A stretch of DNA of 64,000 bases. Origin: Halobacillus shinanisalinarum (GTDB lineage Bacteria; Bacillota; Bacilli; Bacillales; Halobacillaceae). Made by a program: the position numbers and the translations under genes. Positions 1-64,000 of the stretch are shown here, piece after piece. How positions within the stretch are numbered: position 1 is the first letter of the stretch; each line of letters starts with the position of its first letter. Below the pieces are notes generated by a model. It was not told the DNA's origin, made no database searches, and saw only the letters and a list, made by a program, of their open reading frames with translations. The stretch spans positions 2,814,001 through 2,878,000 of the forward strand of contig NZ_CP095074.1 in the NCBI RefSeq assembly GCF_022919835.1, in the 5' to 3' direction.

Positions 1-147
1 TTTCATTTACATCTTATCCACAAATATACTGGGATGAAATCGATCGAAACGTTTGCCTGCTTTAATGTGAAAAAGGCGCCTGATTTGGAACATTATAAAA
101 ATGAATTGGATGCCCATATCAATCGTTTTATTCCGGAGATAACTTAG
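1..147 (+). CDS. C-terminal end of an unrecognised protein (cut by window start)
   Basis: An open frame runs from the first base to a TAG stop at 145-147 and gives 48 residues, with charged stretches such as FNVKKAPDLEHYKNELDAHI. I do not recognise the family. It is read as the tail of a gene starting left of the window because the frame is open from base 1 and no ribosome binding site is seen in it. A short stem (AGGGG...CCCCT) lies downstream around 220-238. Confidence 0.4.
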   Translation, partial: FHLHLIHKYTGMKSIETFACFNVKKAPDLEHYKNELDAHINRFIPEIT

Positions 148-292
148 AAATATACGTATCTCCCCTTTGAATGATGCTGTCTATTCATGAAATAAAAGCG
201 GATAGGTTAGTAAAATAAGGGGCCATGTTTTATCCCCTAACAACTGTACAGAATAAGGTTGTGCTTTGAATAATCACTAAGTGGGGAAAAAC

Positions 293-847
293 ATGCAGTT
301 AGCTTCACATGAACTACATGATTTAACAGAATTGACAATGGGCTGCTACAACACAATTGGCTGTATGGCAGGATTTATCCAACAGGCACAGGATCCTGAG
401 CTTAAGGATATGCTTACAAGTCAATTTCCGTTACATGTAGCTGATTACAACTTAAAGGTTGAATTTTTACAAAGTCAAACAACTCCTGACATTAATAAAT
501 TCCAGCCAGATCAACCAGTTAGAAAGCTTTCTGACTTTACAACTGGAACCGTACCTTTTCAGCCTGGTCAACCACGAACAGAAGTACAAACGCATAACGA
601 TAGAGAGATTGCTACAGCTTATTTGTTAAATCAAAAGGGCTCAGCTGAAAACTATGCGGCTTCAGCCGTTGAGTGTGCAAATCCCGACTTGCGCCACTTC
701 TTTGAAAAGGCTTTTTTGAATAGTAACCGCCATGCTTATGAAACGTGGCAGTATATGGTACAAAAAGGATACTATCTTTTAATGCCCGCACCACAGGAAA
801 GTGTTCAGGATATGGCAGGCTTTTTCATCCCAGTTCCCATGCAGTAA
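293..847 (+). CDS. CotF-like spore coat protein
   Basis: Predicted 184-residue member of the coat F (ferritin-like, all-helical) family that is deposited in or under the spore coat of Bacillaceae. The N-terminal helix with HELHDLTELTMGCYNTIG and the C-terminal stretch HAYETWQYMVQKGYY followed by a Pro-rich tail are typical of CotF/YhcQ-type proteins. The ATG at 293 is preferred over the GTG at 281 because the AAGTGGGG ribosome binding site overlaps the earlier codon and sits correctly for 293. A rho-independent terminator follows directly, so it is probably monocistronic. A sporulation-phase promoter is expected from the family but was not identified. Function in this organism is inferred from family only. 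Confidence 0.75.
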   Translation: MQLASHELHDLTELTMGCYNTIGCMAGFIQQAQDPELKDMLTSQFPLHVADYNLKVEFLQSQTTPDINKFQPDQPVRKLSDFTTGTVPFQPGQPRTEVQTHNDREIATAYLLNQKGSAENYAASAVECANPDLRHFFEKAFLNSNRHAYETWQYMVQKGYYLLMPAPQESVQDMAGFFIPVPMQ

Positions 848-858
848 GACAAGTAGTT

Positions 859-892
859 AGACCGCCTTCTATAAACGATGCGGTCTTTTTGA
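859..892 (+). terminator. Rho-independent terminator of the CotF-like gene
   Basis: AGACCGC and GCGGTCT form a 7-bp stem around a 14-nt loop and are followed by a T run, 12 nt after the stop codon. Confidence 0.75.
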
Positions 893-963
893 TTTTGACA
901 GAAATTGAGGTGGATAGCGGTATTCTTTTTATCCAAAAATAAAAGGAGTATTTTGATTTTTAA

Positions 964-1757
964 ATGAAAGAACTTTAATACAATGCCAAACCTTCTCAGC
1001 CCGATCCAGTGTATGCAAAAAAACTGCAAGAAATACTAGGCGGGCAGTATGGTGAAATGACTGTTATGATGCAATACCTTTTTCAAGGCTGGAACTGCAG
1101 GGCAGAAAGTAAATATAAAGACATGATTTTAGATATTGGTACAGAAGAGATCGCTCACGTCGAAATGATTGCCACAATGATTGCTCAATTACTCGACGGG
1201 GCCCCAGCTCATGATCAGGAACAAGGAGCAAAAGACCCTGCAGTGGAAGCGGTCCTTGGAGGAATGAATCCACAGCATGCCATCGTCAATGGACTTGGAG
1301 CCCAGCCAAACGATGCGGCGGGGTATCCGTGGAATGCTCGTTATACGATTGCAAGTGGCAACATGCTGGCAGATTTCAGAGCTAACTTGAATGCAGAATC
1401 ACAAGGACGTCTTCAAGTTGTTCGTCTATATGAAATGACGACAGACCCTGGTGTCAGGGATATGCTTTCCTTCTTAATTGCCAGGGATAAGATGCACCAG
1501 AACCAGTGGATGGCTGCGATTGAGGAGTTAGAACAGACACAAGGAGCGGTCGTGCCGAGTACCTTCAGTCCTGAACATGAGATACAAGATGTCGCTTACT
1601 CGTTTATGAATTTTTCTGAAGGTGAAGAAAGCAGCCTATATTCATGGTACGCCGCCATTAGATATGAGGATCATGCAGAATGGTGGAGGAATTCAGCCTA
1701 ATCAGCAGTAAAAGAAACACGGATAATGGTAATTCTACATCTGATAATAAAACATGA
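964..1757 (+). pseudogene. Manganese catalase (CotJC/YdbD type), disrupted at both ends
   Basis: Manganese catalases are ferritin-like di-Mn enzymes that convert H2O2 to water and oxygen; the CotJC/YdbD branch is linked to spore coats. The long open part (1009-1701) keeps all metal-binding motifs: GEM, EEIAHVEM, NAESQGR and DKMHQNQW. The beginning is damaged. In the frame of the protein, 964-1008 reads MKEL-stop-YNAKPSQPDP, which matches the family start (…KELQYNAKP…) with the Gln codon changed to TAA at 976-978, and the codons before it appear to have lost bases. A good AAAAGGAG site at 941-948 lies upstream of the damaged start. At the end, the frame in use runs to AEWWRNSA, but one added base near 1680 would continue as VEEFSLISSKRNTDNG and on to a TGA at 1755-1757. 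The GTG at 1009 could start a shortened protein, but no ribosome binding site is seen for it. Confidence 0.75.
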
Positions 1758-1787
1758 CTCTCTAGTTAAAAATGGGCTCTTCCTGAA

Positions 1788-2143
1788 GGTGTTCAAAAAG
1801 TCACCATAAATTGAAACTTCCATCAGTGGGGTTTTCGCTGTTGGTTCGTCGAGACCTACACGACGTGGCGACCCTAGTATGTGTTCCTTGAAATAGGACA
1901 CTTACGGACAGTTTCCCCACCGCTTAGCTTCTTTTCACGACGATATCTTGGGGGTTTTACTGACCGTTCATGCGGATAAAAGGCGCATTTCTTCGTTGCT
2001 CGGTTTTTTCCGATCCTCACGTAGGAAAGGCATACACTGTAGTCCTCAAAACGTTCGCGCCTCGAATTCTTGCGACGCGCAAGAGAACGTGCTCGTGTCG
2101 ACTTTGTCGACGTTCTCATTCGTCAACTTTTTGAACACACACT
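1788..2143. mobile_element. MITE-like repeat, copy 1, with an internal insertion
   Basis: The ends are inverted: TGTTCAAAAAGTCACC from 1790 and GTCAACTTTTTGAACA ending near 2137. The right-hand half (TTTCTTCGTTGCTCGG … CCTCACGTA … CTCAAAACGTTCGCGCCTCG … ATTCGTCAACTTTTTGAACACAC) is shared with copies at 22.67-22.88 kb and 62.28-62.43 kb. Compared with those copies it carries about 170 extra bases, roughly 1808-1974, next to the left end. It codes for no transposase. Short open frames inside it are products of the repeat, not genes. Confidence 0.65.
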
Positions 2144-2177
2144 GAAATGGGAAAACCTTTATTAAGGAGATAGAAAC

Positions 2178-2315
2178 GTGTTCTCAAATAAAAAAGAATT
2201 ACAGGATCATGTCAGGATTTCACAAGAACAAGAATCGATGAATACAGATAAGCTTCAAGAAATTAAGGACGGCCAATATGTCGAATTGTCTGCGATAGCA
2301 CAGTACTTTTTTTAG
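2178..2315 (+). pseudogene. Relic of a second manganese catalase N-terminus
   Basis: A GTG preceded by AAGGAGA at 2164-2170 opens a 45-codon frame that ends at TAG 2313-2315. The peptide contains NKKELQDHV, DKLQEIKDGQYVELSAIAQYFF, which aligns position by position with the manganese catalase start (KELQYNAKP … KLQEILGGQYGEMTVMMQYLF) seen at 979-1083. The first metal-ligand Glu (GEM) appears as VEL and everything after QYFF is missing. It is therefore a truncated relic. It lies right after the MITE-like element, which may mark the breakpoint. Confidence 0.6.
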
Positions 2316-2414
2316 TGAAGCATGTTTTTATATCCTGCATATTTCTTCTCACTGAGGTGATAATAAAAATGGTGTTTAAGCACCAACTAACTTCGATTTG
2401 AGAGGAAAATGACT

Positions 2415-2588
2415 ATGAACATGCGTGAAGGTTTAATTCCAACTGCTTTAGGTTCAGCTGTCACAGCTACTGGTTATGCCATGAAGCAGAAGCGGGGTTC
2501 AAATAAAATGGTCGCAAACACAGTATTTGGTTTCGGCCTGGCACACGTAGTATTAGGAAGCATTGACCTTGTTCAACACCGTCGTTAG
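2415..2588 (+). CDS. Small hydrophobic protein, 57 aa, unknown function
   Basis: Begins MNMREGLIPTALGSAVTATG and ends in DLVQHRR. It has two hydrophobic, Gly/Ala-rich stretches (residues about 5-20 and 35-52) separated by a basic turn with KQKRGSNK, so a two-helix membrane hairpin is likely. The ribosome binding site AGAGGA lies 8 nt before the ATG, and a clear terminator follows two bases after the stop, so it is a complete transcription unit. I recognise no functional family; similar small proteins are common in this family of bacteria, but that is recollection and not shown here. Confidence 0.65.
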   Translation: MNMREGLIPTALGSAVTATGYAMKQKRGSNKMVANTVFGFGLAHVVLGSIDLVQHRR

Positions 2589-2589
2589 G

Positions 2590-2624
2590 AAAAAGGGTGA
2601 GCCTATTAATGCTCACCCTTTTTC
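2590..2624 (+). terminator. Terminator of the 57-aa membrane protein gene
   Basis: AAAAGGGTGAGC and GCTCACCCTTTTT form a 12-bp stem with a T tract just after the stop codon. Confidence 0.8.
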
Positions 2625-2699
2625 TTCGTTTAAAGCGGGAATATCAACACCTTAAACGGAAGTGGATGATAATCATACATAAGGGGTGGGGTGATAGAA

Positions 2700-2900
2700 T
2701 TGAATAAGCCGAATTTGAAGATGCAAAGGAGTTAGTGCATCTTATACAATAGGTTGAAACAGAATCATCATTCATACTGATTCAAACAGGGAAAAGAAGT
2801 ACCTTCATTAAAACAGCAGCGTGAGAGGAGAGAGACTATGAAGGCGGAAGGAAGCTCTACATTGATCGTTGCTGAAGAGGGGATCGGCTTGTACTATTAG
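2700..2900 (+). pseudogene. GNAT acetyltransferase relic
   Basis: Pieces in different frames resemble a GNAT N-terminus: EDAKELVHLIQ, then a TAG stop, then VETESSFILIQTGKRS, a frame change, then KQQRERRETMKAEGSSTL and IVAEEG. This matches the usual order of a GNAT start (…AEELVHLIKQVxxESxFM…GER…Q…I…STIFVAEE…). At least one stop and two frameshifts are needed to join it, and the acetyl-CoA-binding half is missing. It is a decayed fragment with no expected product. Confidence 0.5.
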
Positions 2901-3040
2901 ATAGTGATAAGAATCACTTGTTATAGGTATTCCATTTCCGCAATATTGGTGTACACTTTCATGCCTGCATCCTTAACGTTTAGCTTAAAGTTCTTGGTTC
3001 TTAGTGTCATACGCACGACTTATAGTAGTTAGGCTGATTT

Positions 3041-3085
3041 AAAGTTGGAACGGAGTGGAGCGCACGGGCTAAGAGTTCCAACTTT
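3041..3085. repeat. Long-loop inverted repeat
   Basis: AAAGTTGGAAC at 3041-3051 and GTTCCAACTTT at 3075-3085 are perfect 11-base inverted repeats around a 23-base GC-rich loop. There is no gene over it and only a pyrimidine-rich stretch after it. Role unknown. Confidence 0.45.
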
Positions 3086-3107
3086 CTCTCTCACCCTGAA
3101 GCAAAAA

Positions 3108-3146
3108 TATAACAGCCCGTCACCTTTAAGGTGACGGGCTGTTATA
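3108..3146 (-). terminator. Terminator of the PfpI-family gene
   Basis: TATAACAGCCCGTCACC pairs with GGTGACGGGCTGTTATA around a short loop, a 17-bp stem placed right after the stop of the minus-strand gene ending at 3154. Confidence 0.8.
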
Positions 3147-3153
3147 ACTGAAA

Positions 3154-3678
3154 CTATGATTCAGCTAATAAATCTGCAAAAGCCTTTGCATAAGGCGGGA
3201 GGTCGGGTGGACGGCGGGCGGAGACAATATGCTCATCCTGTACAACGGCCTCATCGTGCCATGTGGCTCCGGCATTAATCATATCATCTTTAATCCCAGG
3301 CGTACTCGTTACTTGACGACCCTCTAAGATTCCTGCGGAGATCAGAACCCAGCCAGCATGGCAAATTTCACCGATCGGTTTTTTGTTGACGTCCATATGA
3401 CGGACCATATTGATTACGCTGTCGTAACGGCGCAATTTATCAGGTGACCAGCCCCCTGGTATGAGAATTCCATCATAGTCTGCTGGATCAATATCATCAA
3501 AAGCATACTGAGAGGTGGCTGGAACCCCGTATTTACCTGGATACTCTTCGTTCGCTTTTTCTCCAATGAGGTGTACGGTGGCACCTTCTTCCTGCAATCG
3601 CAGCAATGGGTACCATAGTTCTAAATCTTCGAAGTCTTTACTTACGAGTTGAATAATTTTCTTTCCTTGTAAGCGCAT
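3154..3678 (-). CDS. DJ-1/PfpI family protein (class I glutamine amidotransferase-like)
   Basis: A 174-residue cytosolic protein of the PfpI/DJ-1 fold, whose members act as stress-linked glyoxalases, deglycases or proteases. The nucleophile elbow is GEICHAGW with its Cys; an upstream GGWSPDKLRR loop and an early acidic segment (KDFEDLELWYP) are typical of the Bacillus general-stress-protein-18 branch. The start is set at the ATG at 3678 (MRLQGKKIIQL), which has GAGGAGG 8 nt upstream, instead of the longer open frame. It is transcribed after the DoxX-like gene and ends at a strong hairpin. The precise substrate cannot be told from sequence. Confidence 0.8.
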   Translation of the reverse strand: MRLQGKKIIQLVSKDFEDLELWYPLLRLQEEGATVHLIGEKANEEYPGKYGVPATSQYAFDDIDPADYDGILIPGGWSPDKLRRYDSVINMVRHMDVNKKPIGEICHAGWVLISAGILEGRQVTSTPGIKDDMINAGATWHDEAVVQDEHIVSARRPPDLPPYAKAFADLLAES

Positions 3679-3739
3679 GCGGCTCGCCTCCTCATGACTG
3701 TGATAATCTAAGTGTACCAAACAGAATCGATGACTTCGA

Positions 3740-4111
3740 CTATTTCGACACGGCTAATACCCACCATATAAGCAGTGGTTGTAGTAAGGGGCGAATCCAA
3801 AGAGCTATCATGCTTGTACTTTCCTCCCAGGGTGCGGGAATTCCGTTAATAGCTGCATAAATATTGGCTGGGAGCACCGCGACCAGAAAAATTGCCGTTG
3901 CTATTCCAGCTGCACGTCTGGATTGTGGGAAAATAAGGAGCAGTGCGAGCAGCCATTCTGTATTGCCAGACATATAGACAATTTCTAGTTTAAGAGGTAT
4001 AAAGTCGGGAATCATTTGTGCATACCCTTTGTCATAGATGAAATGGGTGATTCCTGCTATGAAAAGTCCCGCCGCAAATAGATAAAGTCCGATTTGCCTC
4101 ACGATTGTCAT
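3740..4111 (-). CDS. DoxX-like integral membrane protein
   Basis: 123 residues with four predicted membrane helices (about 5-25, 45-65, 70-90 and 100-120). The arrangement AAGLFIAGITHF at the start and a Leu-rich second helix flanked by EW and RR resembles DoxX-like membrane proteins. It lies 61 nt upstream of the PfpI gene on the same strand, and the two probably share a transcript that ends at 3108-3146. Function is unknown; some DoxX relatives act in redox or thiol stress, which would fit the neighbour, but this is inference. Confidence 0.65.
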   Translation of the reverse strand: MTIVRQIGLYLFAAGLFIAGITHFIYDKGYAQMIPDFIPLKLEIVYMSGNTEWLLALLLIFPQSRRAAGIATAIFLVAVLPANIYAAINGIPAPWEESTSMIALWIRPLLQPLLIWWVLAVSK

Positions 4112-4294
4112 TCCTATTCTTCCTTTCTAACAGAGGGAAACGTAAAGCTTTCCTTCCTGAGCGTATAGTTTAATGATGAATTTTGAAAAATAAGACGAAG
4201 AGTTGATGTTATATATTTATAAATAGGTATAATAAGGTTTAAGTTTAGCATAATTTTACTCGAGTTTGAATCTAGCAAAAGGAGTCGATCTAGA

Positions 4295-5197
4295 ATGAAG
4301 AAAAATATAGGGTTATTGTTGCTTGTTTTTCTTATAATGGTCAGTTTTGCTCTCCCTAACGGAGTATCTGCTTCTACAGGTGGAGAAGGAATTAATGAAA
4401 AGTTAGGCCTGCCAATAGTTGTTTATGGAGAGGCTTTGACAGATGCCCAAAAAGCCAAGGTTACTAAGCTGTTAGAGGTGAATCAACATGACCAGGTGGA
4501 CGAGTTTACGGTCACAGGGCAGGACATTGCCAATTATATCGGGGGGAACCCGAACTCAAATATGTATTCTTCTGTAAAAATTATTCATCAAGATAATGGG
4601 GCAGGACTAAACATTGAGATCGTAACCCCAGACAACATTACAGAGGTAACGAAAGAAATGTACACCAATGCACTATTAACGGCTGGTGTCGAAAATGCAG
4701 ATGTACTTGTAGCTTCTTCAGTGAAAGTTAGCGGACATTCTGCACTGACAGGTATTTATAAAGCCTATGATGCTAAAGGGGTTGCCCTTGATAAGGAACG
4801 GATGGAGGTCGCGAGCGAAGAGCTTGATGTAGCCACTTCGATTGGTAATCAAGAGGGGGTTGATCAAGCCCAAGTCAGTGAATTACTGACAGAGATAAAA
4901 AAAGCAATTGCTGAACAAAATCCAGCAACAAAAGAAGAGATAGAGCAAATTGTTCAGGAACAGCTGCAAAATTTGAATATTGAGTTAAGTCCTGAAGATC
5001 GTCAACGTTTGATTGACCTTTTTGACCAAATGCGTAGTTTAAATATTGACTTTGATCAAGTGAAAAGCCAGCTTGACGAACTGGCCGGAGGAATCGAAAA
5101 TTTAGTCAATGATGAAGGCTTCTGGAATAGCCTTACATCAGCTGTACGAGGCTTTTTTCAATCAATAGCCGATTTTTTCCGTTCAGTCATTAGTTAA
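4295..5197 (+). CDS. DUF1002 family secreted protein (YpuA-like)
   Basis: 300 residues. The N-terminal signal peptide (KKN, hydrophobic core to about residue 24, VSAST cleavage site) predicts export. The central part, VVYGEALTDAQKAKVTKLL and GNPNSNMYSSVKI, is typical of the DUF1002 family. The C-terminal 100 residues form amphipathic helices rich in Glu/Gln, including a likely coiled coil at about 205-265. AAAGGAG lies 14 nt before the ATG. It is followed, 56 nt later, by the SGNH protein on the same strand. The function of DUF1002 proteins is not known. Confidence 0.75.
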   Translation: MKKNIGLLLLVFLIMVSFALPNGVSASTGGEGINEKLGLPIVVYGEALTDAQKAKVTKLLEVNQHDQVDEFTVTGQDIANYIGGNPNSNMYSSVKIIHQDNGAGLNIEIVTPDNITEVTKEMYTNALLTAGVENADVLVASSVKVSGHSALTGIYKAYDAKGVALDKERMEVASEELDVATSIGNQEGVDQAQVSELLTEIKKAIAEQNPATKEEIEQIVQEQLQNLNIELSPEDRQRLIDLFDQMRSLNIDFDQVKSQLDELAGGIENLVNDEGFWNSLTSAVRGFFQSIADFFRSVIS

Positions 5198-5253
5198 TTA
5201 GTCTAACGTCAGCGGCTTTCATGATGTGTATAAGACTAGGAAAGGTGGTTGTC

Positions 5254-5814
5254 ATGAGAAAGCTGGTCTGTTTTGGTGATAACATAACCGCACAAAATGC
5301 AGGACATATGACACCCAGATTAACTTCCCTACTTCAGCAGCATTTATCGGAATGGTTTGTACTCAATGAAGGTGTATCAGGTAACACCACACGTGATGCA
5401 CTTGCAAGAATAGAAAGTGATGTATTGGGCCAGGAGCCTGATCTTGTAACAGTATTGTTCGGTACAAATGATGTGGAAGAACACAACAAGGTTACGATTG
5501 AAGAGTACGAGGAGAACATACGTAAAATTGTGTCATTTATTGGTCCCGATAAGACCATTCTTCTTACCCCGCCGCCGATTGATGAAGTACTACAAACGGT
5601 GAGAAAGAATGAAGTGATAGGAAGATATGCTCGCGCAGTGGAGCTTGTCGCCTGTCAGAAGGGAGCCTATGTCATTCCTTTGTTTGATTTGATGATTCAT
5701 GAATCAAATTACCGAGAGATGTTAAAAAAGGATGACGGTCTTCACTTCAGCGAACTAGGCTACACCTTTTTATCCAAACAAATTTTAAAAACCATACAAG
5801 AAAAAATCCACTAA
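5254..5814 (+). CDS. SGNH/GDSL-family hydrolase with catalytic Ser replaced by Asn
   Basis: 186-residue protein with the SGNH block order of bacterial lipase/esterase-like enzymes. Block I reads CFGDNIT at residues 6-12, where the family has GDS; block II is EGVSGNTTRDAL; block III is LFGTNDVEE; block V is DDGLHFSELGY with the Asp-x-x-His pair. Thus the Gly, Asn and His parts are present but the nucleophile is Asn10 (codon AAC at 5281-5283). A single G-to-A change from AGC would explain this. The ATG at 5254 is chosen for its AAAGGTGG site. The protein is probably catalytically inactive or reduced; a binding role or a recent loss are both possible. Confidence 0.75.
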   Translation: MRKLVCFGDNITAQNAGHMTPRLTSLLQQHLSEWFVLNEGVSGNTTRDALARIESDVLGQEPDLVTVLFGTNDVEEHNKVTIEEYEENIRKIVSFIGPDKTILLTPPPIDEVLQTVRKNEVIGRYARAVELVACQKGAYVIPLFDLMIHESNYREMLKKDDGLHFSELGYTFLSKQILKTIQEKIH

Positions 5815-5816
5815 TT

Positions 5817-5857
5817 TCCACCTCAGGTCATCCATTATTTGGATGACCTGAGGTGGA
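5817..5857. repeat. CCACCTCAGGTCATCCA palindrome, copy A
   Basis: Two 18-base arms, TCCACCTCAGGTCATCCA and its complement, flank a 5-base loop. This copy overlaps the last codons and stop of the minus-strand XRE-TPR gene. It lies between convergent genes, so it could also work as a transcription terminator. Confidence 0.85.
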
Positions 5858-7108
5858 TTTTATTTGGGCGCGGTAACAGTCTGCGGCGCGTTTGTATCTG
5901 CCTATGTGGTAGAAGTGGTGGCCGAGCTTTTGATAAAGTGTTTCTAAAGGTTCTTTATCTGCATCATGTTCAAAATAGTCAATACATTCTGCTAGGCTTT
6001 GTTCATAGCTTTTCATGTCCCCAATTTGTTTGTAGTAATCAAGGAAGGCTTCGAGAAGGTAGTAATGATCAGAAGTTTGACTAATCCCTCTGCTTGCTGT
6101 GTTATAGATGCTTAAAGCCTGTTTCAAAAGGCCTCTCTCTACATAGGCTTTACATAATGAGTGGAAGGTTATTTGTTTATTTGCTGAGACTCCTTGCAAG
6201 TTCTTAAGTTTAAGAGCACGTTCAAGGTAAACGCAAGCCTGTTCACTTTGACCTGAACTTCGCATCACTACACCTTTATTATGAAGTATTTGCCCAAGTA
6301 AATAACGATTTTCATCTTTTTCAGCCTGAGCCTGGGCTTCATTTAAATAGTCCATGGCAGGCTCATACTTTTTCTGATTTAAATAAACGATACCGAGCAA
6401 ATTAAGGATCATACTTACATCTTCTGTTTGATTTAGGCTTTCATAATATGTGCGGACTTCTTTGCAGTAATCGATTGCCATTTGATAATCTTCAAGAGCA
6501 TTAGACAACACTGCTCGATTATAGGTTAATGCTGCTTTCACTGGGAGAGGACTTTTCAATAAAGAGAAATTCTTGTAGTGATGTAGGCTATTCTGGAAAT
6601 CAGACCGTTGGTAGTATCTAATACCTTGACAATAATGATAGGCATTTTGGATACGAACAGGTAAAGTGTCAAGCTTATCATCATGAAGGTAAGCATCAAT
6701 ATACTCATTGTACAACTCTGTTGCATCCCTCGGCATCTTGGACTTACAGTAATAGGCACACTTTAATAAAAGAAAGTAAATCTCCTGATGCACATTTGAT
6801 AAATATTCATAGTAATTCTCATCAAGAGCTTCGATGAGGGGAGCAGCTTTCTCTAAGTCTGTAATAATAAATAGCTGTAGCTGTGCCAAGAGATGATTCA
6901 CTTCCTCATCCTCATCCTGATAATGGTGAAAAAAATCCTTTGAAAGGTCGAACGCAGCCGCGATAAGGTGCAGTGTGTGTACACCAGGGCGGCGATAGCC
7001 ATTTTCGATTTTACTAAGATGGGCGGTTGAAAGCTTCCCGCCCGCAACTTGCTGTAATGTCATATTATTTCGTTTACGGTAAATGGAAATTCTTCTTCCG
7101 ATGTTCAT
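5828..7108 (-). CDS. XRE-type HTH regulator with C-terminal TPR repeats
   Basis: 426 residues. Residues 1-60 form an XRE/Cro helix-turn-helix (IGRRISIYRKRNNMTLQQVA … LSTAHLSKIENGYRRPG). The rest is helical TPR repeats, for example MILNLLGIVYLNQKKYEPAMDYLNEA and the repeat after it. This architecture is that of RRNPP-like regulators (PlcR/Rgg/AimR group), many of which bind a short peptide in the TPR groove. ATG 7108 is preferred to GTG 7114 because AGAGGA is then 9 nt away. The final residues (KSTSGHPNNG) and the stop codon come from the palindromic repeat at 5817-5857, so the native C-terminus was probably altered. No neighbouring secreted peptide gene was found. Confidence 0.75.
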   Translation of the reverse strand: MNIGRRISIYRKRNNMTLQQVAGGKLSTAHLSKIENGYRRPGVHTLHLIAAAFDLSKDFFHHYQDEDEEVNHLLAQLQLFIITDLEKAAPLIEALDENYYEYLSNVHQEIYFLLLKCAYYCKSKMPRDATELYNEYIDAYLHDDKLDTLPVRIQNAYHYCQGIRYYQRSDFQNSLHHYKNFSLLKSPLPVKAALTYNRAVLSNALEDYQMAIDYCKEVRTYYESLNQTEDVSMILNLLGIVYLNQKKYEPAMDYLNEAQAQAEKDENRYLLGQILHNKGVVMRSSGQSEQACVYLERALKLKNLQGVSANKQITFHSLCKAYVERGLLKQALSIYNTASRGISQTSDHYYLLEAFLDYYKQIGDMKSYEQSLAECIDYFEHDADKEPLETLYQKLGHHFYHIGRYKRAADCYRAQIKSTSGHPNNG

Positions 7109-7359
7109 GTGCACACGTCCTCTTAGAAAAAATTACCTAACTCTATCATACATGTTTCGACAGATTGTGAATAGGTCAAAAGGACGATGAATTTGGAACA
7201 ATTGTAAAAAGTAAAGGAAATTCCATTTTTAAGTGTAATATTTTCAGTCATACTTGCCTTTTTACTCAATTATAATAGTCCAATAACAAGATTTGAAAAT
7301 CATTAAAATGTAGTACGATTAGAGTAAATAGAAAGAACGATTGAGTATAGGGATAAACA

Positions 7360-7923
7360 ATGGAGTGGGCAAAGGTGAGAAACACAAACAAAGAGCTAGC
7401 TCTTGAAGAATTAGTCAAACATGAATATCCATCTTTAGTAAGGACAGCACAGTCGTATGTTAAAGATGCTATGACAGCAGAAGATATGGTTCAAGAAGCA
7501 TTGCTAAAAGCTTATGAAAAATTCGATTCCTTCCAAACAGGGAATAGCTTGCGGGCATGGTTATTTCGGATCATGATCAATAAGTGCAAAGATCACCTTC
7601 GCAGTTACACGCAACGAAAAGTAACCCCGTGGGAGGACCAGTGGATCCATGCTGCACAAGTGGATCCGCATAACCCTTTGGATATCATGATCCAGCAAGA
7701 GGACTATGATGATATTCATCAAGCCATAGACTTGTTGAAGCCAGATTATCATGAAGCGTTACATCTTTATTATTTCAATGATTTATCTGTAAAACAAATG
7801 TCTATGGTGCTACACATGAATGAAAATACGCTTAAGACGAGAATGAAGCGGGCGCGCGATCATTTAGGAGAAGAGCTTGTGCAACATAAGGAAAATGTGC
7901 ATTTTTCTTCAATCGCTACCTGA
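7360..7923 (+). CDS. ECF-type RNA polymerase sigma factor
   Basis: 187 residues with sigma region 2 (VRTAQSYVKDAMTAEDMVQEALLKAYEKFDSF … LRAWLFRIMINKCKD) and region 4 (HEALHLYYFNDLSVKQMSMVLHMNENTLKTRMKRARDHL). No anti-sigma gene is adjacent: a convergent Sco gene follows after a hairpin. The acidic C-terminal tail after the second domain is short. It is flanked upstream by the divergent XRE-TPR gene. The target promoters are not evident in this window. The start at 7360 has only a weak AGGGAT site, so the exact N-terminus is uncertain. Confidence 0.85.
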   Translation: MEWAKVRNTNKELALEELVKHEYPSLVRTAQSYVKDAMTAEDMVQEALLKAYEKFDSFQTGNSLRAWLFRIMINKCKDHLRSYTQRKVTPWEDQWIHAAQVDPHNPLDIMIQQEDYDDIHQAIDLLKPDYHEALHLYYFNDLSVKQMSMVLHMNENTLKTRMKRARDHLGEELVQHKENVHFSSIAT

Positions 7924-8008
7924 TTTATTGGGCTGAATCTAAAGTAAAAGTAATTCATGAAGCAGGTTTGGTAAGAGTACTTCCTAATTTGAAAGCTAGA
8001 TTCAATAA

Positions 8009-8040
8009 GAAAAGCGCTCCAGCAAATGGAGCGCTTTTCT
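8009..8040. terminator. Bidirectional terminator between sigma factor and Sco genes
   Basis: GAAAAGCGCTCC pairs with GGAGCGCTTTTC around a 7-base loop, with A/T tracts on both sides, between two convergent genes. Confidence 0.8.
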
Positions 8041-8627
8041 CATTGATTGGCTACAATCTTGGCATCTTCCACAATTTGTTCGAAAGGAACGTTTGTGGCA
8101 CCTTTATAGTATTTTACAATTTTTCCTTCTTGATTAACTAGGAAAAACTGAGAACCATGGGACACTTGTTCAGCTCCCTCTGGCTTTTGAACAATGGTTT
8201 TGAAACTTTCCTTTCCAAAATTTTCAATCTTATCTTGGGAATAACCTGTTACAAAAGTCCAATTGCTGAAATCAACTCCCTGGGCTGAGCCGAACTCCTT
8301 CAACTTCCCAGGTGTGTCCACTTTTGGATCAACGCTGAACGAAACAATCTCAGCCTCAATACCTTCCTTCTCCAGCATATCTTGAACTTTTGCCATATTG
8401 CGAGTCATTGGTGGGCAGACAGTGTTACAGGACGTAAAAATAAAATCGGCAAGCCAAACCTTACCTTCCATGTCCTGAATGGAAAATTCCTCATTGGCTT
8501 GAGTCGTGCCTTGAAGGCTGCCAATTTCCCAATTTAATGGATCTTCAAGCTCTTTTGTACCGCAACTGGCTAATATAAGAGCAGTGGTGATAATGATCGT
8601 AAGTATAAGAGAACGTTTGTATGTCAT
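8040..8627 (-). CDS. Sco1/SenC/PrrC family copper-binding lipoprotein
   Basis: 195 residues. A lipoprotein signal peptide ends in LILASCG, so Cys is lipidated and the protein sits on the outer face of the membrane. The thioredoxin-like domain holds the copper/redox motif CNTVC and the conserved His in VSHGSQFF, plus the SFSVDPKVDTP strand of Sco proteins. Sco proteins deliver copper to, or reduce, the CuA site of cytochrome c oxidase. The ATG at 8627 is chosen with AAAGG 8 nt upstream. Equivalent to B. subtilis Sco (YpmQ) by family. It stands alone, away from oxidase genes. Confidence 0.88.
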   Translation of the reverse strand: MTYKRSLILTIIITTALILASCGTKELEDPLNWEIGSLQGTTQANEEFSIQDMEGKVWLADFIFTSCNTVCPPMTRNMAKVQDMLEKEGIEAEIVSFSVDPKVDTPGKLKEFGSAQGVDFSNWTFVTGYSQDKIENFGKESFKTIVQKPEGAEQVSHGSQFFLVNQEGKIVKYYKGATNVPFEQIVEDAKIVANQ

Positions 8628-8822
8628 AAGGTACACCTTTCCTTCCTATGTTCTATCCATCAGTTTACGACTCAGTGAAAGCTAGTGTCAATTTTATTAC
8701 AGGCAATTTCGATGCTGTTTTCCCTATCTTCATGAAAATTTCACAAAGCGGGTTCTCTCCTGCATACTTTGTAACTGTTTCGGAGAAAATAACGTTCTAA
8801 GAAATGTAAGCGGAGGATGCGT

Positions 8823-9608
8823 ATGCCTTATTATACAAACCATTTTGGTCAACGATTATTTTATGAAGATATTGGAAAAGGGGAGGTGCTCCTATTCATA
8901 CACCCTCCTGGTATGGGGAGGAAGGTTTTCAAGCAGCAGCATGAGCTCGCTGATCATTACCGGTTGATCTTTCCGGACTTGAGCGGGCACGGAGATTCAG
9001 ATACAACGGATCTCTCCCCAAGCTTGGAGGACTTCGCCTCAGAGATAAAGCAATTAATGGATCATTTACGTATTGAGCAAATTATTCTCGTAGGCTATTC
9101 AGCGGGAGGTGCTGTAGCACAGTATTTTGCACTTCAGTATCCGAAAAAGGTCAAAGCTCTTATCTTATCAGGTGCTTTTCCAAAGGTGGATACCTTTTTC
9201 CTTTGGTTTGAGTTTTTCATGGGGATTAAATGGGCGGGAAGGAGCCCTCGGTCGCTGGCTATGCTCCTTTCGAAATCACATTTTAGACGATCAGAATTTA
9301 AACATGAACTGCGGAATCATATGGCTAAATCGGATCCCGAGGTGTGGAGTGAATTTTACAAGCAAGCCCTAAAACATGATTGTCGACATGATCTTGCTAA
9401 ACTAGAGATGCCACTGTTACTGATGTATGGGGAAAGGGCGGTTTGGATCAATCATCATGCTCGTTTCTACTGTGAGTGTCCTGATGCTACGTTAGTCATT
9501 GTTGATCGTGCGTTGCATCAGCTTCCTGCCACGCACGGTCCGATTTTTAATCAATCTATTATAAACTTCATCCAGCGAAAAATTGGAACAGAAAAAACAG
9601 CCAAGTGA
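8823..9608 (+). CDS. Alpha/beta-fold hydrolase
   Basis: 261 residues with the order expected for alpha/beta hydrolases: an oxyanion HPPGMG loop, DLSGHGDSD after strand 4, the nucleophile elbow VGYSAGGA, and a late His in ALHQLPATHGP. Substrate not deducible; the closest general type is the esterase/peroxidase-like group with HxPGxG. The ATG at 8823 is used because GGAGG ends six bases before it, whereas the ATG at 8817 touches it. It is followed by a hairpin that separates it from the minus-strand gene. Confidence 0.8.
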   Translation: MPYYTNHFGQRLFYEDIGKGEVLLFIHPPGMGRKVFKQQHELADHYRLIFPDLSGHGDSDTTDLSPSLEDFASEIKQLMDHLRIEQIILVGYSAGGAVAQYFALQYPKKVKALILSGAFPKVDTFFLWFEFFMGIKWAGRSPRSLAMLLSKSHFRRSEFKHELRNHMAKSDPEVWSEFYKQALKHDCRHDLAKLEMPLLLMYGERAVWINHHARFYCECPDATLVIVDRALHQLPATHGPIFNQSIINFIQRKIGTEKTAK

Positions 9609-9625
9609 GGTACTCACTTGCTGTT
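9596..9625. terminator. Hairpin between convergent genes
   Basis: AACAG-CAAGTGAG pairs with CTCACTTG-CTGTT around a 3-base loop with one unpaired C; it follows the hydrolase stop codon region and precedes the stop of the minus-strand gene. Confidence 0.65.
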
Positions 9626-9628
9626 CCT

Positions 9629-11058
9629 TTATTCTAATTCAAATGTGAAGTCTTGATCGATTCGCTGGCCGATAGCTGCTTTATTGATAGTAACCTTCAG
9701 CTCTTTCGCCCCCATAATTGATAGTGCAGGAATAGTTATGTGCAGTGTGTTTGGATCAGGCGAATACATATGCGACCTATCTGTACGGCCTTCATGGTTT
9801 TCAACTATAATAGGTCTTTCTGATTGGTTTCCTCTCATTGCAAAACTATTGTAGGGCACAAGCGATATGTCCTGGTTTTCTTGCTTAGGTTCAAATGTCA
9901 GTATAAACGTTGAATCATCGGGGAGATGGTATTTTTTCTTCTTTAAATAAACGTCCGTATTAAATAGGCTGGCTACTCGTTTCCCTACGTTAACCTCTTC
10001 TCCGCGGTTGTTTTTACCCATTTTTTCTTTGTAATCTGTTACATCTACAGTAAATGAATAGTCTTGGTCTGACTGTAGCCCGACTTGTTCGATCGTTAGT
10101 GTTACAGAGTCAGGTATTTTTTCAAATGGTTTAAATGAAGCGACATAAAATTCCTCGTTTTCTTTATAAGGGGCCAAGTACCTTAATTCTTTTTCTTCAC
10201 CATGGTTCGACTTTAGTGTGGCACGGAAGGAAGTTGTGATAGGGAAAGATTGATGTTCCATGTTTAAAATAACCCTCGTATCCGTCAACCCAACCTCGAG
10301 TTTCTTTGGCTTAATAACCAACCCTTTATCTTGAAAGACCTTGTCAGACTTAACTGTTTTTAAAATACTTTCTTCGGGTCATATGTGAAATTGATGGGCG
10401 AGGCATCAGTTTGATATCGATCATCGTTCACCTCTATATGAAAAGAGGTAAGTACGGTTTGATCAAAAGGGACACCACTCCTCCGTTGGAAATTCCCAGC
10501 ATCTTTCTGACGAATAGGTGGAATGGCCGTAAAGGTATGAAGCTTGCCGTTGTAAGCAATTGAATGCTCAGGGCGAACCGTGTTTAAGTGTCCTCCAAAT
10601 GATTGTGTAGGAATGTCTCCATCTAAAGCTTCCATTTGAACATCAGCAATTCCGACTGGGAGTTTTTTAATGGATCCTTCCTTGCTGTCACTTGCTTCAA
10701 GCATACTAAGGTCATAACTGTAATAAATGAAAATGACTTCCCTCGTATACCAAACGTTGTTTATGTATAATTTGCCTTCGTGCTCTGGAATTGAATAGGT
10801 TTGCTTAGGTGAGGTAGCAATTTCAAGCGATTTAGCCTTCGCTATTCCAGGTGTATGGCTCTCATAAAATTTCATTACCTCTTCCTTACTTTCAGCCTTT
10901 TTTACATTGTCAGGAATGTCGACATTTGCCATGGCGGGGGAAGTTTCGTGAGTAAGCTTTGGTTTTGTTCCATCATCCATGGACCATTGGGTGGCGATAG
11001 CAAAGATGATCAGGAGGCTAGATATTCCAGCCCACTTCATTAACTTTTTGTTTTTCAT
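9629..11058 (-). pseudogene. Membrane-anchored extracellular protein (DUF4179/DUF5643-like), split by a frameshift
   Basis: Two minus-strand open frames, 10360-11058 and 9629-10321, together look like one protein of about 475 residues. The first begins MKNKKLMKWAG with one membrane helix (about residues 9-26) and a large extracellular part ending NFTYDPKKVF-stop. One added A near 10367-10374 joins PKK to SILKTVKSDKVFQDKGLVI, which then runs straight into the second frame (KPKKLEVGLTDTRV). The sequence between the two open frames is thus fully coding in the restored frame. The layout, a membrane anchor followed by beta-rich domains, fits the DUF4179-type proteins often found with ECF sigma factors, but the match is from memory and moderate. 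It may be a true pseudogene or a base-calling error. Confidence 0.6.
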
Positions 11059-11144
11059 AAATAATGAAAACCCTTTCTTGTTAAAAATTGGTTCACTTCT
11101 TATAATAGTAACAGAAAAGTTAGATAGTTGGGGAGGGGAGTTTA

Positions 11145-11597
11145 GTGGAGGACTTAAAGCGTTTGTATTGGCTAATCCTCGTTATTGCTGCAGTTGAAAC
11201 TTCCGTCATTATGTATATCATTTTGCCCTTTAGAGATATCGAGGGAGCCTTTACTTGTTTTCTAGGCTTGATGGGAGCTTGTGTGATAGCGATTTCAGGT
11301 TTATTAGGGAAGAATTATAAAAGTAAAGAAACGAAGTATACGGCCATTATAGGTGTCCCGTATCTGTTCTGGTCTAAAGTCCCTGACTACACTTTTGATG
11401 AGGAAGTGAATGTTGTGAAGCAAGAAGAGGAACTGAACAAAATGTTTAAATCTTATTCCAGAACGCTTTCAACCAAATCAGGAGCTGTCTACTATAAAAT
11501 AAATGGAATCCGAAACGGGGATGCGGTCCAGTTTGTTTTTAATCCTCATAATGGTCGATACGTTAATGACGAGCAATACCAGGGTGGAAAATTGTAA
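11145..11597 (+). CDS. Putative membrane protein, 150 aa, unknown
   Basis: Starts with GTG after GGGAGGGG (6 nt spacing). Two membrane helices at about residues 6-27 and 34-52 are followed by a soluble C-terminal part of about 95 residues with an acidic patch (DYTFDEEVNVVKQEEELNK). I recognise no family. It is divergent from the split gene on the left, and a hairpin follows. The start is supported by the ribosome binding site. Confidence 0.6.
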   Translation: MEDLKRLYWLILVIAAVETSVIMYIILPFRDIEGAFTCFLGLMGACVIAISGLLGKNYKSKETKYTAIIGVPYLFWSKVPDYTFDEEVNVVKQEEELNKMFKSYSRTLSTKSGAVYYKINGIRNGDAVQFVFNPHNGRYVNDEQYQGGKL

Positions 11598-11610
11598 AGT
11601 TAGAATGTAA

Positions 11611-11648
11611 AAAAAGCGATGTCCCTGGCTAAGAGACATAGCTTTTTA
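11611..11648. terminator. Bidirectional hairpin
   Basis: AAAAAGCgATGTC pairs with GACATaGCTTTTT; it lies between convergent genes and overlaps the stop codon of the small minus-strand gene. Confidence 0.6.
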
Positions 11649-11822
11649 TTGGTTATCATCATCAGCATAATGCTCAAGCATAGCATCTGATTCTTTCTCA
11701 TGGTCACTATCTTTTTGCTCATGCTGATGATCAAAGGCGTCATTTAATTTTGCCTGTTTTCTAAATGAATTGGCAACTTCGTTTGTAGGTTTTTCATCGC
11801 TATTCTGTTTCTTATCAGTCAT
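11646..11822 (-). CDS. Small acidic hydrophilic protein, 58 aa
   Basis: Reads from MTDKKQNSDEKPTNEVANSF to …HYADDDNQ. It has no hydrophobic segment, no Cys, and many Asp/Glu/His/Lys/Gln residues, so it is probably soluble and partly disordered. GGGAGG lies about 8 nt upstream of the ATG, a strong site that supports it as a real gene. No known family is recognised. It is shorter than most gene finders' cut-off. Confidence 0.6.
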   Translation of the reverse strand: MTDKKQNSDEKPTNEVANSFRKQAKLNDAFDHQHEQKDSDHEKESDAMLEHYADDDNQ

Positions 11823-11947
11823 TTTTAAGCCTCCCTTCCTCTAATTACTTTTCCTTCTTTAAATTAGCTGTAAACCTCTTCTTAAGGTTCATTAGGAATT
11901 TCCGATAATAGAAGAAAGGTGATCCCTAAATAAAGAAGGTGAACGAA

Positions 11948-14085
11948 ATGGTTCAGAAGGTTGGACACCCCTGGGACATACTAAGACAGCTGTCCATTCC
12001 AGTCTGGTTCTTTAACAGCTCGGAGTGTAGTATTTATATTAATGCTCCTTTAATGCAGAGGATTTTGGCAGAGCGTTCCTCTTATAGTTTAGCCGACTTG
12101 GGTCGCGTCATTCATCCTAATGATATTGAACATGTAAGGGAATTACTTCAGCGGCCAGGAGGGGATGCCGTTCATTTGAACTATCGTCTAAAAATGAACG
12201 GTGAATATAAATGGATTGAAGACATGATCGCACCATTGTATGCGGAAAATGGCGGATTTATCGGGTATACGGGTCAATCGCTCTCTTTATTGAGTTATAA
12301 AGAAGAACTGGAAGACCTGAAGAAATCGGTGATTGAAATCGGTGAATCATTCGCGGCAAATGCGGGCCAGTCTTTCTTTGATTTTCTCGTGAAGTGCCTA
12401 GCCAAGGTGCTTCAGGTTGACACAGTCATAATAGGAGAACTGACTGGTGGCGATCGTGATCAGATTACGGCGGTTTCTATGTTTCATAAGGGTGAGATCT
12501 CTAAAAGAATGACCTATCAATTAGAAGGTACGCCGTGTGAAGAGGTAATAATCAAATGCAAAGAGTGTTACATACCTAGGGGGCTTATGAACTTTATCCC
12601 AATGACGACATGTTAGTGAAAAATGAACTAGAGAGTTATTTTGGTGCTCCGCTTCTTAACTCAAATCGGGAGGTGATTGGAATCCTTTCGATTATGAATG
12701 CTGGTCTTAAAAAGAATGGTCCTATGAGTAAGGCGCTTTTTCGCATTTTTGCCGACCGAATGGCGAATGAATTATCTAAATGCCATACAGAGAGAGAGTT
12801 AAAGCATATTTCACAGTTTGATTCGGTGACTGGACTAATTAGTCGAAATTATTTTAAAGAGTTATTGAGGGAGCAGCTAGCTAAGTTTAAGCAGCCCCAT
12901 CAGAAATCAGCGGTAATCTTAATTGACCTGGATAATTTTAAAATGATTAATGATACGTGGGGGCATGAAAAAGGAGATGAACTGCTTAAGCAATTTGCTC
13001 GTCATTTAAATCGGATTTTTCCAAGAGTAAATTGTATAATCTCAAGAATCAGCAGTGATGAATTTGCTGTTTTACTGGCAGATCAGAAAGATGTAGACCG
13101 TGCGCGTGAAAAAGCGGAAGGCATTATTCATTCGATGAAGCGTCCTTTTTTTATAGATCAAAAAGAATACTACAGCACAGCAAGCGTCGGGGTGGCCTTT
13201 TACCCCCAGGATGCTTCAGATGGAGGTGCCTTACTGCGTTATGCAGACGCTGCTATGCATAAGGCCAAACGAAAAGGAAAAAATCGTTACGAATTGTACA
13301 ATCCTCATATGAGTATCGAAATGCATGATGAAATGCAGCGTAAACAAGCCTTGCACCATGCATTAGAGCGGGGAGAATTCACCCTTCATTATCAACCACA
13401 GGTGTGTGGGTTAACATCGGAGATTAGTGGTTACGAAGCACTTATTCGCTGGAATCAGCCGCTAATGGGATTGTTAACACCTGATCACTTTATTAGCCTT
13501 GCTGAAGAAAGCGGGACGATTATTCAAATTGGTGAATGGGTACTCCAGGAAGCTTGTTTGCAGGTGAAAAAATGGCAGGAAGAATTTAATCGCCCTGATT
13601 TACGTGTCGCGGTCAATTTATCCGCCCAACAGTTCGCTGACCAGTATGTAAAGGATAAAATTTTTAACGCGTTAGAGCAGGCAAATCTTGACGCAAGCTG
13701 CTTAATCATTGAAATCACTGAGACTATGGTTCTGAGGGATTTTGAACATAGTACCGGAACTTTGGAAGAACTGCGTTCGCAAGGTATTAAAGTTCACTTG
13801 GATGATTTCGGTGTAGGTTTTTCATCGCTGAGTTATTTAAGCCGCTTGCCAGTTGATGCAATTAAAATTGACCGTTCTTTTATTAAGCAAATTGGTTCGA
13901 AAGCGAATGATGTAGCGATCATCAGTGCAATTATTGCTATGGCTAAAAGCTTAAACCTGCAAATCATTGCTGAAGGTGTAGAAACACAGGAGCATATAGA
14001 ATACTTAAGCAAAAAGGGATGTCACGAGTACCAAGGGTATTACTATAGTAAACCTTTACCTGTTGCGAGCGTGCGGTCATGCTAG
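11948..14085 (+). pseudogene. PAS-GAF-GGDEF-EAL cyclic-di-GMP protein, split by a frameshift
   Basis: The protein would be about 712 residues: PAS (about 1-110), GAF (about 130-280), degenerate GGDEF (about 290-450) and EAL (about 465-710). The first frame ends at IPRGLMNFIPMTTC-stop (12616). Adding one G to the GGGGG run at 12579-12583 gives IPRGAYELYPNDDMLVKNELES and joins the second frame without loss. The GGDEF signature is ISSDEF, so diguanylate cyclase activity is unlikely. The EAL domain keeps YEALIRW, NLSAQQF, IEITETM, the HLDDFGVGFSSL loop, IKIDRSFI and AEGVET, so phosphodiesterase activity on c-di-GMP is expected. ATG 11948 follows AAGAAGGTGA. If the missing base is a sequencing error, the gene is intact. 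Confidence 0.8.
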
Positions 14086-14104
14086 TGACCCACGCTTTTT
14101 TTTC
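14068..14104 (+). terminator. Terminator that contains the EAL gene stop codon
   Basis: AGCGTG-c-GGTCA pairs with TGACC-c-CACGCT and is followed by eight T. The TAG stop lies in the loop, so the last codons form the left arm. Confidence 0.8.
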
Positions 14105-14139
14105 TGTCACCAGGAATTTATAAAATTATTGTTGGATAA

Positions 14140-14350
14140 GTTCGCGTTGCGTGGGGCTACGCCCAGCTCCAGCACCTAGCCAATCGAGGTCATATGTCAA
14201 TCACTTCCGTGGCCCTGCAGTTGGGTCGTTCGGTGTTGGCGCAAAGCGTGTCGAATTTAGTCGAACTTCCTCTACCCCAGATTTTAGCCGAATCCTATAT
14301 CGCGGGTTGACCAGGGCCACGCGCTTTTGTTCTTGTTTCCTGGGACCTTG
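14140..14350. repeat. Probable intergenic repeat element (single copy here)
   Basis: This 311-base gap holds a GC-richer stretch with GCTCCAGCACCTAGCC, TCGAGGTCAT, GTCAATCACTTCCGTGG and GGCCACGCGC, unlike the surrounding sequence. It resembles in style the 'CTCCAGCGCCTAG' intergenic repeats known from Bacillaceae genomes; that is recollection, and no second copy is present in the window. The 74-codon open frame inside it is rich in Arg, Pro and Ser and is not believed to be a gene. Confidence 0.35.
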
Positions 14351-14416
14351 CTTTTCTATTGGTATGGTACACTGAATAGTAGAGTCGATGTAATAAGTTC
14401 AGGACAATAATTAGAA

Positions 14417-15021
14417 ATGAGTGGGGATATGAAAGAAGTGCTTAAGATCTATAGCGAATGGTTAACCCCTATTGGTGAAAAGGAGCGGGAAGAGGTTCAT
14501 CGTGATGGGGATTGGCATGAAAGCTTTCATTGCTGGTTTTATAAGCATGAGGAGAATCGGAGCTGGATCTATTTTCAAAAGCGTGCAGATAGTAAGAAGG
14601 ATTTTCCGTCCCTCTATGATATTACGGCCGCGGGGCACATTGCAGCAAGCGAGAGCCGAATCCATGGGGGTTACGTGAGGTTGAAGAGGAGCTTGGTTTA
14701 AATTTGTCTGAGGGTCAGTTAAATTATTGTGGATTTTACAAAGAAGAGTTGTTGCTTAAAACGATAAAAGACCGAGAAATTTGTCAGATTTATTTATTTC
14801 CATATGAGAATCATTTGAAGCTGAAGATCAATGAAGAGGTAACAGATGTAGTTCAGATTGAGCTCGAGGATTTTCTTAGTATGATCTCCAAAAAAAGCCC
14901 GAATTTACAGGCTGAATCCATCTTTACTGGCGAGCAGATCCCTCTATCTTATTCGGATTTCTGCCCTCATCATTTTGATTACTACCAATCTGTTGTACAG
15001 GCTATATTAAGTAGCCGGTAA
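14417..15021 (+). pseudogene. Nudix hydrolase, split by a frameshift inside the Nudix box
   Basis: The first frame (14417-14701) carries WHESFHCWFY and DITAAGHIAASESRIHGG, then shifts. Adding one G to the GGGGG run at 14666-14670 gives HGGLREVEEELGLNLSEGQ, which completes a Nudix box (G-x5-E-x7-REVEEELG) and enters the second frame ending at 15021. The rejoined protein has about 201 residues, usual for Nudix enzymes that hydrolyse nucleoside diphosphate derivatives linked to another group; substrate unknown. The start is uncertain: ATG 14417 or 14429. As drawn, the catalytic Glu residues are lost from both fragments' common frame, so neither part should be active alone. Confidence 0.8.
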
Positions 15022-15031
15022 ACTATAGTTA

Positions 15032-15061
15032 TTGACAGAATATTGTGTTGATCGATATACT
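15032..15061 (+). promoter_or_regulatory. SigA-type promoter of the trans-sulfuration gene
   Basis: TTGACA at 15032-15037 and TATACT at 15056-15061 with an 18-base spacer, 32 bases before the ATG at 15094. Confidence 0.6.
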
Positions 15062-15093
15062 TTGATGCATTCAAGTGCAGAAGGAGAGAGATT

Positions 15094-16256
15094 ATGAGCC
15101 ATCAATCATTTGATACACGTATTGTACACAACAAAATGGATCAGGGAGATGCACTAAATAGTAAATCAACTCCGATTTATCAAACATCTTCCTTTACATT
15201 TAAGGACTTAGATCACCTGGAAAGCTATTATGCTGGCGAAGCATCGTATTCGTATTCCCGTGAGAAGAATCCGAATACCGAAGAACTCGGTCAAACCGTT
15301 GCGAATCTTGAAGGGGCAGAAGCTGGTGTCGCCGCTTCTTCTGGCACCTCGGCAATTTTGGCTGGCATTCTTTCTGTAGTGCAAGCCGGTGATCATATCG
15401 TTGCTGCAGAAGATCTTTACGGCGGAACCCATCATTTGATTACAAAGGAGCTGACAAGCTTTGGCTTTGAAGTTTCAATTGTTTCATTTGCCGATAAAGA
15501 AAAGATTGAAGAGGCGATTCAGCCAAATACGAAATTGCTTTATACAGAGTCGGTCTCTAATCCTTTTCTAAGGGTGGAAGACCTAGAAGGGCTTGTAAGT
15601 CTCGCGAAGGATCATGGCCTGTACACAATGGTTGATAATACCTTTGCCACTCCATACTTATTACAGCCCTATAATAAGGGGATCGATATTGTTGTACATA
15701 GTGCAACAAAATATATCGGCGGCCATAGTGATGTGACTTCAGGGATCGTCGTTGGCAACCAGGAATTAATGGCAAGAGCAAAGCAAAAGGTGAGTGCACT
15801 TGGAGCGAACCTCAGTGCCTTTGAGGCATGGCTAACTCAGCGGGGGTAAAGACACTCGGTTTACGTATGAAACAGCAATCTGCTAATGCACAAACACTGG
15901 CAGAGTCTCTACAACAAGATGAGTTAGTTAATCAAGTATTTTATCCAGAATATGTTTCAGAGCAGGGACACGGGGCCATTGTCACGGTTGAACTTAGTGA
16001 AAAGGTTGATCTCGATCAATTCTTTCGTTCATTAGGTTGGATTAAACTAACACCGACCCTTGGTGGATTGGAAACGACTGTATCCTATCCGATTCGAACT
16101 TCACACCGCGCGTTAACGGATGAGGAGCGCGCCCTTATCGGTGTCAATGATTATGTGGTCAGACTGTCGATTGGAATAGAAGAGTCAGCGGATATCATAG
16201 CCCAGTTCAAGGAAGCCATTCATGGATCTGTAGATGAAATAGTCAAAAATGATTGA
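15094..16256 (+). pseudogene. Cystathionine gamma-synthase/lyase family PLP enzyme, split by a frameshift
   Basis: The rejoined protein is about 387 residues, the normal length of the Cys/Met-metabolism PLP family. It has YSYSREKNPNTEELGQTVANLEG, the SSGTSAI and GGTHHLI cofactor loops, DNTFATPYL and the PLP lysine in VVHSATKYIGGH. The first frame stops at WLTQRG-stop (15849); one added G in the GGGGG run at 15842-15846 gives WLTQRGVKTLGLRM and continues to SIGIEESADIIAQF near the end. Members make cystathionine from O-acyl-homoserine and Cys, or split cystathionine (MetI, MccB). Which one cannot be decided. It precedes the S-box operon, and the next promoter overlaps its stop codon. Confidence 0.85.
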
Positions 16257-16282
16257 CTTTTCTAATTGTTATACCTTATAAT
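16253..16282 (+). promoter_or_regulatory. Promoter of the SAM-riboswitch operon
   Basis: TTGACT at 16253-16258 and TATAAT at 16277-16282 with an 18-base spacer; the -35 box overlaps the TGA stop of the upstream gene. It lies about 30 bases before the riboswitch. Confidence 0.55.
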
Positions 16283-16312
16283 TTTTAACCATAGCCAAAT
16301 TAAATAGCAAGT

Positions 16313-16424
16313 ACTCTTATCAAGAGCGGCAGAGGGAATAGGCCCTGCGAAGCCCGGCAACCTTCAAACATCGGTTTGAAAAGGTGCCAAATCCTACAGA
16401 TCAAGGATCTGAGAGATAAGAGGA
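16313..16424 (+). promoter_or_regulatory. SAM-I (S-box) riboswitch
   Basis: The conserved S-box core is present in order: CTTATCAAGAG, GGCAGAGGGA, GGCCCTGCGAAGCCCGGCAACC, AAGGTGCCAAATCC and the closing GATAAGAG that pairs with CTCTTATC to form P1. Family knowledge: binding S-adenosylmethionine stabilises P1, frees the terminator and switches the operon off when methionine/SAM is plentiful. The 3' strand of P1 (AGATAAGAGG) can pair alternatively with CCTCTTCTTATC of the terminator at 16440-16471. Confidence 0.95.
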
Positions 16425-16439
16425 GGACATGATTATTCA

Positions 16440-16471
16440 AACCCCTCTTCTTATCGAAGAGGGGTTTTTCG
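16440..16471 (+). terminator. S-box controlled transcription terminator
   Basis: AACCCCTCTTC pairs with GAAGAGGGGTT around a TTATC loop and is followed by a T run; 80 bases before the metY start codon. Confidence 0.9.
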
Positions 16472-16551
16472 TATTTAAATCATCTTCTTTGGCCTCGCCT
16501 CAATGCCCTCTTGTCATTCAAATCTTATTTAAAACTTTAGGAGGATGTAAA

Positions 16552-18339
16552 ATGACAAACTCATTTGAAAGCTACGATTTAAGCACGGTTTCACTTCATG
16601 GTGGGCAATCCCCGGATCCAACCACAGGTTCAAGAGCGGTACCGATTTATCAAACGACTTCTTATGTTTTTCATGACACTGATCATGCACAAAGTTTATT
16701 TGCCCTTGATGAGCCAGGAAATATTTATTCAAGAATTGGAAATCCGACAGTAGATGTTTTTGAAAAAAGAATGGCCTTGCTCGAAAATGGCGTTGCTTCT
16801 GTGGCTACAGCTTCAGGCATGTCAGCGATTGCTCTATCAATCTTAAATCTAGCAGGCTCCGGTGATGAAATTGTGGCTGCATCGAATTTATATGGTGGTA
16901 CTTATAATTTATTCGCTAACACTTTGCCGCGATATGGCATTAAAGTGAAATTTGTTGACCCTGAAGATCCGGAAAACTTCCGTAATGCATTGACGGATAA
17001 GACGAAGGCTGTATTTGCTGAGACGATTGGTAACCCAAGTCTTCATGTATTAGATTTTGAAAAGGTCTCTGCAGTTGCCCATGATAATGGTGTTCCACTA
17101 ATTGTTGATAACACATTTGCTACTCCTTATTCCTGTAAGCCAATTGAACTTGGGGCGGATATCGTTGTTCATTCCGCTACGAAGTGGATAGGCGGGCATG
17201 GAACAGCCATCGGTGGTGTTGTGGTTGATGGGGGAAGGTTTGACTGGACGAACGGCAAATTCCCTGTTTTCACTGAGCCGGATGAGAGTTATAACGGTAT
17301 CCGTTATGCTTCTGATTTTGGCACACTAGCGTTTGTAACAAAATTACGCGTTCAATTATTGAGGGATTTGGGTGCCTGCTTAAGTCCGCAAAATGCTTTC
17401 CTATTATTGCAAGGACTTGAAACATTGCCATTACGAATCGAGCGTCATAACGATAATGCGTTAGAGCTGGCAGAATATCTTAAAGGCCATCCTGATGTTG
17501 AGTGGGTTTCCTACCCGGGGCTGAAAGAGCACCCTGCCCATTCATTAGCTGATAAGTACCTAGAAGGTGGTTACGGCTCGATTGTCAATTTTGGGATCAA
17601 GGGAGGCCGTGAAGCAGGTCGAAAAGTCATTAATAACATTGCTTTATGGTCACACGTAGCCAACGTAGGTGATGCAAAATCGCTCATTATCCACCCCGCC
17701 TCAACGACACACCAACAGCTATCTGTTGAAGACTTGGCCGCAAGTGGTGTATCAGAAGAGTTGATTCGTTTATCTGTTGGCTTAGAGTCAGTGAAGGACT
17801 TGGTGAATGACTTGGACCGTTCAATTGCAACAGCAACTGGTAAAGATACGAGTTCTGCAATTACTGAGAACGATGAAGGTGTGATCAAATGGGCGCTTCA
17901 ATCTGCACAAGTAACTGAAGAGCAGGGTGGAGAACAAGTGACTCGTCCGAAGCGTTTAGCTGTTGTTGGCTTAAGCGGCAAGCCTTCTCGACCAAGCCAT
18001 CGATTAGCACGTAAGATGCAGCGTCTCGGTTATCAAATTGTTCCGGTTAATCCGAGGGAAGATGCGGTGTTAGGAGAAAAAGCCTATCCAGACATTAGCT
18101 CAATTCCTTTCAAAGTTGACGTTGTTCAAATTTTCCGCAGCCCTGAAGCGGCAATTGAAATTGCTAAAGAAGCAGCTACTGTACAACCTGGGGTCTTTTG
18201 GCTGCAAGAGGGTGTGATTGCTCCAGAGGCAGCACGCATTGCCAGTGAAGCAGGCCTGCAAGTGGTGCATAATCGTTGCACCTACAAGGAAGCTCAGCGT
18301 CTAAGAGGCACGATTGATACGTATGCATGTGAAATTTAA
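16552..18339 (+). CDS. metY: O-acetylhomoserine sulfhydrylase (MetY) fused to a CoA-binding domain
   Basis: 595 residues. Residues 1 to about 435 are MetY: PLP enzyme that makes homocysteine from O-acetylhomoserine and sulfide, or methionine if methanethiol is used. Visible features are [34 protein letters not shown], the cofactor loop [18 protein letters not shown] and the PLP lysine in [13 protein letters not shown]. Residues from about 465 to 595 form a complete CoA-binding domain of the YccU/YneT type ([19 protein letters not shown] … [11 protein letters not shown] … [14 protein letters not shown]). Normal MetY ends near residue 430, so this is a fusion. The ATG at 16552 follows TTAGGAGG; the longer open frame would start inside the riboswitch terminator. 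First gene of the S-box operon. Confidence 0.92.
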
Positions 18340-18358
18340 TTTTTAGGGAGGCCAGTAG

Positions 18359-19342
18359 ATGAAAACTAAATATATATTACCCACCTTAGCATTGTTACTG
18401 ACTATCACCTTAATAGGTTGTTCGAATAACGCTGAAGGTGAAAGCGGAAAACCTGATAAAGTGACGCTTGATTATGCCTACTACTCCCCGACAAGTCTCG
18501 TTTTGAAGGAAAAGGGATGGGCTGAAGAAGCATTGAAGGAAGAAGGTATTGATGTCGAATTCGTTTTAAGTCAAGGAAGTAATAAGGCACTCGAATTCCT
18601 AAACTCAAGTAGTGTGGACTTCAGTTCCTCAGCAGGAGCGGCGGCACTTATGGCAAAGGCAAATGGTTCACCGGTTGAGTCAGTGTACTTATACTCTAAG
18701 CCCGAGTGGACGGCACTTGTTACGAATGCTGATTCTAATATTTCTTCTGTTGAGGATTTAAAAGGGAAAAAGGTTGCAGCCACGTTAGGAACAGACCCTT
18801 ATATTTTCTTAGTTCGAGCGTTAAAAGAACACGGGATGTCACCAGATGATATTGAACTCGTAAACTTGCAGCATGCAGACGGTGCATCAGCATTGTCTGC
18901 AGGCAATGTTGATGCCTGGGCTGGACTTGATCCACACATGGCGAGACTTGAACTCGAATCTGATGCGAAATTATTTTACCGTGAGCCCACATTCAACACT
19001 TATGGATCGTTAAACGTACGCTCTGACTACGCCGAAAAGCATCCTGAAGTTGTGAAAACGGTAATTGAAGCTTATGAAAAGGCAAGAAAATGGACGATTG
19101 AAAATCCTGAGGAAGCGGCAAAAATATTAGCAGAAGAAGCCAATATTGATTTAGCTGTAGCCAAAAAAGAAATGGAACGCAATGATTTCTCCGACCCTAT
19201 TCCGGGAGAACCCTTAAAAGAAACGGTTAAAGGCGCTGGGAAGGTGTTGAAAGAAGTAGAAATCATTGATCAAGACGTGAAGATAGAAGAACTAACGAAA
19301 GAACTTGTTAACCCAAGTTTTGCAAAAGAAGTAATCCAATAA
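18359..19342 (+). CDS. ABC transporter substrate-binding lipoprotein (SsuA/TauA/nitrate family)
   Basis: 327 residues. Lipoprotein signal: basic start, hydrophobic core, LIGCSNN lipobox with Cys21. The body follows the NMT1/SsuA-like type II binding fold: LDYAYYSPTSLVLKEKGW, a GSNKALEFLNSSSVDFSSSAG segment, SVEDLKGKKVAATLGTDPYIFLVRALKEHG and DAWAGLDPHMARLELES. This family binds sulfonates, taurine, nitrate, thiamine precursors and related small anions. Being second in an operon led by a SAM riboswitch and metY points to a sulfur compound. The exact ligand is unknown. It starts 19 nt after metY with GGAGG upstream. Confidence 0.85.
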   Translation: MKTKYILPTLALLLTITLIGCSNNAEGESGKPDKVTLDYAYYSPTSLVLKEKGWAEEALKEEGIDVEFVLSQGSNKALEFLNSSSVDFSSSAGAAALMAKANGSPVESVYLYSKPEWTALVTNADSNISSVEDLKGKKVAATLGTDPYIFLVRALKEHGMSPDDIELVNLQHADGASALSAGNVDAWAGLDPHMARLELESDAKLFYREPTFNTYGSLNVRSDYAEKHPEVVKTVIEAYEKARKWTIENPEEAAKILAEEANIDLAVAKKEMERNDFSDPIPGEPLKETVKGAGKVLKEVEIIDQDVKIEELTKELVNPSFAKEVIQ

Positions 19343-19366
19343 TGGAGTATAGGGAGGAGTGAAGAG

Positions 19367-20200
19367 GTGTCAAGTCAATCAGAAACAGCCGTCAGACCTT
19401 CAGTTGAAAGTCGCGGAAAAACAAACTTTAATCCGTTCACGTCTAATTTATTTGTAGGAAGTCACCTCCCTATCGTTCTCATTATCATTTGGGAGGTTGC
19501 TTCAAGGAATGGCTGGGTGGCTCCCTATTTGCTTCCTGCTCCCTCTGTGGTTTTTGAGGAAGTAGTAGGCATGGCACAGGATGGAGAACTATGGGGACAC
19601 ATATCAATTACGTTATACCGCGTATTTGCGGGGTTTTTACTAGGAATGGTCGCAGCTACCATTTTAGGGGCTGCAACTGGTTATATTAGAATCGTTGAAA
19701 AGGTTCTCGATCCAATGTTGCAGGCACTGAGGGCGATCCCATCATTAGCCTGGGTGCCGCTGTTTGTTTTATGGATCGGTATCGGGGAAGCCTCTAAAAT
19801 CACGCTGGTAGCTGTAGGGGTATTCTTTCCGATTTATTTAAATTTGACCTCTGGTATTCAAGGGGTGGATCGTAAGTTAATCGAAGTGGGTCGTATGTAT
19901 CATTTTACAACTCTGCAGCAAATCCGCAAAATCATCTTTCCTGCTGCACTGCCTTCCTTTTTAGTAGGGGTACGAAGCGGCCTTAGTCTCGGCTGGATGT
20001 TTGTCGTTGCAGCCGAATTGCTGGGTGCAAGTCAAGGTCTTGGCTATTTAATGGTGTTTGGTCAAAACACCTCCTCCCCGGAGCTTGTCATTGGTAGTAT
20101 CGTGTTGTTTGCGATCTTCGGGAAGGTATCCGACGAGATTTTGAAGCAAATTCAAATGAGAACATTGAGATGGCAAGACAGTATTGAAAATGCGTCATAG
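19367..20200 (+). CDS. ABC transporter permease (SsuC/TauC-like)
   Basis: 277 residues starting with GTG after GGGAGGAG. Six or so membrane helices and the permease coupling loop IEVGRMYHFTTLQQIRKIIFPAALPSFLVGVRSG (the EAA-type motif with conserved Gly) match the BPD_transp_1 permeases of sulfonate/nitrate/taurine systems. RAIPSLAWVPLFVLWIGIGEASK is also typical of SsuC. It lies 24 nt after the binding-protein gene. It forms the membrane channel with the ATPase that follows. Confidence 0.88.
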   Translation: MSSQSETAVRPSVESRGKTNFNPFTSNLFVGSHLPIVLIIIWEVASRNGWVAPYLLPAPSVVFEEVVGMAQDGELWGHISITLYRVFAGFLLGMVAATILGAATGYIRIVEKVLDPMLQALRAIPSLAWVPLFVLWIGIGEASKITLVAVGVFFPIYLNLTSGIQGVDRKLIEVGRMYHFTTLQQIRKIIFPAALPSFLVGVRSGLSLGWMFVVAAELLGASQGLGYLMVFGQNTSSPELVIGSIVLFAIFGKVSDEILKQIQMRTLRWQDSIENAS

Positions 20201-20215
20201 ATTGGAGGAGAAATC

Positions 20216-20929
20216 ATGCTGGCAGTTGATCAAGTTTCACGTGTTTTCCAGAACGGAAAAGCTGGCTTCAAAAACGTCAACATACGGCTAACCGAAGGCG
20301 AGGTTGTCGGTGTTCTAGGAACGAGCGGCTGTGGAAAAAGTACACTTTTACGCGTGCTTTCTGGGCTAGATTTAAATTATAAAGGGCATATTGAAACAAA
20401 TGTGAGTGACCCTGAGCGTGCTTTTGGAATGATGTTTCAAGAGCCGAGGCTGATGCCATGGCTTTCAGTTTGGGAGAATATCACCTTTGGTGTGGCGAAA
20501 AAACAGAGTAGGGAGCAAGCTTTGGACTTAATCCAAACGGTCGGTCTTGAGGGGTTCGAGAACCATTATCCTAAGGATTTATCAGGCGGAATGGCCCAAC
20601 GTGTAGCTATTGCCCGTTCTTTATTGAATCGTCCGGAAATTTTATTGCTGGATGAGCCGTTGAGTGCACTTGATGCGTTTACGAAGATGCAGCTCCAAGA
20701 TTTGCTTCTATCAATCTTTGAAAAGCATCATACGACGACACTGCTAGTTACGCATGATATCGATGAAGCACTCTATCTATGTGACCGCATTGTCATTATG
20801 AGAGGACAGCCGGGCGGGATTCAGTCCGAAATTTCGATCGACACACCTAAGCCGCGTAGACGAGGTGACACCTATTTAGCTAATCTCAAAGAGGATATTC
20901 TACAGGAGCTAGATTTCACTAGAGTTTAA
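20216..20929 (+). CDS. ABC transporter ATP-binding protein (SsuB/TauB-like)
   Basis: 237 residues with Walker A GTSGCGKST, a Q-loop in MMFQEPRLMPW, the signature LSGGMAQR, Walker B ILLLDEPLSALD and the switch His in LVTHDIDEAL. The RLMPW stretch is characteristic of the sulfonate/nitrate branch. It starts 15 nt after the permease with GGAGG, and powers that importer from the cytosol. Confidence 0.9.
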   Translation: MLAVDQVSRVFQNGKAGFKNVNIRLTEGEVVGVLGTSGCGKSTLLRVLSGLDLNYKGHIETNVSDPERAFGMMFQEPRLMPWLSVWENITFGVAKKQSREQALDLIQTVGLEGFENHYPKDLSGGMAQRVAIARSLLNRPEILLLDEPLSALDAFTKMQLQDLLLSIFEKHHTTTLLVTHDIDEALYLCDRIVIMRGQPGGIQSEISIDTPKPRRRGDTYLANLKEDILQELDFTRV

Positions 20930-20943
20930 GGAGGATCGTAAAC

Positions 20944-22635
20944 ATGGCAGATGTAATTCTTCCACCAAAACGTGGGAGTCATAATATTTCTGAAGAATGG
21001 ATGGAAGGCGAACCCTTCTCATGGGAACGCGTCCACCCAATATTTAGCTGGTATCAAACAGGGAAAGTAAATATGACCTATGAAGCTGTAGACCGGCATG
21101 TACTTAATGGAAAGGGTGAGAAGACAGCCCTCCATTATATTTCCGAAACGGAGAATTGGTCGTTAACCTATAGAGAGCTTCAGCAGGAAGTGAATCGCTG
21201 GAGCCATGTGTTGACGGCGTCCGGTGTTAAGAAAGGCGACTTTGTATTTGTTTTCTTACCGAAGCACCCACATTGCTACATTGCGATGCTTGCTGCGATT
21301 AATGTTGGTGCTGTTGTAGGGCCGTTATTTGAAGCCTTTATGGAAGAAGCTGTTCGCGATAGGATTAATGATTGCGAAGGAGAGTTTTTAATAGCTGACT
21401 CCAGCTTTCTATCTCGTGTCCATCGTGAAGAGATTCCGAGTTTGAAGACGGTTTTTACAACGGATAAAGAAGCAGGGGAGGCTGACATTTCGATCACAAA
21501 GGAAGCGGAGAAGGCGGATGATGAGTTCGAAACAGTCTGGGTAGATCTTGAGGATGGCTTGAATATTCATTATACGAGTGGCTCTACAGGAAAACCAAAG
21601 GGAATTATCCATGCCCATCGAAACATGATCCAGCAATATCAAACAGGTCGTTGGGTCCTTGATTTGAAGGACGATGATGTCTACTGGTGCACGGCCCATC
21701 CAGGCTGGGTGACAGGCACAGTGTATGGAGTGTTTGCCCCATTACTAAATGGAGTAACAACAGTTATTCACGGTGGCCGTTTCTCGGCAGAGGCATGGTA
21801 TCAAGTTCTTGAGAAAGCGCAAGTGACCGTATGGTACAGTGCACCGACTGCCTTTCGCATGCTAAAGGCGTCAGGGGATAAGACATTAGAAAAATATGAC
21901 CTTTCCTCATTAAGACACATTCTTAGTGTGGGCGAGCCGTTAAATCCTGAAGTCATTCATTGGGGAGTGGAAGCATTAAACCTAAGGATTCATGATACCT
22001 GGTGGATGACAGAGACAGGTGCTCAATTAGTAGCAAATCTGCCAACGCGTCCCATTAAACCAGGATCCATGGGGCGCCCGATCCCAGGCATAGAAGTCGC
22101 AGTCTTAGATGAGGGGGGAGAAGAACTGCCGCCATTCGAAACGGGTCATCTGGCTATCCGCGCTTCTTGGCCGTCCATTATGAAGGAAGTATGGAAGAAT
22201 GAACAAAAATTTAATTCTTACTTTCCTTATGGAGAAGAGTGGTATATAGCTGGTGACCTCGCTTATTTAGACGAAGAAGGGTACGTGTTTTTCCAAGGTA
22301 GAAGTGACGACATGATTAATTCTGCGGGCGAACGGATTGGTCCGTTTGAAGTCGAAAGCAAACTCCTTGAACATCCTGCCGTGAAGGAAGCTGGAGTAAT
22401 CGGCAAGCCAGATTCAGTCCGTGGCGAAATCGTCAAGGCTTTCATTGCGTTGAACACGGGTTATAAGGAAGGCGAAGAACTTTTGGAGGAAATTCGGTTA
22501 TTTGTACGAGGTCGGCTGGCTGCCCACTCGGCCCCTCGTGAAATCGAGGTCATACAGGAATTGCCGAAAACTCAGATCAGTGGAAAAGTATTGAGAAGAG
22601 AGTTGAAAAAAGGTGAGATTGATCAAGCAGGGTAA
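20944..22635 (+). CDS. AMP-forming acyl-CoA synthetase (acetyl-CoA synthetase-like)
   Basis: 563 residues of the ANL superfamily. Motifs in order: YTSGSTGKPKGIIH (P-loop), WCTAHPGWVTGTVYGV, WWMTETGAQ, YIAGDLAYLDEEGYVFFQGRSDDMI, ERIGPFEVES and the catalytic Lys in KTQISGKVLRREL. It therefore activates a carboxylate with ATP to an acyl-AMP and then an acyl-CoA. The WWMTETG motif is like that of acetyl-CoA synthetases, so acetate or another short acid is likely. It is the last gene of the S-box operon, with GGAGG 15 nt after the ATPase. Its place beside metY suggests a role in supplying acyl-CoA for O-acetylhomoserine or in processing the imported sulfur compound; both are inference. Confidence 0.85.
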   Translation: MADVILPPKRGSHNISEEWMEGEPFSWERVHPIFSWYQTGKVNMTYEAVDRHVLNGKGEKTALHYISETENWSLTYRELQQEVNRWSHVLTASGVKKGDFVFVFLPKHPHCYIAMLAAINVGAVVGPLFEAFMEEAVRDRINDCEGEFLIADSSFLSRVHREEIPSLKTVFTTDKEAGEADISITKEAEKADDEFETVWVDLEDGLNIHYTSGSTGKPKGIIHAHRNMIQQYQTGRWVLDLKDDDVYWCTAHPGWVTGTVYGVFAPLLNGVTTVIHGGRFSAEAWYQVLEKAQVTVWYSAPTAFRMLKASGDKTLEKYDLSSLRHILSVGEPLNPEVIHWGVEALNLRIHDTWWMTETGAQLVANLPTRPIKPGSMGRPIPGIEVAVLDEGGEELPPFETGHLAIRASWPSIMKEVWKNEQKFNSYFPYGEEWYIAGDLAYLDEEGYVFFQGRSDDMINSAGERIGPFEVESKLLEHPAVKEAGVIGKPDSVRGEIVKAFIALNTGYKEGEELLEEIRLFVRGRLAAHSAPREIEVIQELPKTQISGKVLRRELKKGEIDQAG

Positions 22636-22659
22636 GCAGGGCTAATCCCCTGCTTTTTG
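22633..22659 (+). terminator. Terminator of the S-box operon
   Basis: AAGCAGGGG pairs with CCCCTGCTTTTT around a short loop; it overlaps the TAA stop of the synthetase gene. Confidence 0.75.
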
Positions 22660-22669
22660 TTTTGCTATA

Positions 22670-22884
22670 AGAGAATGTTCAAAAAGTCACCAAATGATCA
22701 ACGACGAATTTCTTCGTTGCTCGGTTTTCCGGTTCTCACGTATGAAAGGTATACGCTGTGGTCTTCAAAACGTTGGCCCCTCGAACTTCTTGCGATGCGC
22801 AAGGAACGTGCTTGTGTCGACTTTGTCACAAAGGTGACGATCTTTGTCGAAGTTCTCATTCGTCAACTTTTTGAACACACACCA
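22670..22884. mobile_element. MITE-like repeat, copy 2
   Basis: TGTTCAAAAAGTCACC begins at 22676 and GTCAACTTTTTGAACA ends at 22877, so the ends are inverted repeats. The interior has inverted GACGAATTTCTTCGTTG and GTGTCGACTTTGTC parts. Of the three copies in the window this one looks most complete and lacks the extra block found in copy 1. No protein is coded. It sits just after the terminator of the S-box operon. Confidence 0.65.
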
Positions 22885-23014
22885 TTAATAATATAAATAA
22901 ACTTTTTATTTTCCCTTTTCCCAAGTCATTAAACGTGTATACAGTAGAAAATAAGGTGGAAGAGGGCTTGAACCCTACATGACAGGGCTTCCATAAAAGG
23001 AATTTTTTAAAAAA

Positions 23015-23046
23015 GTGATCCAGAAGGTGATTTTTTTCGATAGCTA
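23015..23046 (+). promoter_or_regulatory. Putative ECF sigma-dependent promoter of the sigma/anti-sigma operon
   Basis: GTGATCC at 23015-23021, 16-base spacer, CGATAGCTA at 23038-23046. The same two boxes with the same spacer stand at 24559-24590 before the surface protein gene. ECF factors commonly drive their own operon, so this is read as an autoregulated promoter. Confidence 0.7.
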
Positions 23047-23122
23047 TATAGCATACTCCCATAGAAGAAAATTATATTGCTGATATGCTATGATAGCTTT
23101 ATCCACCATAAAGGAGTGTGCT

Positions 23123-23686
23123 ATGAGCAATAAAGACTTAGGGCTCTATCACCAGATGATGGATGGCGATAAGAAAGCACTTGAATCAATATACGATAAA
23201 TATGAGAAGCTGCTTTATTCATTTGTCATTAAGTTATCTGGGGATCAGACATTAGCAGAAGAGGTATTGCAAGAGGTATTCATTAAGCTATGGACGAACA
23301 AAGCAACATATGATGAAACGAAGGGGAAGTTCTCTTCGTGGATCGTAACCATCACAAGATACACAGCCATTGATATTATTCGTAAAAATAAAAATCAGAC
23401 GGTTGCTTTGGAAGAGGAAACGGACCTCCCGGAACAAGTTGGGGATTCCACTGAGGATATAGTGGAGTGGAAAGAACAAGGTGATAAGATAAGGAAAGCA
23501 GTAAAAGAATTATCTAATGAACAAAAACAAATGGTGGATCTATTTTATTTTAAAGGATTAAGTCAACAGGAAATTGCTAATCAGTGTGATCTTCCACTTG
23601 GTACTGTCAAAGGCAGGATTAGACTGGCATTAAAGCATCTAAAAACACATTTAACAAACGGGAAAGGGGGCGTTAATGATGCGTAA
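23123..23686 (+). CDS. ECF-type RNA polymerase sigma factor
   Basis: 187 residues. Region 2 is LYSFVIKLSGDQTLAEEVLQEVFIKLW with FSSWIVTITRYTAIDIIR, region 4 is VDLFYFKGLSQQEIANQCDLPLGTVKGRIRLALKHL. The ATG at 23123 with AAAGGAG upstream is used, not the longer frame. The anti-sigma gene overlaps its end by 11 bases, so the two are translationally coupled. It is expected to recognise the GTGATCC-N16-CGATAGCTA boxes found before this operon and before the surface protein gene downstream. Confidence 0.9.
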   Translation: MSNKDLGLYHQMMDGDKKALESIYDKYEKLLYSFVIKLSGDQTLAEEVLQEVFIKLWTNKATYDETKGKFSSWIVTITRYTAIDIIRKNKNQTVALEEETDLPEQVGDSTEDIVEWKEQGDKIRKAVKELSNEQKQMVDLFYFKGLSQQEIANQCDLPLGTVKGRIRLALKHLKTHLTNGKGGVNDA

Positions 23687-24488
23687 CGAATGCGAGAAAG
23701 TGATTGATTTTTTCAATAATCAGCTGTCAGATGTTGAAGAGAGAGAATTCGAGAAGCATCTGGAAACGTGTGACGATTGCCAAGAAGAGTTGGCTGAGCT
23801 TCGTGCACTTACTGAAGATTTAGCGTTCGCTTCAGAGCCCGTCAACCCTCCAGAAGGTATGAAAGATCGTGTGTTAGATGCTGTTTTTGCGGGAGAATTG
23901 AATGACACAGACGATAAAAGGTCAGAGCAAGCGGAGGGTCAGGAAGATTCATCTGTAGTAGCCTATGAACCACGAAAAGATCGCTCTGAACAAGGGTTAC
24001 AACCTCGAAAAACTAAAAAACCGTGGATTTTGAGAGGATTAGCCGCGGCTTTGATACTGTCATTAGCTGGGAATTTATATGCTGTGATGAATGAAGACGA
24101 AACGGCTACTCAAGGTCCGGTGGAAGGGCCGGGAGATCCTACTCAAAGTACGGACCAAGTTACAACTAAAGTACAACTGCAAGGTACAACGAATGCTCAG
24201 GCAACTGCCTCTATGATTCAACAAGAGCATGGCGGCCTTCTTACATTGCAGGCTGAGTCCCTCGAGCAATTAGAAGGAGAAGAAGTGTATCAAGTGTGGT
24301 TGATTGAAGGAGAAACACCACATCGTGCTGGAACATTTGTAGCAAATGAAAATGGTCAAGGTGCAGTAGCTTATGCAATGGATCAACTTCCTGAAGGTAC
24401 GGACTGGAATGCTGTAGCGATCTCAAGGGAACCTGATGCTACAAGCCAGGCACCACAAGGTGAAGTGATCTTACAAGCAGAATTATAA
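23676..24488 (+). CDS. Zinc-finger anti-sigma factor, RskA type
   Basis: 270 residues. The N-terminal cytosolic part has the ZAS motif HLETCDDC at about residues 30-37. A linker of about 70 residues leads to one membrane helix (ILRGLAAALILSLAGNLYAV, about residues 113-132) and an extracellular RskA-like domain (VQLQGTTNAQATASMIQQ … VYQVWLIEGETPHRAGTFV … WNAVAISREP). Such proteins hold the sigma factor at the membrane and release it on proteolysis triggered outside the cell. It overlaps the sigma gene and ends before a hairpin that separates it from the surface protein gene. Confidence 0.88.
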   Translation: MMRNECEKVIDFFNNQLSDVEEREFEKHLETCDDCQEELAELRALTEDLAFASEPVNPPEGMKDRVLDAVFAGELNDTDDKRSEQAEGQEDSSVVAYEPRKDRSEQGLQPRKTKKPWILRGLAAALILSLAGNLYAVMNEDETATQGPVEGPGDPTQSTDQVTTKVQLQGTTNAQATASMIQQEHGGLLTLQAESLEQLEGEEVYQVWLIEGETPHRAGTFVANENGQGAVAYAMDQLPEGTDWNAVAISREPDATSQAPQGEVILQAEL

Positions 24489-24504
24489 TCGATTTTTAGA
24501 CTAT

Positions 24505-24540
24505 GCAGACAGTTTTTCACAACTGTCTGCAATTTTTTTG
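24505..24540 (+). terminator. Terminator after the anti-sigma gene
   Basis: GCAGACAG pairs with CTGTCTGC around a 10-base loop and is followed by a T run, so the surface gene depends on its own promoter. Confidence 0.8.
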
Positions 24541-24558
24541 ATATTTTTTAGGGGAAAA

Positions 24559-24590
24559 GTGATCCAAATGTAATTTGGGTTCGATAGCTA
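24559..24590 (+). promoter_or_regulatory. Putative ECF sigma-dependent promoter of the surface protein gene
   Basis: GTGATCC at 24559-24565, 16-base spacer, CGATAGCTA at 24582-24590, both identical to the boxes at 23015-23046, and AAAA precedes both. It is 37 bases before the start codon at 24627. Confidence 0.7.
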
Positions 24591-24626
24591 GGTGAATAAA
24601 CAAAACAAGAAGGGGAGATTTTTAAG

Positions 24627-25964
24627 ATGGATATGAAAAAAGCACTTTTTGCCGTACCTTTAAGTGTATCACTGTTACTACCTACGTCACTTGATGTTGT
24701 AAATGCTGAAGAGCACAATATGCCAACGGTTGAAACGGAAGCTGTAGAACTTCGAGCAAGCTTAGATAAATTGTTTAGTGAGCATGCGTACCTAGCTGTT
24801 GAAACAATGAGAAAAGGAGCAGAAGGAGCTGCCGACTTTGAAGCTTCAGCAAATGCTTTAGCAGCCAACACGGAAGATCTATCTGCAGCGATCGCTTCTG
24901 TTTATGGTGATGAAGCGGGACAGAAATTCCAAGATATGTGGAGCGAGCACATTGGCTATTTCGTTGATTATGTGAAAGCAACGGGCAGTGGAGATGAAGA
25001 AGCTAAGCAGATGGCTCTAGATGAGCTTGATGATTACCGGAAAGACTTCTCTCAATTCATTTCAACAGCAACAGATGGTGCAGTGAAAGCTGAAGGAATG
25101 GCTGAGGGTCTGCAAATGCATGTTAATCAGCTAATCGGAGCATTTGATGCGTATGTTGCAGGTAATTATGATGAGGCTTATGCTAAAGAGCGTCAAGCTA
25201 TTGATCACATGTACGGTGTAAGTAAAGGAATGTCTAAGGCCATTGTAAATCAATTCCCAGATAAATTTAACAATACGAAAGCTGTTACGCCAGCTGCCGA
25301 CCTTCGTTCCAACTTAAACCATTTGTTAAGTGAACATGTTGGTCTTGCTACGATGGCGATGCAGAATGGTCTAGATGGATCTAAAGATTTTAAAGCATCT
25401 GCACAGTCCTTAGCGAATAATACAGATGACCTAACTAAAGCTATTACTTCTATTTATGGAGAAGAAGCTGGAAATAAATTTAATCAAATTTGGTCTGATC
25501 ACATTGATGATTTTGTCTCTTACGTAGAAGCAACAGCTAATGAAGACAAAGAGAAGCAAAAAGAAGCGATGAAGGAATTGGAAGATTATAGAGATAATTT
25601 TGCAATGTTCCTTGAAGAGGCTACAGGTGGTGAGGTAAGCGCTGAAAAACTAGCTCCAAGTCTACAAAAGCATGCTGATTATCTGTTCGATACTTTTGAT
25701 CAGTATGCCGCAGAAGATTATGAAAAAACTTATACGACTTTAAGAGATTCTTATGCTCACATGTTTGGCGCTTCTAAAGCTCTTTCGGGAGGAATAGTTA
25801 GCCAATTCCCAGACAAATTTGCTATGGAGAATATGCCATCTGACATGCCGAAAACAGGTATGGGTGGTACAGCCGCAAACAGTGACCTATGGATCTTTGC
25901 TTCCATCCTTGCACTAGTTGGTGCAGCTGGAGTGTTCATTCGTAAACAATCTAAACAACAATAA
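24627..25964 (+). CDS. Secreted surface protein: two His-containing repeats and a sortase-like sorting signal
   Basis: 445 residues. A signal peptide (about 1-27) is followed by two helical repeats, about residues 42-213 and 226-397, with a period of exactly 184. Each repeat has four His in the same positions (H53/H237, H108/H292, H165/H349, H194/H378), in the settings SEH, WSEH or WSDH, Q-x-HV or KHA, and HMYG or HMFG, and each repeat ends QFPDKF. The C-terminus is MPKTG (407-411), a hydrophobic segment and a basic tail (RKQSKQQ), as in LPXTG-type wall-anchored proteins. The His pattern suggests metal or haem binding in each repeat, which is inference. I do not know a named family. It has its own ECF-type promoter matching the sigma operon next to it. 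Confidence 0.75.
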   Translation: MDMKKALFAVPLSVSLLLPTSLDVVNAEEHNMPTVETEAVELRASLDKLFSEHAYLAVETMRKGAEGAADFEASANALAANTEDLSAAIASVYGDEAGQKFQDMWSEHIGYFVDYVKATGSGDEEAKQMALDELDDYRKDFSQFISTATDGAVKAEGMAEGLQMHVNQLIGAFDAYVAGNYDEAYAKERQAIDHMYGVSKGMSKAIVNQFPDKFNNTKAVTPAADLRSNLNHLLSEHVGLATMAMQNGLDGSKDFKASAQSLANNTDDLTKAITSIYGEEAGNKFNQIWSDHIDDFVSYVEATANEDKEKQKEAMKELEDYRDNFAMFLEEATGGEVSAEKLAPSLQKHADYLFDTFDQYAAEDYEKTYTTLRDSYAHMFGASKALSGGIVSQFPDKFAMENMPSDMPKTGMGGTAANSDLWIFASILALVGAAGVFIRKQSKQQ

Positions 25965-25985
25965 GAAAACTAATAAGAAAGACTC

Positions 25986-26021
25986 AAAAAGGCTGTGCTC
26001 CTGTAAGAGGCAGCCTTTTTG
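25986..26021 (+). terminator. Terminator of the surface protein gene
   Basis: AAAAAGGCTG pairs with CAGCCTTTTT around a 15-base loop, 22 bases after the stop. Confidence 0.75.
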
Positions 26022-26036
26022 CTTTATCTAATTTCT

Positions 26037-26077
26037 TCCACCTCAGGTCATCCAATTTATGGATGACCTGAGGTGGA
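26037..26077. repeat. CCACCTCAGGTCATCCA palindrome, copy B
   Basis: 18-base arms with a 5-base loop (ATTTA), intergenic, just after the terminator of the surface protein gene. No T tract follows. Confidence 0.85.
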
Positions 26078-26162
26078 AGGTTTATACAAATTATAAATGT
26101 GTTGTTCACCTGAAACTTGGGTATAAATGTAGTAGAGGACATTTGTAGAGAGGTGAGTTAGA

Positions 26163-26396
26163 TTGTTTTATTCGGTGACACTTCAAAAGATATTAATATT
26201 TACAGGTTGGGGCATCATTATTGGGGCGATTGTAGGATTTAGTGCTGTTCTTGGCTTTGATCTTGATGGATCTGTTTTCATATTATCCATGTTTTTAAGC
26301 ATTATTGGCGTATTTTTGGCAGCTATGTATGCTGAGCTTTACCATATACGTGAAGCCGTGAACAAGCAGCGAAAGGAAACAACACGAGGAAATTAA
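26163..26396 (+). CDS. Small two-helix membrane protein, 77 aa
   Basis: Probable TTG start with AGAGGTGAG about 6 nt upstream. Two membrane helices (about residues 9-32 and 38-57) are followed by a charged tail, IREAVNKQRKETTRGN. No family recognised. It ends in a strong bidirectional terminator that it shares with the minus-strand pair on the right. Confidence 0.6.
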   Translation: MFYSVTLQKILIFTGWGIIIGAIVGFSAVLGFDLDGSVFILSMFLSIIGVFLAAMYAELYHIREAVNKQRKETTRGN

Positions 26397-26437
26397 AAAA
26401 TAGACAGGTCCGGCGAAAGTCGGCCTGTCTATTTTTA
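26396..26437. terminator. Bidirectional terminator
   Basis: AAAAATAGACAGG-CCGGC pairs with GTCGG-CCTGTCTATTTTT; it serves the plus-strand gene ending at 26396 and the minus-strand gene ending at 26435. Confidence 0.8.
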
Positions 26438-26587
26438 ATTATAGAGAAAGGAAATTGCCAGAATCACAATGTATAAAATACCAGTCACGAAAATAATGAT
26501 GTAACTTTGCTGGGTAAGTTTTTTAAAAATAATGTAAAAGGTGGCTATAACGACAAGCAGGATAAAAATCCAATATACGAGGTTCAT
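26435..26587 (-). CDS. Small membrane protein, 50 aa
   Basis: Begins MNLVYWIFILLVVIATFYII and ends ISFLYN: two hydrophobic helices linked by FKKLTQQS. Its ATG overlaps the TGA of the 93-residue gene upstream (ATGA), so translation is coupled. No family recognised. Length below the usual cut-off but the overlap and placement before a terminator support it. Confidence 0.6.
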   Translation of the reverse strand: MNLVYWIFILLVVIATFYIIFKKLTQQSYIIIFVTGILYIVILAISFLYN

Positions 26588-26865
26588 GATACATACCTTT
26601 TCTTGTCCTCATCACTTAAGTACTTGGTGAAATAAGCACCAAGCACGAGTAAGGTGATTGTTAACATCCAGCTTCCTATGCCTAGCAACTCGAAGCTGAG
26701 GACAATAAAATTAACGACAGCTACCATGTAAAGGCATATGGAAGAAAGGTACATTTTGAAAGGCCCGTAAGTACCGGTACGTTGTTTGTATTTTTTTGCT
26801 CTTTTAATTACTATGAATAAACTAATGATAAAAGCAACTATAAATAAGGTTTGAATCAGTGTCAT
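26584..26865 (-). CDS. Small three-helix membrane protein, 93 aa
   Basis: Three hydrophobic helices at about residues 3-20, 36-58 and 63-84, separated by a basic loop (KRAKKYKQRTG) and ending in a charged tail. GGGAGG precedes the ATG. It is the first gene of a two-gene unit with the 50-residue protein. No family recognised. Confidence 0.6.
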   Translation of the reverse strand: MTLIQTLFIVAFIISLFIVIKRAKKYKQRTGTYGPFKMYLSSICLYMVAVVNFIVLSFELLGIGSWMLTITLLVLGAYFTKYLSDEDKKRYVS

Positions 26866-27024
26866 AAACGGCCCTCCCTATTATAATCATACTGCTCTTG
26901 TGTCATTTTTTTCAAGTTTATATAGAAACAAATTACTGTTTTGCTGGCATCATTTACTTAGTTTGAGTGAGATTAATGTAGGGAACCCTTACATAACAGG
27001 ACAATCTCTATAGGAGACACATCG

Positions 27025-28014
27025 ATGAACAGTTTATTAATCATATTATTATTTTTGTTGTCAGGTGCGGCAACATTTTTTATAGCTTCAAGGTTATCTG
27101 TGTTTGGTGATGCTGTAAAGGAGAAAAGTCAGTTTTCCTCCGCCTTTATGGGAGTGATCATTGGCGTAGCTGTTTCCCTGCCTGAGTTAACTTCAAGTAT
27201 AACAGCTATTGCCATAGATTCTCCTGATCTTGCAGTAGGGAATTTAATTGGCAGTAATTTATTTAACTTAATGGGTCTGGCTATATTTGATCTTGTTTAC
27301 CGACGTCATCAAATCATGGATCATACAACACGTGAGAGTAAGCTGTATGGTTGGCTTGTTGTTGCTATGACGCTTATTGTAATGGTGGGATTAATACTAA
27401 CTCTTCCTGCCCATTTTTATCATATAAGTTATACAACGATCATAATGACGTTGCTCTATTTTATTGGAACAAGGTGGATAAATCGCCGGACAAATTACCA
27501 GGGTCGAAAAGCAAAAATGGAAAATAGCAAGTACACAGACTACACGTATAAACAGGTGTTGAATCGCTTTGTTTTAGCTGCGGTTGGAATTATGATCATG
27601 GGTACTATTTTAACAGTTGCTGCAGAGAGACTTGCTGTGATTACAGGACTTGGCGCTTCGTTTGTAGGATCTTTCCTTGTGGCAATTAGTACATCTTTGC
27701 CTGATGCGGTGAGTGTAGGCGTTGCATTAAAGCTTAGAAACTTTAATTTAGGTGTTAGTTCTTTAATAGGAAGTAATGCATTTAATCTAATGATTTTAGC
27801 TTTTACGGATATCATTTATCTGCAAGGAAATTTGTTAAAGGAATCGAGCTCTGCAAACTTAATTACAGGTGGGGTCTCGGTTGTGTTCATGCTATTCATC
27901 ATTTATAGCATAACCCGTCGAAAAGTAAGATCAACATGGAGTTATATGATGCCTTCGATTCTAATTGTCTTGTGTTATTTTGTAACGACATACGCGGTCT
28001 TTCAACTTAGTTAA
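27025..28014 (+). CDS. Sodium/calcium exchanger-family (CaCA) membrane protein
   Basis: 329 residues, about ten membrane helices. The two alpha-repeats that define the CaCA family are both visible: GVAVSLPELTSSI with AVGNLIGSNLFNLMGLA in the first half, and AISTSLPDAVSVGVA with GVSSLIGSNAFNLMILA in the second. These build the cation site of Na+/Ca2+ or H+/Ca2+ antiporters. The family pattern is usually GxS(L/T)PE; the second half has PD in place of PE. Substrate ion not decided. Monocistronic; the next gene is preceded by palindrome copy C. Confidence 0.85.
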   Translation: MNSLLIILLFLLSGAATFFIASRLSVFGDAVKEKSQFSSAFMGVIIGVAVSLPELTSSITAIAIDSPDLAVGNLIGSNLFNLMGLAIFDLVYRRHQIMDHTTRESKLYGWLVVAMTLIVMVGLILTLPAHFYHISYTTIIMTLLYFIGTRWINRRTNYQGRKAKMENSKYTDYTYKQVLNRFVLAAVGIMIMGTILTVAAERLAVITGLGASFVGSFLVAISTSLPDAVSVGVALKLRNFNLGVSSLIGSNAFNLMILAFTDIIYLQGNLLKESSSANLITGGVSVVFMLFIIYSITRRKVRSTWSYMMPSILIVLCYFVTTYAVFQLS

Positions 28015-28126
28015 GCAAACTCGCTGCCGTTAACTGTTAATTACAACGAGCTTGTCGCTTTAATGAGCTTTTACCCCTTTCTTTTTCCTGTGAAAGGGGA
28101 CCGCTAATTCCAATTACCCAATCAAT

Positions 28127-28167
28127 TCCACCTCAGGTCATCCAGTTTTTGGATGACCTGAGGTGGA
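28127..28167. repeat. CCACCTCAGGTCATCCA palindrome, copy C
   Basis: 18-base arms, 5-base loop GTTTT, placed 34 bases before the start codon of the uracil-DNA glycosylase gene and after the exchanger gene. Confidence 0.85.
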
Positions 28168-28201
28168 GGAAAATGGAAAGGCTAGTAGGGAGGTGGAATG
28201 C

Positions 28202-28840
28202 ATGGAACTTCCGGATTGGCTGCTGGATAAGGCTAGAGAGAAAATGGAGCCCTATCATGTTGAAGGGTTTGTACTTGGACAAGGCAATGAGAATGCAGAG
28301 GTCGTGATCGTGGGTGAAGCACCTGGGGAGAATGAAGCGGTAAAAGGGGAACCTTTTATCGGAAGAGCAGGTGATGAACTTGATAAGCAACTAGCCTATG
28401 TGGGACTTAAAAGAGAAGACATCTATATTACGAGTGCTGTGCGGAGCCGACCGTATAAGTGGGTGAAAACGAATAAAGGTGGGGAGCGTAAAGCTAATCG
28501 TAAACCTAATAAAAAGGAAGTCTTAGCACATGCGCCTATCTTAGATTATCAGCTTGAAAAACTATCACCTTCGCTCATTATTACCTTAGGTGGAGTTGCT
28601 TACGAACGTTTAACAGGTCGAGGAGATAAGCTGGCAGACGTCCTTGGTCAGGTGATCGAAACACCTATCAAGGAGCTTCGGAATGAAGAATATCGGCTTT
28701 CCTATAAATCGTTTAGCATTTTTCCAATGTATCACCCTGCAGCCGTTTTCTATAATCCTAAAATTAAAGGAGATATTTATGCTTCATTAGATAACCTTAA
28801 AGCCTATTTGGCTGATCACAATCTTATAGAAAAGTCATAG
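28202..28840 (+). CDS. Uracil-DNA glycosylase family protein (family 4/5-like)
   Basis: 212 residues. VIVGEAPGENEAVKGEPFIGRAGDELD is the N-terminal active-site block of the UDG-F4 group, followed by YITSAVRSRPY, ITLGGVAYERL and FPMYHPAAVFYN near the end. It should remove uracil from DNA in base-excision repair. The protein contains no Cys at all, so it cannot hold the 4Fe-4S cluster found in thermophile family-4 enzymes. ATG 28202 with GGGAGGTGG is preferred; an earlier in-frame start would lie in the palindrome. The B. subtilis equivalent is likely YwdG by memory. Confidence 0.8.
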   Translation: MELPDWLLDKAREKMEPYHVEGFVLGQGNENAEVVIVGEAPGENEAVKGEPFIGRAGDELDKQLAYVGLKREDIYITSAVRSRPYKWVKTNKGGERKANRKPNKKEVLAHAPILDYQLEKLSPSLIITLGGVAYERLTGRGDKLADVLGQVIETPIKELRNEEYRLSYKSFSIFPMYHPAAVFYNPKIKGDIYASLDNLKAYLADHNLIEKS

Positions 28841-28849
28841 AGAAAAACT

Positions 28850-28890
28850 TCCACCTCAGGTCATCCAAATTTTGGATGACCTGAGGTGGA
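28850..28890. repeat. CCACCTCAGGTCATCCA palindrome, copy D
   Basis: 18-base arms and loop AATTT; pairing can continue into flanking AACT/AGTT (28846-28894). It lies between the convergent glycosylase and anti-sigma genes. Confidence 0.85.
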
Positions 28891-28901
28891 AGTTAATGGG
28901 T

Positions 28902-29564
28902 TTATTGGGCGGCTGGTAAGGGTTCTTTTTTTTCGAAGATGAAATAGCCTTGTTGGCTGATTGAGCTTGACCCGATACCTGTACTTCGCCTGCTTTGAAT
29001 GGCAATTTTATTGGAGGCATCCGCCCCTTTAATGCTGTAAATATCTGCTTCAGGGAAAAAGGCATTATTTCTTTGTTGTTCTTGCGCTGTACTTGTTTTC
29101 ACTGTGCCAATGACTTTGCTAAGCTCTGTCTCTGTTACGCGCTTTCCTGTTTGCACGAACATGTGGTCATCAAACATGACGTAAGTCTGGCGAACCATTG
29201 TGGATCTCTGTTTCTGTTCAGAGATTTCCGTACCACTTGTTTGTTGAATGGATTGGACATTTGTGCTTGACTCGATAGGTTGCTGCGCTTTATGCTCAGT
29301 GACTAAGGATCGCTCTGAGAGCGGAACAGCCTTATGCATAGCTGTTTCGGAAGGTTGGTTGGTTACCTGGAAGCAGAGGAAAGCGATGGCAGCTACAGCA
29401 GGCATGGGGAAGGTGAACTTCATCCATTTTTTCACTGGCCTTTTCGTCGGCTGATGAGTGACTTGATGTACCATATTCTCAATATCGGGTTTTCTCATGG
29501 GAACCTTCTGATATTTCATATTATGATCCATTTTCTTTAATCGATGATCTAGTAAATCATTCAT
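28902..29564 (-). CDS. Putative anti-sigma factor for the adjacent ECF sigma factor
   Basis: 220 residues. A basic N-terminal part (1-46) is followed by one membrane helix (FTFPMPAVAAIAFLCFQV, about 48-66) and an extracellular Ser/Gln/Thr-rich region. The start overlaps the 3' end of the sigma gene by 8 bases. There is no ZAS zinc motif; the role rests on topology and operon. The outer domain has VRQTYVMFDDHMFVQTGKRV, which I do not recognise. Confidence 0.6.
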   Translation of the reverse strand: MNDLLDHRLKKMDHNMKYQKVPMRKPDIENMVHQVTHQPTKRPVKKWMKFTFPMPAVAAIAFLCFQVTNQPSETAMHKAVPLSERSLVTEHKAQQPIESSTNVQSIQQTSGTEISEQKQRSTMVRQTYVMFDDHMFVQTGKRVTETELSKVIGTVKTSTAQEQQRNNAFFPEADIYSIKGADASNKIAIQSRRSTGIGSSSISQQGYFIFEKKEPLPAAQ

Positions 29565-30141
29565 CTTGTGAACCTCCTTCTGAGGTCAGCTGTTCTTGCA
29601 AAAGCTGACGTGCCCGCCTTAGTCTCGTTTTAACTGTGTTCGGACTGACTTTTAACACATGGGCTATATCTTTCACATCAAATTCCTCAAAATAATATAA
29701 GATAATCATTTCTCTATACTTGTTATCCAATTTAAGAATCTGTTCAAGAAGCTCTTCATCCTCACTTTTGTTGACTAGATACTCCTCTGGTGTGGCGTGT
29801 GGGGAAGGGATACTACGGAAAACTTCTGTACTTTTCTTGATCACTCTTTTAATGTAGGAACTCTTAAGATGATCCTTACATAAGTTTATCGTTATTTTAT
29901 AAAGCCACGTTTTAACACTAGATTGTTGCTTAAACGTTGAATATTTTTGGTAGGCTTTAATGAACGCTTCCTGGGTTAGGTCTTCAGCTAAGGAGTGGTC
30001 CTTCACATATGAGTAGGCGAGCCATTTGAGATCATGGCCGTACACGTGAATCCATTCTTCAACTAATTCATTAATAGTTGGTTCAGTTTGCTTATCATTT
30101 GGCAGTTGTGGAATATCCTCTGTTTGCTCTTTGCTAATCAA
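29557..30141 (-). CDS. ECF-type RNA polymerase sigma factor
   Basis: About 194 residues. Region 2: LAYSYVKDHSLAEDLTQEAFIKAYQKYSTF with VKTWLYKITINLCKDHL; region 4: IILYYFEEFDVKDIAHVLKVSPNTVKTRLRRARQLL. A TTG at 30141 with GAGGTGGG about 5-7 nt upstream is preferred to the ATG at 30156, which lacks a site. The gene overlaps the downstream anti-sigma by 8 bases. Third ECF factor of the window, closer in motif to the 7360-7923 one than to the 23.1 kb one. Confidence 0.85.
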   Translation of the reverse strand: MISKEQTEDIPQLPNDKQTEPTINELVEEWIHVYGHDLKWLAYSYVKDHSLAEDLTQEAFIKAYQKYSTFKQQSSVKTWLYKITINLCKDHLKSSYIKRVIKKSTEVFRSIPSPHATPEEYLVNKSEDEELLEQILKLDNKYREMIILYYFEEFDVKDIAHVLKVSPNTVKTRLRRARQLLQEQLTSEGGSQDE

Positions 30142-30330
30142 CTTGTCCCACCTCATAGAATAGACGACACCCCTCTCATTAAGGTTTTTATATAATGAAA
30201 AATATATGGATTCCTATATGACTTAGTTTAACACAGGATTCCCTATTGATTTTACATAGTTGGAAATTAGAAGGGGTAAATAATTGATTTTTAGGGGAAA
30301 TTAAAAGGATACTTTTTACTGGAGGGAATA

Positions 30331-31239
30331 ATGATGTACCCTAAATACCCTTACTACAAGAAAATCACCGAGACTAAACAACAGCCATTGACCTTCAAAC
30401 CCCAACATCAAGACCAACAGCCTGGGATTGAAACTGCTATGGATCCAAAGCCAATTATTGAAAACCCCGATTATAAGGGCAGTGAAAAATTAAAAAATAA
30501 AGTGGCCATTATTACGGGAGGAGATAGCGGAATTGGTGCATCTGTCGCGATTGCCTATGCGAAAGAAGGAGCAGATCTGGTTATTCCGTACTTTTATGAG
30601 TATGAAAATGAGGATGCATTCCGAACAAAAAAACGGATTGAAGAACTTGGACGCAAGTGTCTTCTCATAACGGGTGATCTTAGGGAACCGAAACATTGTG
30701 AAAGTGTTATCAATCAAACGATTGAAAGCTTTGGCAAGTTAAATATTCTTGTCAATAATCATGGTGTTCAATTTCCGCAGGCAAGTTTAACTAATATTAC
30801 AAATGAACAATTTGACGACACATTTAAAACCAATATTTACTCCTTCTTTTACTTAGCAAAAGCTGCACTGCCACATTTAAATGAAGGAGATGCAATTATC
30901 AATACGACGTCTGTTGTGGCTTATGAAGGCAACAAACAACTCATTGATTACACAGCTACTAAAGGAGCTATTGTAGGCTTCACCAGTGCCTTGTCACAAA
31001 ATGTTGCGGACAAAGGCATTCGAGTGAATGCTGTTGCGCCTGGGCCGATTTGGACACCGCTTATTCCAGCGAGTTTTTCCAGGCAGGATGTTGAAAAGTT
31101 TGGTGCGGACACTCCGATGAAAAAGGCAGGGCAGCCGTTTGAGCTCGCCCCAGCCTATGTATATTTATCCTCTGATGATTCATGCTACGTCACTGGTCAA
31201 GTGATCCATGTAAATGGAGGAAAAATGGTAAGTTCGTAA
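30331..31239 (+). CDS. SDR-family oxidoreductase (general stress GSP39-like)
   Basis: 302 residues. An N-terminal extension (PKYPYYKKITETKQQPL … NPDYKGSEKLKNK) precedes the Rossmann fold, a layout typical of the YdaD/YhdF/YhxD group of Bacillus. Nucleotide motif TGGDSGIGASVAIAYAKEGA, NNHG, catalytic INTTSV and YTATK are all present. NAD(P)-dependent oxidation/reduction of an unknown alcohol or sugar. GGAGGG lies before two ATG codons (30331 or 30334). It is monocistronic and ends at palindrome copy E. Confidence 0.85.
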   Translation: MMYPKYPYYKKITETKQQPLTFKPQHQDQQPGIETAMDPKPIIENPDYKGSEKLKNKVAIITGGDSGIGASVAIAYAKEGADLVIPYFYEYENEDAFRTKKRIEELGRKCLLITGDLREPKHCESVINQTIESFGKLNILVNNHGVQFPQASLTNITNEQFDDTFKTNIYSFFYLAKAALPHLNEGDAIINTTSVVAYEGNKQLIDYTATKGAIVGFTSALSQNVADKGIRVNAVAPGPIWTPLIPASFSRQDVEKFGADTPMKKAGQPFELAPAYVYLSSDDSCYVTGQVIHVNGGKMVSS

Positions 31240-31245
31240 ATAAAA

Positions 31246-31286
31246 CCCACCTCAGGTCATCCAAATTATGGATGACCTGAGGTGGG
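31246..31286. repeat. CCACCTCAGGTCATCCA palindrome, copy E
   Basis: 18-base arms with C/G in place of T/A at the outer base, loop AATTA, flanked by complementary AA/TT. Between convergent SDR and ribonucleotide reductase genes. Confidence 0.85.
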
Positions 31287-31298
31287 TTAATATTCCAT

Positions 31299-32345
31299 TT
31301 ATAGGTCATCAAAGCCGTTGTCTTCTGATACTTTGGTGTATTGTCTTGATTTCTGTTCGAAGAAGTCTGATTTCCCTTCGTCGACTTCTTGATAGGCACG
31401 AATCCACTTGAGCGGATTCTCTTGATAGCCGGGAAATGGCTTTTCAGCACCCATTTGGCTGCACCGATTGTTGGCCATAAACCGGATGTAATCTTCAAGG
31501 TCGCCAATCGGAATTCCTGGGAAGCGATCGCCAATAATATGATGGGCCCACTTAATTTCAAGCTCCGCCGCTTCAGCAAACGTCTCCGTCACAAATTGCT
31601 CATACTCGTTACGATCAAGCTCTGGATTTTCAGTCAACGTTTCCTTGAAGATTCGCGTAAACAAATTGACATGAATCTGTTCATCACGATTAATGTAGTT
31701 AATCATTGTACTCGTCGATACCATCTTCTGATTGCGTGCCAAATTGTAGAAGAACGCAAAACCCGCATAGAAGAACAATCCCTCAAGTACGACATCATAT
31801 ACCAGTGATTTTAGAAAACTCTCTAATGTAGGCTCATCAGAGAAAGCTTGGTAGCCGCCAGTTATAAATTCGTTCCGCTCAACCAATACCTCATCATGTT
31901 TCCAATATTCAAAAATACGTTCCTGCTCACTTTGATCAACGAGCGTCGATAGCACATAAGAGTAGGATTGATTATGGACAACTTCCTGAAAAGCCAGCAC
32001 TTGCATGAGTGCCGACAAACTCGAGTCAGTTAGATAGTCCGTAATCTTCCCGGCATAATCAGTTTGGATTGAGTCAAGGAACGCAAGCAAACCAATAATC
32101 TTTTTAAAAGAAGCCTGTTCTTGCTCCGTTAACTGAGGCCACTGTTTTAAATCATTGCTCATATTAATTTCATTCGGAATCCAAAAGTTCGAGAGCATTC
32201 GTTTGTACATGGGGTAAGCCCAAGAATAACGGGTATCGTCCCAATTGAGTACGTTTGAGCTTCGGCCGTTAACAATTCCTGTTGAAGCATTTGGTGCTTC
32301 ACGATCGACAAGCTTCCGCTTATGAATGGCAGTATCCAATTCCAT
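31299..32345 (-). CDS. Class I ribonucleotide reductase, small (beta, radical) subunit
   Basis: 348 residues, ferritin-like. The metal ligands and radical site are in place: LLAFLDSIQ, QEVVHNQSY (Glu-x-x-His then the Tyr that carries the radical), EGLFFYAGF and NRDEQIH. With the alpha subunit it reduces NDPs to dNDPs. It starts 9 bases after the alpha gene stop, with AAAGGAGG next to the ATG. No nrdI or nrdH gene is adjacent, so class Ib is less likely, though this is not proof; hence NrdB or NrdF naming is left open. Confidence 0.9.
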   Translation of the reverse strand: MELDTAIHKRKLVDREAPNASTGIVNGRSSNVLNWDDTRYSWAYPMYKRMLSNFWIPNEINMSNDLKQWPQLTEQEQASFKKIIGLLAFLDSIQTDYAGKITDYLTDSSLSALMQVLAFQEVVHNQSYSYVLSTLVDQSEQERIFEYWKHDEVLVERNEFITGGYQAFSDEPTLESFLKSLVYDVVLEGLFFYAGFAFFYNLARNQKMVSTSTMINYINRDEQIHVNLFTRIFKETLTENPELDRNEYEQFVTETFAEAAELEIKWAHHIIGDRFPGIPIGDLEDYIRFMANNRCSQMGAEKPFPGYQENPLKWIRAYQEVDEGKSDFFEQKSRQYTKVSEDNGFDDL

Positions 32346-32354
32346 CAACCTCCT

Positions 32355-34586
32355 TTAGGATGAGCAGCTCTCACAATCGTCATATTCCCCTTGACTAGAG
32401 GTGGAGCGCGTATAGTAAGTCGTCTTCAATCCCTGTCTCCAGGCATCTAAATGTATAGCAAGCAGTTCTTTAGCTTTAATCGAATTACGAACATAGATAT
32501 TAAATGATATCGACTGATCCACATATCTCTGGCGCACGGCATTTTGCTTTATGCTTGTATGCTGATCAATATCGTATGCTGATTTATAATACCAATACGT
32601 TTCTGTGCTTAAATCAGGGGCCGTCACAGGAATCTTATAATCCTTTTTCTCCTCGGAATAAAACTTTTTGAAAATCGGATCAATGCTTGCTGTGCTACCG
32701 GCAATGATTGAGGTACTGGAGTTCGGAGCCACAGCCATTAAGTATCCATTACGCATTCCCCTCTCGGCCACGTCACGTTGTAGCTGCTCCCAGTTCCAAC
32801 TACTATCTTGATCAAACGACCGTTTAACAAAAAATGCTCCTGTATCCCAGTCCGACCCTTCAAATAATGGATAACTGCCTTTTTCACGGGCAAGTTGACT
32901 GCTGGCAAGGATGGAATAGTAAGCAATTCCCTCATACACTTCCTTCGTATAGTCAACTGCTTCATCTGATTCCCAGGCGATTTTTTTCTGAGCAAGTAAG
33001 TGAGCCCAGCCAAACGTACCAAGGCCGATGCCGCGGTAGGATTGATTCGTCAGTTGTGCCTGCTTCACTGGAATTGAATTTTGATCAATGACATTATCAA
33101 GCATCCGGACTTGGATCGGAATCAGCCTTGCAAGAACTCCAGCTGGAACCGCGCGCCCTAAGTTCACACTCGATAAGTTACAAACAACGAACTCACCTGG
33201 TTCTTGAACAGTAATGATCTTGCCATCCTCAACATATTGTTCTTCCTGGACAGTAGGACTTTGATTTTGGGTAATTTCTGTACACAAATTACTGCAATAC
33301 ACCATCCCTTTATGACTGTTCGGATTCATGCGATTAACCTCATCACGGTAAAACATGTACGGTGTTCCCGTTTCAAGCTGGCCAATCATGATCCGCTTAA
33401 TAACATCGATCGCGGGCACGGTTTCTTTTGACAAATCAGGGTTATCAACACAAGCGTAATAACGCTGTCGAAACGAGCCATCCCCACGTGTTTCGTCAAA
33501 ATAATCCTCAAGAGAAAAGCCCATTACGGAGCGGACCTCATGCGGATCGAATAAATACCAGTCTTCACGCTTCTCAACAGCTTCCATAAACACATCCGGA
33601 ATCGAGACTCCCGTAAACAAGTCATGTGTCCGCTGCCGTTCATCACCATTATTCAACCGACTGTCGAGAAACGGAAAAATATCCTTGTGCCAAACATCAA
33701 GGTAGACGGCAACCGCACCTTGCCGCTGACCGAGCTGGTCCACACTGACAGCTGTATTGTTAAGCTGCTTCATCCACGGCAGTACCCCAGAGGAAACACC
33801 TTTAAAGCCACGAATATCACTACCGCGGCTGCGAATTTTCCCTAGATAAACACCAATCCCGCCACCATGCTTACTCAAATTTGCAACGTCCGTGTTCGTA
33901 TCATAAATCGACTGCAGGCTGTCGTCGACGGTATCAATAAAGCATGAGCTCAGCTGACCATAACGTTTCCCTGCATTAGCCAGGGTTGGCGTTGCCACTG
34001 TCATATAGAGATGACTCAAGGCCCAATAAGATTCTTTTACCAAATCTAACCGTTTTGAACGATCCTCCTGTGCCATTAACGTCATCGCAATGATCATAAA
34101 CCGCTCCTGAGGAAGCTCAAACATATTACCAGCTTTTGACCTTGCCAAATAACGATCTCCAAGCGTCTTTAAGCCAATATAAGTAAACAAATGATCACGA
34201 CCAGGCACAATCGCCGCTTCTAGCTCCTCGATTTCCTGTTTCGAATAAGAAGTAAGTAGATTTGTACTATAAATTTCCTCGTCCATTAACAACTCAATCA
34301 AATGATGCAACCCCATATAAGGCTCGCTCATCCCGCGGTTACGGTTCGACGCCTCATACATCATCTCAAGCTGCATCCTCGCCGCGAGAAACGTCCAATC
34401 CGGCTCTGTCTCACTAATCTCCGCCAAACACTCCAAGATCAATGCCTTCGCCTGCTCCTCGTGCCCCATCTGGCCCAGATTCATCGAAGGTAGCTTGTCC
34501 AACAATCGCTGCACATCAAGCGACAGGAAATTTCCCTTCTGACGTTCCAACCAATCTTGCCAATCTAATGTATGTACCATCTCCAT
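32355..34586 (-). CDS. Class I ribonucleotide reductase, large (alpha) subunit
   Basis: 743 residues. Active-site residues: QLSSCFIDT, the SNLCTEI motif (Asn-x-Cys-x-Glu), TTYYTRS (paired Tyr of the radical path) and the C-terminal redox pair CESCSS. No typical ATP-cone signature (VxKRDG) is seen at the N-terminus, so allosteric activity control may be absent or altered. ATG 34586 follows AAAGGAG. The leader carries a cobalamin riboswitch and terminator (34.69-34.99 kb) so the operon is expected to be shut when coenzyme B12 is available. Named NrdA/NrdE depending on subclass. Confidence 0.92.
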   Translation of the reverse strand: MEMVHTLDWQDWLERQKGNFLSLDVQRLLDKLPSMNLGQMGHEEQAKALILECLAEISETEPDWTFLAARMQLEMMYEASNRNRGMSEPYMGLHHLIELLMDEEIYSTNLLTSYSKQEIEELEAAIVPGRDHLFTYIGLKTLGDRYLARSKAGNMFELPQERFMIIAMTLMAQEDRSKRLDLVKESYWALSHLYMTVATPTLANAGKRYGQLSSCFIDTVDDSLQSIYDTNTDVANLSKHGGGIGVYLGKIRSRGSDIRGFKGVSSGVLPWMKQLNNTAVSVDQLGQRQGAVAVYLDVWHKDIFPFLDSRLNNGDERQRTHDLFTGVSIPDVFMEAVEKREDWYLFDPHEVRSVMGFSLEDYFDETRGDGSFRQRYYACVDNPDLSKETVPAIDVIKRIMIGQLETGTPYMFYRDEVNRMNPNSHKGMVYCSNLCTEITQNQSPTVQEEQYVEDGKIITVQEPGEFVVCNLSSVNLGRAVPAGVLARLIPIQVRMLDNVIDQNSIPVKQAQLTNQSYRGIGLGTFGWAHLLAQKKIAWESDEAVDYTKEVYEGIAYYSILASSQLAREKGSYPLFEGSDWDTGAFFVKRSFDQDSSWNWEQLQRDVAERGMRNGYLMAVAPNSSTSIIAGSTASIDPIFKKFYSEEKKDYKIPVTAPDLSTETYWYYKSAYDIDQHTSIKQNAVRQRYVDQSISFNIYVRNSIKAKELLAIHLDAWRQGLKTTYYTRSTSSQGEYDDCESCSS

Positions 34587-34687
34587 CAAATCACTCCTTT
34601 AAAACAGCTTTTGAAAAAGGTCATGTGAGAATCCCTGATGAAAAAGGGTACGCCACATCACAATCACGCTGTCTGAATAATTAGCCA

Positions 34688-34721
34688 TAAAAAAATCCGC
34701 TCATTAAAATTGAGCGGATGA
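34688..34721 (-). terminator. Cobalamin riboswitch-controlled terminator
   Basis: On the minus strand ATCCGCTCAAT pairs with ATTGAGCGGAT-type arms (AATCCGCTCA/TGAGCGGAT on the plus strand) and is followed by a run of T, about 100 bases before the alpha subunit start. Confidence 0.85.
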
Positions 34722-34824
34722 AACCATGAAACGAAGGCGTGCACGTCCCAAAAGAGCAACTGAAAACGCCTGTTCATTCCATCGCTTCATCTTCTCAATC
34801 CCCGAAGAAGTAGAAACTTTCGTG

Positions 34825-34990
34825 CGTAGAAAGACAGGTCTCCTGACTTAACGCTCATTTCTACTCCGGTCCTTCCCATGCACGCAGGCACAGTGGATTA
34901 TCCGTTTCTAGAGCGATAACAGTTGCGGGGGCAGTTCCGGACTTACACCGGATTCCCTATTAAGCCTAGTGGCATCTTCTCTTCGCTAAT
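34825..34990 (-). promoter_or_regulatory. Cobalamin (AdoCbl) riboswitch
   Basis: On the minus strand the conserved blocks appear in order: GCCACTAGGCTTAATAGGGA, ATCCGGTGTAAGTCCGG, ACTGCCCCCGCAACTGT, TGCATGGGAAGGACCGG and the B12 box AGTCAGGAGACCTGTC. A terminator follows at 34688-34721. Family knowledge: AdoCbl binding favours termination. This places a B12-independent ribonucleotide reductase under B12 repression. Exact ends are approximate. Confidence 0.93.
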
Positions 34991-35179
34991 ACAATATATA
35001 GTGTTGTTTTAATATTTCGTTAGCTTATCTTGTGTTTTTATCATAACGAAGATTGTAGAACCGCGCAATAGTTTTTTTGACGAATGGGAATAAAGAAGGG
35101 GAAGTTTAACGATCAAAGAGGAATAGATTCAGACATGTAGAATTACTAATACGAGGGAGTTATGTGAAAGAAGAAGGAA

Positions 35180-35940
35180 GTGACTATATTGAATGAAAAA
35201 CAAGCAATTGACATGAACCGAACTTGCTGGAATACGGTTGCACATCACTACAATGGAATCGATGCACTACCGAACTATGGACCGTTCGTTCAAACAGAAG
35301 AAGAGCTTCAGCTTTTTGATGTAGTGGAAGGGACGTGTGTTCTCGATATAGGGTGTGGCAGCGGCCATTCGTTAAAAAGTATGAGTGAGCAAGGTGCGAG
35401 TGAGCTCTGGGGGTTGATCTATCACAGGCACAAATTGATACAGCAAAACAGACATTGAAGGATGATAAGGTTAAGCTTCGTTGTGCTCCAATGGAAGAAG
35501 CGGGTATAATTCCCACAGATCATTTTGATGTTGTATATTCAATCTATGCGCTTGGTTGGACGGTGGATTTAAAACAGACTCTCCAATTGATTTTTTCTTA
35601 CCTGAAAGCAGGGGGAAGCTTGATCTTTAGCTGGGAGCATCCCTTTTATCCTGTAGTGAATGCAGAAGATGGCAGGCTTGTCGTTGCGAACCCTTACGAG
35701 GCAAAGGAGGATCGTTTGATCGAAAGCTTTAAGGGAGAAGAAGCGGCAGCTATTTTGCCAAAAAGAAAACTTAGTACGTACATAAACGAACTCATCCAGA
35801 CAGGCTTTCAGATTGAGAGAATCATAGAAGGGGAAGTGGATAGTCATGAGGAAAAGGAAGAATACTCTGAGCGTTATTACTCTTTATATAAAGCGCGTAT
35901 GATTCCGGCAACTTTTATAATCAAGGCACGCAAACCATAG
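35180..35940 (+). pseudogene. Class I SAM-dependent methyltransferase, split by a frameshift
   Basis: Motif I (VLDIGCGSGHSLKSM) is in the first frame, which ends at 35458. One added G in the GGGGG run at 35409-35413 changes ELWGLIYHRHKL into ELWGVDLSQAQIDTAKQTLKDD, the proper motif II region, and runs into the second frame (CAPMEEAGII … FDVVYSIYALGWTVDL … GGSLIFSWEHPF). The rejoined protein has about 253 residues, normal for these enzymes. Substrate unknown. Start is GTG 35180 or TTG 35189. The next gene, also a methyltransferase, begins 13 bases after it. Confidence 0.85.
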
Positions 35941-35953
35941 GAGGCAAACACGA

Positions 35954-36634
35954 ATGAATTCATTTAATTGGCATCAGGAAGCAGAGAAACAATGGGATGG
36001 ACGAGCAGAATTTTGGAATGCCAACAGTAAGAATATGTGGGATGAGGGCAGTAGGAAAACAATTATTCCTTTTTTACAAAACCATGTGGAAGCAGGTAGT
36101 AAAGTAGCTGACTTAGGATGTGGCGATGGATACGGGTCCTACAAGCTTGAAAAGGCAGGATATACCGTGACAGGACTTGATATTTCCGAGGATATGATAA
36201 AGCGGGCTAAGTCCCGTCTTGAGAAAGACAATCTGAAGTTCATTCAAGGCGATCTCGTCAATCTTCCTTTTGAAAAAGAGAGCTTTGATGCAATTATGGC
36301 TGTGAACAGCCTTGAGTGGACAGAAGTACCCTTCAAGGGGCTGGAGGAAATGAAACGCGTACTTAAACCAGGAGGGAAGCTTTGTATCGGGGTATTAGGT
36401 CCAACTGCGAAGCCTAGAATGAATAGTTATCGTCGCGTTTATGGAGAAAAGGTAATTTGCAACACAATGATGCCATGGGAGCTTGAACAAATGGCTGGGG
36501 AAACAGGCTGGAAACTTAAAGACGGACATGGTGTGTACAAACGTGAGGTGGAGAAGGAAGACTTGTCTGGTTTACCCGTCGAACTTCAGCAAGCGCTAAC
36601 GTTTATGTGGGTGTTTATTTTTGAAAAGGAATAA
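35954..36634 (+). CDS. Class I SAM-dependent methyltransferase
   Basis: 226 residues. VADLGCGDGYGSYKLEKAGYTVTGLDIS is motif I and the loop after it; FIQGDLVNLPFEKESFDAIMAVNSLEW and MKRVLKPGGKLCIGVLG are the later Rossmann strands. TAGGAGG precedes the ATG. It follows the split methyltransferase by 13 bases in a likely operon. Substrate unknown; the type is that of small-molecule methyltransferases. Confidence 0.85.
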   Translation: MNSFNWHQEAEKQWDGRAEFWNANSKNMWDEGSRKTIIPFLQNHVEAGSKVADLGCGDGYGSYKLEKAGYTVTGLDISEDMIKRAKSRLEKDNLKFIQGDLVNLPFEKESFDAIMAVNSLEWTEVPFKGLEEMKRVLKPGGKLCIGVLGPTAKPRMNSYRRVYGEKVICNTMMPWELEQMAGETGWKLKDGHGVYKREVEKEDLSGLPVELQQALTFMWVFIFEKE

Positions 36635-36696
36635 AAGGTTACTATTGGTTGTTTAAGGAATTACGTCTGCTGTAAATAAAAGAGGTGGAGTTTAGA

Positions 36697-37023
36697 ATGT
36701 TCATGGTGGTTATACTGTTCCTTTTAGCTGGACTAGCTGAAATTGGCGGTGGGTATCTCATTTGGCTTTGGCTTAGGGAGGGTAAACCTTTTTATTGGGG
36801 GATAGTTGGCGGATTTTCCCTAGTTATGTATGGAGTGATCGCTACGTTTCAAACCTTTCCTTCTTTTGGAAGGGTGTACGCAGCCTATGGAGGAGTTTTT
36901 ATTATATTATCCCTCCTTTGGGGATGGCTAATTGATAAAAAAACACCAGATGCATATGATTGGATTGGCGCGGTAATATGTTTAATAGGAGTGTCTGTGA
37001 TGTTGTGGGCACCCCGGAACTAG
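36697..37023 (+). CDS. YnfA-family (UPF0060) membrane protein
   Basis: 108 residues with four membrane helices. [17 protein letters not shown] with its membrane Glu, [19 protein letters not shown] and [16 protein letters not shown] are diagnostic of YnfA proteins, relatives of small multidrug resistance transporters. ATG 36697 follows AAAGAGGTGG. Its end is 110 bases before the hydrolase start codon on the same strand. Confidence 0.88.
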
Positions 37024-37133
37024 TTGTACCTATTGGGGGTAGATTCCTTAGTTGGTGGGCTCTCCTTCAAGAATGTAGACTATTTCATGTAAAACGGAGG
37101 ACCCTAGAAACGTATATGGAGGTGCTTAAATCT

Positions 37134-38027
37134 ATGCCGGCTTACCACGTTGAAAAGGTTGGACAGGGAGAACCGTTAGTTTTTCTTCCTGCAGGTGGAT
37201 TTACTGGGAACGAGGGAATGAATATAGCGGAATATCTCCAAGACGATTATGAAATACATATGATAGACTTGCCTGGTTTTGGAAGAGGGAAGAAGCACGC
37301 AGGTCGCTGCACTTCACTCGATATGGCCAAGTGGCTTGCTGACTACCTCGACCAGGAAGGGATCAAGGTAACCAATCTGGTGGGACATTCACTTGGCGGG
37401 GCATTAACTTTGGCTTTTGCTGTTCACTTCCCCGAACGAGTGAAAAAGCTTCTCCTGCTGGATCAAGGACACAAATCCTTTCCCAGAATCCCAACCTCTG
37501 AATATGGGGTATTTGCGTTTGCTTTTCCATTAATGAATCGATTCGTTCAACTATTTGGGCGCACCTTTTTGAAAAGACTTGAACCGCTATTCTCAGGTGG
37601 AAATGCGGATGAGGATTTTGAAATGAAAGTAAGTCAATTTTGCGATCAAGTGTTGATCAAGGATACCTCTTATGTAAGGACAGCTCTGAAACAACCTAGC
37701 AGCCTCACAGCGGAAGGACTTCAGCTAATGTTCGGTTTCTATAACTTGAATATCCTAAAACTTCTAAAGAAAGTTACCGTGCCAACTTATCTGGCCTATG
37801 GTTCTTTTGAAAATATAAATGAAAAAGAACGTAAAATTACATACAAAAATATCCGTAAGCTGAAGAGGAAAGCACTCCCTATTGAATACAGGAAAGTGAG
37901 GGGAGGGCATTATGTGCATTGGAGTGATCCAACACTGCTTCCCGATATGAAAGCTTTCCTAGAAAGGAGGGGGAAGGAAGATGAAGCAACGACCACATCC
38001 AATAGAATCAGCGAAACAGTTTACTAA
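37134..38027 (+). CDS. Alpha/beta-fold hydrolase
   Basis: 297 residues. DLPGFGRG after strand 4, nucleophile elbow VGHSLGGAL, a likely acid near GSFENI and a final His in GGHYVHWSDP. The ATG at 37134 is preferred because GGAGGTG is 9 nt before it; a longer frame would run into the YnfA gene. The last 47 bases overlap the nucleotidyltransferase gene, so the two are coupled. Substrate unknown. Confidence 0.8.
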   Translation: MPAYHVEKVGQGEPLVFLPAGGFTGNEGMNIAEYLQDDYEIHMIDLPGFGRGKKHAGRCTSLDMAKWLADYLDQEGIKVTNLVGHSLGGALTLAFAVHFPERVKKLLLLDQGHKSFPRIPTSEYGVFAFAFPLMNRFVQLFGRTFLKRLEPLFSGGNADEDFEMKVSQFCDQVLIKDTSYVRTALKQPSSLTAEGLQLMFGFYNLNILKLLKKVTVPTYLAYGSFENINEKERKITYKNIRKLKRKALPIEYRKVRGGHYVHWSDPTLLPDMKAFLERRGKEDEATTTSNRISETVY

Positions 38028-38700
38028 GAAATACTTCCCTAACTGTACAGGAGCATTACTTTCCGGGAGTGTTGTGCGCGGGGAAGAAACAGCAACATCA
38101 GATTTAGATATGGTTATTTTTGAGGAAGGCTGCAAGAACTCTTATCGAGAATCACTTGTTGATCAAGGATGGCCGATCGAATTGTTTGTACATAATTTGA
38201 GTTCCTATAAGGAATTTTTTAAGAGTGATGTAGACCGCGGCAGACCATCTTTGCCGAGGATGGTGGCAGAAGGAACCATAGTAAAAGAGCACCCCTTTAT
38301 TTCTGCTGTTAAAAAAGAAGCGGAGCAGCTTTTGGTGAAGGGTCCTGAAGCATGGACTAAGGAAACGATTGAGGTAAAGCGTTATTTTTTAACTGATGCC
38401 TTAGATGATTTCTTGGGTAGCACTAAACGAGAAGAGGATTTATTCATTGCCCCAGTGTTAGCGGAACTAATCATTGAATTCTACTTAAGAACAAATCAAC
38501 AATGGGTCGGGCATTCAAAATGGGCGATACGCGCGTTGAGGCAATACGATGATAAGTTTGCTGACCGAATAGTGGAAGCCTTCGACACATTTTATAGGAT
38601 GGGGGATAAAAGGCAAGTGATAGCTGTTGCAGACAGCGTGCTAGAAAAATATGGAGGGCGTTTGTTTGCAGGGTATTCAATGGGAAAAGGGGAGAGCTAA
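37981..38700 (+). CDS. Nucleotidyltransferase-domain protein
   Basis: 239 residues. LLSGSVVRGEETATSDLDMVIFEE is the GS-x10-D-x-D metal-binding signature of the Pol-beta-like nucleotidyltransferase fold seen in aminoglycoside adenylyltransferases and MNT toxin/antitoxin proteins. The remaining 170 residues are helical (FLTDALDDFLGSTKREEDLF …) and may be the substrate-binding part. GGAGGGGG precedes the ATG. Whether it modifies an antibiotic, a protein or a tRNA is not evident. After the stop, the same frame stays open for about 38 codons (SLEKEDFTKKVEHSYIDV …), without a start or ribosome binding site. Confidence 0.75.
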   Translation: MKQRPHPIESAKQFTKKYFPNCTGALLSGSVVRGEETATSDLDMVIFEEGCKNSYRESLVDQGWPIELFVHNLSSYKEFFKSDVDRGRPSLPRMVAEGTIVKEHPFISAVKKEAEQLLVKGPEAWTKETIEVKRYFLTDALDDFLGSTKREEDLFIAPVLAELIIEFYLRTNQQWVGHSKWAIRALRQYDDKFADRIVEAFDTFYRMGDKRQVIAVADSVLEKYGGRLFAGYSMGKGES

Positions 38701-38876
38701 GGATCTCTGGAAAAAGAGGATTTTACTAAAAAAGTCGAGCATTCCTATATCGATGTAATGGTTCATTCTCTAAGAGTAGTGGATAAAATGTTACTAGCTT
38801 TCTTTATAATTGACTGATTATTTAGTATAATTGTAGTTAATAGCTTTAGCTCATCTTGATAGAAGGAGATTTACAT

Positions 38877-40271
38877 ATGAACTTAACAGAGAGCAACTTA
38901 TATGAAGAATTAAGAAGATTCTTGCAAGACCACCAAGTAACGAAAAATGAAACACAGATTGAACAACATAGTCATGATGAATCTTATCATAAAGCCAGTT
39001 CTCCGGATTTGGTCGTTTTTCCAGAGAGTACCGACGAAGTGAGCGCAGTTGTTAAAGTGGCAAATGCGTATAAGACACCGGTCGTTCCCTATGGACTTGG
39101 AACCAGTTTAGAGGGTCATGTTATTCCATATCAACATGGAATTACGATCGACTTTTCCCAGATGAGCAAAGTGTTAGAGGTTAGGGAAAAGGATTTTTTA
39201 GTTAAAGTTCAACCAGGCGTCACGCGGTCACAGTTGAATAAGGAACTCAAGAAATATGGGCTTTTCTTCTCGGTTGATCCAGGTGCAGATGCTACGCTAG
39301 GTGGTATGGCTGCTACTAACGCTAGTGGGACGACGTCTGTCAGATACGGTGTTATGCGTGATCAAGTACGTGATTTAGAAGTCGTTCTTGCTGAAGGGGA
39401 AGTAATCCATACAGGTAACTTGGCACAAAAGTCATCGTCAGGCTACAACTTAAATAGTCTTTTTGTAGGTTCAGAGGGGACGTTAGGCTGTATTACAGAA
39501 TTAACGTTAAAGGTTTACGGGATTCCTGAGCATGTTGTTGCAGCAAGGGCCTCGTTTAGAAGCGTGGATGATGCAGTTGAAGCTGTCGTCTCCATTTTGC
39601 AGGCAGGTGTACCAATTGCTAGAGTGGAGCTTGTGGACGAACCGTCGATGAAGCAAGCCAACCTGTTTAGTGAAACGAATTACAAAGAACAACCTACTTT
39701 ATTTTTAGAATTTCACGGTAATGAACCAGGGCTGAACCATGACGTAGAATTTACTAAAGAAATTGTAAAGGATCACCACTGTGAAGCCATTTATTTTGAG
39801 GATGATAATGCAGCAAGAAATCGCTTATGGGAAGCGAGACACAATCTTGCCTATGCTTATGTACATGGAAATCCAGGTAAAAAGTTGATGGTTACAGATG
39901 TTTGTGTGCCGATTTCGGAATTGGCCGGTGCGATTAAACACGCCAGAGAGCAGGTGAATGAATTAAACCTTAATGGGGGAATTCTCGGTCATGTAGGTGA
40001 TGGAAACTATCACATCCTGCTCATGATGGATATGGATGATCCAGAAGAAGTGAAAAAAGCGGAACAGTTGAATGAGCAAATTGTTGAATATGCTTTACAA
40101 CGTGGCGGTACCTGTACAGGTGAACATGGGGTAGGGTTTGGAAAAATGAAATATCAACACAAAGAACATGGACAAGCGTTACAAGTAATGGAGAAAATCA
40201 AGCTAGCCCTAGACCAAAGAGAGATTCTTAATCCTTACAAGCTCGTTCATCAAAAAAGGAACAGCTTATGA
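38877..40271 (+). CDS. FAD-linked 2-hydroxyacid oxidase (GlcD / D-lactate dehydrogenase family)
   Basis: 464 residues. An N-terminal FAD_binding_4 domain (VVPYGLGTSLEGHVIP, DPGADATLGGMAATNASGTTSVRYG) is followed by a C-terminal FAD-oxidase domain with GGILGHVGDGNYH and GGTCTGEHGVGFGK. It should oxidise glycolate or D-lactate to the 2-oxo acid, passing electrons to a membrane acceptor. ATG 38877 follows AGAAGGAGA. The stop overlaps the start of the BASS transporter (ATGA), which suggests that substrate import and oxidation are coupled. GlcE and GlcF partners are absent here. Confidence 0.88.
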   Translation: MNLTESNLYEELRRFLQDHQVTKNETQIEQHSHDESYHKASSPDLVVFPESTDEVSAVVKVANAYKTPVVPYGLGTSLEGHVIPYQHGITIDFSQMSKVLEVREKDFLVKVQPGVTRSQLNKELKKYGLFFSVDPGADATLGGMAATNASGTTSVRYGVMRDQVRDLEVVLAEGEVIHTGNLAQKSSSGYNLNSLFVGSEGTLGCITELTLKVYGIPEHVVAARASFRSVDDAVEAVVSILQAGVPIARVELVDEPSMKQANLFSETNYKEQPTLFLEFHGNEPGLNHDVEFTKEIVKDHHCEAIYFEDDNAARNRLWEARHNLAYAYVHGNPGKKLMVTDVCVPISELAGAIKHAREQVNELNLNGGILGHVGDGNYHILLMMDMDDPEEVKKAEQLNEQIVEYALQRGGTCTGEHGVGFGKMKYQHKEHGQALQVMEKIKLALDQREILNPYKLVHQKRNSL

Positions 40272-41254
40272 AACTTCTAGAAGCAATCAGCAGCTTAGCA
40301 GGAAAGTATTTTGCCTTTTGGGTTATTGGTGTGGCTGTTGTAGCCTACTTTGTACCGGAACCTTTTCTCTTTCTAAATAGTTACATCACCATTCTTTTAG
40401 GGGTTGTAATGTTTGGAATGGGGCTTACACTTAAACCAGTGGATTTTAAGTTAGTCATAAGCAAACCGCTGCCTGTAATCATTGGAGTGTTCGCCCAATT
40501 CTTAATTATGCCGCTAATAGCACTCGCGATTGCATTTGCACTGAATCTGTCAAATGAACTCGCTGCAGGGTTAGTGTTATTAGGTTCAGTACCTGGTGGA
40601 ACCGCCTCTAATGTAATGGTTTACTTAGCCAGAGGGAACCTCGCTCTATCAGTGGCGATGACGTCCTTTTCTACATTGCTTGCCCCTATTGCCACGCCAC
40701 TGATTTTATTGGCGCTGGCTGGACAGTGGTTACCTGTAGATCCAATTTCCATGTTTATTTCGATCGTTCAAGTCATCATTATTCCAATAACGCTCGGTAT
40801 TATTATTAGGAAGATACTCCCGACAGTCGTTGATAAAAGCAGTTCGGCAATTCCGCTTATCTCAGTAATTGCCATCATTGTTATCGTATCCGCAGTTGTA
40901 TCGGCAAACGTTGAGAGCATTGCTGCGTCAGGACCGCTTATTTTCTCAGCTGTTATGATTCATAATCTATTAGGGCTTCTACTCGGATATGTGGTCGCAT
41001 TGCTTATGAAGTTAGATGAAAGCAAACGGCGCGCTATTTCAATAGAAGTTGGGATGCAAAATTCTGGGCTTGGTGTAGCCTTGGCTGCTGCACACTTTGG
41101 TCCGTTAGCCGCGTTACCTAGTGTCATCGCAGCCGTATGGCACAATATATCTGGACCGATTTTGGCAACATTTTGGTCAAAAAAACCGGTGGATAGCGAG
41201 GAAGATATACCAATCAACCCTATCGAGCCCGTGATCAAAAATGCGGGGGAATAG
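40268..41254 (+). CDS. Bile acid:sodium symporter (BASS) family transporter
   Basis: 328 residues, about ten membrane helices. FGMGLTLKPVDFKLV, GSVPGGTASNVMVYLARGN and EVGMQNSGLGVALAAAHFG are the sodium-site and crossover motifs of the BASS family (B. subtilis YocS type). Family members carry organic acids with Na+; the plant member BASS6 moves glycolate. The 4-base overlap with the GlcD-like gene points to a small 2-hydroxyacid or 2-oxoacid as substrate. Na+ coupling would suit a salt-adapted cell. Confidence 0.85.
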   Translation: MKLLEAISSLAGKYFAFWVIGVAVVAYFVPEPFLFLNSYITILLGVVMFGMGLTLKPVDFKLVISKPLPVIIGVFAQFLIMPLIALAIAFALNLSNELAAGLVLLGSVPGGTASNVMVYLARGNLALSVAMTSFSTLLAPIATPLILLALAGQWLPVDPISMFISIVQVIIIPITLGIIIRKILPTVVDKSSSAIPLISVIAIIVIVSAVVSANVESIAASGPLIFSAVMIHNLLGLLLGYVVALLMKLDESKRRAISIEVGMQNSGLGVALAAAHFGPLAALPSVIAAVWHNISGPILATFWSKKPVDSEEDIPINPIEPVIKNAGE

Positions 41255-41396
41255 GCAGGACAAGGTTGCAAACTCACTCGGAATTTTGTAGCCTTTTTCT
41301 TGTTAGAACATCATGATGGTAAAATATATGTAGAAGTTTTCTCTTTTTTGATACAATGAAATAATTCTATATTATTATGAAAAAGGAGTGCATCAC

Positions 41397-41954
41397 ATGT
41401 CAGTAATGGAATCTATATTGGCCTACAACAAACAGTTTGTGGAAAACAAAGAATATGAAAGATATGAAACAACAAAATTTCCGGATAAAAAAATTGTGAT
41501 CTTGACTTGCATGGATACAAGACTCTTGGAACTGCTTCCTCGTGCAATGAATTTGAACAATGGTGATGCAAAAGTTATTAAAAATGCGGGTGCCATTATC
41601 TCTGATCGTTTTGGAAACACGATGAGAAGCATTATTGTAGCGCTGTATGAATTACAAGCTGATGAGGTCGCTGTGATCGGACATTACGGCTGCGGTATGA
41701 CTGGATTAAAGTCCGAACCTATTGTTGAAAAAGCTTTGAAACAAGGAATGGATCCTTCCAGGCTAGATGATTTAAAATATGATGGCGTGGATGTGGAAAA
41801 GTGGCTTCAAGGTTTTGAGGATGTTGAAGAGAATGTACGTAACAGTGTTGATATCATTCGTCGTCACCCGTTTCTACCCGCCGACACGCCGGTCCACGGC
41901 CTTGCCATCTCCCCTGAAACGGGAGAACTCACCGTTGTGGAGAAAGCTGAATAG
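41397..41954 (+). CDS. Beta-class carbonic anhydrase-like protein (YtiB-like)
   Basis: 185 residues. ILTCMDTRLLEL and IGHYGCGMTGL provide the zinc ligands (Cys, His, Cys) and the Asp-Arg pair of beta-carbonic anhydrases, which interconvert CO2 and bicarbonate. AKVIKNAGAIISDRFGNTMRSIIVALYEL is the second conserved block. ATG 41397 follows AAAGGAG. Monocistronic and cytosolic. B. subtilis YtiB is the closest remembered relative. Confidence 0.85.
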   Translation: MSVMESILAYNKQFVENKEYERYETTKFPDKKIVILTCMDTRLLELLPRAMNLNNGDAKVIKNAGAIISDRFGNTMRSIIVALYELQADEVAVIGHYGCGMTGLKSEPIVEKALKQGMDPSRLDDLKYDGVDVEKWLQGFEDVEENVRNSVDIIRRHPFLPADTPVHGLAISPETGELTVVEKAE

Positions 41955-41975
41955 CCATAAATAAAATCTTAAAGT

Positions 41976-42027
41976 AAAGGGTGTCTGTTTCCAGCGTGCT
42001 AAAGCGCAGGGGAGCAGGCACCCTTTT
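41976..42027 (+). terminator. Probable terminator after the carbonic anhydrase gene
   Basis: AAAGGGTGtCTG pairs with CAGgCACCCTTTT at the base of a long imperfect hairpin, ending in a T run. Confidence 0.6.
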
Positions 42028-42113
42028 GTATGGAATGTTCGTTGTAAGAGGCTGGAGGCTATGAAGAAGGGGAAAGGGATTGATGTTGATGAGGGTGAAA
42101 ACAGTTATTATTG

Positions 42114-42142
42114 TTGACATGTGACACAGTGTCATTTATAGT
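42114..42142 (+). promoter_or_regulatory. Promoter with TetR-type operator in the spacer
   Basis: TTGACA (42114-42119), 17-base spacer and TATAGT (42137-42142). The spacer holds TGACACAGTGTCA (42122-42134), a perfect palindrome with an A centre pair, ideally placed to block RNA polymerase. Likely bound by the TetR protein encoded just downstream. Confidence 0.8.
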
Positions 42143-42158
42143 TGTTCTTGTTCTTATA

Positions 42159-42171
42159 TGACAGGTTGTCA
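42159..42171 (+). promoter_or_regulatory. Second TetR-type operator
   Basis: TGACAGGTTGTCA shares the TGACA-N3-TGTCA form with the site at 42122-42134, and lies 37 bases downstream of it, 28 bases before the regulator start codon. Confidence 0.7.
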
Positions 42172-42198
42172 CCTTTTAATGGATTGGGGGAAGAGAAA

Positions 42199-42813
42199 AT
42201 GCCCAAACAAACGTTTTTTAACTTAAAGGAAGAAAAAAGACAAACGTTAATCGATGCAGCTAAAAAGGAGTTTTCAAGGGTGTCATTATATGATGCCTCT
42301 ATTTCAAATATCCTTAAAACATCAGGTATACCAAGGGGGAGCTTCTACCAATACTTTGAGGATAAGGAAGATATTTTCTTCTATTTATTAAATGAAGACG
42401 CTAAAGATAGACATGAACATTTCGTTTCTTATTTAAAGAACTATGATGGTGACTTATTTGAAACGATGAAAGGGTTATTTCAATCTGCCCTCGAACACTC
42501 CCAAGAGAGAGGAAAAAATGACTTTATTAGGAATGCCATTTTAAATATGAACTACAAGATTGAAAATACATTTGCTAAGGTTTTGAACGAGGAAACATTT
42601 AGTAATAGATATATGGAAGTTTATCATTTAGTTAACACCAAAAACCTGAACATTTCAAGTGAGCGAGAGCTATTTCATGTTTTGCAAATAATTGTGGCTG
42701 TGACCATGCATAATCTTGTTCATAGTTTTGCGAGGGACTTACCTATAGAAACAGCAGTGAAAAACTATACGACAGAGTTGGATTTGCTCAAGAAGGGACT
42801 CTGCAAGTACTGA
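42199..42813 (+). CDS. TetR-family transcriptional repressor
   Basis: 204 residues. The N-terminal helix-turn-helix (RQTLIDAAKKEFSRVSLYDASISNILKTSGIPRGSFYQYFEDKEDIF) is typical TetR. The C-terminal part is helical and unlike named subfamilies. The ATG at 42199 is used with GGGGGAAGA upstream. It precedes an MFS multidrug exporter by 50 bases and probably represses the pair through TGACA-N3-TGTCA operators in its own promoter, to be released by an exported drug. Confidence 0.88.
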   Translation: MPKQTFFNLKEEKRQTLIDAAKKEFSRVSLYDASISNILKTSGIPRGSFYQYFEDKEDIFFYLLNEDAKDRHEHFVSYLKNYDGDLFETMKGLFQSALEHSQERGKNDFIRNAILNMNYKIENTFAKVLNEETFSNRYMEVYHLVNTKNLNISSERELFHVLQIIVAVTMHNLVHSFARDLPIETAVKNYTTELDLLKKGLCKY

Positions 42814-42863
42814 TTTTAGAAGAGAATAAATTGGAAATTAACAATAAAGAAAGAAGGAAGAGT

Positions 42864-44321
42864 ATGGTCAACAATAACAATCAAGCACAGTCAGGAGAAA
42901 CCATCAATAAAATACCACTAATGCTTGTGTTAATTTCAGGGGCTTTTGCCGCTATATTGAATCAGACTCTTTTAGCGACAGCTTTACCCCATATTATGGC
43001 TGACTTGAATTTAGAAGCTAACACTGCCCAGTGGCTAACGTCTATTTTTATGCTGGTAAATGGAATTATGATCCCGATCACAGCGTTTTTGATCGGTCGT
43101 TTTACGACGAGAGCATTGTTTCTAACAGCAATGGGGCTTTTTGGTGTAGGAACTATTATTTGTGCCATTGCACCAACTTTCTCCCTATTGATGGTAGGGA
43201 GGATTATTCAAGCAGCGGGTGCCGGTATCATCATGCCATTGATGCAAACCATCTTGTTTCTCATTTTTCCAGTTGAAAAAAGAGGGACAGCGATGGGGAT
43301 GTTCGGTCTGGTTATTGCCTTCGCTCCCGCAATAGGTCCAACTTTATCAGGGTGGCTTGTAGAACAGTTTCCGTGGAGAAGTCTATTTTATGTAATTTTA
43401 CCTATCGTCATCATTGATTTCATTCTAGCCTATATCCTTCTTAAAAATGTGACGGAACGGACATTTCCAAAACTTGATATTTTGTCCATCATTCTATCTT
43501 CGTTAGGATTTGGTGGTTTACTATATGGATTTAGCACTGCGGGTAGTAGTGGTTGGGATAGTCAACAGGTGATTATCTCCATGGTCGTTGGTGCCCTTGC
43601 CTTGACATGGTTTATCCTTCGACAGATGAAATTAAAACAACCAATCCTTGAATTCAGGGTATTTAAGTATAAAATGTTTACGTTAACTACGGCCCTTGGT
43701 ATGGTGGTATTTATTGCTATGATCGGCGCAGCAACGGTTCTACCGTTGCTTATGCAGAATATGCTTGGGTTCACAGCATTTGAATCAGGGTTGGCGCTAT
43801 TACCAGGAGCGCTTTTAATGGGGGTTATGAACCCGGTAACTGGCCGTCTATTTGATAAATTTGGGGCAAAGTGGCTTGCGATTATCGGGTTAGCTATCTT
43901 AACCATTACAACATTCATGTTTACCAATCTAACAGCTCAGACCACTTTTACCTATATAGCGGTGGTCAACGCGGTCAGGATGCTTGGTGTGGCAATGGTG
44001 ATGATGCCCGTAACCACAGCCGGGTTAAATCAGCTGCCACAGCGTTTAATCCCACATGGAACAGCAATGAACAATACGATGCGCCAAGTATCAGGGGCAG
44101 TGGGAACGGCCTTGCTTGTAACGGTGATGGTCAATAATACATTGCCAGAGCAAGGTGTAAATGGACTGGTACATGGTGTAAATATTTCATTTATCGTAGC
44201 AGGTATTACCTCGATTATTGGTCTCGTATTATCGTTCTTCATTAAACGTTCACGTCCAGAAGAAGATGATCCCGATCAAATTAAGTCACAAGTAAACAAC
44301 CGGACAGTTACCGAAAGCTAA
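42864..44321 (+). CDS. MFS multidrug exporter, DHA2 (EmrB/QacA) type
   Basis: 485 residues, 14 membrane helices. LDILSIILSSLGFGGLLYGFS, ALPHIMADLNLEANTAQWLTS (the D1 motif), MVGRIIQAAGAGIIMPLMQTI and GMFGLVIAFAPAIGPTLSGWLVE (motif C of exporters) identify a DHA2 proton/drug antiporter, similar to B. subtilis Mdr/LmrB. The ATG at 42864 has AAGGAAG in front. Cotranscribed with the TetR gene; a strong hairpin follows. Confidence 0.88.
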   Translation: MVNNNNQAQSGETINKIPLMLVLISGAFAAILNQTLLATALPHIMADLNLEANTAQWLTSIFMLVNGIMIPITAFLIGRFTTRALFLTAMGLFGVGTIICAIAPTFSLLMVGRIIQAAGAGIIMPLMQTILFLIFPVEKRGTAMGMFGLVIAFAPAIGPTLSGWLVEQFPWRSLFYVILPIVIIDFILAYILLKNVTERTFPKLDILSIILSSLGFGGLLYGFSTAGSSGWDSQQVIISMVVGALALTWFILRQMKLKQPILEFRVFKYKMFTLTTALGMVVFIAMIGAATVLPLLMQNMLGFTAFESGLALLPGALLMGVMNPVTGRLFDKFGAKWLAIIGLAILTITTFMFTNLTAQTTFTYIAVVNAVRMLGVAMVMMPVTTAGLNQLPQRLIPHGTAMNNTMRQVSGAVGTALLVTVMVNNTLPEQGVNGLVHGVNISFIVAGITSIIGLVLSFFIKRSRPEEDDPDQIKSQVNNRTVTES

Positions 44322-44347
44322 CGAGTCAATCCTATCGTTATTTTCAT

Positions 44348-44388
44348 AAAGAGCGCTGATTCATAGCTATGAATCAGCGCTCTTTTTA
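44348..44388 (+). terminator. Terminator of the TetR-MFS operon
   Basis: AAAGAGCGCTGATTCATAG pairs with CTATGAATCAGCGCTCTTT with almost no loop and a T tract. Confidence 0.9.
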
Positions 44389-44533
44389 CATTTTCTAAAT
44401 AGAACCTGTGGGAAATATGAGTGATAATGGGCATAATTAACCATTAATTGGAATGATTCTCTCTCCATTCAAAATAAAACAGGCATTCTATGAATACCAT
44501 GATATATAGATAATGCTGAGAGGGAGAGGTTAC

Positions 44534-45946
44534 ATGCAAATTCATGTCGTTCAAAAAGGTGAAGCGTTATGGAGTATAGCGCAAATATACGGTTCCAACA
44601 TTAACCAAATTATATTAGCCAATCAGCTTGAGAATCCTAACATTCTTGTAGTCGGGCAGGCGCTTGTTGTTCCAGATCCTAGCCGAGAATATGTTGTGCA
44701 GCCAGGTGATAATTTGTGGTCCATTGCTCAAATGTACGGTGTCTCCATCGAACAGCTGATTGAAGTCAACAATATTGCCAATCCTTCATTGATCTATGTT
44801 GGTGGGTTGTTAGAACTTCCTTATTTTCCACATCGTATTCAACCGGGAGATACACTCTGGGGACTCGCACAACGTTATGGCACAACGGTCGACCAGATTA
44901 TTCGAGCCAATAATATTACAAATGCTTCTTTAATTTATTCTGGGAGTATCCTAAGAATTCCCGCTCCTGCTAAGCCCGTGGCAGAAGTTAATGCCTATAC
45001 AACCCAGTTGAATGCCCAAGGAACGCAAGAAGTAATGGCTTTAGGGGCGAATTTAACGTATCTTTCTCCATTTTTGTACACTATTGAGGAAGACGGCAGC
45101 ATAACAGAACTGCAGGATCTCTCTATTTTAGAAGCCGCAAAAGCCAACAATATCGCTCCGCTACTTGTACTCACAAACTTCTCAGCAGGCACCTTTAGTT
45201 CCGACTTGGCCGCTTCTATTTTACGAGATCCAGACTTGCAAGAGACACTAATTACTAACTTAATAGAAAAAATTAAGACGAAAGGTTATGCGGGGATAAA
45301 TTTTGACTTTGAATATGTCTACTCAGAAGACCGAGAAAACTACAATGCATTTCTCCGAAGAGTTGTTACTCGCTTTCGCCCTCAAGGTTTACTGGTCTCA
45401 ACAGCCCTTGCTCCTAAGGATAGTGCTGATCAGGAGGGGCTGCTTTATGAAGCACATGACTACCAAGCCCACGGGGAGATCGTTGACTTTGTTGTACTCA
45501 TGACCTATGAATGGGGGTGGGCAGGCGGTCGGCCATGGGCGATTGCCCCGATAAACGAAGTCCGTGAAGTCCTCGATTATGCCGTAACGGTGATTCCTCG
45601 CAGCAAAATTCTAATGGGGATTCCGCTGTATGGGCGAGTTTGGGAAATTCCGTGGGTTGAAGGAACAACGGCTCGAACCATCAGTCCTAAAGAAGCTGTT
45701 CAGCTAGCTGCAAGGTACGGTGTCGCCATCCAGTATAATAAGCAATACCAATCTCCCTTCTTTCGCTACGTGGGCGAAAATGGACAGAGATATGAAGTGT
45801 GGTTTGAAGACGCACGCAGCGTTGAGGCAAAATATGAGACGATAAAAAGTTACGGTCTGAGAGGGGCCGCCTTTTGGTCGCTAGGCAATCCATTTCCGCA
45901 AAATTGGGCTGTCCTCCAAGACAACTTCCAAATCAGAAAATTGTAA
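44534..45946 (+). CDS. LysM x3 / GH18 spore cortex or germination hydrolase (YaaH/SleL type)
   Basis: 470 residues. Three LysM domains (about 2-46, 53-96 and 101-145; for example VVQPGDNLWSIAQMYGVSIEQ) are followed by a GH18 domain (about 160-470) with the catalytic strand GINFDFEYV (Glu near residue 259), VLMTYEW and ILMGIPLYGR. YaaH/SleL proteins are N-acetylglucosaminidases that attack cortex peptidoglycan fragments during spore germination. B. subtilis YaaH has two LysM domains, so a third is extra. The ATG at 44534 follows GGGAGAGG. No signal peptide, as in the spore-directed relatives. Confidence 0.88.
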   Translation: MQIHVVQKGEALWSIAQIYGSNINQIILANQLENPNILVVGQALVVPDPSREYVVQPGDNLWSIAQMYGVSIEQLIEVNNIANPSLIYVGGLLELPYFPHRIQPGDTLWGLAQRYGTTVDQIIRANNITNASLIYSGSILRIPAPAKPVAEVNAYTTQLNAQGTQEVMALGANLTYLSPFLYTIEEDGSITELQDLSILEAAKANNIAPLLVLTNFSAGTFSSDLAASILRDPDLQETLITNLIEKIKTKGYAGINFDFEYVYSEDRENYNAFLRRVVTRFRPQGLLVSTALAPKDSADQEGLLYEAHDYQAHGEIVDFVVLMTYEWGWAGGRPWAIAPINEVREVLDYAVTVIPRSKILMGIPLYGRVWEIPWVEGTTARTISPKEAVQLAARYGVAIQYNKQYQSPFFRYVGENGQRYEVWFEDARSVEAKYETIKSYGLRGAAFWSLGNPFPQNWAVLQDNFQIRKL

Positions 45947-46121
45947 GGACACATATACTAATACCCCTGCTATATTTAGCACGCTTCAATAATCGGACGA
46001 CATTCAAAAAATAGGATCGTGTCTTTCCTTGAAATATTTTACATGGTATGGCGATTGAATTAAGGTAATAATAAGATACTTTGTAAGAGTTGTTGCATTA
46101 AGGGAGGGGTGTATAGATCGG

Positions 46122-46415
46122 GTGAGTATGAACTTATTTACGTTCATTGGTGCAGTGATCACAATGTTTATAATTGTATTGAGCGTCGTTGCAAGACGAA
46201 AAAACTCTGAAACTAAATCTAAACGATTTACTGCCATGGTAGTAAAAACAAGCCTAGCTATCTTTTCGTTAGCTATTATCATTATTATTACTAGTGTATT
46301 TATGGGCGGTTTTGGTGGAATGGGGTTAAGTTTATTGGGTTTTTCTGTCATTACTGGGACTGTGGTAGGGACGTTTGTAGGTGGAATAATCATCGCTACT
46401 GGTCATAGACGATAG
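46122..46415 (+). CDS. Small membrane protein, 97 aa
   Basis: Starts with GTG 46122 (or ATG 46128) after GGGAGGGG. Three hydrophobic segments: about 5-25, 45-68 and 73-92, the last rich in Gly/Thr/Val (VITGTVVGTFVGGIIIATG). A basic stretch (ARRKNSETKSKR) lies between the first two. No family recognised. Confidence 0.55.
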   Translation: MSMNLFTFIGAVITMFIIVLSVVARRKNSETKSKRFTAMVVKTSLAIFSLAIIIIITSVFMGGFGGMGLSLLGFSVITGTVVGTFVGGIIIATGHRR

Positions 46416-46764
46416 CATAAATGAGAACATTACGGGGGAGATACATTGCTCAAAAATTGTAGAATGATTTTAGCAATAGCTGATTTTCAAGTTAGAGTCT
46501 AAATTTTGAGTCGATGCCATACTTGATGTTATTTTAAAGGGCACTTGTGCTAGCGATTGGAGTGCCGAACCTCAAAAGACTCAAAACGATTTTGGGGTAC
46601 ATAAACATTATGCTTCGGTATTTGTTTTTCCGTTTCCCTACAGTGGTTCCTATTAAATTAAAAGGTTGGCGCCTTAAATCATCTATCATCTTCCATTAAA
46701 TTCGATGGGATAAGGCGCACTTGATTGAGGGACCTGAGCTCCATCATCAGAAGCATGGGGAAAA
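46416..46764. other. 349-base gap without recognisable gene
   Basis: Contains a short stem (GGCACT…AGTGCC near 46540-46565) and a weak inverted repeat (GCGCCTTA … TAAGGCGC, about 46671-46720). The latter is followed by no T run in the plus direction but could end the minus-strand DUF389 transcript. No supported gene. Confidence 0.4.
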
Positions 46765-47754
46765 CTAAAATTGTATTAATACAACAGTAGCAATCAATAT
46801 TAAACCGATTATTCCGGTGAATAATAATGAATTCATACGTGATGTATTCGCGTCTTGGATTTCTGCCCAGTTAACTGGTTTAATGCCGCTAAGCCAAAAA
46901 ACTAAAATGGCTGCTAACAGAATGGCGTTGATATTAATGACTAGTAATAAGAAGGGCATGACAGCATTTTGCCATTGAGCAGCACCAAGCATCATTCCGA
47001 GTACAACGGTTGGAGGCAATACGGCTAAGGAGACCATTACTCCAACTAATTGCCCCTGTGATCGTTTAACAAAAGATAAAGCCCCGGCGGCTCCAGCTGA
47101 AATAGCAACAATAAGATCTATAATTTGTACATTGGTTTGAGAGATGAATTCATTGCTATGAAACGGTAACGGAAATAGAAATCCGAACGATGCAGCAATT
47201 GCTAGGGGAATGAAAAGGCCAAACATTGCAGTTGTTATCGATTGACGTACGAGTTTTTGTTCACCGAGAACAGACGCAAATGAAATACCTATGATCGGTC
47301 TGATCGATGGGTCAATGATATTAGCTCCTATCACTAGGGCTGGGCTGTTTTGGGTTATACCAACAGCAGCGACAAGTGCGGCAAATGCCGTAAACCAGGT
47401 AAAGCTGACGTCAATTTTACTCGATGTATGAACAATGGAATATAACTCGTGCTTGCTGGCTCTTTCAAATTCCTCCTGATCATCACTAGGGGTGTTCTTT
47501 TCACTATACTTACTAGGTATATAAGCTTTTACTGAGTAAAGCATAGCGTCAAACTCGCTATCTTCATCATAAGCAGCTTTTTCTAAGTAATTCAAAATTT
47601 TTTCGGCATCCTCTTTTTCAACAAGAATTCGAATGTGCAGGTCATTATCTTTTTCGTGGGATATCCAGTACGAAATGAATGAGAATTTCTCCAAAAGGCC
47701 ATTTTGATAGCTGAAATCTTCCGGTGCATATACCTCGATTAATTGCAGTTCCAT
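46765..47754 (-). CDS. DUF389 family membrane protein
   Basis: 329 residues. A cytosolic N-terminal part of about 125 residues with a ferredoxin-like pattern (QLIEVYAPEDFSY … RILVEKEDAEKILNYLEKA) is followed by six membrane helices. NSPALVIGANIIDPSIRPIIGISFA and VAISAGAAGALSFVKRSQGQLVGVMVSLAVLPP are diagnostic of DUF389 (TIGR00341). The function is not established. The gene is monocistronic. Confidence 0.85.
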   Translation of the reverse strand: MELQLIEVYAPEDFSYQNGLLEKFSFISYWISHEKDNDLHIRILVEKEDAEKILNYLEKAAYDEDSEFDAMLYSVKAYIPSKYSEKNTPSDDQEEFERASKHELYSIVHTSSKIDVSFTWFTAFAALVAAVGITQNSPALVIGANIIDPSIRPIIGISFASVLGEQKLVRQSITTAMFGLFIPLAIAASFGFLFPLPFHSNEFISQTNVQIIDLIVAISAGAAGALSFVKRSQGQLVGVMVSLAVLPPTVVLGMMLGAAQWQNAVMPFLLLVININAILLAAILVFWLSGIKPVNWAEIQDANTSRMNSLLFTGIIGLILIATVVLIQF

Positions 47755-47846
47755 AGTTATCCCTCAATATCCCCTTGTGACTGTACCCATTATTCTAACC
47801 GTATTTTTTCGTTATCATTCTTCAAGTGGAAAGGATGTGGATTCAT

Positions 47847-47893
47847 AAATAATCTCAGAAAAACTCTAGGATAGGCTTTCTGAGATTATTTTA
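47847..47893. terminator. Strong hairpin in the 47.76-48.16 kb gap
   Basis: AAATAATCTCAGAAA pairs with TTTCTGAGATTATTT. It is followed by a T run on the plus strand, but no plus-strand gene is seen before it, so its source is unclear. Nothing else was recognised in this 400-base gap apart from the BCCT terminator. Confidence 0.6.
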
Positions 47894-48102
47894 GTTCCCC
47901 TTTATTCTAGGGGGGTAATAGGATTTTAGCGTATTCTATAACTGCAATTGGCGAGGAAGCCAGCAATTATTGAGCCACCAAAGTTCTCCGAATAAATTCC
48001 CCATCAATGATTAGCGCTGGAAAAATCTTTGAAATAAAGAAACCTTCATTGTTAGGATCGCTATGGCATGACACCCACACCTGTTAAAAACAATGAAATT
48101 GA

Positions 48103-48165
48103 AAATGGCTATGGAATCTGTCCCTGGTTGTATAAAGAACCGGAAACAAGCCCCATAGCCATTTC
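48103..48165 (-). terminator. Terminator of the BCCT gene
   Basis: GAAAATGGCTATGG pairs with CCATAGCCATTTC around a loop of about 37 bases; one arm overlaps the BCCT stop codon. Confidence 0.65.
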
Positions 48166-49657
48166 ATTCATCGCTTGTTTGGATTTCCTGTTTATCCTTT
48201 CTCAAAGCTTTATAAAAAGAGAATACCATTAGCAGCATGATAAATGAGAAAGGGAACGCTGCTGAAATTAATGCATTCTGTAAGGCTTGGAGACCTCCAG
48301 TATATAAAAGTACAGCAGCAATGGCTGATTGAGCAATCCCCCATGCGAACTTGACCATTTTTGGCGGGTTTAGCGAACCGTTTGTCGTTTGCATCCCCAA
48401 TACAAAGGTGGCTGAATCGGCTGATGTGATAAAAAAAGTTCCGATCAGCATGATAGCTAGAATGGATAAGATTACACTGAAAGGGAACTGATCAAATACC
48501 CCGAACAACGCTTGTTCATCAGGAAGGCTAGCAATTTCTGCCCCCTCATTCTGTACCTGAATGCCTGTTACTCCGAATGTAGTCATCCACAAAAAACTGA
48601 CGACAGAAGGGACGATAAGAACCCCTGACAGGAACTCCCGTATGCTGCGCCCTTTTGATATGCGCGCAATGAAGATTCCAACAAAAGGGGCCCAGGCGAT
48701 CCACCAAGCCCAGAAGAAGACAGTCCAATCCAAAACCCATTGTTGTTCTTCCGAATTATTTGGAGATATGCGTAAACTCTCAGAGGGAAGACGTTGAATA
48801 TACGTACCAAGAGTATCGGTAAATGAATTTAGAATGTAAAGGGTTGGGCCTATGAACAACATTGCAAAGAACAGGATAGCAGCTAGTGCCATGTTGGCAT
48901 TACTTAAGTATTTAATTCCCTTACTTAGTCCTGTGTAAGCAGAAATCATAAATAACGCGGTCACCACTAGGATAATTATGAGTTGAACCCAAAATTGATT
49001 TTCGATCCCAAACAGGTACGTGAAACCGCCATTGATTTGGGTTGCGCCAAACCCGAGGGTAGTAGCCACTCCGACAATGGTTGCAAATACCGCCACGACA
49101 TCAATAGTCTTTCCCCATGGACCGATCATTTTATTACCAAAAAGCGGTTCGAGTGTAGCACTGATTAATCCCGGTTTTCCATGGCGGAATTTAAAGTAAG
49201 CGAGAACTAAAGCGACAATGGCATAGATGGCCCATGCGTGAACCCCGTAATGGAAAAAGGTAATACGCAATGAATCCTCAAGTGCTGCCCTTGTCCCTGG
49301 CTCAGCGACTGGAGGGGTTTCAATATAGTGGGATACTGGAGAAGCAACACCGTAAAAAACAAGCCCAATCCCCATACCTGCACTAAACAGCATGGCAAAC
49401 CATGTGGGATAGCGGAAATCAGGCTTATCGTCTGGCTTCCCTAGTTTAATTTTTCCATACGGACTGAAGATCATATATAAACAAAAAAGGACAAACAGTG
49501 AAACGATTAATAAATAATACCAGCCAAAGTTAATGGATATGTAACTCTGAATTGTACTTGACATGCTTTCGAAGCTTTTAGGAGCTAAAGAGCCCCAAAG
49601 GGAAGCAACTAATGTGATAGCCAACGTAATCCAAAAAACCGAAGTGACCTTTTTCAT
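48164..49657 (-). CDS. BCCT-family compatible-solute transporter
   Basis: 497 residues, twelve membrane helices. GMGIGLVFYGVASPVSHY carries the GxGxG Na+-linked segment and TVFFWAWWIAWAPFVGIFIARISKGRSIREF is the Trp-rich helix 8 block of betaine/choline/carnitine transporters. It imports glycine betaine or a similar osmolyte with Na+, a key function in salt-adapted Bacillaceae (OpuD-like). Its N- and C-terminal tails are short. Monocistronic. Confidence 0.9.
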   Translation of the reverse strand: MKKVTSVFWITLAITLVASLWGSLAPKSFESMSSTIQSYISINFGWYYLLIVSLFVLFCLYMIFSPYGKIKLGKPDDKPDFRYPTWFAMLFSAGMGIGLVFYGVASPVSHYIETPPVAEPGTRAALEDSLRITFFHYGVHAWAIYAIVALVLAYFKFRHGKPGLISATLEPLFGNKMIGPWGKTIDVVAVFATIVGVATTLGFGATQINGGFTYLFGIENQFWVQLIIILVVTALFMISAYTGLSKGIKYLSNANMALAAILFFAMLFIGPTLYILNSFTDTLGTYIQRLPSESLRISPNNSEEQQWVLDWTVFFWAWWIAWAPFVGIFIARISKGRSIREFLSGVLIVPSVVSFLWMTTFGVTGIQVQNEGAEIASLPDEQALFGVFDQFPFSVILSILAIMLIGTFFITSADSATFVLGMQTTNGSLNPPKMVKFAWGIAQSAIAAVLLYTGGLQALQNALISAAFPFSFIMLLMVFSFYKALRKDKQEIQTSDE

Positions 49658-49883
49658 TTCTATCCCCTTTCTGAATCCTCCCCTAAAAGGTGGAATTCTT
49701 TGGTTCGTTTGCGGGTACCAATGATAGTATTTCTGAAATAAAAGGTTCTATACAGCATAGCGCGAATCATAAATAGCCCCTTTTCTATAAATTGCGCGGC
49801 AAGGAAAGGTCGGGGTAAATAGGATAGAACCCGCTTCAATGAACAAAACTAGCAAAAGAGTCCGAAAAGGGAGGAGATGAGCA

Positions 49884-50831
49884 ATGACTGCACCTATGTA
49901 TGATGTTGTTGTAGTGGGGGGAGGTCCTGGAGGTTTGAGCGCTGCACTTGTACTAGGGCGTTCACGTAGAAAGGTAGTCGTAATTGATGAAGGCAATCCT
50001 CGCAATGGTGTAACGCTTAAAACACATGGTTATCTCACAAGAGATGGTATTAAACCACAGGAACTACGGAACATTGCCAAACAGCAATTAACGGAATATA
50101 GCAACGTTTCGTGTATCGAGGACGTGGTTGAGAAGGTGGAGCAACGAGATCACATATTTAAGATATGGACTCTAAAAGGGAACATGTTTCTAAGCAGGAG
50201 AGTGATTATGGCCACTGGGATGGTAGAAGAACTGCCTGACATACCAGGAATACGAGAGGTCTACGGAAAGTCCGTTTTCCCGTGTCCATACTGCGATGGA
50301 TGGGAGCGACGGGACGACCCCCTAGCTGTGTTTGGTGGGGAAGCAAATGCAGTGGATTTTACAAAATTAATTTATAATTGGAGTAAAGACCTTATCGTAT
50401 TTACGAATGGTTTTCCACGCTTTGATGACTGTCAGAAACAAGAACTTATCGACTATAATATTCTTGTTATAGAAACTCCAATAACAAAACTTCAATCAAA
50501 CAGTGGGAAGTTAGAGAAGGTCATAGTGCAGAGCGGGGAAGTGTTTCAAAGAACAGGTGGATTTCTCGTGAATACGGGAGAAAAACAAGCCTCTCCTATT
50601 CCAATGAACCTTGGAATTCAGAAAAATGAGCGGGGTGGATATGAATCGGACGGCCATGGACTGACAAGTGTGAAAGGGCTATATGTTATTGGTGATGCCA
50701 AAAATGCCTTCGTTGGGATAGCTGGTGCTGCAGGGGAGGGGTATGAAGCGGGGGTCGTGATTAACCATGAGCTTGTGCTGGAAGATTGGAATAATCAATC
50801 AGACAAAAAAGAAAACGAACCCAGATTGTAA
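49884..50831 (+). CDS. Thioredoxin reductase-like NAD(P)/FAD oxidoreductase
   Basis: 315 residues. FAD site VVVVGGGPGGLSAALVLGRSRRKVVVID, redox pair CPYCDGWE (family CATCDG), and the C-terminal GLYVIGDAK motif. The usual NADPH motif GxGxxA is altered (VFGGEANAVDF), so pyridine nucleotide use is uncertain. It resembles low-GC 'thioredoxin reductase-like' proteins that are not TrxB itself. GGGAGG precedes the ATG. Ends in a hairpin shared with the minus-strand neighbour. Confidence 0.82.
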   Translation: MTAPMYDVVVVGGGPGGLSAALVLGRSRRKVVVIDEGNPRNGVTLKTHGYLTRDGIKPQELRNIAKQQLTEYSNVSCIEDVVEKVEQRDHIFKIWTLKGNMFLSRRVIMATGMVEELPDIPGIREVYGKSVFPCPYCDGWERRDDPLAVFGGEANAVDFTKLIYNWSKDLIVFTNGFPRFDDCQKQELIDYNILVIETPITKLQSNSGKLEKVIVQSGEVFQRTGGFLVNTGEKQASPIPMNLGIQKNERGGYESDGHGLTSVKGLYVIGDAKNAFVGIAGAAGEGYEAGVVINHELVLEDWNNQSDKKENEPRL

Positions 50832-50843
50832 TCACTGGGTTCG
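50817..50843. terminator. Hairpin at the end of the oxidoreductase gene
   Basis: GAACCCAG pairs with CTGGGTTC; the stop codon TAA lies in the loop. Confidence 0.55.
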
Positions 50844-50872
50844 TCGCAGAGACAATGTTACACATATGGATG

Positions 50873-51178
50873 TTATTCTTCCTTATCGCCCGATCCTTTA
50901 TGTCTACCTTCCTTTTTACTAAACTTGTTTTTAGCACCTTTGTAAAATTTTCCTGGCGCCTCAGAAGTTTTCCCAATCGCATCATTTGCTTTTCCGGCGG
51001 TTCCTTTTAAGATTCTTCCTGAAGAATCAACCGTTTTTCCAACAAGTCCTCCTTCTCCAGAAACAGACTTGATGATCTTCCCTGACGTATCCACAGTATG
51101 GCCAAACAAGTCTGTGGCTTCTTGGGAAGTCTTTTTGAAAAGGTTATCGTCTTTCCTGTTATTCCTTTCTTCGCTCAT
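50873..51178 (-). CDS. Low-complexity repeat protein, 101 aa
   Basis: Very hydrophilic, basic near the end. Three degenerate units of about 18-21 residues can be lined up: GHTVDTSGKIIKSVSGEG, GKTVDSSGRILKGTAGKAN and GKTSEAPGKFYKGAKNKF. No Cys, no signal peptide, no hydrophobic segment. GGAGAG lies before the ATG. I know no family; such Gly/Lys/Ser repeats occur in stress or spore-related proteins, which is a guess. Confidence 0.6.
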   Translation of the reverse strand: MSEERNNRKDDNLFKKTSQEATDLFGHTVDTSGKIIKSVSGEGGLVGKTVDSSGRILKGTAGKANDAIGKTSEAPGKFYKGAKNKFSKKEGRHKGSGDKEE

Positions 51179-51301
51179 AGAAGTATCTCTCCTTTCCAGC
51201 CAAGTCGGCTTCTATAAATACGTATGTACAGCTTTTTGAAACATGACACTTTATCGGTAAATATGCTCGTCCTTGTCATGTGAGGATCTAATTATGAGAT
51301 A

Positions 51302-51330
51302 TTGACACATCGAGTGTCGGAATGTATAAA
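51302..51330 (+). promoter_or_regulatory. SigA-type promoter of the nag operon
   Basis: TTGACA at 51302-51307, 17-base spacer, TATAAA at 51325-51330. The region GACACATCGAGTGTC inside it is a 5-bp inverted repeat. Confidence 0.7.
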
Positions 51331-51362
51331 ATTTTACGGAAAGGATTATAGAATTGTTACTT

Positions 51363-51378
51363 ATTGGTATAGACAACT
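51363..51378 (+). promoter_or_regulatory. NagR operator (dre-type)
   Basis: ATTGGTATAGACAACT matches the NagR/DasR site form (TGGT-CTAGAC-CA-like) known from Bacillus nag operons. It is 33 bases downstream of the -10 box and 73 bases before the EIICBA start, in a place to block transcription. Confidence 0.75.
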
Positions 51379-51403
51379 ATATGTTCAGATGATACAGTGT
51401 TTG

Positions 51404-51420
51404 TATGAAGCGTTTTCATA
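51404..51420 (+). promoter_or_regulatory. Catabolite-response-like site (weak)
   Basis: TATGAAGCGTTTTCATA is a palindrome close to the CcpA cre consensus, but one base shorter in the left half. CcpA control of the nag operon would be expected, yet the site is imperfect. Confidence 0.35.
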
Positions 51421-51450
51421 CCATTTTTAATATAAAGAGGTGGACTTACA

Positions 51451-53379
51451 ATGTTGAACTTTTTACAGCGAATTGGTAAATCATTAATGTTTCCAATTGC
51501 AACCTTGCCAGCGGCTGCGCTTCTCGTGCGCCTTGGTATGGAGGACATGCTTGATATTCCGTTTGTTACGGCAGCGGGTAATGGAATCTTAACCAACCTT
51601 TCCATGATCTTTGCAATAGGTATCGCTATGGGATTTGCAAAGGATGGAAACGGAGCGGCTGCCCTTGCAGGTGCAGTTGGGGTTTTAGTCCTTGAAGGCG
51701 GTATCGGAGCGATAAATGAAGAGATTAACATGGGGGTATTTTCCGGAATTATCGCCGGTGTTATTGCCGGCATGTTATATAATCGTTTTCATGATGTGAA
51801 GTTTCCAGAATTTCTATCGTTCTTTGGGGGAAAAAGATTCGTCCCGATTATAACGTCTTTAGTTATGGTTGCTCTTTCTTTTGTGTTTGGGTATTTATGG
51901 GTGTACCCGCAAAATGTACTTGATGCAACGGCGAACTGGATCTTAAATGCTGGTGAACTTGGTGTTGGTGTCTATGGAGTTCTGAACCGCTTATTTATTC
52001 CGGTAGGACTTCACCACGTGATGAATACATTAATTTGGTTTGATTTTGGTACTTTTACAACCGAATCAGGAGAAGTCGTTAAAGGTGAAATCAACCGTTT
52101 CTTAAATGGAGATCCTGAAGCAGGTCATTTCTTGGCAGGATTTTTCCCTGTTATGATGTTTGGTTTGCCAGCTGCCTGTCTAGCGATGTATGCAGCGGCT
52201 AAAAAACACCGTAAAGCAGCTGTCGGCGGAATGTTACTAAGTATTGCTCTAACAGCATTCTTGACAGGTGTGACTGAGCCGATTGAATTTACCTTTATGT
52301 TCTTATCACCACTGCTTTACTTGGTCCACGCCTTATTGACAGGTGTATCTATGGTAGCAGCTTATATGCTGGATATACGGCACGGTTTTGGCTTCTCAGC
52401 AGGACTGATCGATTATTCGCTAAACTACAGTATTGCCGAGAATCCATTCATGTTAATTATAATAGGGCTGGTTTTAGGTGCTATCTATTTTGTTGTTTTC
52501 TACTTCCTGATTATTAAGCTTGATTTGAAAACACCAGGGAGAGAAGATGAAGATGAAGATTTCGTAGAAGAAACACAAGAAGTGGGTCAGCCTGGAGGAG
52601 CGTCTAATGATTATGAGGCAAAAGCCTATCAATATCTTGAAGCTCTCGGTGGACCTGAGAATATTAAAACACTGGATTATTGTACAACGAGACTTCGTTT
52701 ACAAATGTCCGATCGTGACAAAGTGAATGAAACAGCGTTGAAGCGATACGGAGCACGTGGAGTAATGAAAGTCGGGAAGCAGAACTTGCAAGTCATCGTA
52801 GGAACAACGGTTGAATTTTTGGCGGATGCGATGAGAAGAAGAATGGAACAAGGCAATGAAGCCCCACCCGAAGCTGTGAATAAGGAAGAATCACGAGCAG
52901 AAGCTTCCTATAGCAGCCGTCAGCTCACTGAGACTGATTTTGTTATGCCAAACACAGGTCTCGTTATGCCGCTTGAGGATGTACCGGACGAAGTGTTTGC
53001 ACAGAAGATGATGGGCCCAGGTTTTGCCATTGACCCTGAAGGTGACACGTTCACTTCACCTATTAACGGAAAGGTTGTTCAAGTGTTTCCAACCAAACAT
53101 GCGATTGGTTTAGAGACTGAAGGCGGATTGGAAATTCTTATTCACATTGGTCTTGATACAGTACAGCTTAAAGGTGAAGGTTTTGAAACGCTTGTTGAAG
53201 CCGATCAACCAATCAAGCAAGGGGATCCGCTTATACGTGTAGATCTTGATTTAGTGAAAGGGAAAGCTCCCTCCGTTGTTACTCCAGTCATTTTTACGAA
53301 TTTAGAAAATGAAACAGTCCATCTTCTGAAACAGGGGAGACAGCAAAAAGGTGAAACGGGGATTATTACAGTTCACTAA
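51451..53379 (+). CDS. nagE: N-acetylglucosamine-specific PTS transporter, EIICBA
   Basis: 642 residues, fused EIIC (about 1-365), EIIB (about 390-470, active Cys in LDYCTTRLRL) and EIIA (about 495-640, active His in EILIHIGLDTV). EIIC of the glucose/GlcNAc group has helices with HHVMNTLIWFDFG, DPEAGHFLAGFFPVMMFGLPAA and GVTEPIEFTFMFLSP. It imports and phosphorylates N-acetylglucosamine to GlcNAc-6-P, which NagA and NagB process. AAAGAGGTGG precedes the ATG. First gene of the operon; some authors use the name nagP for Bacillus. Confidence 0.93.
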   Translation: MLNFLQRIGKSLMFPIATLPAAALLVRLGMEDMLDIPFVTAAGNGILTNLSMIFAIGIAMGFAKDGNGAAALAGAVGVLVLEGGIGAINEEINMGVFSGIIAGVIAGMLYNRFHDVKFPEFLSFFGGKRFVPIITSLVMVALSFVFGYLWVYPQNVLDATANWILNAGELGVGVYGVLNRLFIPVGLHHVMNTLIWFDFGTFTTESGEVVKGEINRFLNGDPEAGHFLAGFFPVMMFGLPAACLAMYAAAKKHRKAAVGGMLLSIALTAFLTGVTEPIEFTFMFLSPLLYLVHALLTGVSMVAAYMLDIRHGFGFSAGLIDYSLNYSIAENPFMLIIIGLVLGAIYFVVFYFLIIKLDLKTPGREDEDEDFVEETQEVGQPGGASNDYEAKAYQYLEALGGPENIKTLDYCTTRLRLQMSDRDKVNETALKRYGARGVMKVGKQNLQVIVGTTVEFLADAMRRRMEQGNEAPPEAVNKEESRAEASYSSRQLTETDFVMPNTGLVMPLEDVPDEVFAQKMMGPGFAIDPEGDTFTSPINGKVVQVFPTKHAIGLETEGGLEILIHIGLDTVQLKGEGFETLVEADQPIKQGDPLIRVDLDLVKGKAPSVVTPVIFTNLENETVHLLKQGRQQKGETGIITVH

Positions 53380-53382
53380 TAT

Positions 53383-53412
53383 CAGGGAGAAGCTTATTCG
53401 CTTCTCCCTGAA
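53383..53412 (+). repeat. Hairpin between nagE and nagA
   Basis: TCAGGGAGAAGC pairs with GCTTCTCCCTGA. It lacks a T tract, so it may shield the upstream mRNA or lower downstream transcript levels; it does not clearly end transcription. Confidence 0.65.
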
Positions 53413-53434
53413 CTACTGACAAAGGAGTGGAACG

Positions 53435-54619
53435 ATGTCCGAAACTATTGAATTTACAAATATAATGATTATAACGGAAACCAAATCCATTGAATCTGGT
53501 TGTTTACAGGTGAAAAATGGAAAGATCATTGCTATATCCGATCACCCCATTGGAGGAGCTGATTCAGTTATTGATGGGAAAGGCGAAAGCTGGACGCTCG
53601 TTCCAGGTTTTATTGATGTCCATATCCATGGGGCGGATGGGTATGATGTGATGGACGCAAGTAACGAGGCGCTTGCAGGCATGGCGGATCGTTTACCTGA
53701 AGAAGGCACAACGAGTTTTTTGGCCACAACGATGACACAATCAAAACAAAATATCTCCCGTGCAGTAAGAACAGTCGGGGAATATATGAAACAACAAAAA
53801 GCGGCAGGGCAAGCTGAAATTCTTGGTGTTCACTTAGAGGGACCATTTATTTCACAAGAAAAAGCGGGTGCCCAGCCATTAGAACACATTGTTCCCTCTT
53901 CTATTGAGCAGTTTGCACAATGGCATGAAGAGAGTGGCGATAACATCAGGCTTGTAACATTAGCTCCTGAATCCCAAGGCGGGATAGATTTGATTAAATA
54001 TTTAAGTGCGAAAGGAATTGTTGCGTCCATTGGGCACAGCCAAGCTACCTTTGACCAAGTAACCGAGGCTGTACAAGCAGGAGCAAGGCATGTCACTCAT
54101 TTGTACAATCAAATGAGCGGATTGCATCATCGTGAACCAGGGATCGTTGGCGCAGCTTTTTTAAATGAAAAATTAATGGTGGAAATGATTGTTGATCACG
54201 TTCACGCACGACCAGAAGCGGTGCAACTTGCCTATCACCATACTAAGGCTGATCGAACGATTTTGATTACAGATGCGATGAGAGCGAAGTGTCTCCCCGA
54301 GGGTACGTATGATCTTGGCGGGCAGAATGTGAACGTGGAAGGAAATGAAGCTCGTTTACCTGATGGTACATTAGCAGGGAGTATTTTGACATTGGAACAG
54401 GCTGTATCCAATATGAAGCAAAATAATGACATAAGCATGGAAGAACTGGTCCGTATGACTTCAACGAACGCCGCCAACCAATTAGGGATCGGGCACCGAA
54501 AAGGAATCATTGCTGAAGGAAAAGATGCCGATTTAGTTATATTAGATGAAAATCTTAGTGTAGTGATGACAGTCTGCCGTGGGGTAGTAACACATGATCA
54601 CAGGAGGGATACAACATGA
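53435..54619 (+). CDS. nagA: N-acetylglucosamine-6-phosphate deacetylase
   Basis: 394 residues of the amidohydrolase superfamily. Metal ligands: HIHGADG, HLEGPF, GHS (SIGHSQAT), THLYNQM and the late ITDAMRA. It removes the acetyl group from GlcNAc-6-P to give glucosamine-6-P. AAAGGAG precedes the ATG. Its stop overlaps the nagB start by four bases (ATGA). Confidence 0.95.
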   Translation: MSETIEFTNIMIITETKSIESGCLQVKNGKIIAISDHPIGGADSVIDGKGESWTLVPGFIDVHIHGADGYDVMDASNEALAGMADRLPEEGTTSFLATTMTQSKQNISRAVRTVGEYMKQQKAAGQAEILGVHLEGPFISQEKAGAQPLEHIVPSSIEQFAQWHEESGDNIRLVTLAPESQGGIDLIKYLSAKGIVASIGHSQATFDQVTEAVQAGARHVTHLYNQMSGLHHREPGIVGAAFLNEKLMVEMIVDHVHARPEAVQLAYHHTKADRTILITDAMRAKCLPEGTYDLGGQNVNVEGNEARLPDGTLAGSILTLEQAVSNMKQNNDISMEELVRMTSTNAANQLGIGHRKGIIAEGKDADLVILDENLSVVMTVCRGVVTHDHRRDTT

Positions 54620-55341
54620 AGGTCATCGTAACGAAAGATTATAATGACTTAAGTAAGAAAGCTTGTGAATATATTGAAAGTCAAGTGAACAGAAAGCCGG
54701 ATTCTGTACTTGGTTTAGCAACAGGAGGGACGCCCCTCGGTACGTATAGGGAATTAATTGAAGGGTATAGAAGCAGGTCTGTTAATTATCATCAAGCCTA
54801 CTCGCTTAATTTGGATGAATATGTTGGATTGGACAAATCGCATCCTCAAAGCTATCATTTCTTTATGAGTAACCATTTATTCGATTCGATTAATATCGAT
54901 CCTGATCATACGTTTATTCCTAATGGTAAAACGAATGATCTTGTGCATGAGTGTGAGCGCTATGAACGGTTAATTGAAGAAATAGGACCGCCTGATTTAC
55001 AGTTGCTTGGGATCGGTCAAAATGGACATATCGGCTTTAATGAACCCGGTACTCCTTTTGGTCGTGAAACACACCTCATAGATTTAGCTGAATCAACAAG
55101 AAAAGCTAATGCCAGGTTTTTTCCTTCGATTGATGATGTCCCTAAACAAGCGATCACGATGGGGATCAAGTCCATTTTAAAAAGTAAGAAGATCGTACTG
55201 TTAGCTTCAGGAGAAGAAAAGGCTGAAGCCATAAAGTGCTTGCTGGAAGATGAACCGAATGAGGGGTTTCCGGCTTCTGCATTAAAAGATCATGATGATG
55301 TGACGTTAATTGTTGATGAACAAGCTTATAAGGATGCTTGA
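54616..55341 (+). CDS. nagB: Glucosamine-6-phosphate deaminase
   Basis: 241 residues. LGLATGGTPLGTYRELI, NLDEYVGLDKSHPQSYHFFM and LLGIGQNGHIGFNEPGT are the NagB phosphate-binding, catalytic (Asp, His) and lid segments. It converts glucosamine-6-P to fructose-6-P and ammonia. Coupled to nagA by a 4-base overlap; about 240 residues is the usual length in Gram-positives. Confidence 0.95.
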   Translation: MKVIVTKDYNDLSKKACEYIESQVNRKPDSVLGLATGGTPLGTYRELIEGYRSRSVNYHQAYSLNLDEYVGLDKSHPQSYHFFMSNHLFDSINIDPDHTFIPNGKTNDLVHECERYERLIEEIGPPDLQLLGIGQNGHIGFNEPGTPFGRETHLIDLAESTRKANARFFPSIDDVPKQAITMGIKSILKSKKIVLLASGEEKAEAIKCLLEDEPNEGFPASALKDHDDVTLIVDEQAYKDA

Positions 55342-55363
55342 GCTTTGAGAGGAGACATTTTTT

Positions 55364-56089
55364 ATGATAGATAAACAGTCACCACTCCCGATTTATTATC
55401 AAATTGAAGAAGATATTAAACAGCGAATAGCCGATGATGAATATCGTCCAGGAGACATGATTTCATCTGAACGAGAGCTGTCTGAAACCTATGAAGTGAG
55501 CCGAATGACAGTGAGACAAGCAATTACAAATATGGTGAACGAAGGTGTTTTGTTTAGGGAAAAAGGGAGAGGGACGTTTGTTGCAGATAAAAAAATTGAA
55601 CAGCCTCTCCAAGGGATGACAAGCTTCACTGAAGATATGAAGTCAAGAGGGATGGACGCGAGCAGCAAATTGTTGATTTTTGAACAGATAACGGCTCCCT
55701 TTGATATTGCCCGCAAATTACAAATTGATGAACAAGCAGATGTATATAAAATACAAAGGATTCGCTATGCTGATCAGAAACCGATGGCGGTTGAAACGAC
55801 CTTTATTCCCGTTGCTATGCTTCCCGGGCTAAGTGAACGTGTTGTTCAAGGGTCGCTCTATGATTATATTGAAAAGACGAAGAAACTGCAGATTGGGAAG
55901 GCGAGTCAAATGATTGAAGCAACAACTGCTGATCAGAATCAGTCTTCCTTGCTAGAAGTACCTCCTTTGTCTGCCATTTTGTATATTGAACGAAACAGTT
56001 TCTTAACAGATGGAACACCTTTTGAAGTTGTTAAATCATCCTATCGAGCCGACCGTTACAAATTTATTAGTGATATTTATCGTGCTTAA
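55364..56089 (+). CDS. nagR: GntR/HutC-family repressor of the nag genes
   Basis: 241 residues. Winged helix DNA-binding domain (PIYYQIEEDIKQRI … GDMISSERELSETYEVSRMTVRQAITNMVNEG), then the UTRA effector domain (YKIQRIRYADQKPMAVETTFIP … LYIERNSFLTDGTPFEVVKSSYRADRYKF). Corresponds to B. subtilis NagR (YvoA), which binds GlcNAc-6-P or GlcN-6-P. It should act at the operator at 51363-51378. It starts 22 nt after nagB with GAGAGGAG. Confidence 0.92.
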   Translation: MIDKQSPLPIYYQIEEDIKQRIADDEYRPGDMISSERELSETYEVSRMTVRQAITNMVNEGVLFREKGRGTFVADKKIEQPLQGMTSFTEDMKSRGMDASSKLLIFEQITAPFDIARKLQIDEQADVYKIQRIRYADQKPMAVETTFIPVAMLPGLSERVVQGSLYDYIEKTKKLQIGKASQMIEATTADQNQSSLLEVPPLSAILYIERNSFLTDGTPFEVVKSSYRADRYKFISDIYRA

Positions 56090-56101
56090 GGAGAGGATTT
56101 C

Positions 56102-56824
56102 GTGGACTATTTATCGAAGGTGGCTGAACAACTCAAGAGCCTCCAAGCATCGACAAGTGGACAGCTTACGTCTATTGGCGGGTTGATTGCTGAACAGCTT
56201 AGACAAGGAGGGATTATCCACCTGTTTGGTTGTGGACATTCCAGCTTGCTTGCCCAGGAGCCTTTCTACAGGGCTGGTGGGCTGGTGCCTGTTCGACCGA
56301 TCACAATTGAGCCTCTTATGCTTCATCAAGGGGCTGTTCAGTCAAGTATAAAGGAGAAAACAGTTGATTTCGTAAATGACTATTTGCTTGAAGAGGATAT
56401 CCGGGAAGGTGATGTATTGATTGTTATATCGACTTCAGGTCGTAATCCTGCCCCTATTGATGTTGCTTTATTTGGTCAAAAAAAAGGGGCTTACGTGATC
56501 GGCTTGATGTCAAAAAAGTATGCCTCGTCACAACCATCCAGACATCCTTCAGGGAAGAGATTAGAGCAAGTAGTTGATGTGGTTATCGATACTCAAGTGT
56601 CTGTTGGGGATTCAATGATAGAAAAAGAGGGCATTGCTCAGGCATTTGCACCTGCTTCATCTGTGATTGGGACAGCCCTCATTCAGGCTTTATTTGCAAA
56701 AACCATTGTATGCTTCAAAGAGTTAGGGGAAGCCCCGCCGATTTTCTTGAGTGGTAACATAGACGGTGTCGAACAGCACAACCAATCACTCGTTGAAAAA
56801 TACAAAGACAGGATTAAATTCTAA
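56102..56824 (+). CDS. SIS-domain sugar-phosphate protein (UPF0309)
   Basis: 240 residues beginning with GTG after AAGGAGAGG. SIS fold: IIHLFGCGHSSLLAQEPFYRAGG, VLIVISTSGRNPAPIDVALFGQ and an AFAPASSVIGTALIQALF helix. SIS proteins bind phosphosugars as isomerases, etherases or regulators. Being last in the nag operon, it probably acts on an amino-sugar phosphate; the exact reaction is unknown. It ends before palindrome copy F and a strong hairpin. Confidence 0.8.
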   Translation: MDYLSKVAEQLKSLQASTSGQLTSIGGLIAEQLRQGGIIHLFGCGHSSLLAQEPFYRAGGLVPVRPITIEPLMLHQGAVQSSIKEKTVDFVNDYLLEEDIREGDVLIVISTSGRNPAPIDVALFGQKKGAYVIGLMSKKYASSQPSRHPSGKRLEQVVDVVIDTQVSVGDSMIEKEGIAQAFAPASSVIGTALIQALFAKTIVCFKELGEAPPIFLSGNIDGVEQHNQSLVEKYKDRIKF

Positions 56825-56839
56825 CACTAATTTCCTTTT

Positions 56840-56886
56840 TATGTATGATCTGAGGTGGATTTTACTTCCAGCTCAGGTCATACATA
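56840..56886. repeat. Variant palindrome, copy F (arms in reverse order)
   Basis: TATGTATGATCTGAGGTGGA pairs with TCCAGCTCAGGTCATACATA around a 7-base loop. Here the GAGGTGG halves face inward, opposite to copies A-E, and the sequence has diverged. Confidence 0.7.
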
Positions 56887-56893
56887 AATTTCC

Positions 56894-56937
56894 AAAAGCC
56901 ACCCCCAGGTCTATGCATAGACCTGGGGGTGGCTTTT
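56894..56937. terminator. Bidirectional terminator between the nag operon and the AraC gene
   Basis: AAAAGCCACCCCCAGGTCTA and its full complement form a 20-bp stem with a TGCA loop and flanking A/T tracts. Confidence 0.9.
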
Positions 56938-56938
56938 G

Positions 56939-57763
56939 TTAGAATTTGATTTCTCTAGCAGCAGTTTTGATATACTCTCTTGGTGTACAATGATTAAATT
57001 TTTTAAAGGCGCGATTAAAAGTACTGAGGGATTGATAGCCGATGTCAAAAGCTGTTTGCGTAATGCTTTGACCACTTAACAAATATACTTTAGCTTTTTC
57101 TAATCGAACCAAGTGTAAGTAATCAATGGGGGATTGCCCAGTTTCCTTCGAGAAGCAGCGATGAAGGTGGTATTTGCTAACATTTAATCCTAAAGCCATT
57201 TGTTCAAGAGTGAGTGGTTTATCGTAATAGGCTTGAATGTAATCCAGTACTCCTTTCACCATCTCTCCCTGAATGTTTGGTATAGCCTTCTCCCTCCAGC
57301 GTTCTGAATGATTTCCGGAGGTGTAATCAAGAAAAGTATGAGCAAACTGCTCTTCTAAATTAATGGCGGCTGTGACACCATCTTGAGCAGCTATTTGATA
57401 CATCTTTTTAACTTCTTGTAGCAATCCACTTGAAGTAGGCTGCTTTGTATAAAAGGCGATATCATCAATGATAAGACCAGTTTCTCTCTCATAAGCCCTT
57501 CGCAAAATCTCCTCACTGACACTAATTAATAGAATTTCCTTTCGAAGGTTGGTGGCCTCATGCTGGTGAGAATCTAATGGCGGAACTAATAACCCCTCAT
57601 GTCCAGCAAGCAACAGAGGTTTCTCGTTGTGATGTGTTAAAAGATCCCCGTTGAGAGGAACGCTTAACTGAAAGTGATCGTGTGTATGTACTTCGTCTGC
57701 CTCTCCATTCTGTAAGTCAAAATGAATAAACCCCGTATGGACCAAATCAAGTCTCATTTCCAT
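56939..57763 (-). CDS. AraC-family transcriptional regulator
   Basis: 274 residues. An N-terminal cupin-like sensor part (HTHDHFQLSVPLNGDLLTHH … LLVPPLDSHQHEAT) and a C-terminal double helix-turn-helix (LEQMALGLNVSKYHLHRCFSKETGQSPIDYLHLVRLEKAKVYLLSG … QTAFDIGYQSLSTFNRAFKKFNHCTPREY). ATG 57763 fits the AAGGTGG site. It is divergent from the MFS gene (57879) across 115 bases, and most likely controls it. Confidence 0.85.
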   Translation of the reverse strand: MEMRLDLVHTGFIHFDLQNGEADEVHTHDHFQLSVPLNGDLLTHHNEKPLLLAGHEGLLVPPLDSHQHEATNLRKEILLISVSEEILRRAYERETGLIIDDIAFYTKQPTSSGLLQEVKKMYQIAAQDGVTAAINLEEQFAHTFLDYTSGNHSERWREKAIPNIQGEMVKGVLDYIQAYYDKPLTLEQMALGLNVSKYHLHRCFSKETGQSPIDYLHLVRLEKAKVYLLSGQSITQTAFDIGYQSLSTFNRAFKKFNHCTPREYIKTAAREIKF

Positions 57764-57878
57764 GTTCGTCACCACCTTAGCAAGATTCGCCTATAAAAGG
57801 AGCAAGAATTGAAAAGTATATCCGGCCCCAATTTATTATGATCAATCTATTCTAAAAAATGGGGGAGTCGTTCATGCC

Positions 57879-59057
57879 ATGCTTCGTTACTTGAAAAATG
57901 TTCAACCCATTGTTTGGATTCAAACAGTTGGTCATGCCATTATAGCATTAATATCGGTGATTCTGCTGCCATTTTTAACGTTACATATGTATAACGAATT
58001 TGATGGTAATCTCGTTCTTACTACACTAATTATTGGTGTGCAGCCACTGAGTGAGATTCTGCTTACAGTTACACTCGGGAAATGGGCAGATTCGCTGGGG
58101 AGGCGTCCTATTATTCTCACTTCACTCAGCTTGCAATTCATTGCCGTTGCGGGTTTTGCATTTGCAGAAACAGTATGGATGTTTGCTGTCCTTGGTGTAC
58201 TAAACGCCTTCGGACGATTCATTTATATTCCGGTGTCACGAGCACAAATTGCAGATTTGGTTCATTTGGAAAAACAAGCTGAAACGTTTGCGATATTAGG
58301 AATGGCCGAGAGCTTGGGTTCCTTATTGGCCCCGGCTCTTGGGGCGTTGTTCTTCCAAGTATCGAGGAGCTACTTGTTCCTGTTTGCGGCGGGGCTCTTG
58401 TTTCTATACTTATTGCTATGTATAAAATATCTTCCAGAGTCAAATGGTGAGGGTAGACAACGGACCCTAGATACAGAGACTATTGATTTTGATGAAAAAA
58501 GGAACAGTCTTCTATTAATGTTGATGATGGGAAGTGCTCTGCCGATCAGTTTTTTTCATTCACAAATGGAAACCAATTGGCCGATCTACTTAGAAGCATA
58601 TTTTGTCAACTACCTTATGATCTTTGCCTTGCTTGAAACAGTGGGGCGTGTGGTTTATCTGTTTCTGGAAGTGGTGGTCGTAAATCGAACAAGCAAATTT
58701 AGGATCGAGAAAGTAGTCGTTTCAGGCTATATCTTATATGCCATGGCCGCACTCATTTTCGGATTAGCACACCACATTATTGCGCTGGTTGTAGCACAGA
58801 TCCTTTTATGTCTAGCATCAATGATTAGCTTAAACCACTTACAAGGAACGATTAGCAAACTGGCTCCGGTTAACGGGAGAGCGAGATATTTTGCGATATT
58901 CGGCACTCACTGGGATATTTCACGATCAATTGGACCGTTTATTGGTGGGTGGCTGCTCTCTCAAATGGGAGGTGGCGGGCTATTTTTGACTGTCATGACC
59001 TTAATATTAGCAGGAGGATGGAGTCAGTATAGGGCATTACTAAAAATACAATTGTAG
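57879..59057 (+). CDS. MFS transporter
   Basis: 392 residues, twelve membrane helices. GKWADSLGRRPIILTSL is the loop 2-3 motif (GxLaDrxGRrxxl), and FGRFIYIPVSRAQIADLV and GMAESLGSLLAPALGALFF are further MFS features of the drug-exporter type. GGGGGA precedes the ATG by about 14 bases. Divergent from the AraC regulator. Substrate unknown; a sugar or drug efflux role is possible. Confidence 0.8.
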   Translation: MLRYLKNVQPIVWIQTVGHAIIALISVILLPFLTLHMYNEFDGNLVLTTLIIGVQPLSEILLTVTLGKWADSLGRRPIILTSLSLQFIAVAGFAFAETVWMFAVLGVLNAFGRFIYIPVSRAQIADLVHLEKQAETFAILGMAESLGSLLAPALGALFFQVSRSYLFLFAAGLLFLYLLLCIKYLPESNGEGRQRTLDTETIDFDEKRNSLLLMLMMGSALPISFFHSQMETNWPIYLEAYFVNYLMIFALLETVGRVVYLFLEVVVVNRTSKFRIEKVVVSGYILYAMAALIFGLAHHIIALVVAQILLCLASMISLNHLQGTISKLAPVNGRARYFAIFGTHWDISRSIGPFIGGWLLSQMGGGGLFLTVMTLILAGGWSQYRALLKIQL

Positions 59058-59115
59058 GAAAGTTTTGTATAATAGAGGGGTCTTACATATTTTAAAAAGA
59101 GCAGGAGGAAGGTTG

Positions 59116-59322
59116 ATGTATTCAAATGCAGTGATGAAAAGAATTCGCTCAGCTTTAGGTAGAGAAGCTTCACCAGCTACAGATAGTTACATTGCATCTT
59201 TAACAAAGGTGGAAGCCATGGATTTATATCTTCAAGACTATGGTGAAGAAATTTCCCCGTCTGAAATTAGAAGAGTAATTCTTGAGATATTTAGGATTAA
59301 TTTAGAGGGATATCTGGTTTAG
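59116..59322 (+). CDS. Small helical protein, 68 aa
   Basis: Starts MYSNAVMKRIRSALGREAS after a strong GGAGGAAGG site. Predicted helical, soluble, with SPSEIRRVILEIFRINLEGYLV at the end. No family recognised. A second small gene follows within 20 bases, so they may form a unit. Confidence 0.55.
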   Translation: MYSNAVMKRIRSALGREASPATDSYIASLTKVEAMDLYLQDYGEEISPSEIRRVILEIFRINLEGYLV

Positions 59323-59339
59323 AAAGAGATAGAATTTCG

Positions 59340-59642
59340 TTGTATTCTAAAGGCCAATGGATGACTCAACAGCCCACTGATTTATTTGTTGTTTCCACTG
59401 GGCCTGAGGATATTGATGTGAAAATATATCCTAGCGAGTATTTTATAAGGAAAACTGGCTTAACAGCAATTCCATACGAGCTTGAGAAAAAGTTAAAGTC
59501 GTTAGGATATCAAGAGGATCAGAAACAGAAGGGCGCCCTCTACTATTATAATCCAACTCACACCGCTGTAACTAATTCATTCAAAAAACAAACCATGGGC
59601 GCCATAGCAGAAACCGTCCAGAAAAACTATCACAATCTATAA
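59340..59642 (+). CDS. Small protein, about 93-100 aa, unknown
   Basis: Probable TTG start at 59340 or ATG at 59361. DLFVVSTGPEDIDVKIYPSEYFIRKTGLTAIPYELEKKLKSLGYQ suggests a mixed alpha/beta soluble fold. The end reads YYYNPTHTAVTNSFKKQTMG. No family recognised. It precedes palindrome copy G. Confidence 0.55.
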   Translation: MYSKGQWMTQQPTDLFVVSTGPEDIDVKIYPSEYFIRKTGLTAIPYELEKKLKSLGYQEDQKQKGALYYYNPTHTAVTNSFKKQTMGAIAETVQKNYHNL

Positions 59643-59653
59643 CTCCCATTTCA

Positions 59654-59696
59654 TGGATGACCTGAGGTGGATTTTATTTCCACCTCAGGTCATCCA
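59654..59696. repeat. Palindrome copy G (arms in reverse order)
   Basis: TGGATGACCTGAGGTGGA pairs perfectly with TCCACCTCAGGTCATCCA around TTTTATT. The units are the same 18-mers as in copies A-E but in swapped order. Between convergent genes. Confidence 0.85.
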
Positions 59697-59708
59697 GATA
59701 ATCCCAAA

Positions 59709-59743
59709 TTAAACAGCACCTCTCGTTTAGAGGTGCTGTTTAA
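59709..59743. terminator. Bidirectional terminator
   Basis: TTAAACAGCACCTCT pairs with AGAGGTGCTGTTTAA around a 5-base loop; overlaps the stop of the minus-strand hydrolase gene. Confidence 0.85.
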
Positions 59744-60609
59744 TGGCCGTGGTTGCTTTGGATGTTCCAGAGGAATTGTGCTATCGCTTGGTCTACTTCG
59801 GCAAATTCATGTAAACCGGAGTGAGTCGCGGCTTCATTGAAGAAGGTTCTTTCCTGATAATTTACAGGTGGGATAATATGGCTAAGCCCCAGTGCGCTTT
59901 GCTTGGAAACGAGACCATCCCATTGTTTGGTGGGAGCAGCTTCTTGATTAATCACGCCTGCAATAGCTAACACACCCACCTTTGGGCTGATTTTTCCCTT
60001 ATTCTCAATCATGGATGTTAACGCATTAGCATCTACTTTTAAATCGACCGTGGCTGCCCCGGTATTTGTAGCAAAATAAGTTTCTTGCTCAATTCCTAGA
60101 AATGGACTGCCGATGGTGACTAGTTTATTCACTGTAGGAAAACTTCCACGTTGGTTATTTAATAAGAAGCTTGTTGAAGCAAGACCTCCCATAGAGTGGC
60201 CGACAAGATTAACCTGGTTGATCCCATAGTCCTCTTTTAACGTCCACATTACCTTCTGCAACCAATATGTTTGAGATTTTATACTTGCGCGGTCATTTTC
60301 AAAAAGAACTTGAATAAACGGATTCATCGTGTAGGGGATGCTTCCACGAACTTGTACATTGCCCGAGGAAGATACGTGTACGACCATCTGCTTAGTTCCC
60401 CAATTGTTTTCTTCAAACCGTTCAAGCAAGGTATTGAATGTACCAGGGCCACCTTTAAATCCGTGGATAAAAACGGTCGGTGTCATCTGGGTGGTATCCT
60501 CAGAACGCGTAGGTGTTGAGTTAAGAAAAAAGAGGGAACTACCTAGCAGAAAGAATAAGATGGGGATAAAAATATATTTTTTTTGACGGTAGAAAAAAGG
60601 ATTGAGCAT
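59740..60609 (-). CDS. Membrane-anchored/secreted DUF915 alpha/beta hydrolase
   Basis: 289 residues. N-terminal hydrophobic segment (about 12-29) acts as signal or anchor. PTVFIHGFKGGPGTFN, nucleophile elbow VGHSMGGLAST and a late His (THSGLHEFAEVD) match the DUF915 group of lipase-like hydrolases found in Firmicutes. Acts outside the cell; substrate unknown. The start follows AGGAGGC. Confidence 0.8.
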   Translation of the reverse strand: MLNPFFYRQKKYIFIPILFFLLGSSLFFLNSTPTRSEDTTQMTPTVFIHGFKGGPGTFNTLLERFEENNWGTKQMVVHVSSSGNVQVRGSIPYTMNPFIQVLFENDRASIKSQTYWLQKVMWTLKEDYGINQVNLVGHSMGGLASTSFLLNNQRGSFPTVNKLVTIGSPFLGIEQETYFATNTGAATVDLKVDANALTSMIENKGKISPKVGVLAIAGVINQEAAPTKQWDGLVSKQSALGLSHIIPPVNYQERTFFNEAATHSGLHEFAEVDQAIAQFLWNIQSNHGH

Positions 60610-60704
60610 AACTTGCCTCCTGATTGTGTTCTCTCTTCAGTTTAACATATTTTCATAATTAATATTACATTTACATTACAAATGTTACAAAATTAATATG
60701 AACA

Positions 60705-60739
60705 AAGAATCAGTTCCTTTTAAAGGAACTGATTCTTAT
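60705..60739 (-). terminator. Terminator of the BI-1 gene
   Basis: AAGAATCAGTTCCTTT pairs with AAAGGAACTGATTCTT with a tiny loop, at the stop codon of the minus-strand gene. Confidence 0.8.
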
Positions 60740-61460
60740 TATCTTCTTAATTTCTGTAATAATCGCAGAATTTCGATATATAACCAAACGAGTGTAATCA
60801 TTAACCCGAAAGCTCCATACCATTCCATGTGCTTAGGAGCCCCTCTATCGACGCCTCTTTCAATAAAATCAAAATCAAGCACAAGGTTTAATGCCGCAAT
60901 CGCAACGATAATTAAACTAATTCCAATCCCGATCGGGCCACTTGAGTGAAGGTAAGGGACGCTCGCCTGGAAAAATATATTTAAAACAAAATTAACGATG
61001 TAGACGAGGAATATACCAAGTGTGGCCGAGATGACCATTAATCTAAAGTTCTTCGTTACCTTGATCACCCTCGTAGCATAAAGAAAGAGCAATGCGCCCA
61101 TAACAGCAAAGGTGAGTGAAGCTGCCTGAATGACAACGCCTGGATAATTAGCTTCAGCAAAGGAAGAAATACCTCCAATAAAAAAACCCTCAAGTGTCGC
61201 ATAAATAGGTGCAGTAACGGGGCTGCTTTTGGGATGAAGATCGTGATTAAGGCAAAAATTAACCCTCCGATTGCTCCAATGATCATCATGAGATTGACAT
61301 TTACCCCTTGTGAAAATTGGTACCATGTGTAAAGTGCTGAGCCTAGTAGGAAAAGAAACAGAAAGAAGGTTTTGGCAACTGTTCCCCCAAGGGACATCGT
61401 GGCGCCAGTATTAGATCTTTGAAAAGCCTTATCTTTTAAAACGGGATTTCCACTTCGCAT
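60739..61460 (-). pseudogene. Bax inhibitor-1 family membrane protein (YetJ-like), split by a frameshift
   Basis: The rejoined protein has about 240 residues and seven membrane helices. The N-terminal frame (NTGATMSLGGTVAKTFFLF … IFIPKAAPLL) shifts near 61226-61233; one added base in the run (CCC/AAAA) gives IFIPKSSPVTAPIYATLEG and enters the second frame, which ends WLYIEILRLLQKLRR. PVTAPIYATLEGFFIGG is a hallmark of the bacterial YccA/YetJ-type BI-1 proteins, which act as pH-sensitive Ca2+ leak channels in the case of BsYetJ. AAAGGAG precedes the ATG. As drawn, both halves lack helices; a base-calling error is likely. Confidence 0.85.
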
Positions 61461-61618
61461 GATGCTGTCACTCCTTTTCTTAATTATATATGTTAGAAGG
61501 TGTAGAAAAAAGCAAAAGCAAACATACAGTTTGAATAGTAAATGCGTTTAGACATGTTTATCAATTCATTGGTACAGGAATACTACCTAAGAAGTTCCCA
61601 ATGGAAAGGAGAATACCA

Positions 61619-62044
61619 TTGAATCAACGAGAGCTTAAGGAAAAAATTTTTGACATAATGAAGCAGCATCGTGTAGGTACACTTGCTACAGTAAAAAATG
61701 GCAAACCACATTCAAGATTTATGACTTTTTCAAATGATGACGAATTTACTTTTTACACGCCAACGAATAAAGAAACACACAAAACAGAGGAAATTGAGTC
61801 TAATCCTAATGTTCATATCTTGATTGGATATGAAGGAGAGGGGTTTGGTGACGTATACCTCGAAGTGGAAGGTCAAGCAAAAATACGTGATGACCAAAAA
61901 ATGAAGGATTCGCTATGGAATAATCATATGGAGCGCTGGTTTTCAGGGAAAGATGACCCGGAATATATTGTACTTGAAATTTACCCGGAGAATATTCGGC
62001 TAATGAATAGTGATACTGATACGCCAGAAAGATTAGATTTATGA
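61619..62044 (+). CDS. Pyridoxamine 5'-phosphate oxidase-like flavin protein (general stress protein 26 type)
   Basis: 141 residues starting with TTG at 61619, six bases after AAAGGAGA. HRVGTLATVKNGKPHSRFMTF and the strand NVHILIGYEGEGFGDVYLEVEG are typical of the split-barrel FMN/F420-binding family; B. subtilis YdaG is the remembered relative. Likely binds FMN or similar and protects from stress; reaction unknown. Ends in a good hairpin. Confidence 0.8.
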   Translation: MNQRELKEKIFDIMKQHRVGTLATVKNGKPHSRFMTFSNDDEFTFYTPTNKETHKTEEIESNPNVHILIGYEGEGFGDVYLEVEGQAKIRDDQKMKDSLWNNHMERWFSGKDDPEYIVLEIYPENIRLMNSDTDTPERLDL

Positions 62045-62049
62045 ACGTG

Positions 62050-62084
62050 AAAGAGCTGCCGGCATAAAAGCTGGCAGCTCTTTT
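62050..62084 (+). terminator. Terminator of the YdaG-like gene
   Basis: AAAGAGCTGCC pairs with GGCAGCTCTTTT, followed by T-rich sequence. Confidence 0.85.
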
Positions 62085-62280
62085 AGTTGGAAAATGCCTT
62101 TTATCATCATTTGCTGTAGAAACGAGGGTCCTTTGAGCTGCTAACAGTGACGATCGTTAACTTGTCATTATGTTATGGGTCAATAACCCGTCACATAAAA
62201 AATTCAGTACACGTAAAATGCTGTATTCTTTCTTAAGCTTATTTAGCAAGTCATGCTACAATAAGCCTGACTTTTATATT

Positions 62281-62433
62281 AGAGGATGTTCACAAAGTCA
62301 CCAAATGATAAAAGGGAATTTCTTCGTTACTCGGTTTTTCCGGTCCTCACGTAGGAGAGGCATACGCTGTGGCCCTCAAAACTTTCGCGCCTCGGACTTC
62401 TTGTTTCTCATTCGTCACCTTGAACACACACTA
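62281..62433. mobile_element. MITE-like repeat, copy 3 (internally deleted)
   Basis: Left end TGTTCACAAAGTCACC (62287) and right end GTCACCTTGAACACACACT. Compared with copy 2 it lacks about 65 bases between CGGACTTCTTG and TCTCATTCGTC. Its right terminus also lacks some of the T run (CACCTTGAACA in place of CAACTTTTTGAACA). Confidence 0.6.
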
Positions 62434-62830
62434 TTACGTATTTTCTTTTACTTGTATCAATTTCATAATTTAAGCCCCTTCTGCCCCAAGAGATTCAAAA
62501 CGCAAAAAAGGAAGTACCTCCCCAAATCTAGTCAAGTAGGAAATTTGAAATCATTTTTATTAGGTAAGGGCAGTGATCTGGAAGACTCCATCTCGAGATA
62601 GGTTTCCGTTTCCTTGGATAGAGAAGGAGGTCCGGGAAATCACTGAAGTCACTGAAAAACATCTCCTAAATAAAGGGAATTAAAAAAGACAAAAGAAAAA
62701 ACCTCCAGATTTGGTATAATGGTATCGCCGAACACCACAACACAAAAAGGAGGCTTTTCTTATGCTCACTTCTTTAAGGAGGTAAAGAGTTTTTGTATAG
62801 TAGAAGTATCATGCACCGAGGAGAATGATT
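62434..62830. mobile_element. Possible insertion-sequence remnants
   Basis: About 62690-62787 reads AAAAAACCTCCAGATTTGG, a TATAAT box, GAACACCACAACACAAAAAG, GGAGG and an ATG with only a few codons (MLTSLRR). This is the layout of the left end, promoter and start of an IS1182/IS4-type element. At 62500-62525 AGTACCTCCCCAAATCT resembles the same terminus in the other orientation. No transposase body is present. Between them an unrecognised frame of about 36 codons ends at 62683 (…WIEKEVREITEVTEKHLLNK). This is a low-confidence reading based on memory of IS ends. Confidence 0.35.
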
Positions 62831-63274
62831 ATGAAATGGGTAGAAAAAACATTTGACCAGTTAACAACGAATGAGTTATATACCCTTTTAGAGCATAGAA
62901 CGGATGTTTTTGTAGTGGAGCAAAATTGCCCGTACAAAGAGGTAGATGGACGTGACGATGAATGCGTACATATTTGGCTTGAGGATGATGGTGAAATGCT
63001 CGCTTATTGCCGGATTCTCCCACCGCAAACCAGTGACGAATACGATGCAATCGGTCGTGTTCTCGTTACGAAGAAGGCACGCGGCAAGGGGTATGCGAGA
63101 GATATAATGAATAAAGCAATTGATAAGCTGAAGCAAAGAAGGGACGTTGAGAAGATCTCATTGCACGGACAGGAACATTTACGCTACTTTTATGCATCAT
63201 TTGGTTTTGAAGAAATATCTGAGGTTTATCTCGAAGATGACATTCCACATGTAGATATGTTGATGAAGTTGTAG
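62831..63274 (+). CDS. GNAT acetyltransferase, ElaA family
   Basis: 147 residues. KTFDQLTTNELYTLLEHRTDVFVVEQNCPYKEVDGRDDECVHIW is the ElaA-type N-terminus, followed by the acetyl-CoA loop IGRVLVTKKARGKGYARDIMNKAI (R/Q-x-x-G-x-G/A) and a C-terminal FYASFGFEEISEVYLEDDIPHVDM. It uses acetyl-CoA to acetylate an unknown amine. ATG 62831 is chosen because GAGGAGA is then 7 nt away. Monocistronic. Confidence 0.85.
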   Translation: MKWVEKTFDQLTTNELYTLLEHRTDVFVVEQNCPYKEVDGRDDECVHIWLEDDGEMLAYCRILPPQTSDEYDAIGRVLVTKKARGKGYARDIMNKAIDKLKQRRDVEKISLHGQEHLRYFYASFGFEEISEVYLEDDIPHVDMLMKL

Positions 63275-63354
63275 TAGTTAGATGATGTTTGACTAGGGTT
63301 ATTAGGTGGAATAGGTACCCTTGTATAACGATTTACAACATGGAGGGTGCTCAC

Positions 63355-64000
63355 ATGAGTCCACAAACATTTACAAAACAATATATTAATGGGGAATGGA
63401 AGACTGGTTCCAGTGAAAAAACAGTCGAAAACGTGAACCCTTATACAAATCAAACGATCGCAAGCATCCAGTCTGCCAACGAGCAAGACTTGGATGAAGC
63501 TTATAAAGCTGCTGAGGCAGCACAGAAAGATTGGCAAAAGCTTACACCTGGTAAGAAGCAGGCTTACTTTGATGCTCTACTTAAGGCTATGACTAAACGT
63601 AAGGATGAAATTGTTGATTGGTTGGTCAAAGAATCTGGAAGTACGCTCATCAAAGCGGAAGTTGAGTTTCAATCAGCGTATGGCATACTACGAGAATCCG
63701 CCTCATTCCCAACTCGAATGGAGGGTCAAATTTTGCCATCAAATATACCGGAAAAGGAAAACCGTGTTTATCGTTCTCCTAAGGGAGTGATCGGTGTGAT
63801 TGGACCATGGAACTTCCCGTTTCATTTAGCGATGAGATCCGTGGCCCCTGCGATTGCAACAGGCAATGCGGTTGTCGTCAAACCTGCATCAAGTACACCC
63901 GCTACGGCAGGCTTGCTTCTTGCTGACCTGTTTGAAGAAGCTGGATTTCCTAAAGGGGTAATCAATGCCGTCGTTGGTCGAGGCTCTGAAATTGGGGATG
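63355..64000 (+). CDS. Aldehyde dehydrogenase family protein (cut by window end)
   Basis: 215 residues of the N-terminal half are visible. It begins MSPQTFTKQYINGEWKTGSS after GGAGGG. It contains RVYRSPKGVIGVIGPWNFPFHLAMRSVAPAIATGNAVVVKPASSTP, the coenzyme-binding block with the oxyanion Asn and the Lys that binds NAD(P). The catalytic Cys lies beyond 64000. The sequence resembles benzaldehyde/vanillin-type dehydrogenases (YfmT-like) by memory. NAD(P)-dependent oxidation of an aldehyde to an acid. Confidence 0.9.
   Translation, partial: MSPQTFTKQYINGEWKTGSSEKTVENVNPYTNQTIASIQSANEQDLDEAYKAAEAAQKDWQKLTPGKKQAYFDALLKAMTKRKDEIVDWLVKESGSTLIKAEVEFQSAYGILRESASFPTRMEGQILPSNIPEKENRVYRSPKGVIGVIGPWNFPFHLAMRSVAPAIATGNAVVVKPASSTPATAGLLLADLFEEAGFPKGVINAVVGRGSEIGD

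Follow-up and report, generated by a model that had tools for sequence, protein, structure and literature searches.

The locus lies on the plus strand of a 64,000-nucleotide stretch of DNA from the halophile Halobacillus shinanisalinarum (hereafter the window) and contains overlapping genes for an ECF sigma factor and a membrane anti-sigma factor, followed by the gene for a predicted wall-anchored surface protein (Table 1). For the sigma gene, the start at 23123, with AAAGGAG upstream, is more likely on sequence grounds than the ORF start at 23090. The sigma factor possesses sigma-70 regions 2 and 4 (Pfam Sigma70_r2, 64.4 bits, and Sigma70_r4_2, 46.7 bits, each over its cut-off), and the linked anti-sigma gene and a promoter of its own type are consistent, at the sequence level, with its assignment as an ECF factor. 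As expected for an RskA-type protein, the anti-sigma factor combines an RskA_C domain (62.3 bits; Pfam cut-off 29.4) with an anti-sigma N-domain, zf-HC2 (27.3 bits; cut-off 22.2).

Table 1. Coordinates of the features identified at the locus
Feature	Position	Strand	Remarks
ECF promoter 1	23016..23046	+	TGATCC 23016-23021, N16, CGATAGCTA 23038-23046; 5' of sigma operon
ECF sigma factor, 187 aa	23123..23686	+	ATG behind AAAGGAG; ORF open from 23090
Membrane anti-sigma factor	23676..24488	+	zf-HC2 N-terminal, RskA_C C-terminal, one hydrophobic segment between (by eye)
Terminator-like hairpin, then T run	24504..24531	+	Consensus match only
ECF promoter 2	24560..24590	+	TGATCC 24560-24565, CGATAGCTA 24582-24590; 5' of surface gene
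Secreted, wall-anchored (predicted) two-domain surface protein, 445 aa	24627..25964	+	N-terminus resembling a signal peptide; sorting signal (both by eye)
Domain 1, six-helix bundle	24726..25274	+	H53, N81, H108, Y137, H165, H194; AF2
Domain 2, same helix pattern	25278..25826	+	H237, H292, H349, H378
Sorting signal	25845..25961	+	MPKTG, hydrophobic stretch, basic tail (by eye)

The closest described arrangement is SigK/RskA of Mycobacterium, likewise a two-domain ECF factor with an adjacent single-pass anti-sigma factor bearing RskA_C, and SigK (4nqw) was the second best solved relative. The SigK subfamily itself (NF007228) was rejected, with a score of 124.7 bits against a curated cut-off of 226. 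In PMC7406223, mycobacterial RskA is said not to depend on a zinc motif, whereas the anti-sigma factor here has the zf-HC2 motif. The regulon also differs from that of SigK/RskA, as it comprises wall proteins, a sortase and micropeptides. Both the ECF-plus-RskA switch and the sortase are of known kinds.

Promoter motif and distribution of the proposed regulon

Through an exact-match scan of both strands, GTGATCC-N16-CGATAGCTA was found in the window only at 23015 and 24559, on the plus strand. The sequence-only reading had described two boxes with a 16-base spacer and AAAA in front; both were present, preceded by AAAAAA at the first copy and GGAAAA at the second. The terminator-like hairpin, a consensus match only, stands between the anti-sigma gene and the surface promoter. 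Genome-wide, four exact matches were identified and none with the reversed control, the chance expectation for the whole genome being about 0.002 if equal base frequencies are assumed. Sites with at most one mismatch numbered eight in this genome, two of them inside unrelated reading frames. Additional promoter copies lie 5' of two paralogs of the surface gene, a class-F-like sortase gene and a tandem of six ORFs of 30 residues. The module had been taken as self-contained, which these further copies contradict; a picture of one sigma factor with two promoters is too small, as paralogs, sortase and micropeptide array share the promoter.

The comparison was extended to 44 family genomes, 35 sigma-positive and 9 sigma-negative. 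Co-occurrence was exact: all 35 genomes with the sigma gene also have the two-domain surface gene, as against 0 of the 9 without it. The motif was found at 83 sites against 1 in the control; 82 of the 83 are in the sigma-positive genomes and 1 is in a sigma-negative genome. Sister genomes, counted without G000, contain 25 sites: 5 stand before sigma genes, 13 before surface genes, 2 before sortase genes and 1 before micropeptide genes (21 in all), and 2 have no assigned gene. The boxes had been proposed to be promoters read by this ECF factor, and their recurrence before the same genes and near absence without the sigma gene support this.

It is highly improbable that a different sigma factor reads the shared boxes, with the neighbouring one as a bystander. 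One genus (4 genomes) in which the sigma gene is present and the exact site absent would fit such a reading, but it is opposed by the exact co-occurrence of sigma and surface genes in the 44 genomes, by the near lack of sites in genomes without the sigma gene, and by base changes in the -10 box that go together in the two promoters. Among the 29 loci where both promoters are at no more than 2 mismatches of 13 fixed positions, 28 have the same third base of this box in the sigma and the surface promoter, kinship being ignored. Shared regulation of the sigma, surface, sortase and micropeptide genes by the neighbouring sigma factor is well supported by sequence comparison.

Over 80 named loci, the recurrent genes were those for the sigma factor, the RskA-type anti-sigma factor, the surface protein and the sortase. 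Within the examined flank, the sigma pair was missing from 22 of the 80 surface loci and the sortase from 23. A counterpart of the surface-gene promoter (at most 3 mismatches) was detected upstream of 65/80 homologous genes, compared with 0/80 for shuffled controls. The sigma-gene promoter was found at this threshold in 28 of 58 wider loci and exceeded it in the remaining 30; since it is often unclear outside Halobacillus, autoregulation may not be general. Eight stretches from more distant genomes showed sigma and anti-sigma genes beside the surface gene (3), a sigma-like match only (2) or neither (3), and the strict motif was not found 5' of the surface gene in L311, L312, L313 and L315. Gene content, promoter sharing, co-occurrence and conservation are shown by these comparisons. 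A literature search found no description of this sigma/surface/sortase/micropeptide package.

In the proposed mechanism, the RskA-type membrane anti-sigma factor would hold the ECF sigma factor until an envelope signal releases it. Freed sigma factor would transcribe its own operon, a probable self-amplification, and drive a small dispersed regulon via TGATCC-N16-CG(A/T)TAGCT promoters. We infer the signal, anchoring by the regulon sortase, the ligand, and the export and function of the peptides.

The surface domain and the sortase

The surface protein contains no Cys. The 184-residue period and the eight His of the earlier description are exact: His 53/108/165/194 and 237/292/349/378 lie 184 residues apart. 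His 30 and 232 are also present, and the repeats are identical at 87/183 residues. The MPKTG motif reported earlier occupies residues 407-411, with a hydrophobic stretch and then RKQSKQQ behind it; M407, P408 and T410 are invariant in 62 aligned surface sequences. Signal peptide, LPXTG-like motif, hydrophobic stretch and basic tail, the features of a sortase-anchored protein, are all present by eye. As a model for the sorting signal, GVDTG_CTERM (NCBIfam NF058571) was rejected (24.2 bits; cut-off 29). Against Pfam and NCBIfam, the surface domain gave no family match above cut-off. Its likeness to copper amine oxidases consists of a public label only, no such domain being among the protein's Pfam/NCBIfam matches. 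The earlier description gave no named family for this pattern and overlooked that the protein falls into a large unnamed one whose public name is unsupported.

AF2 predicted a six-helix bundle for domain 1 (pLDDT 93.2, pTM 0.87) and gave pLDDT 81 and pTM 0.80 for the whole two-domain protein; fold matches were weak. At mid-height, the predicted bundle carries an invariant His-Asn-His-Tyr-His(-His/Gln) layer. In distant rows (below 50% identity), H53 (84/84), N81 (84/84), H108 (85/85) and H165 (86/86) are fully retained, and H194 is replaced by Gln in 23 of 87. Each of the six helices carries a conserved polar residue at its middle, all level in the idealised geometry, the six having been chosen partly afterwards; for the four His alone, the corresponding fraction is 0.002. 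On the checks suggested earlier for the His residues, they are conserved, and they sit level when the predicted helices are arranged as an idealised bundle.

This layer suggests a buried metal or cofactor site in the model. Each domain would be a six-helix up-down bundle, with a metal ion or metal-containing cofactor most likely bound at the His/Asn/Tyr layer. A purely structural hydrogen-bond network, in a ligand-free protein with only a passive role in the wall or matrix, appears unlikely. Such a network could accommodate the variation of H194 to Gln and the paralog types that keep the domain length and lose H194, together with H108 in L007; however, full invariance of H53, N81, H108 and H165 below 50% identity is typical of a functional site, and a six-helix polar layer at one idealised height is improbable by chance, with the caveat of residues picked partly post hoc.

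The regulon sortase contains the Pfam Sortase domain (101.8 bits). Its best model among sortase classes is class F, although class F proper (NF033748) was rejected at 151.1 bits against a cut-off of 166. Unlike class F/LPXTG systems, the sorting motif here is MPKTG, and the regulon sortase differs from class F in having a C-terminal tail; in a free-standing homolog, the tail showed a weak fn3 match (23.1 bits; cut-off 25). In this genome, the sortase is unlinked and has a decayed surface gene as its leader. One Planococcus strain carries two plasmids on which an annotated class F sortase lies immediately 3' of the surface gene. The co-regulated class-F-like sortase would be expected to fix the secreted two-domain protein to the wall.

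Micropeptide arrays and their putative exporter

The six tandem micropeptide ORFs of this genome are situated at a distant site, behind the ECF promoter and beside an exporter. Such arrays comprise 4-11 copies. In all seven array loci, the promoter stands in front at 0-1 mismatch of 14 fixed positions and genes for a two-subunit ABC exporter lie behind; in L274, the first of these genes is broken into two frames. One exporter subunit best matched 8wcw_A (543.6 bits), and also 3qf4_A (489.7 bits), which we take to be a TM287/288-type heterodimeric ABC exporter; the difference from exporters of that type is its position behind a micropeptide array. Four tested family members had no match in Pfam or NCBIfam. 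Nearly all copies have a strong Shine-Dalgarno sequence, amino-acid conservation spans five genera, and pooled pS is 0.56 against a pN of 0.10 (10 copies), a sequence signature pointing to purifying selection on the micropeptides. This selection on the peptides, with the copy number, makes it quite improbable that the ORFs are leader or attenuator elements tuning the downstream exporter rather than products themselves, even though they lie between promoter and exporter genes in 7/7 loci and T-run hairpins can be seen by eye behind the array in G000 and G603.

The 26 distinct micropeptides contain no Lys, Arg or His, have a net charge of -4 to -6 and are amphipathic in the N-half; no leader was seen by eye. 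Leaderless multi-peptide bacteriocins likewise consist of several short ORFs with ABC exporters, and bacteriocins of this kind are cationic. The short peptides without visible leader beside an ABC exporter agree with that class, but the charge and lack of basic residues led us to reject a cationic leaderless bacteriocin, and the ECF promoter and linkage to a sortase/surface regulon are further differences. Secreted antimicrobial or signalling peptides of a similar type, with the surface proteins as receptor, immunity or anchoring partners, are a doubtful alternative: the leaderless tandem arrangement, adjoining exporter and amphipathic N-half speak for it, whereas the acidic composition and the lack of a common immunity-like gene by eye (ORFs of at least 110 aa, five loci) speak against it.

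Under the regulon reading, the sigma factor would, in some species including this one, also drive the tandem array, whose leaderless acidic micropeptides probably leave the cell through the neighbouring two-subunit ABC exporter. We regard this explanation of the whole sigma/surface/sortase/micropeptide regulon as rather likely. More tentatively, it may represent a new Gram-positive envelope system in which one ECF sigma factor controls a six-helix protein that is anchored by sortase and binds haem or a metal, perhaps copper, and tandem-encoded, cation-free acidic micropeptides secreted by their own two-subunit ABC exporter, which might cooperate outside the cell, for example with the peptides as metal carriers or a matrix bound by the wall-fixed His-core domains.

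The invariant-His-core domain is widespread and the usual partner of the switch and sortase, and no assigned function was found for it. The promoter variants CGATAG, CGTTAG and CGTATG represent a natural series for sigma-promoter recognition. Because the promoter is exact, the regulon can be read from sequence in 32 of the 44 family genomes, so that its function and signal are directly testable in non-pathogenic Bacillaceae.

Distribution of the two-box promoter

The sequence-only reading had proposed that one two-box motif precedes both the ECF sigma operon and the surface gene, and this was borne out: GTGATCC-N16-CGATAGCTA starts at 23015 and 24559, with no other copy in the window. In the 4.887-Mb genome, a single contig with the window at 2814001-2878000, the exact motif occurs four times versus none for the reversed control, and dropping its first G raises the exact sites to five. 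These lie upstream of the sigma operon, the window surface gene, two surface paralogs (L001 and L007, 45% and 35% identical) and L002, where six 30-codon ORFs stand in tandem as putative micropeptide genes. A further site, with one mismatch, was observed upstream of a sortase gene (L010), while the remaining two one-mismatch sites fall within unrelated reading frames. Thus, six of the eight genome sites at no more than one mismatch make biological sense, since the five exact sites and L010 precede regulon-type genes and the other two do not.

Within the genus, sites at no more than one mismatch were found in 9 of 11 genomes, this one included (33 versus 3 in reversed controls). Inspection of the 25 sites outside this genome assigned 5 to a sigma gene, 13 to a surface gene, 2 to a sortase (one of them, L061, with a frame open for only 200 residues) and 1 to a micropeptide array. 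Another (L055) is followed by a sortase-type leader and a candidate sortase, one (L056) lies upstream of a secreted-looking protein of 124 residues, and two (L046, L063) have no assigned gene. In L187 of Halobacillus genome G006, the secreted-looking 124-residue protein behind the ECF-type promoter is acidic and had no match in Pfam or NCBIfam.

Across the 44 family genomes, a sigma homolog (E <= 1e-30) was identified in 35. All 35 carry the surface domain at E < 1e-50, versus none of the nine sigma-negative genomes, which hold weaker copies at most (best E 8.7e-24); this threshold was chosen after the values were seen and falls in a gap, the weakest positive being 1.3e-54. The co-occurrence gives a Fisher value of 1.4e-9 with relatedness ignored. 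Two Halobacillus genomes lacking the sigma gene (G008, G009) contain only short divergent domain homologs, whose open frames span 216-233 aa, plus one piece of 69 aa. The family has 83 exact copies of TGATCC-N16-CGWTAGCT versus one of the reversed control; 82 lie in sigma-positive genomes and one in the nine sigma-negative genomes. At least one exact site is present in 31 of the 35 sigma-positive genomes; the four without belong to one genus, whose sigma factors are 50-52% identical, and CGTTAG sites are present in other genomes whose sigma factors show similar identity. In Salimicrobium, CGTATGCTT occupies the box position in the four loci seen. The comparison offers strong support for regulation of this putative regulon.

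Surface gene loci and the sortase

In the window, the ECF factor contains regions 2 and 4, and the overlapping anti-sigma gene carries zf-HC2 and RskA_C. Upstream neighbours include genes that by eye encode the permease and ATPase of an ABC transporter, and next to them a gene for an AMP-binding enzyme. The window also contains a short palindromic repeat, found near a paralog gene in L189 as well, and a longer dispersed repeat, with copies upstream of the sigma promoter and, in L185, near the micropeptide array.

Among the best 80 of 375 confirmed relatives, and within the flanks examined, sigma and anti-sigma genes lie upstream on the same strand in 58 loci, a sortase is present in 57 (directly downstream in 45), and the pair and the sortase occur together in 43. 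Clustering of ORFs of at least 90 aa from these loci gave four clearly recurrent clusters: surface (80 loci, 27 genera), anti-sigma (59, 21), sigma (58, 21) and sortase (55, 22), with ABC ATPases, identified by eye, ranking fifth (25, 12). Allowing up to 3 mismatches over 15 fixed positions and a spacer of 15-18, the promoter was detected upstream of the surface gene in 65 of 80 loci versus 0 of 80 shuffles, and upstream of the sigma gene in 28 of 58. Of 29 loci in which the two promoters can both be read clearly, 28 have the same base in each at the variable third position of the -10 box, a count uncorrected for kinship.

Eleven plasmid records carry a relative, and five of these records were inspected. 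On a Methylocystis rosea plasmid (Pseudomonadota; L223), an ECF sigma gene comes after the domain gene, with a fragment of an encapsulin shell gene nearby. A Nocardioides plasmid carries a domain copy near a sigma-like gene (weak match), and two of three Planococcus plasmid copies are followed by a class F sortase, with no sigma gene in the stretch around any of the three. Phylum-wide, the domain is sporadic, with matches in 12 of 398 genomes. In eight stretches from phylum genomes, sigma and anti-sigma genes adjoin the surface gene in three (L229 and L230 divergent, L231 on the same strand), L228 and L232 show only a sigma-like match beside it, and L226, L227 and L233 have neither. One relative, P0119, carries S-layer homology domains (precomputed) in place of the sorting signal, and a similar gene in L169 has an exact ECF promoter in front.

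In this genome, the stretch between promoter and sortase begins with 63 bp resembling the promoter and leader of a paralog (84%, E 2e-13), followed before the sortase start by 137 bp that resemble sequence from inside the paralog gene (73%, E 2e-19 in a small comparison). The pattern recurs in L055 and L058, and L061 retains mainly the promoter part. We read the leader as a surface gene that probably decayed in place while its promoter was retained. G006 has an intact surface gene of the paralog type, behind the same promoter and immediately ahead of the sortase. Wall anchoring of the surface protein by a co-regulated sortase is likely. In L274 and L275, a secreted-looking homolog of the sortase C-terminal tail (weak fn3) has its own ECF promoter and adjoins genes that, by eye, we take to be CopC- and CopD-like.

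Coordinates of features in the window and in named stretches
Feature	Stretch	Positions	Position on C1, the contig of this genome
Sortase leader, putative decayed surface gene with promoter kept	L010	1501-1706	617893
Micropeptide array, this genome	L185	7718-8612	about 2123718-2124612
Further micropeptide arrays	L186, L272-L276		
Upstream neighbour genes	window	19367-22635	
Palindromic repeat, ~45 bp	window	26030-26095, 28844-28892, 28126-28172, 5816-5857, 31247-31285	
Dispersed repeat, ~130-250 bp	window	22650-22900, 1975-2142, 62277-62403	
Sortase-tail homolog	L274	~5707-8413	
Sortase-tail homolog	L275	~6324-8755	
Promoter and 124-residue protein	L187	4500-4935	
Methylocystis rosea plasmid genes	L223	4209-7459	
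P0119-like gene	L169	6001-7752	

Micropeptide arrays

The micropeptides are acidic, 29-30 residues long, and arranged in 4-11 copies per array, with the consensus MxDxTQILSDILNGSxNDSGNxDxDxSxLL. In 26 distinct sequences, D3, T5, Q6, L8, D10, N13 and N17 are invariant and Lys, Arg and His are absent; neither Pfam nor NCBIfam matched any of the four members searched. For ten copies taken from two Halobacillus, pS was 0.56 and pN 0.10. Of the 44 family genomes, 2 contain micropeptide ORFs, with a single match at E 0.87 set aside, as do 6 of 299 order genomes from five genera; a profile search identified them in 8 of 397 genomes, two of which have a single diverged copy each, one of these copies being interrupted by a stop.

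The promoter precedes all seven arrays. Those of this genome and G004 have exact TGATCC-N16-CGATAGCT in front, and the five non-Halobacillus arrays, located via the peptide and not via the promoter, all show the boxes: three exact, L272 with one mismatch, and L273 with one mismatch and a spacer of 17. Every array is followed on the same strand by genes for a two-subunit ABC exporter (7/7), the first of these genes being broken into two frames in L274. Because the exporter is constant behind the arrays, the micropeptides are likely its substrates. All five other array genomes encode a two-domain surface protein. Over the stretches examined, its gene has sigma and anti-sigma genes beside it in four of the five genomes (L310, L311, L314, L315), and lacks them in L312 and in L313, a second copy in G638. 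The strict promoter pattern was found ahead of the surface gene in L310, L314 and L273, and not in L311, L312, L313 or L315. In L273, the surface gene, sortase, array and exporter are consecutive.

The conserved histidine core of the surface domain

The surface protein had no Pfam match above cut-off, and its sorting signal was a sub-threshold match, the only such one. Among 120 relatives listed of 447, the closest homologs are from Halobacillus and most named entries are called copper amine oxidase, a name that finds no support in any domain match.

The repeats share 87 of 183 residues, and the eight histidines described from sequence alone indeed lie exactly 184 residues apart. Their conservation also held: each of 62 aligned sequences keeps all four of domain 1 and three of those in domain 2, with H378 conserved at >= 90%. 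In 91 distant domain rows (< 50% identity, from 120 listed of 243 matches), scored where aligned, H53 (84/84), N81 (84/84), H108 (85/85) and H165 (86/86) are always retained, Y137 is found in 84 of 86, and H194 in 64 of 87, with Gln in the other 23.

The AF2 prediction (pLDDT 93.2, pTM 0.87) shows six helices per domain. On an idealised up-down bundle, used instead of model coordinates, these six residues fall one per helix within 1.5 A of the helix midpoint. The layer has an sd of 1.3 A versus a median of 10 A for random core-facing residues (fraction 0.0001), or 2.1 A with end-to-end helix anchoring (fraction 0.0006). N81 and Y137 were picked after conservation was seen, and the four histidines alone gave a fraction of 0.002. 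Five of the six point to the hydrophobic helix side (36-56 degrees, with Trp and Tyr scored as mildly hydrophobic), and H194 does not clearly do so (103 degrees). This geometry favours, without proving, a buried ligand site.

That the core holds a metal or cofactor is our preferred reading, with moderate confidence. Copper, hinted at by CopC/CopD neighbours in 3 of 80 loci plus two array loci, is a rather improbable candidate for the ligand. The Halobacillus paralogs have lost H194, and L007 also H108, and they may therefore differ in any ligand.
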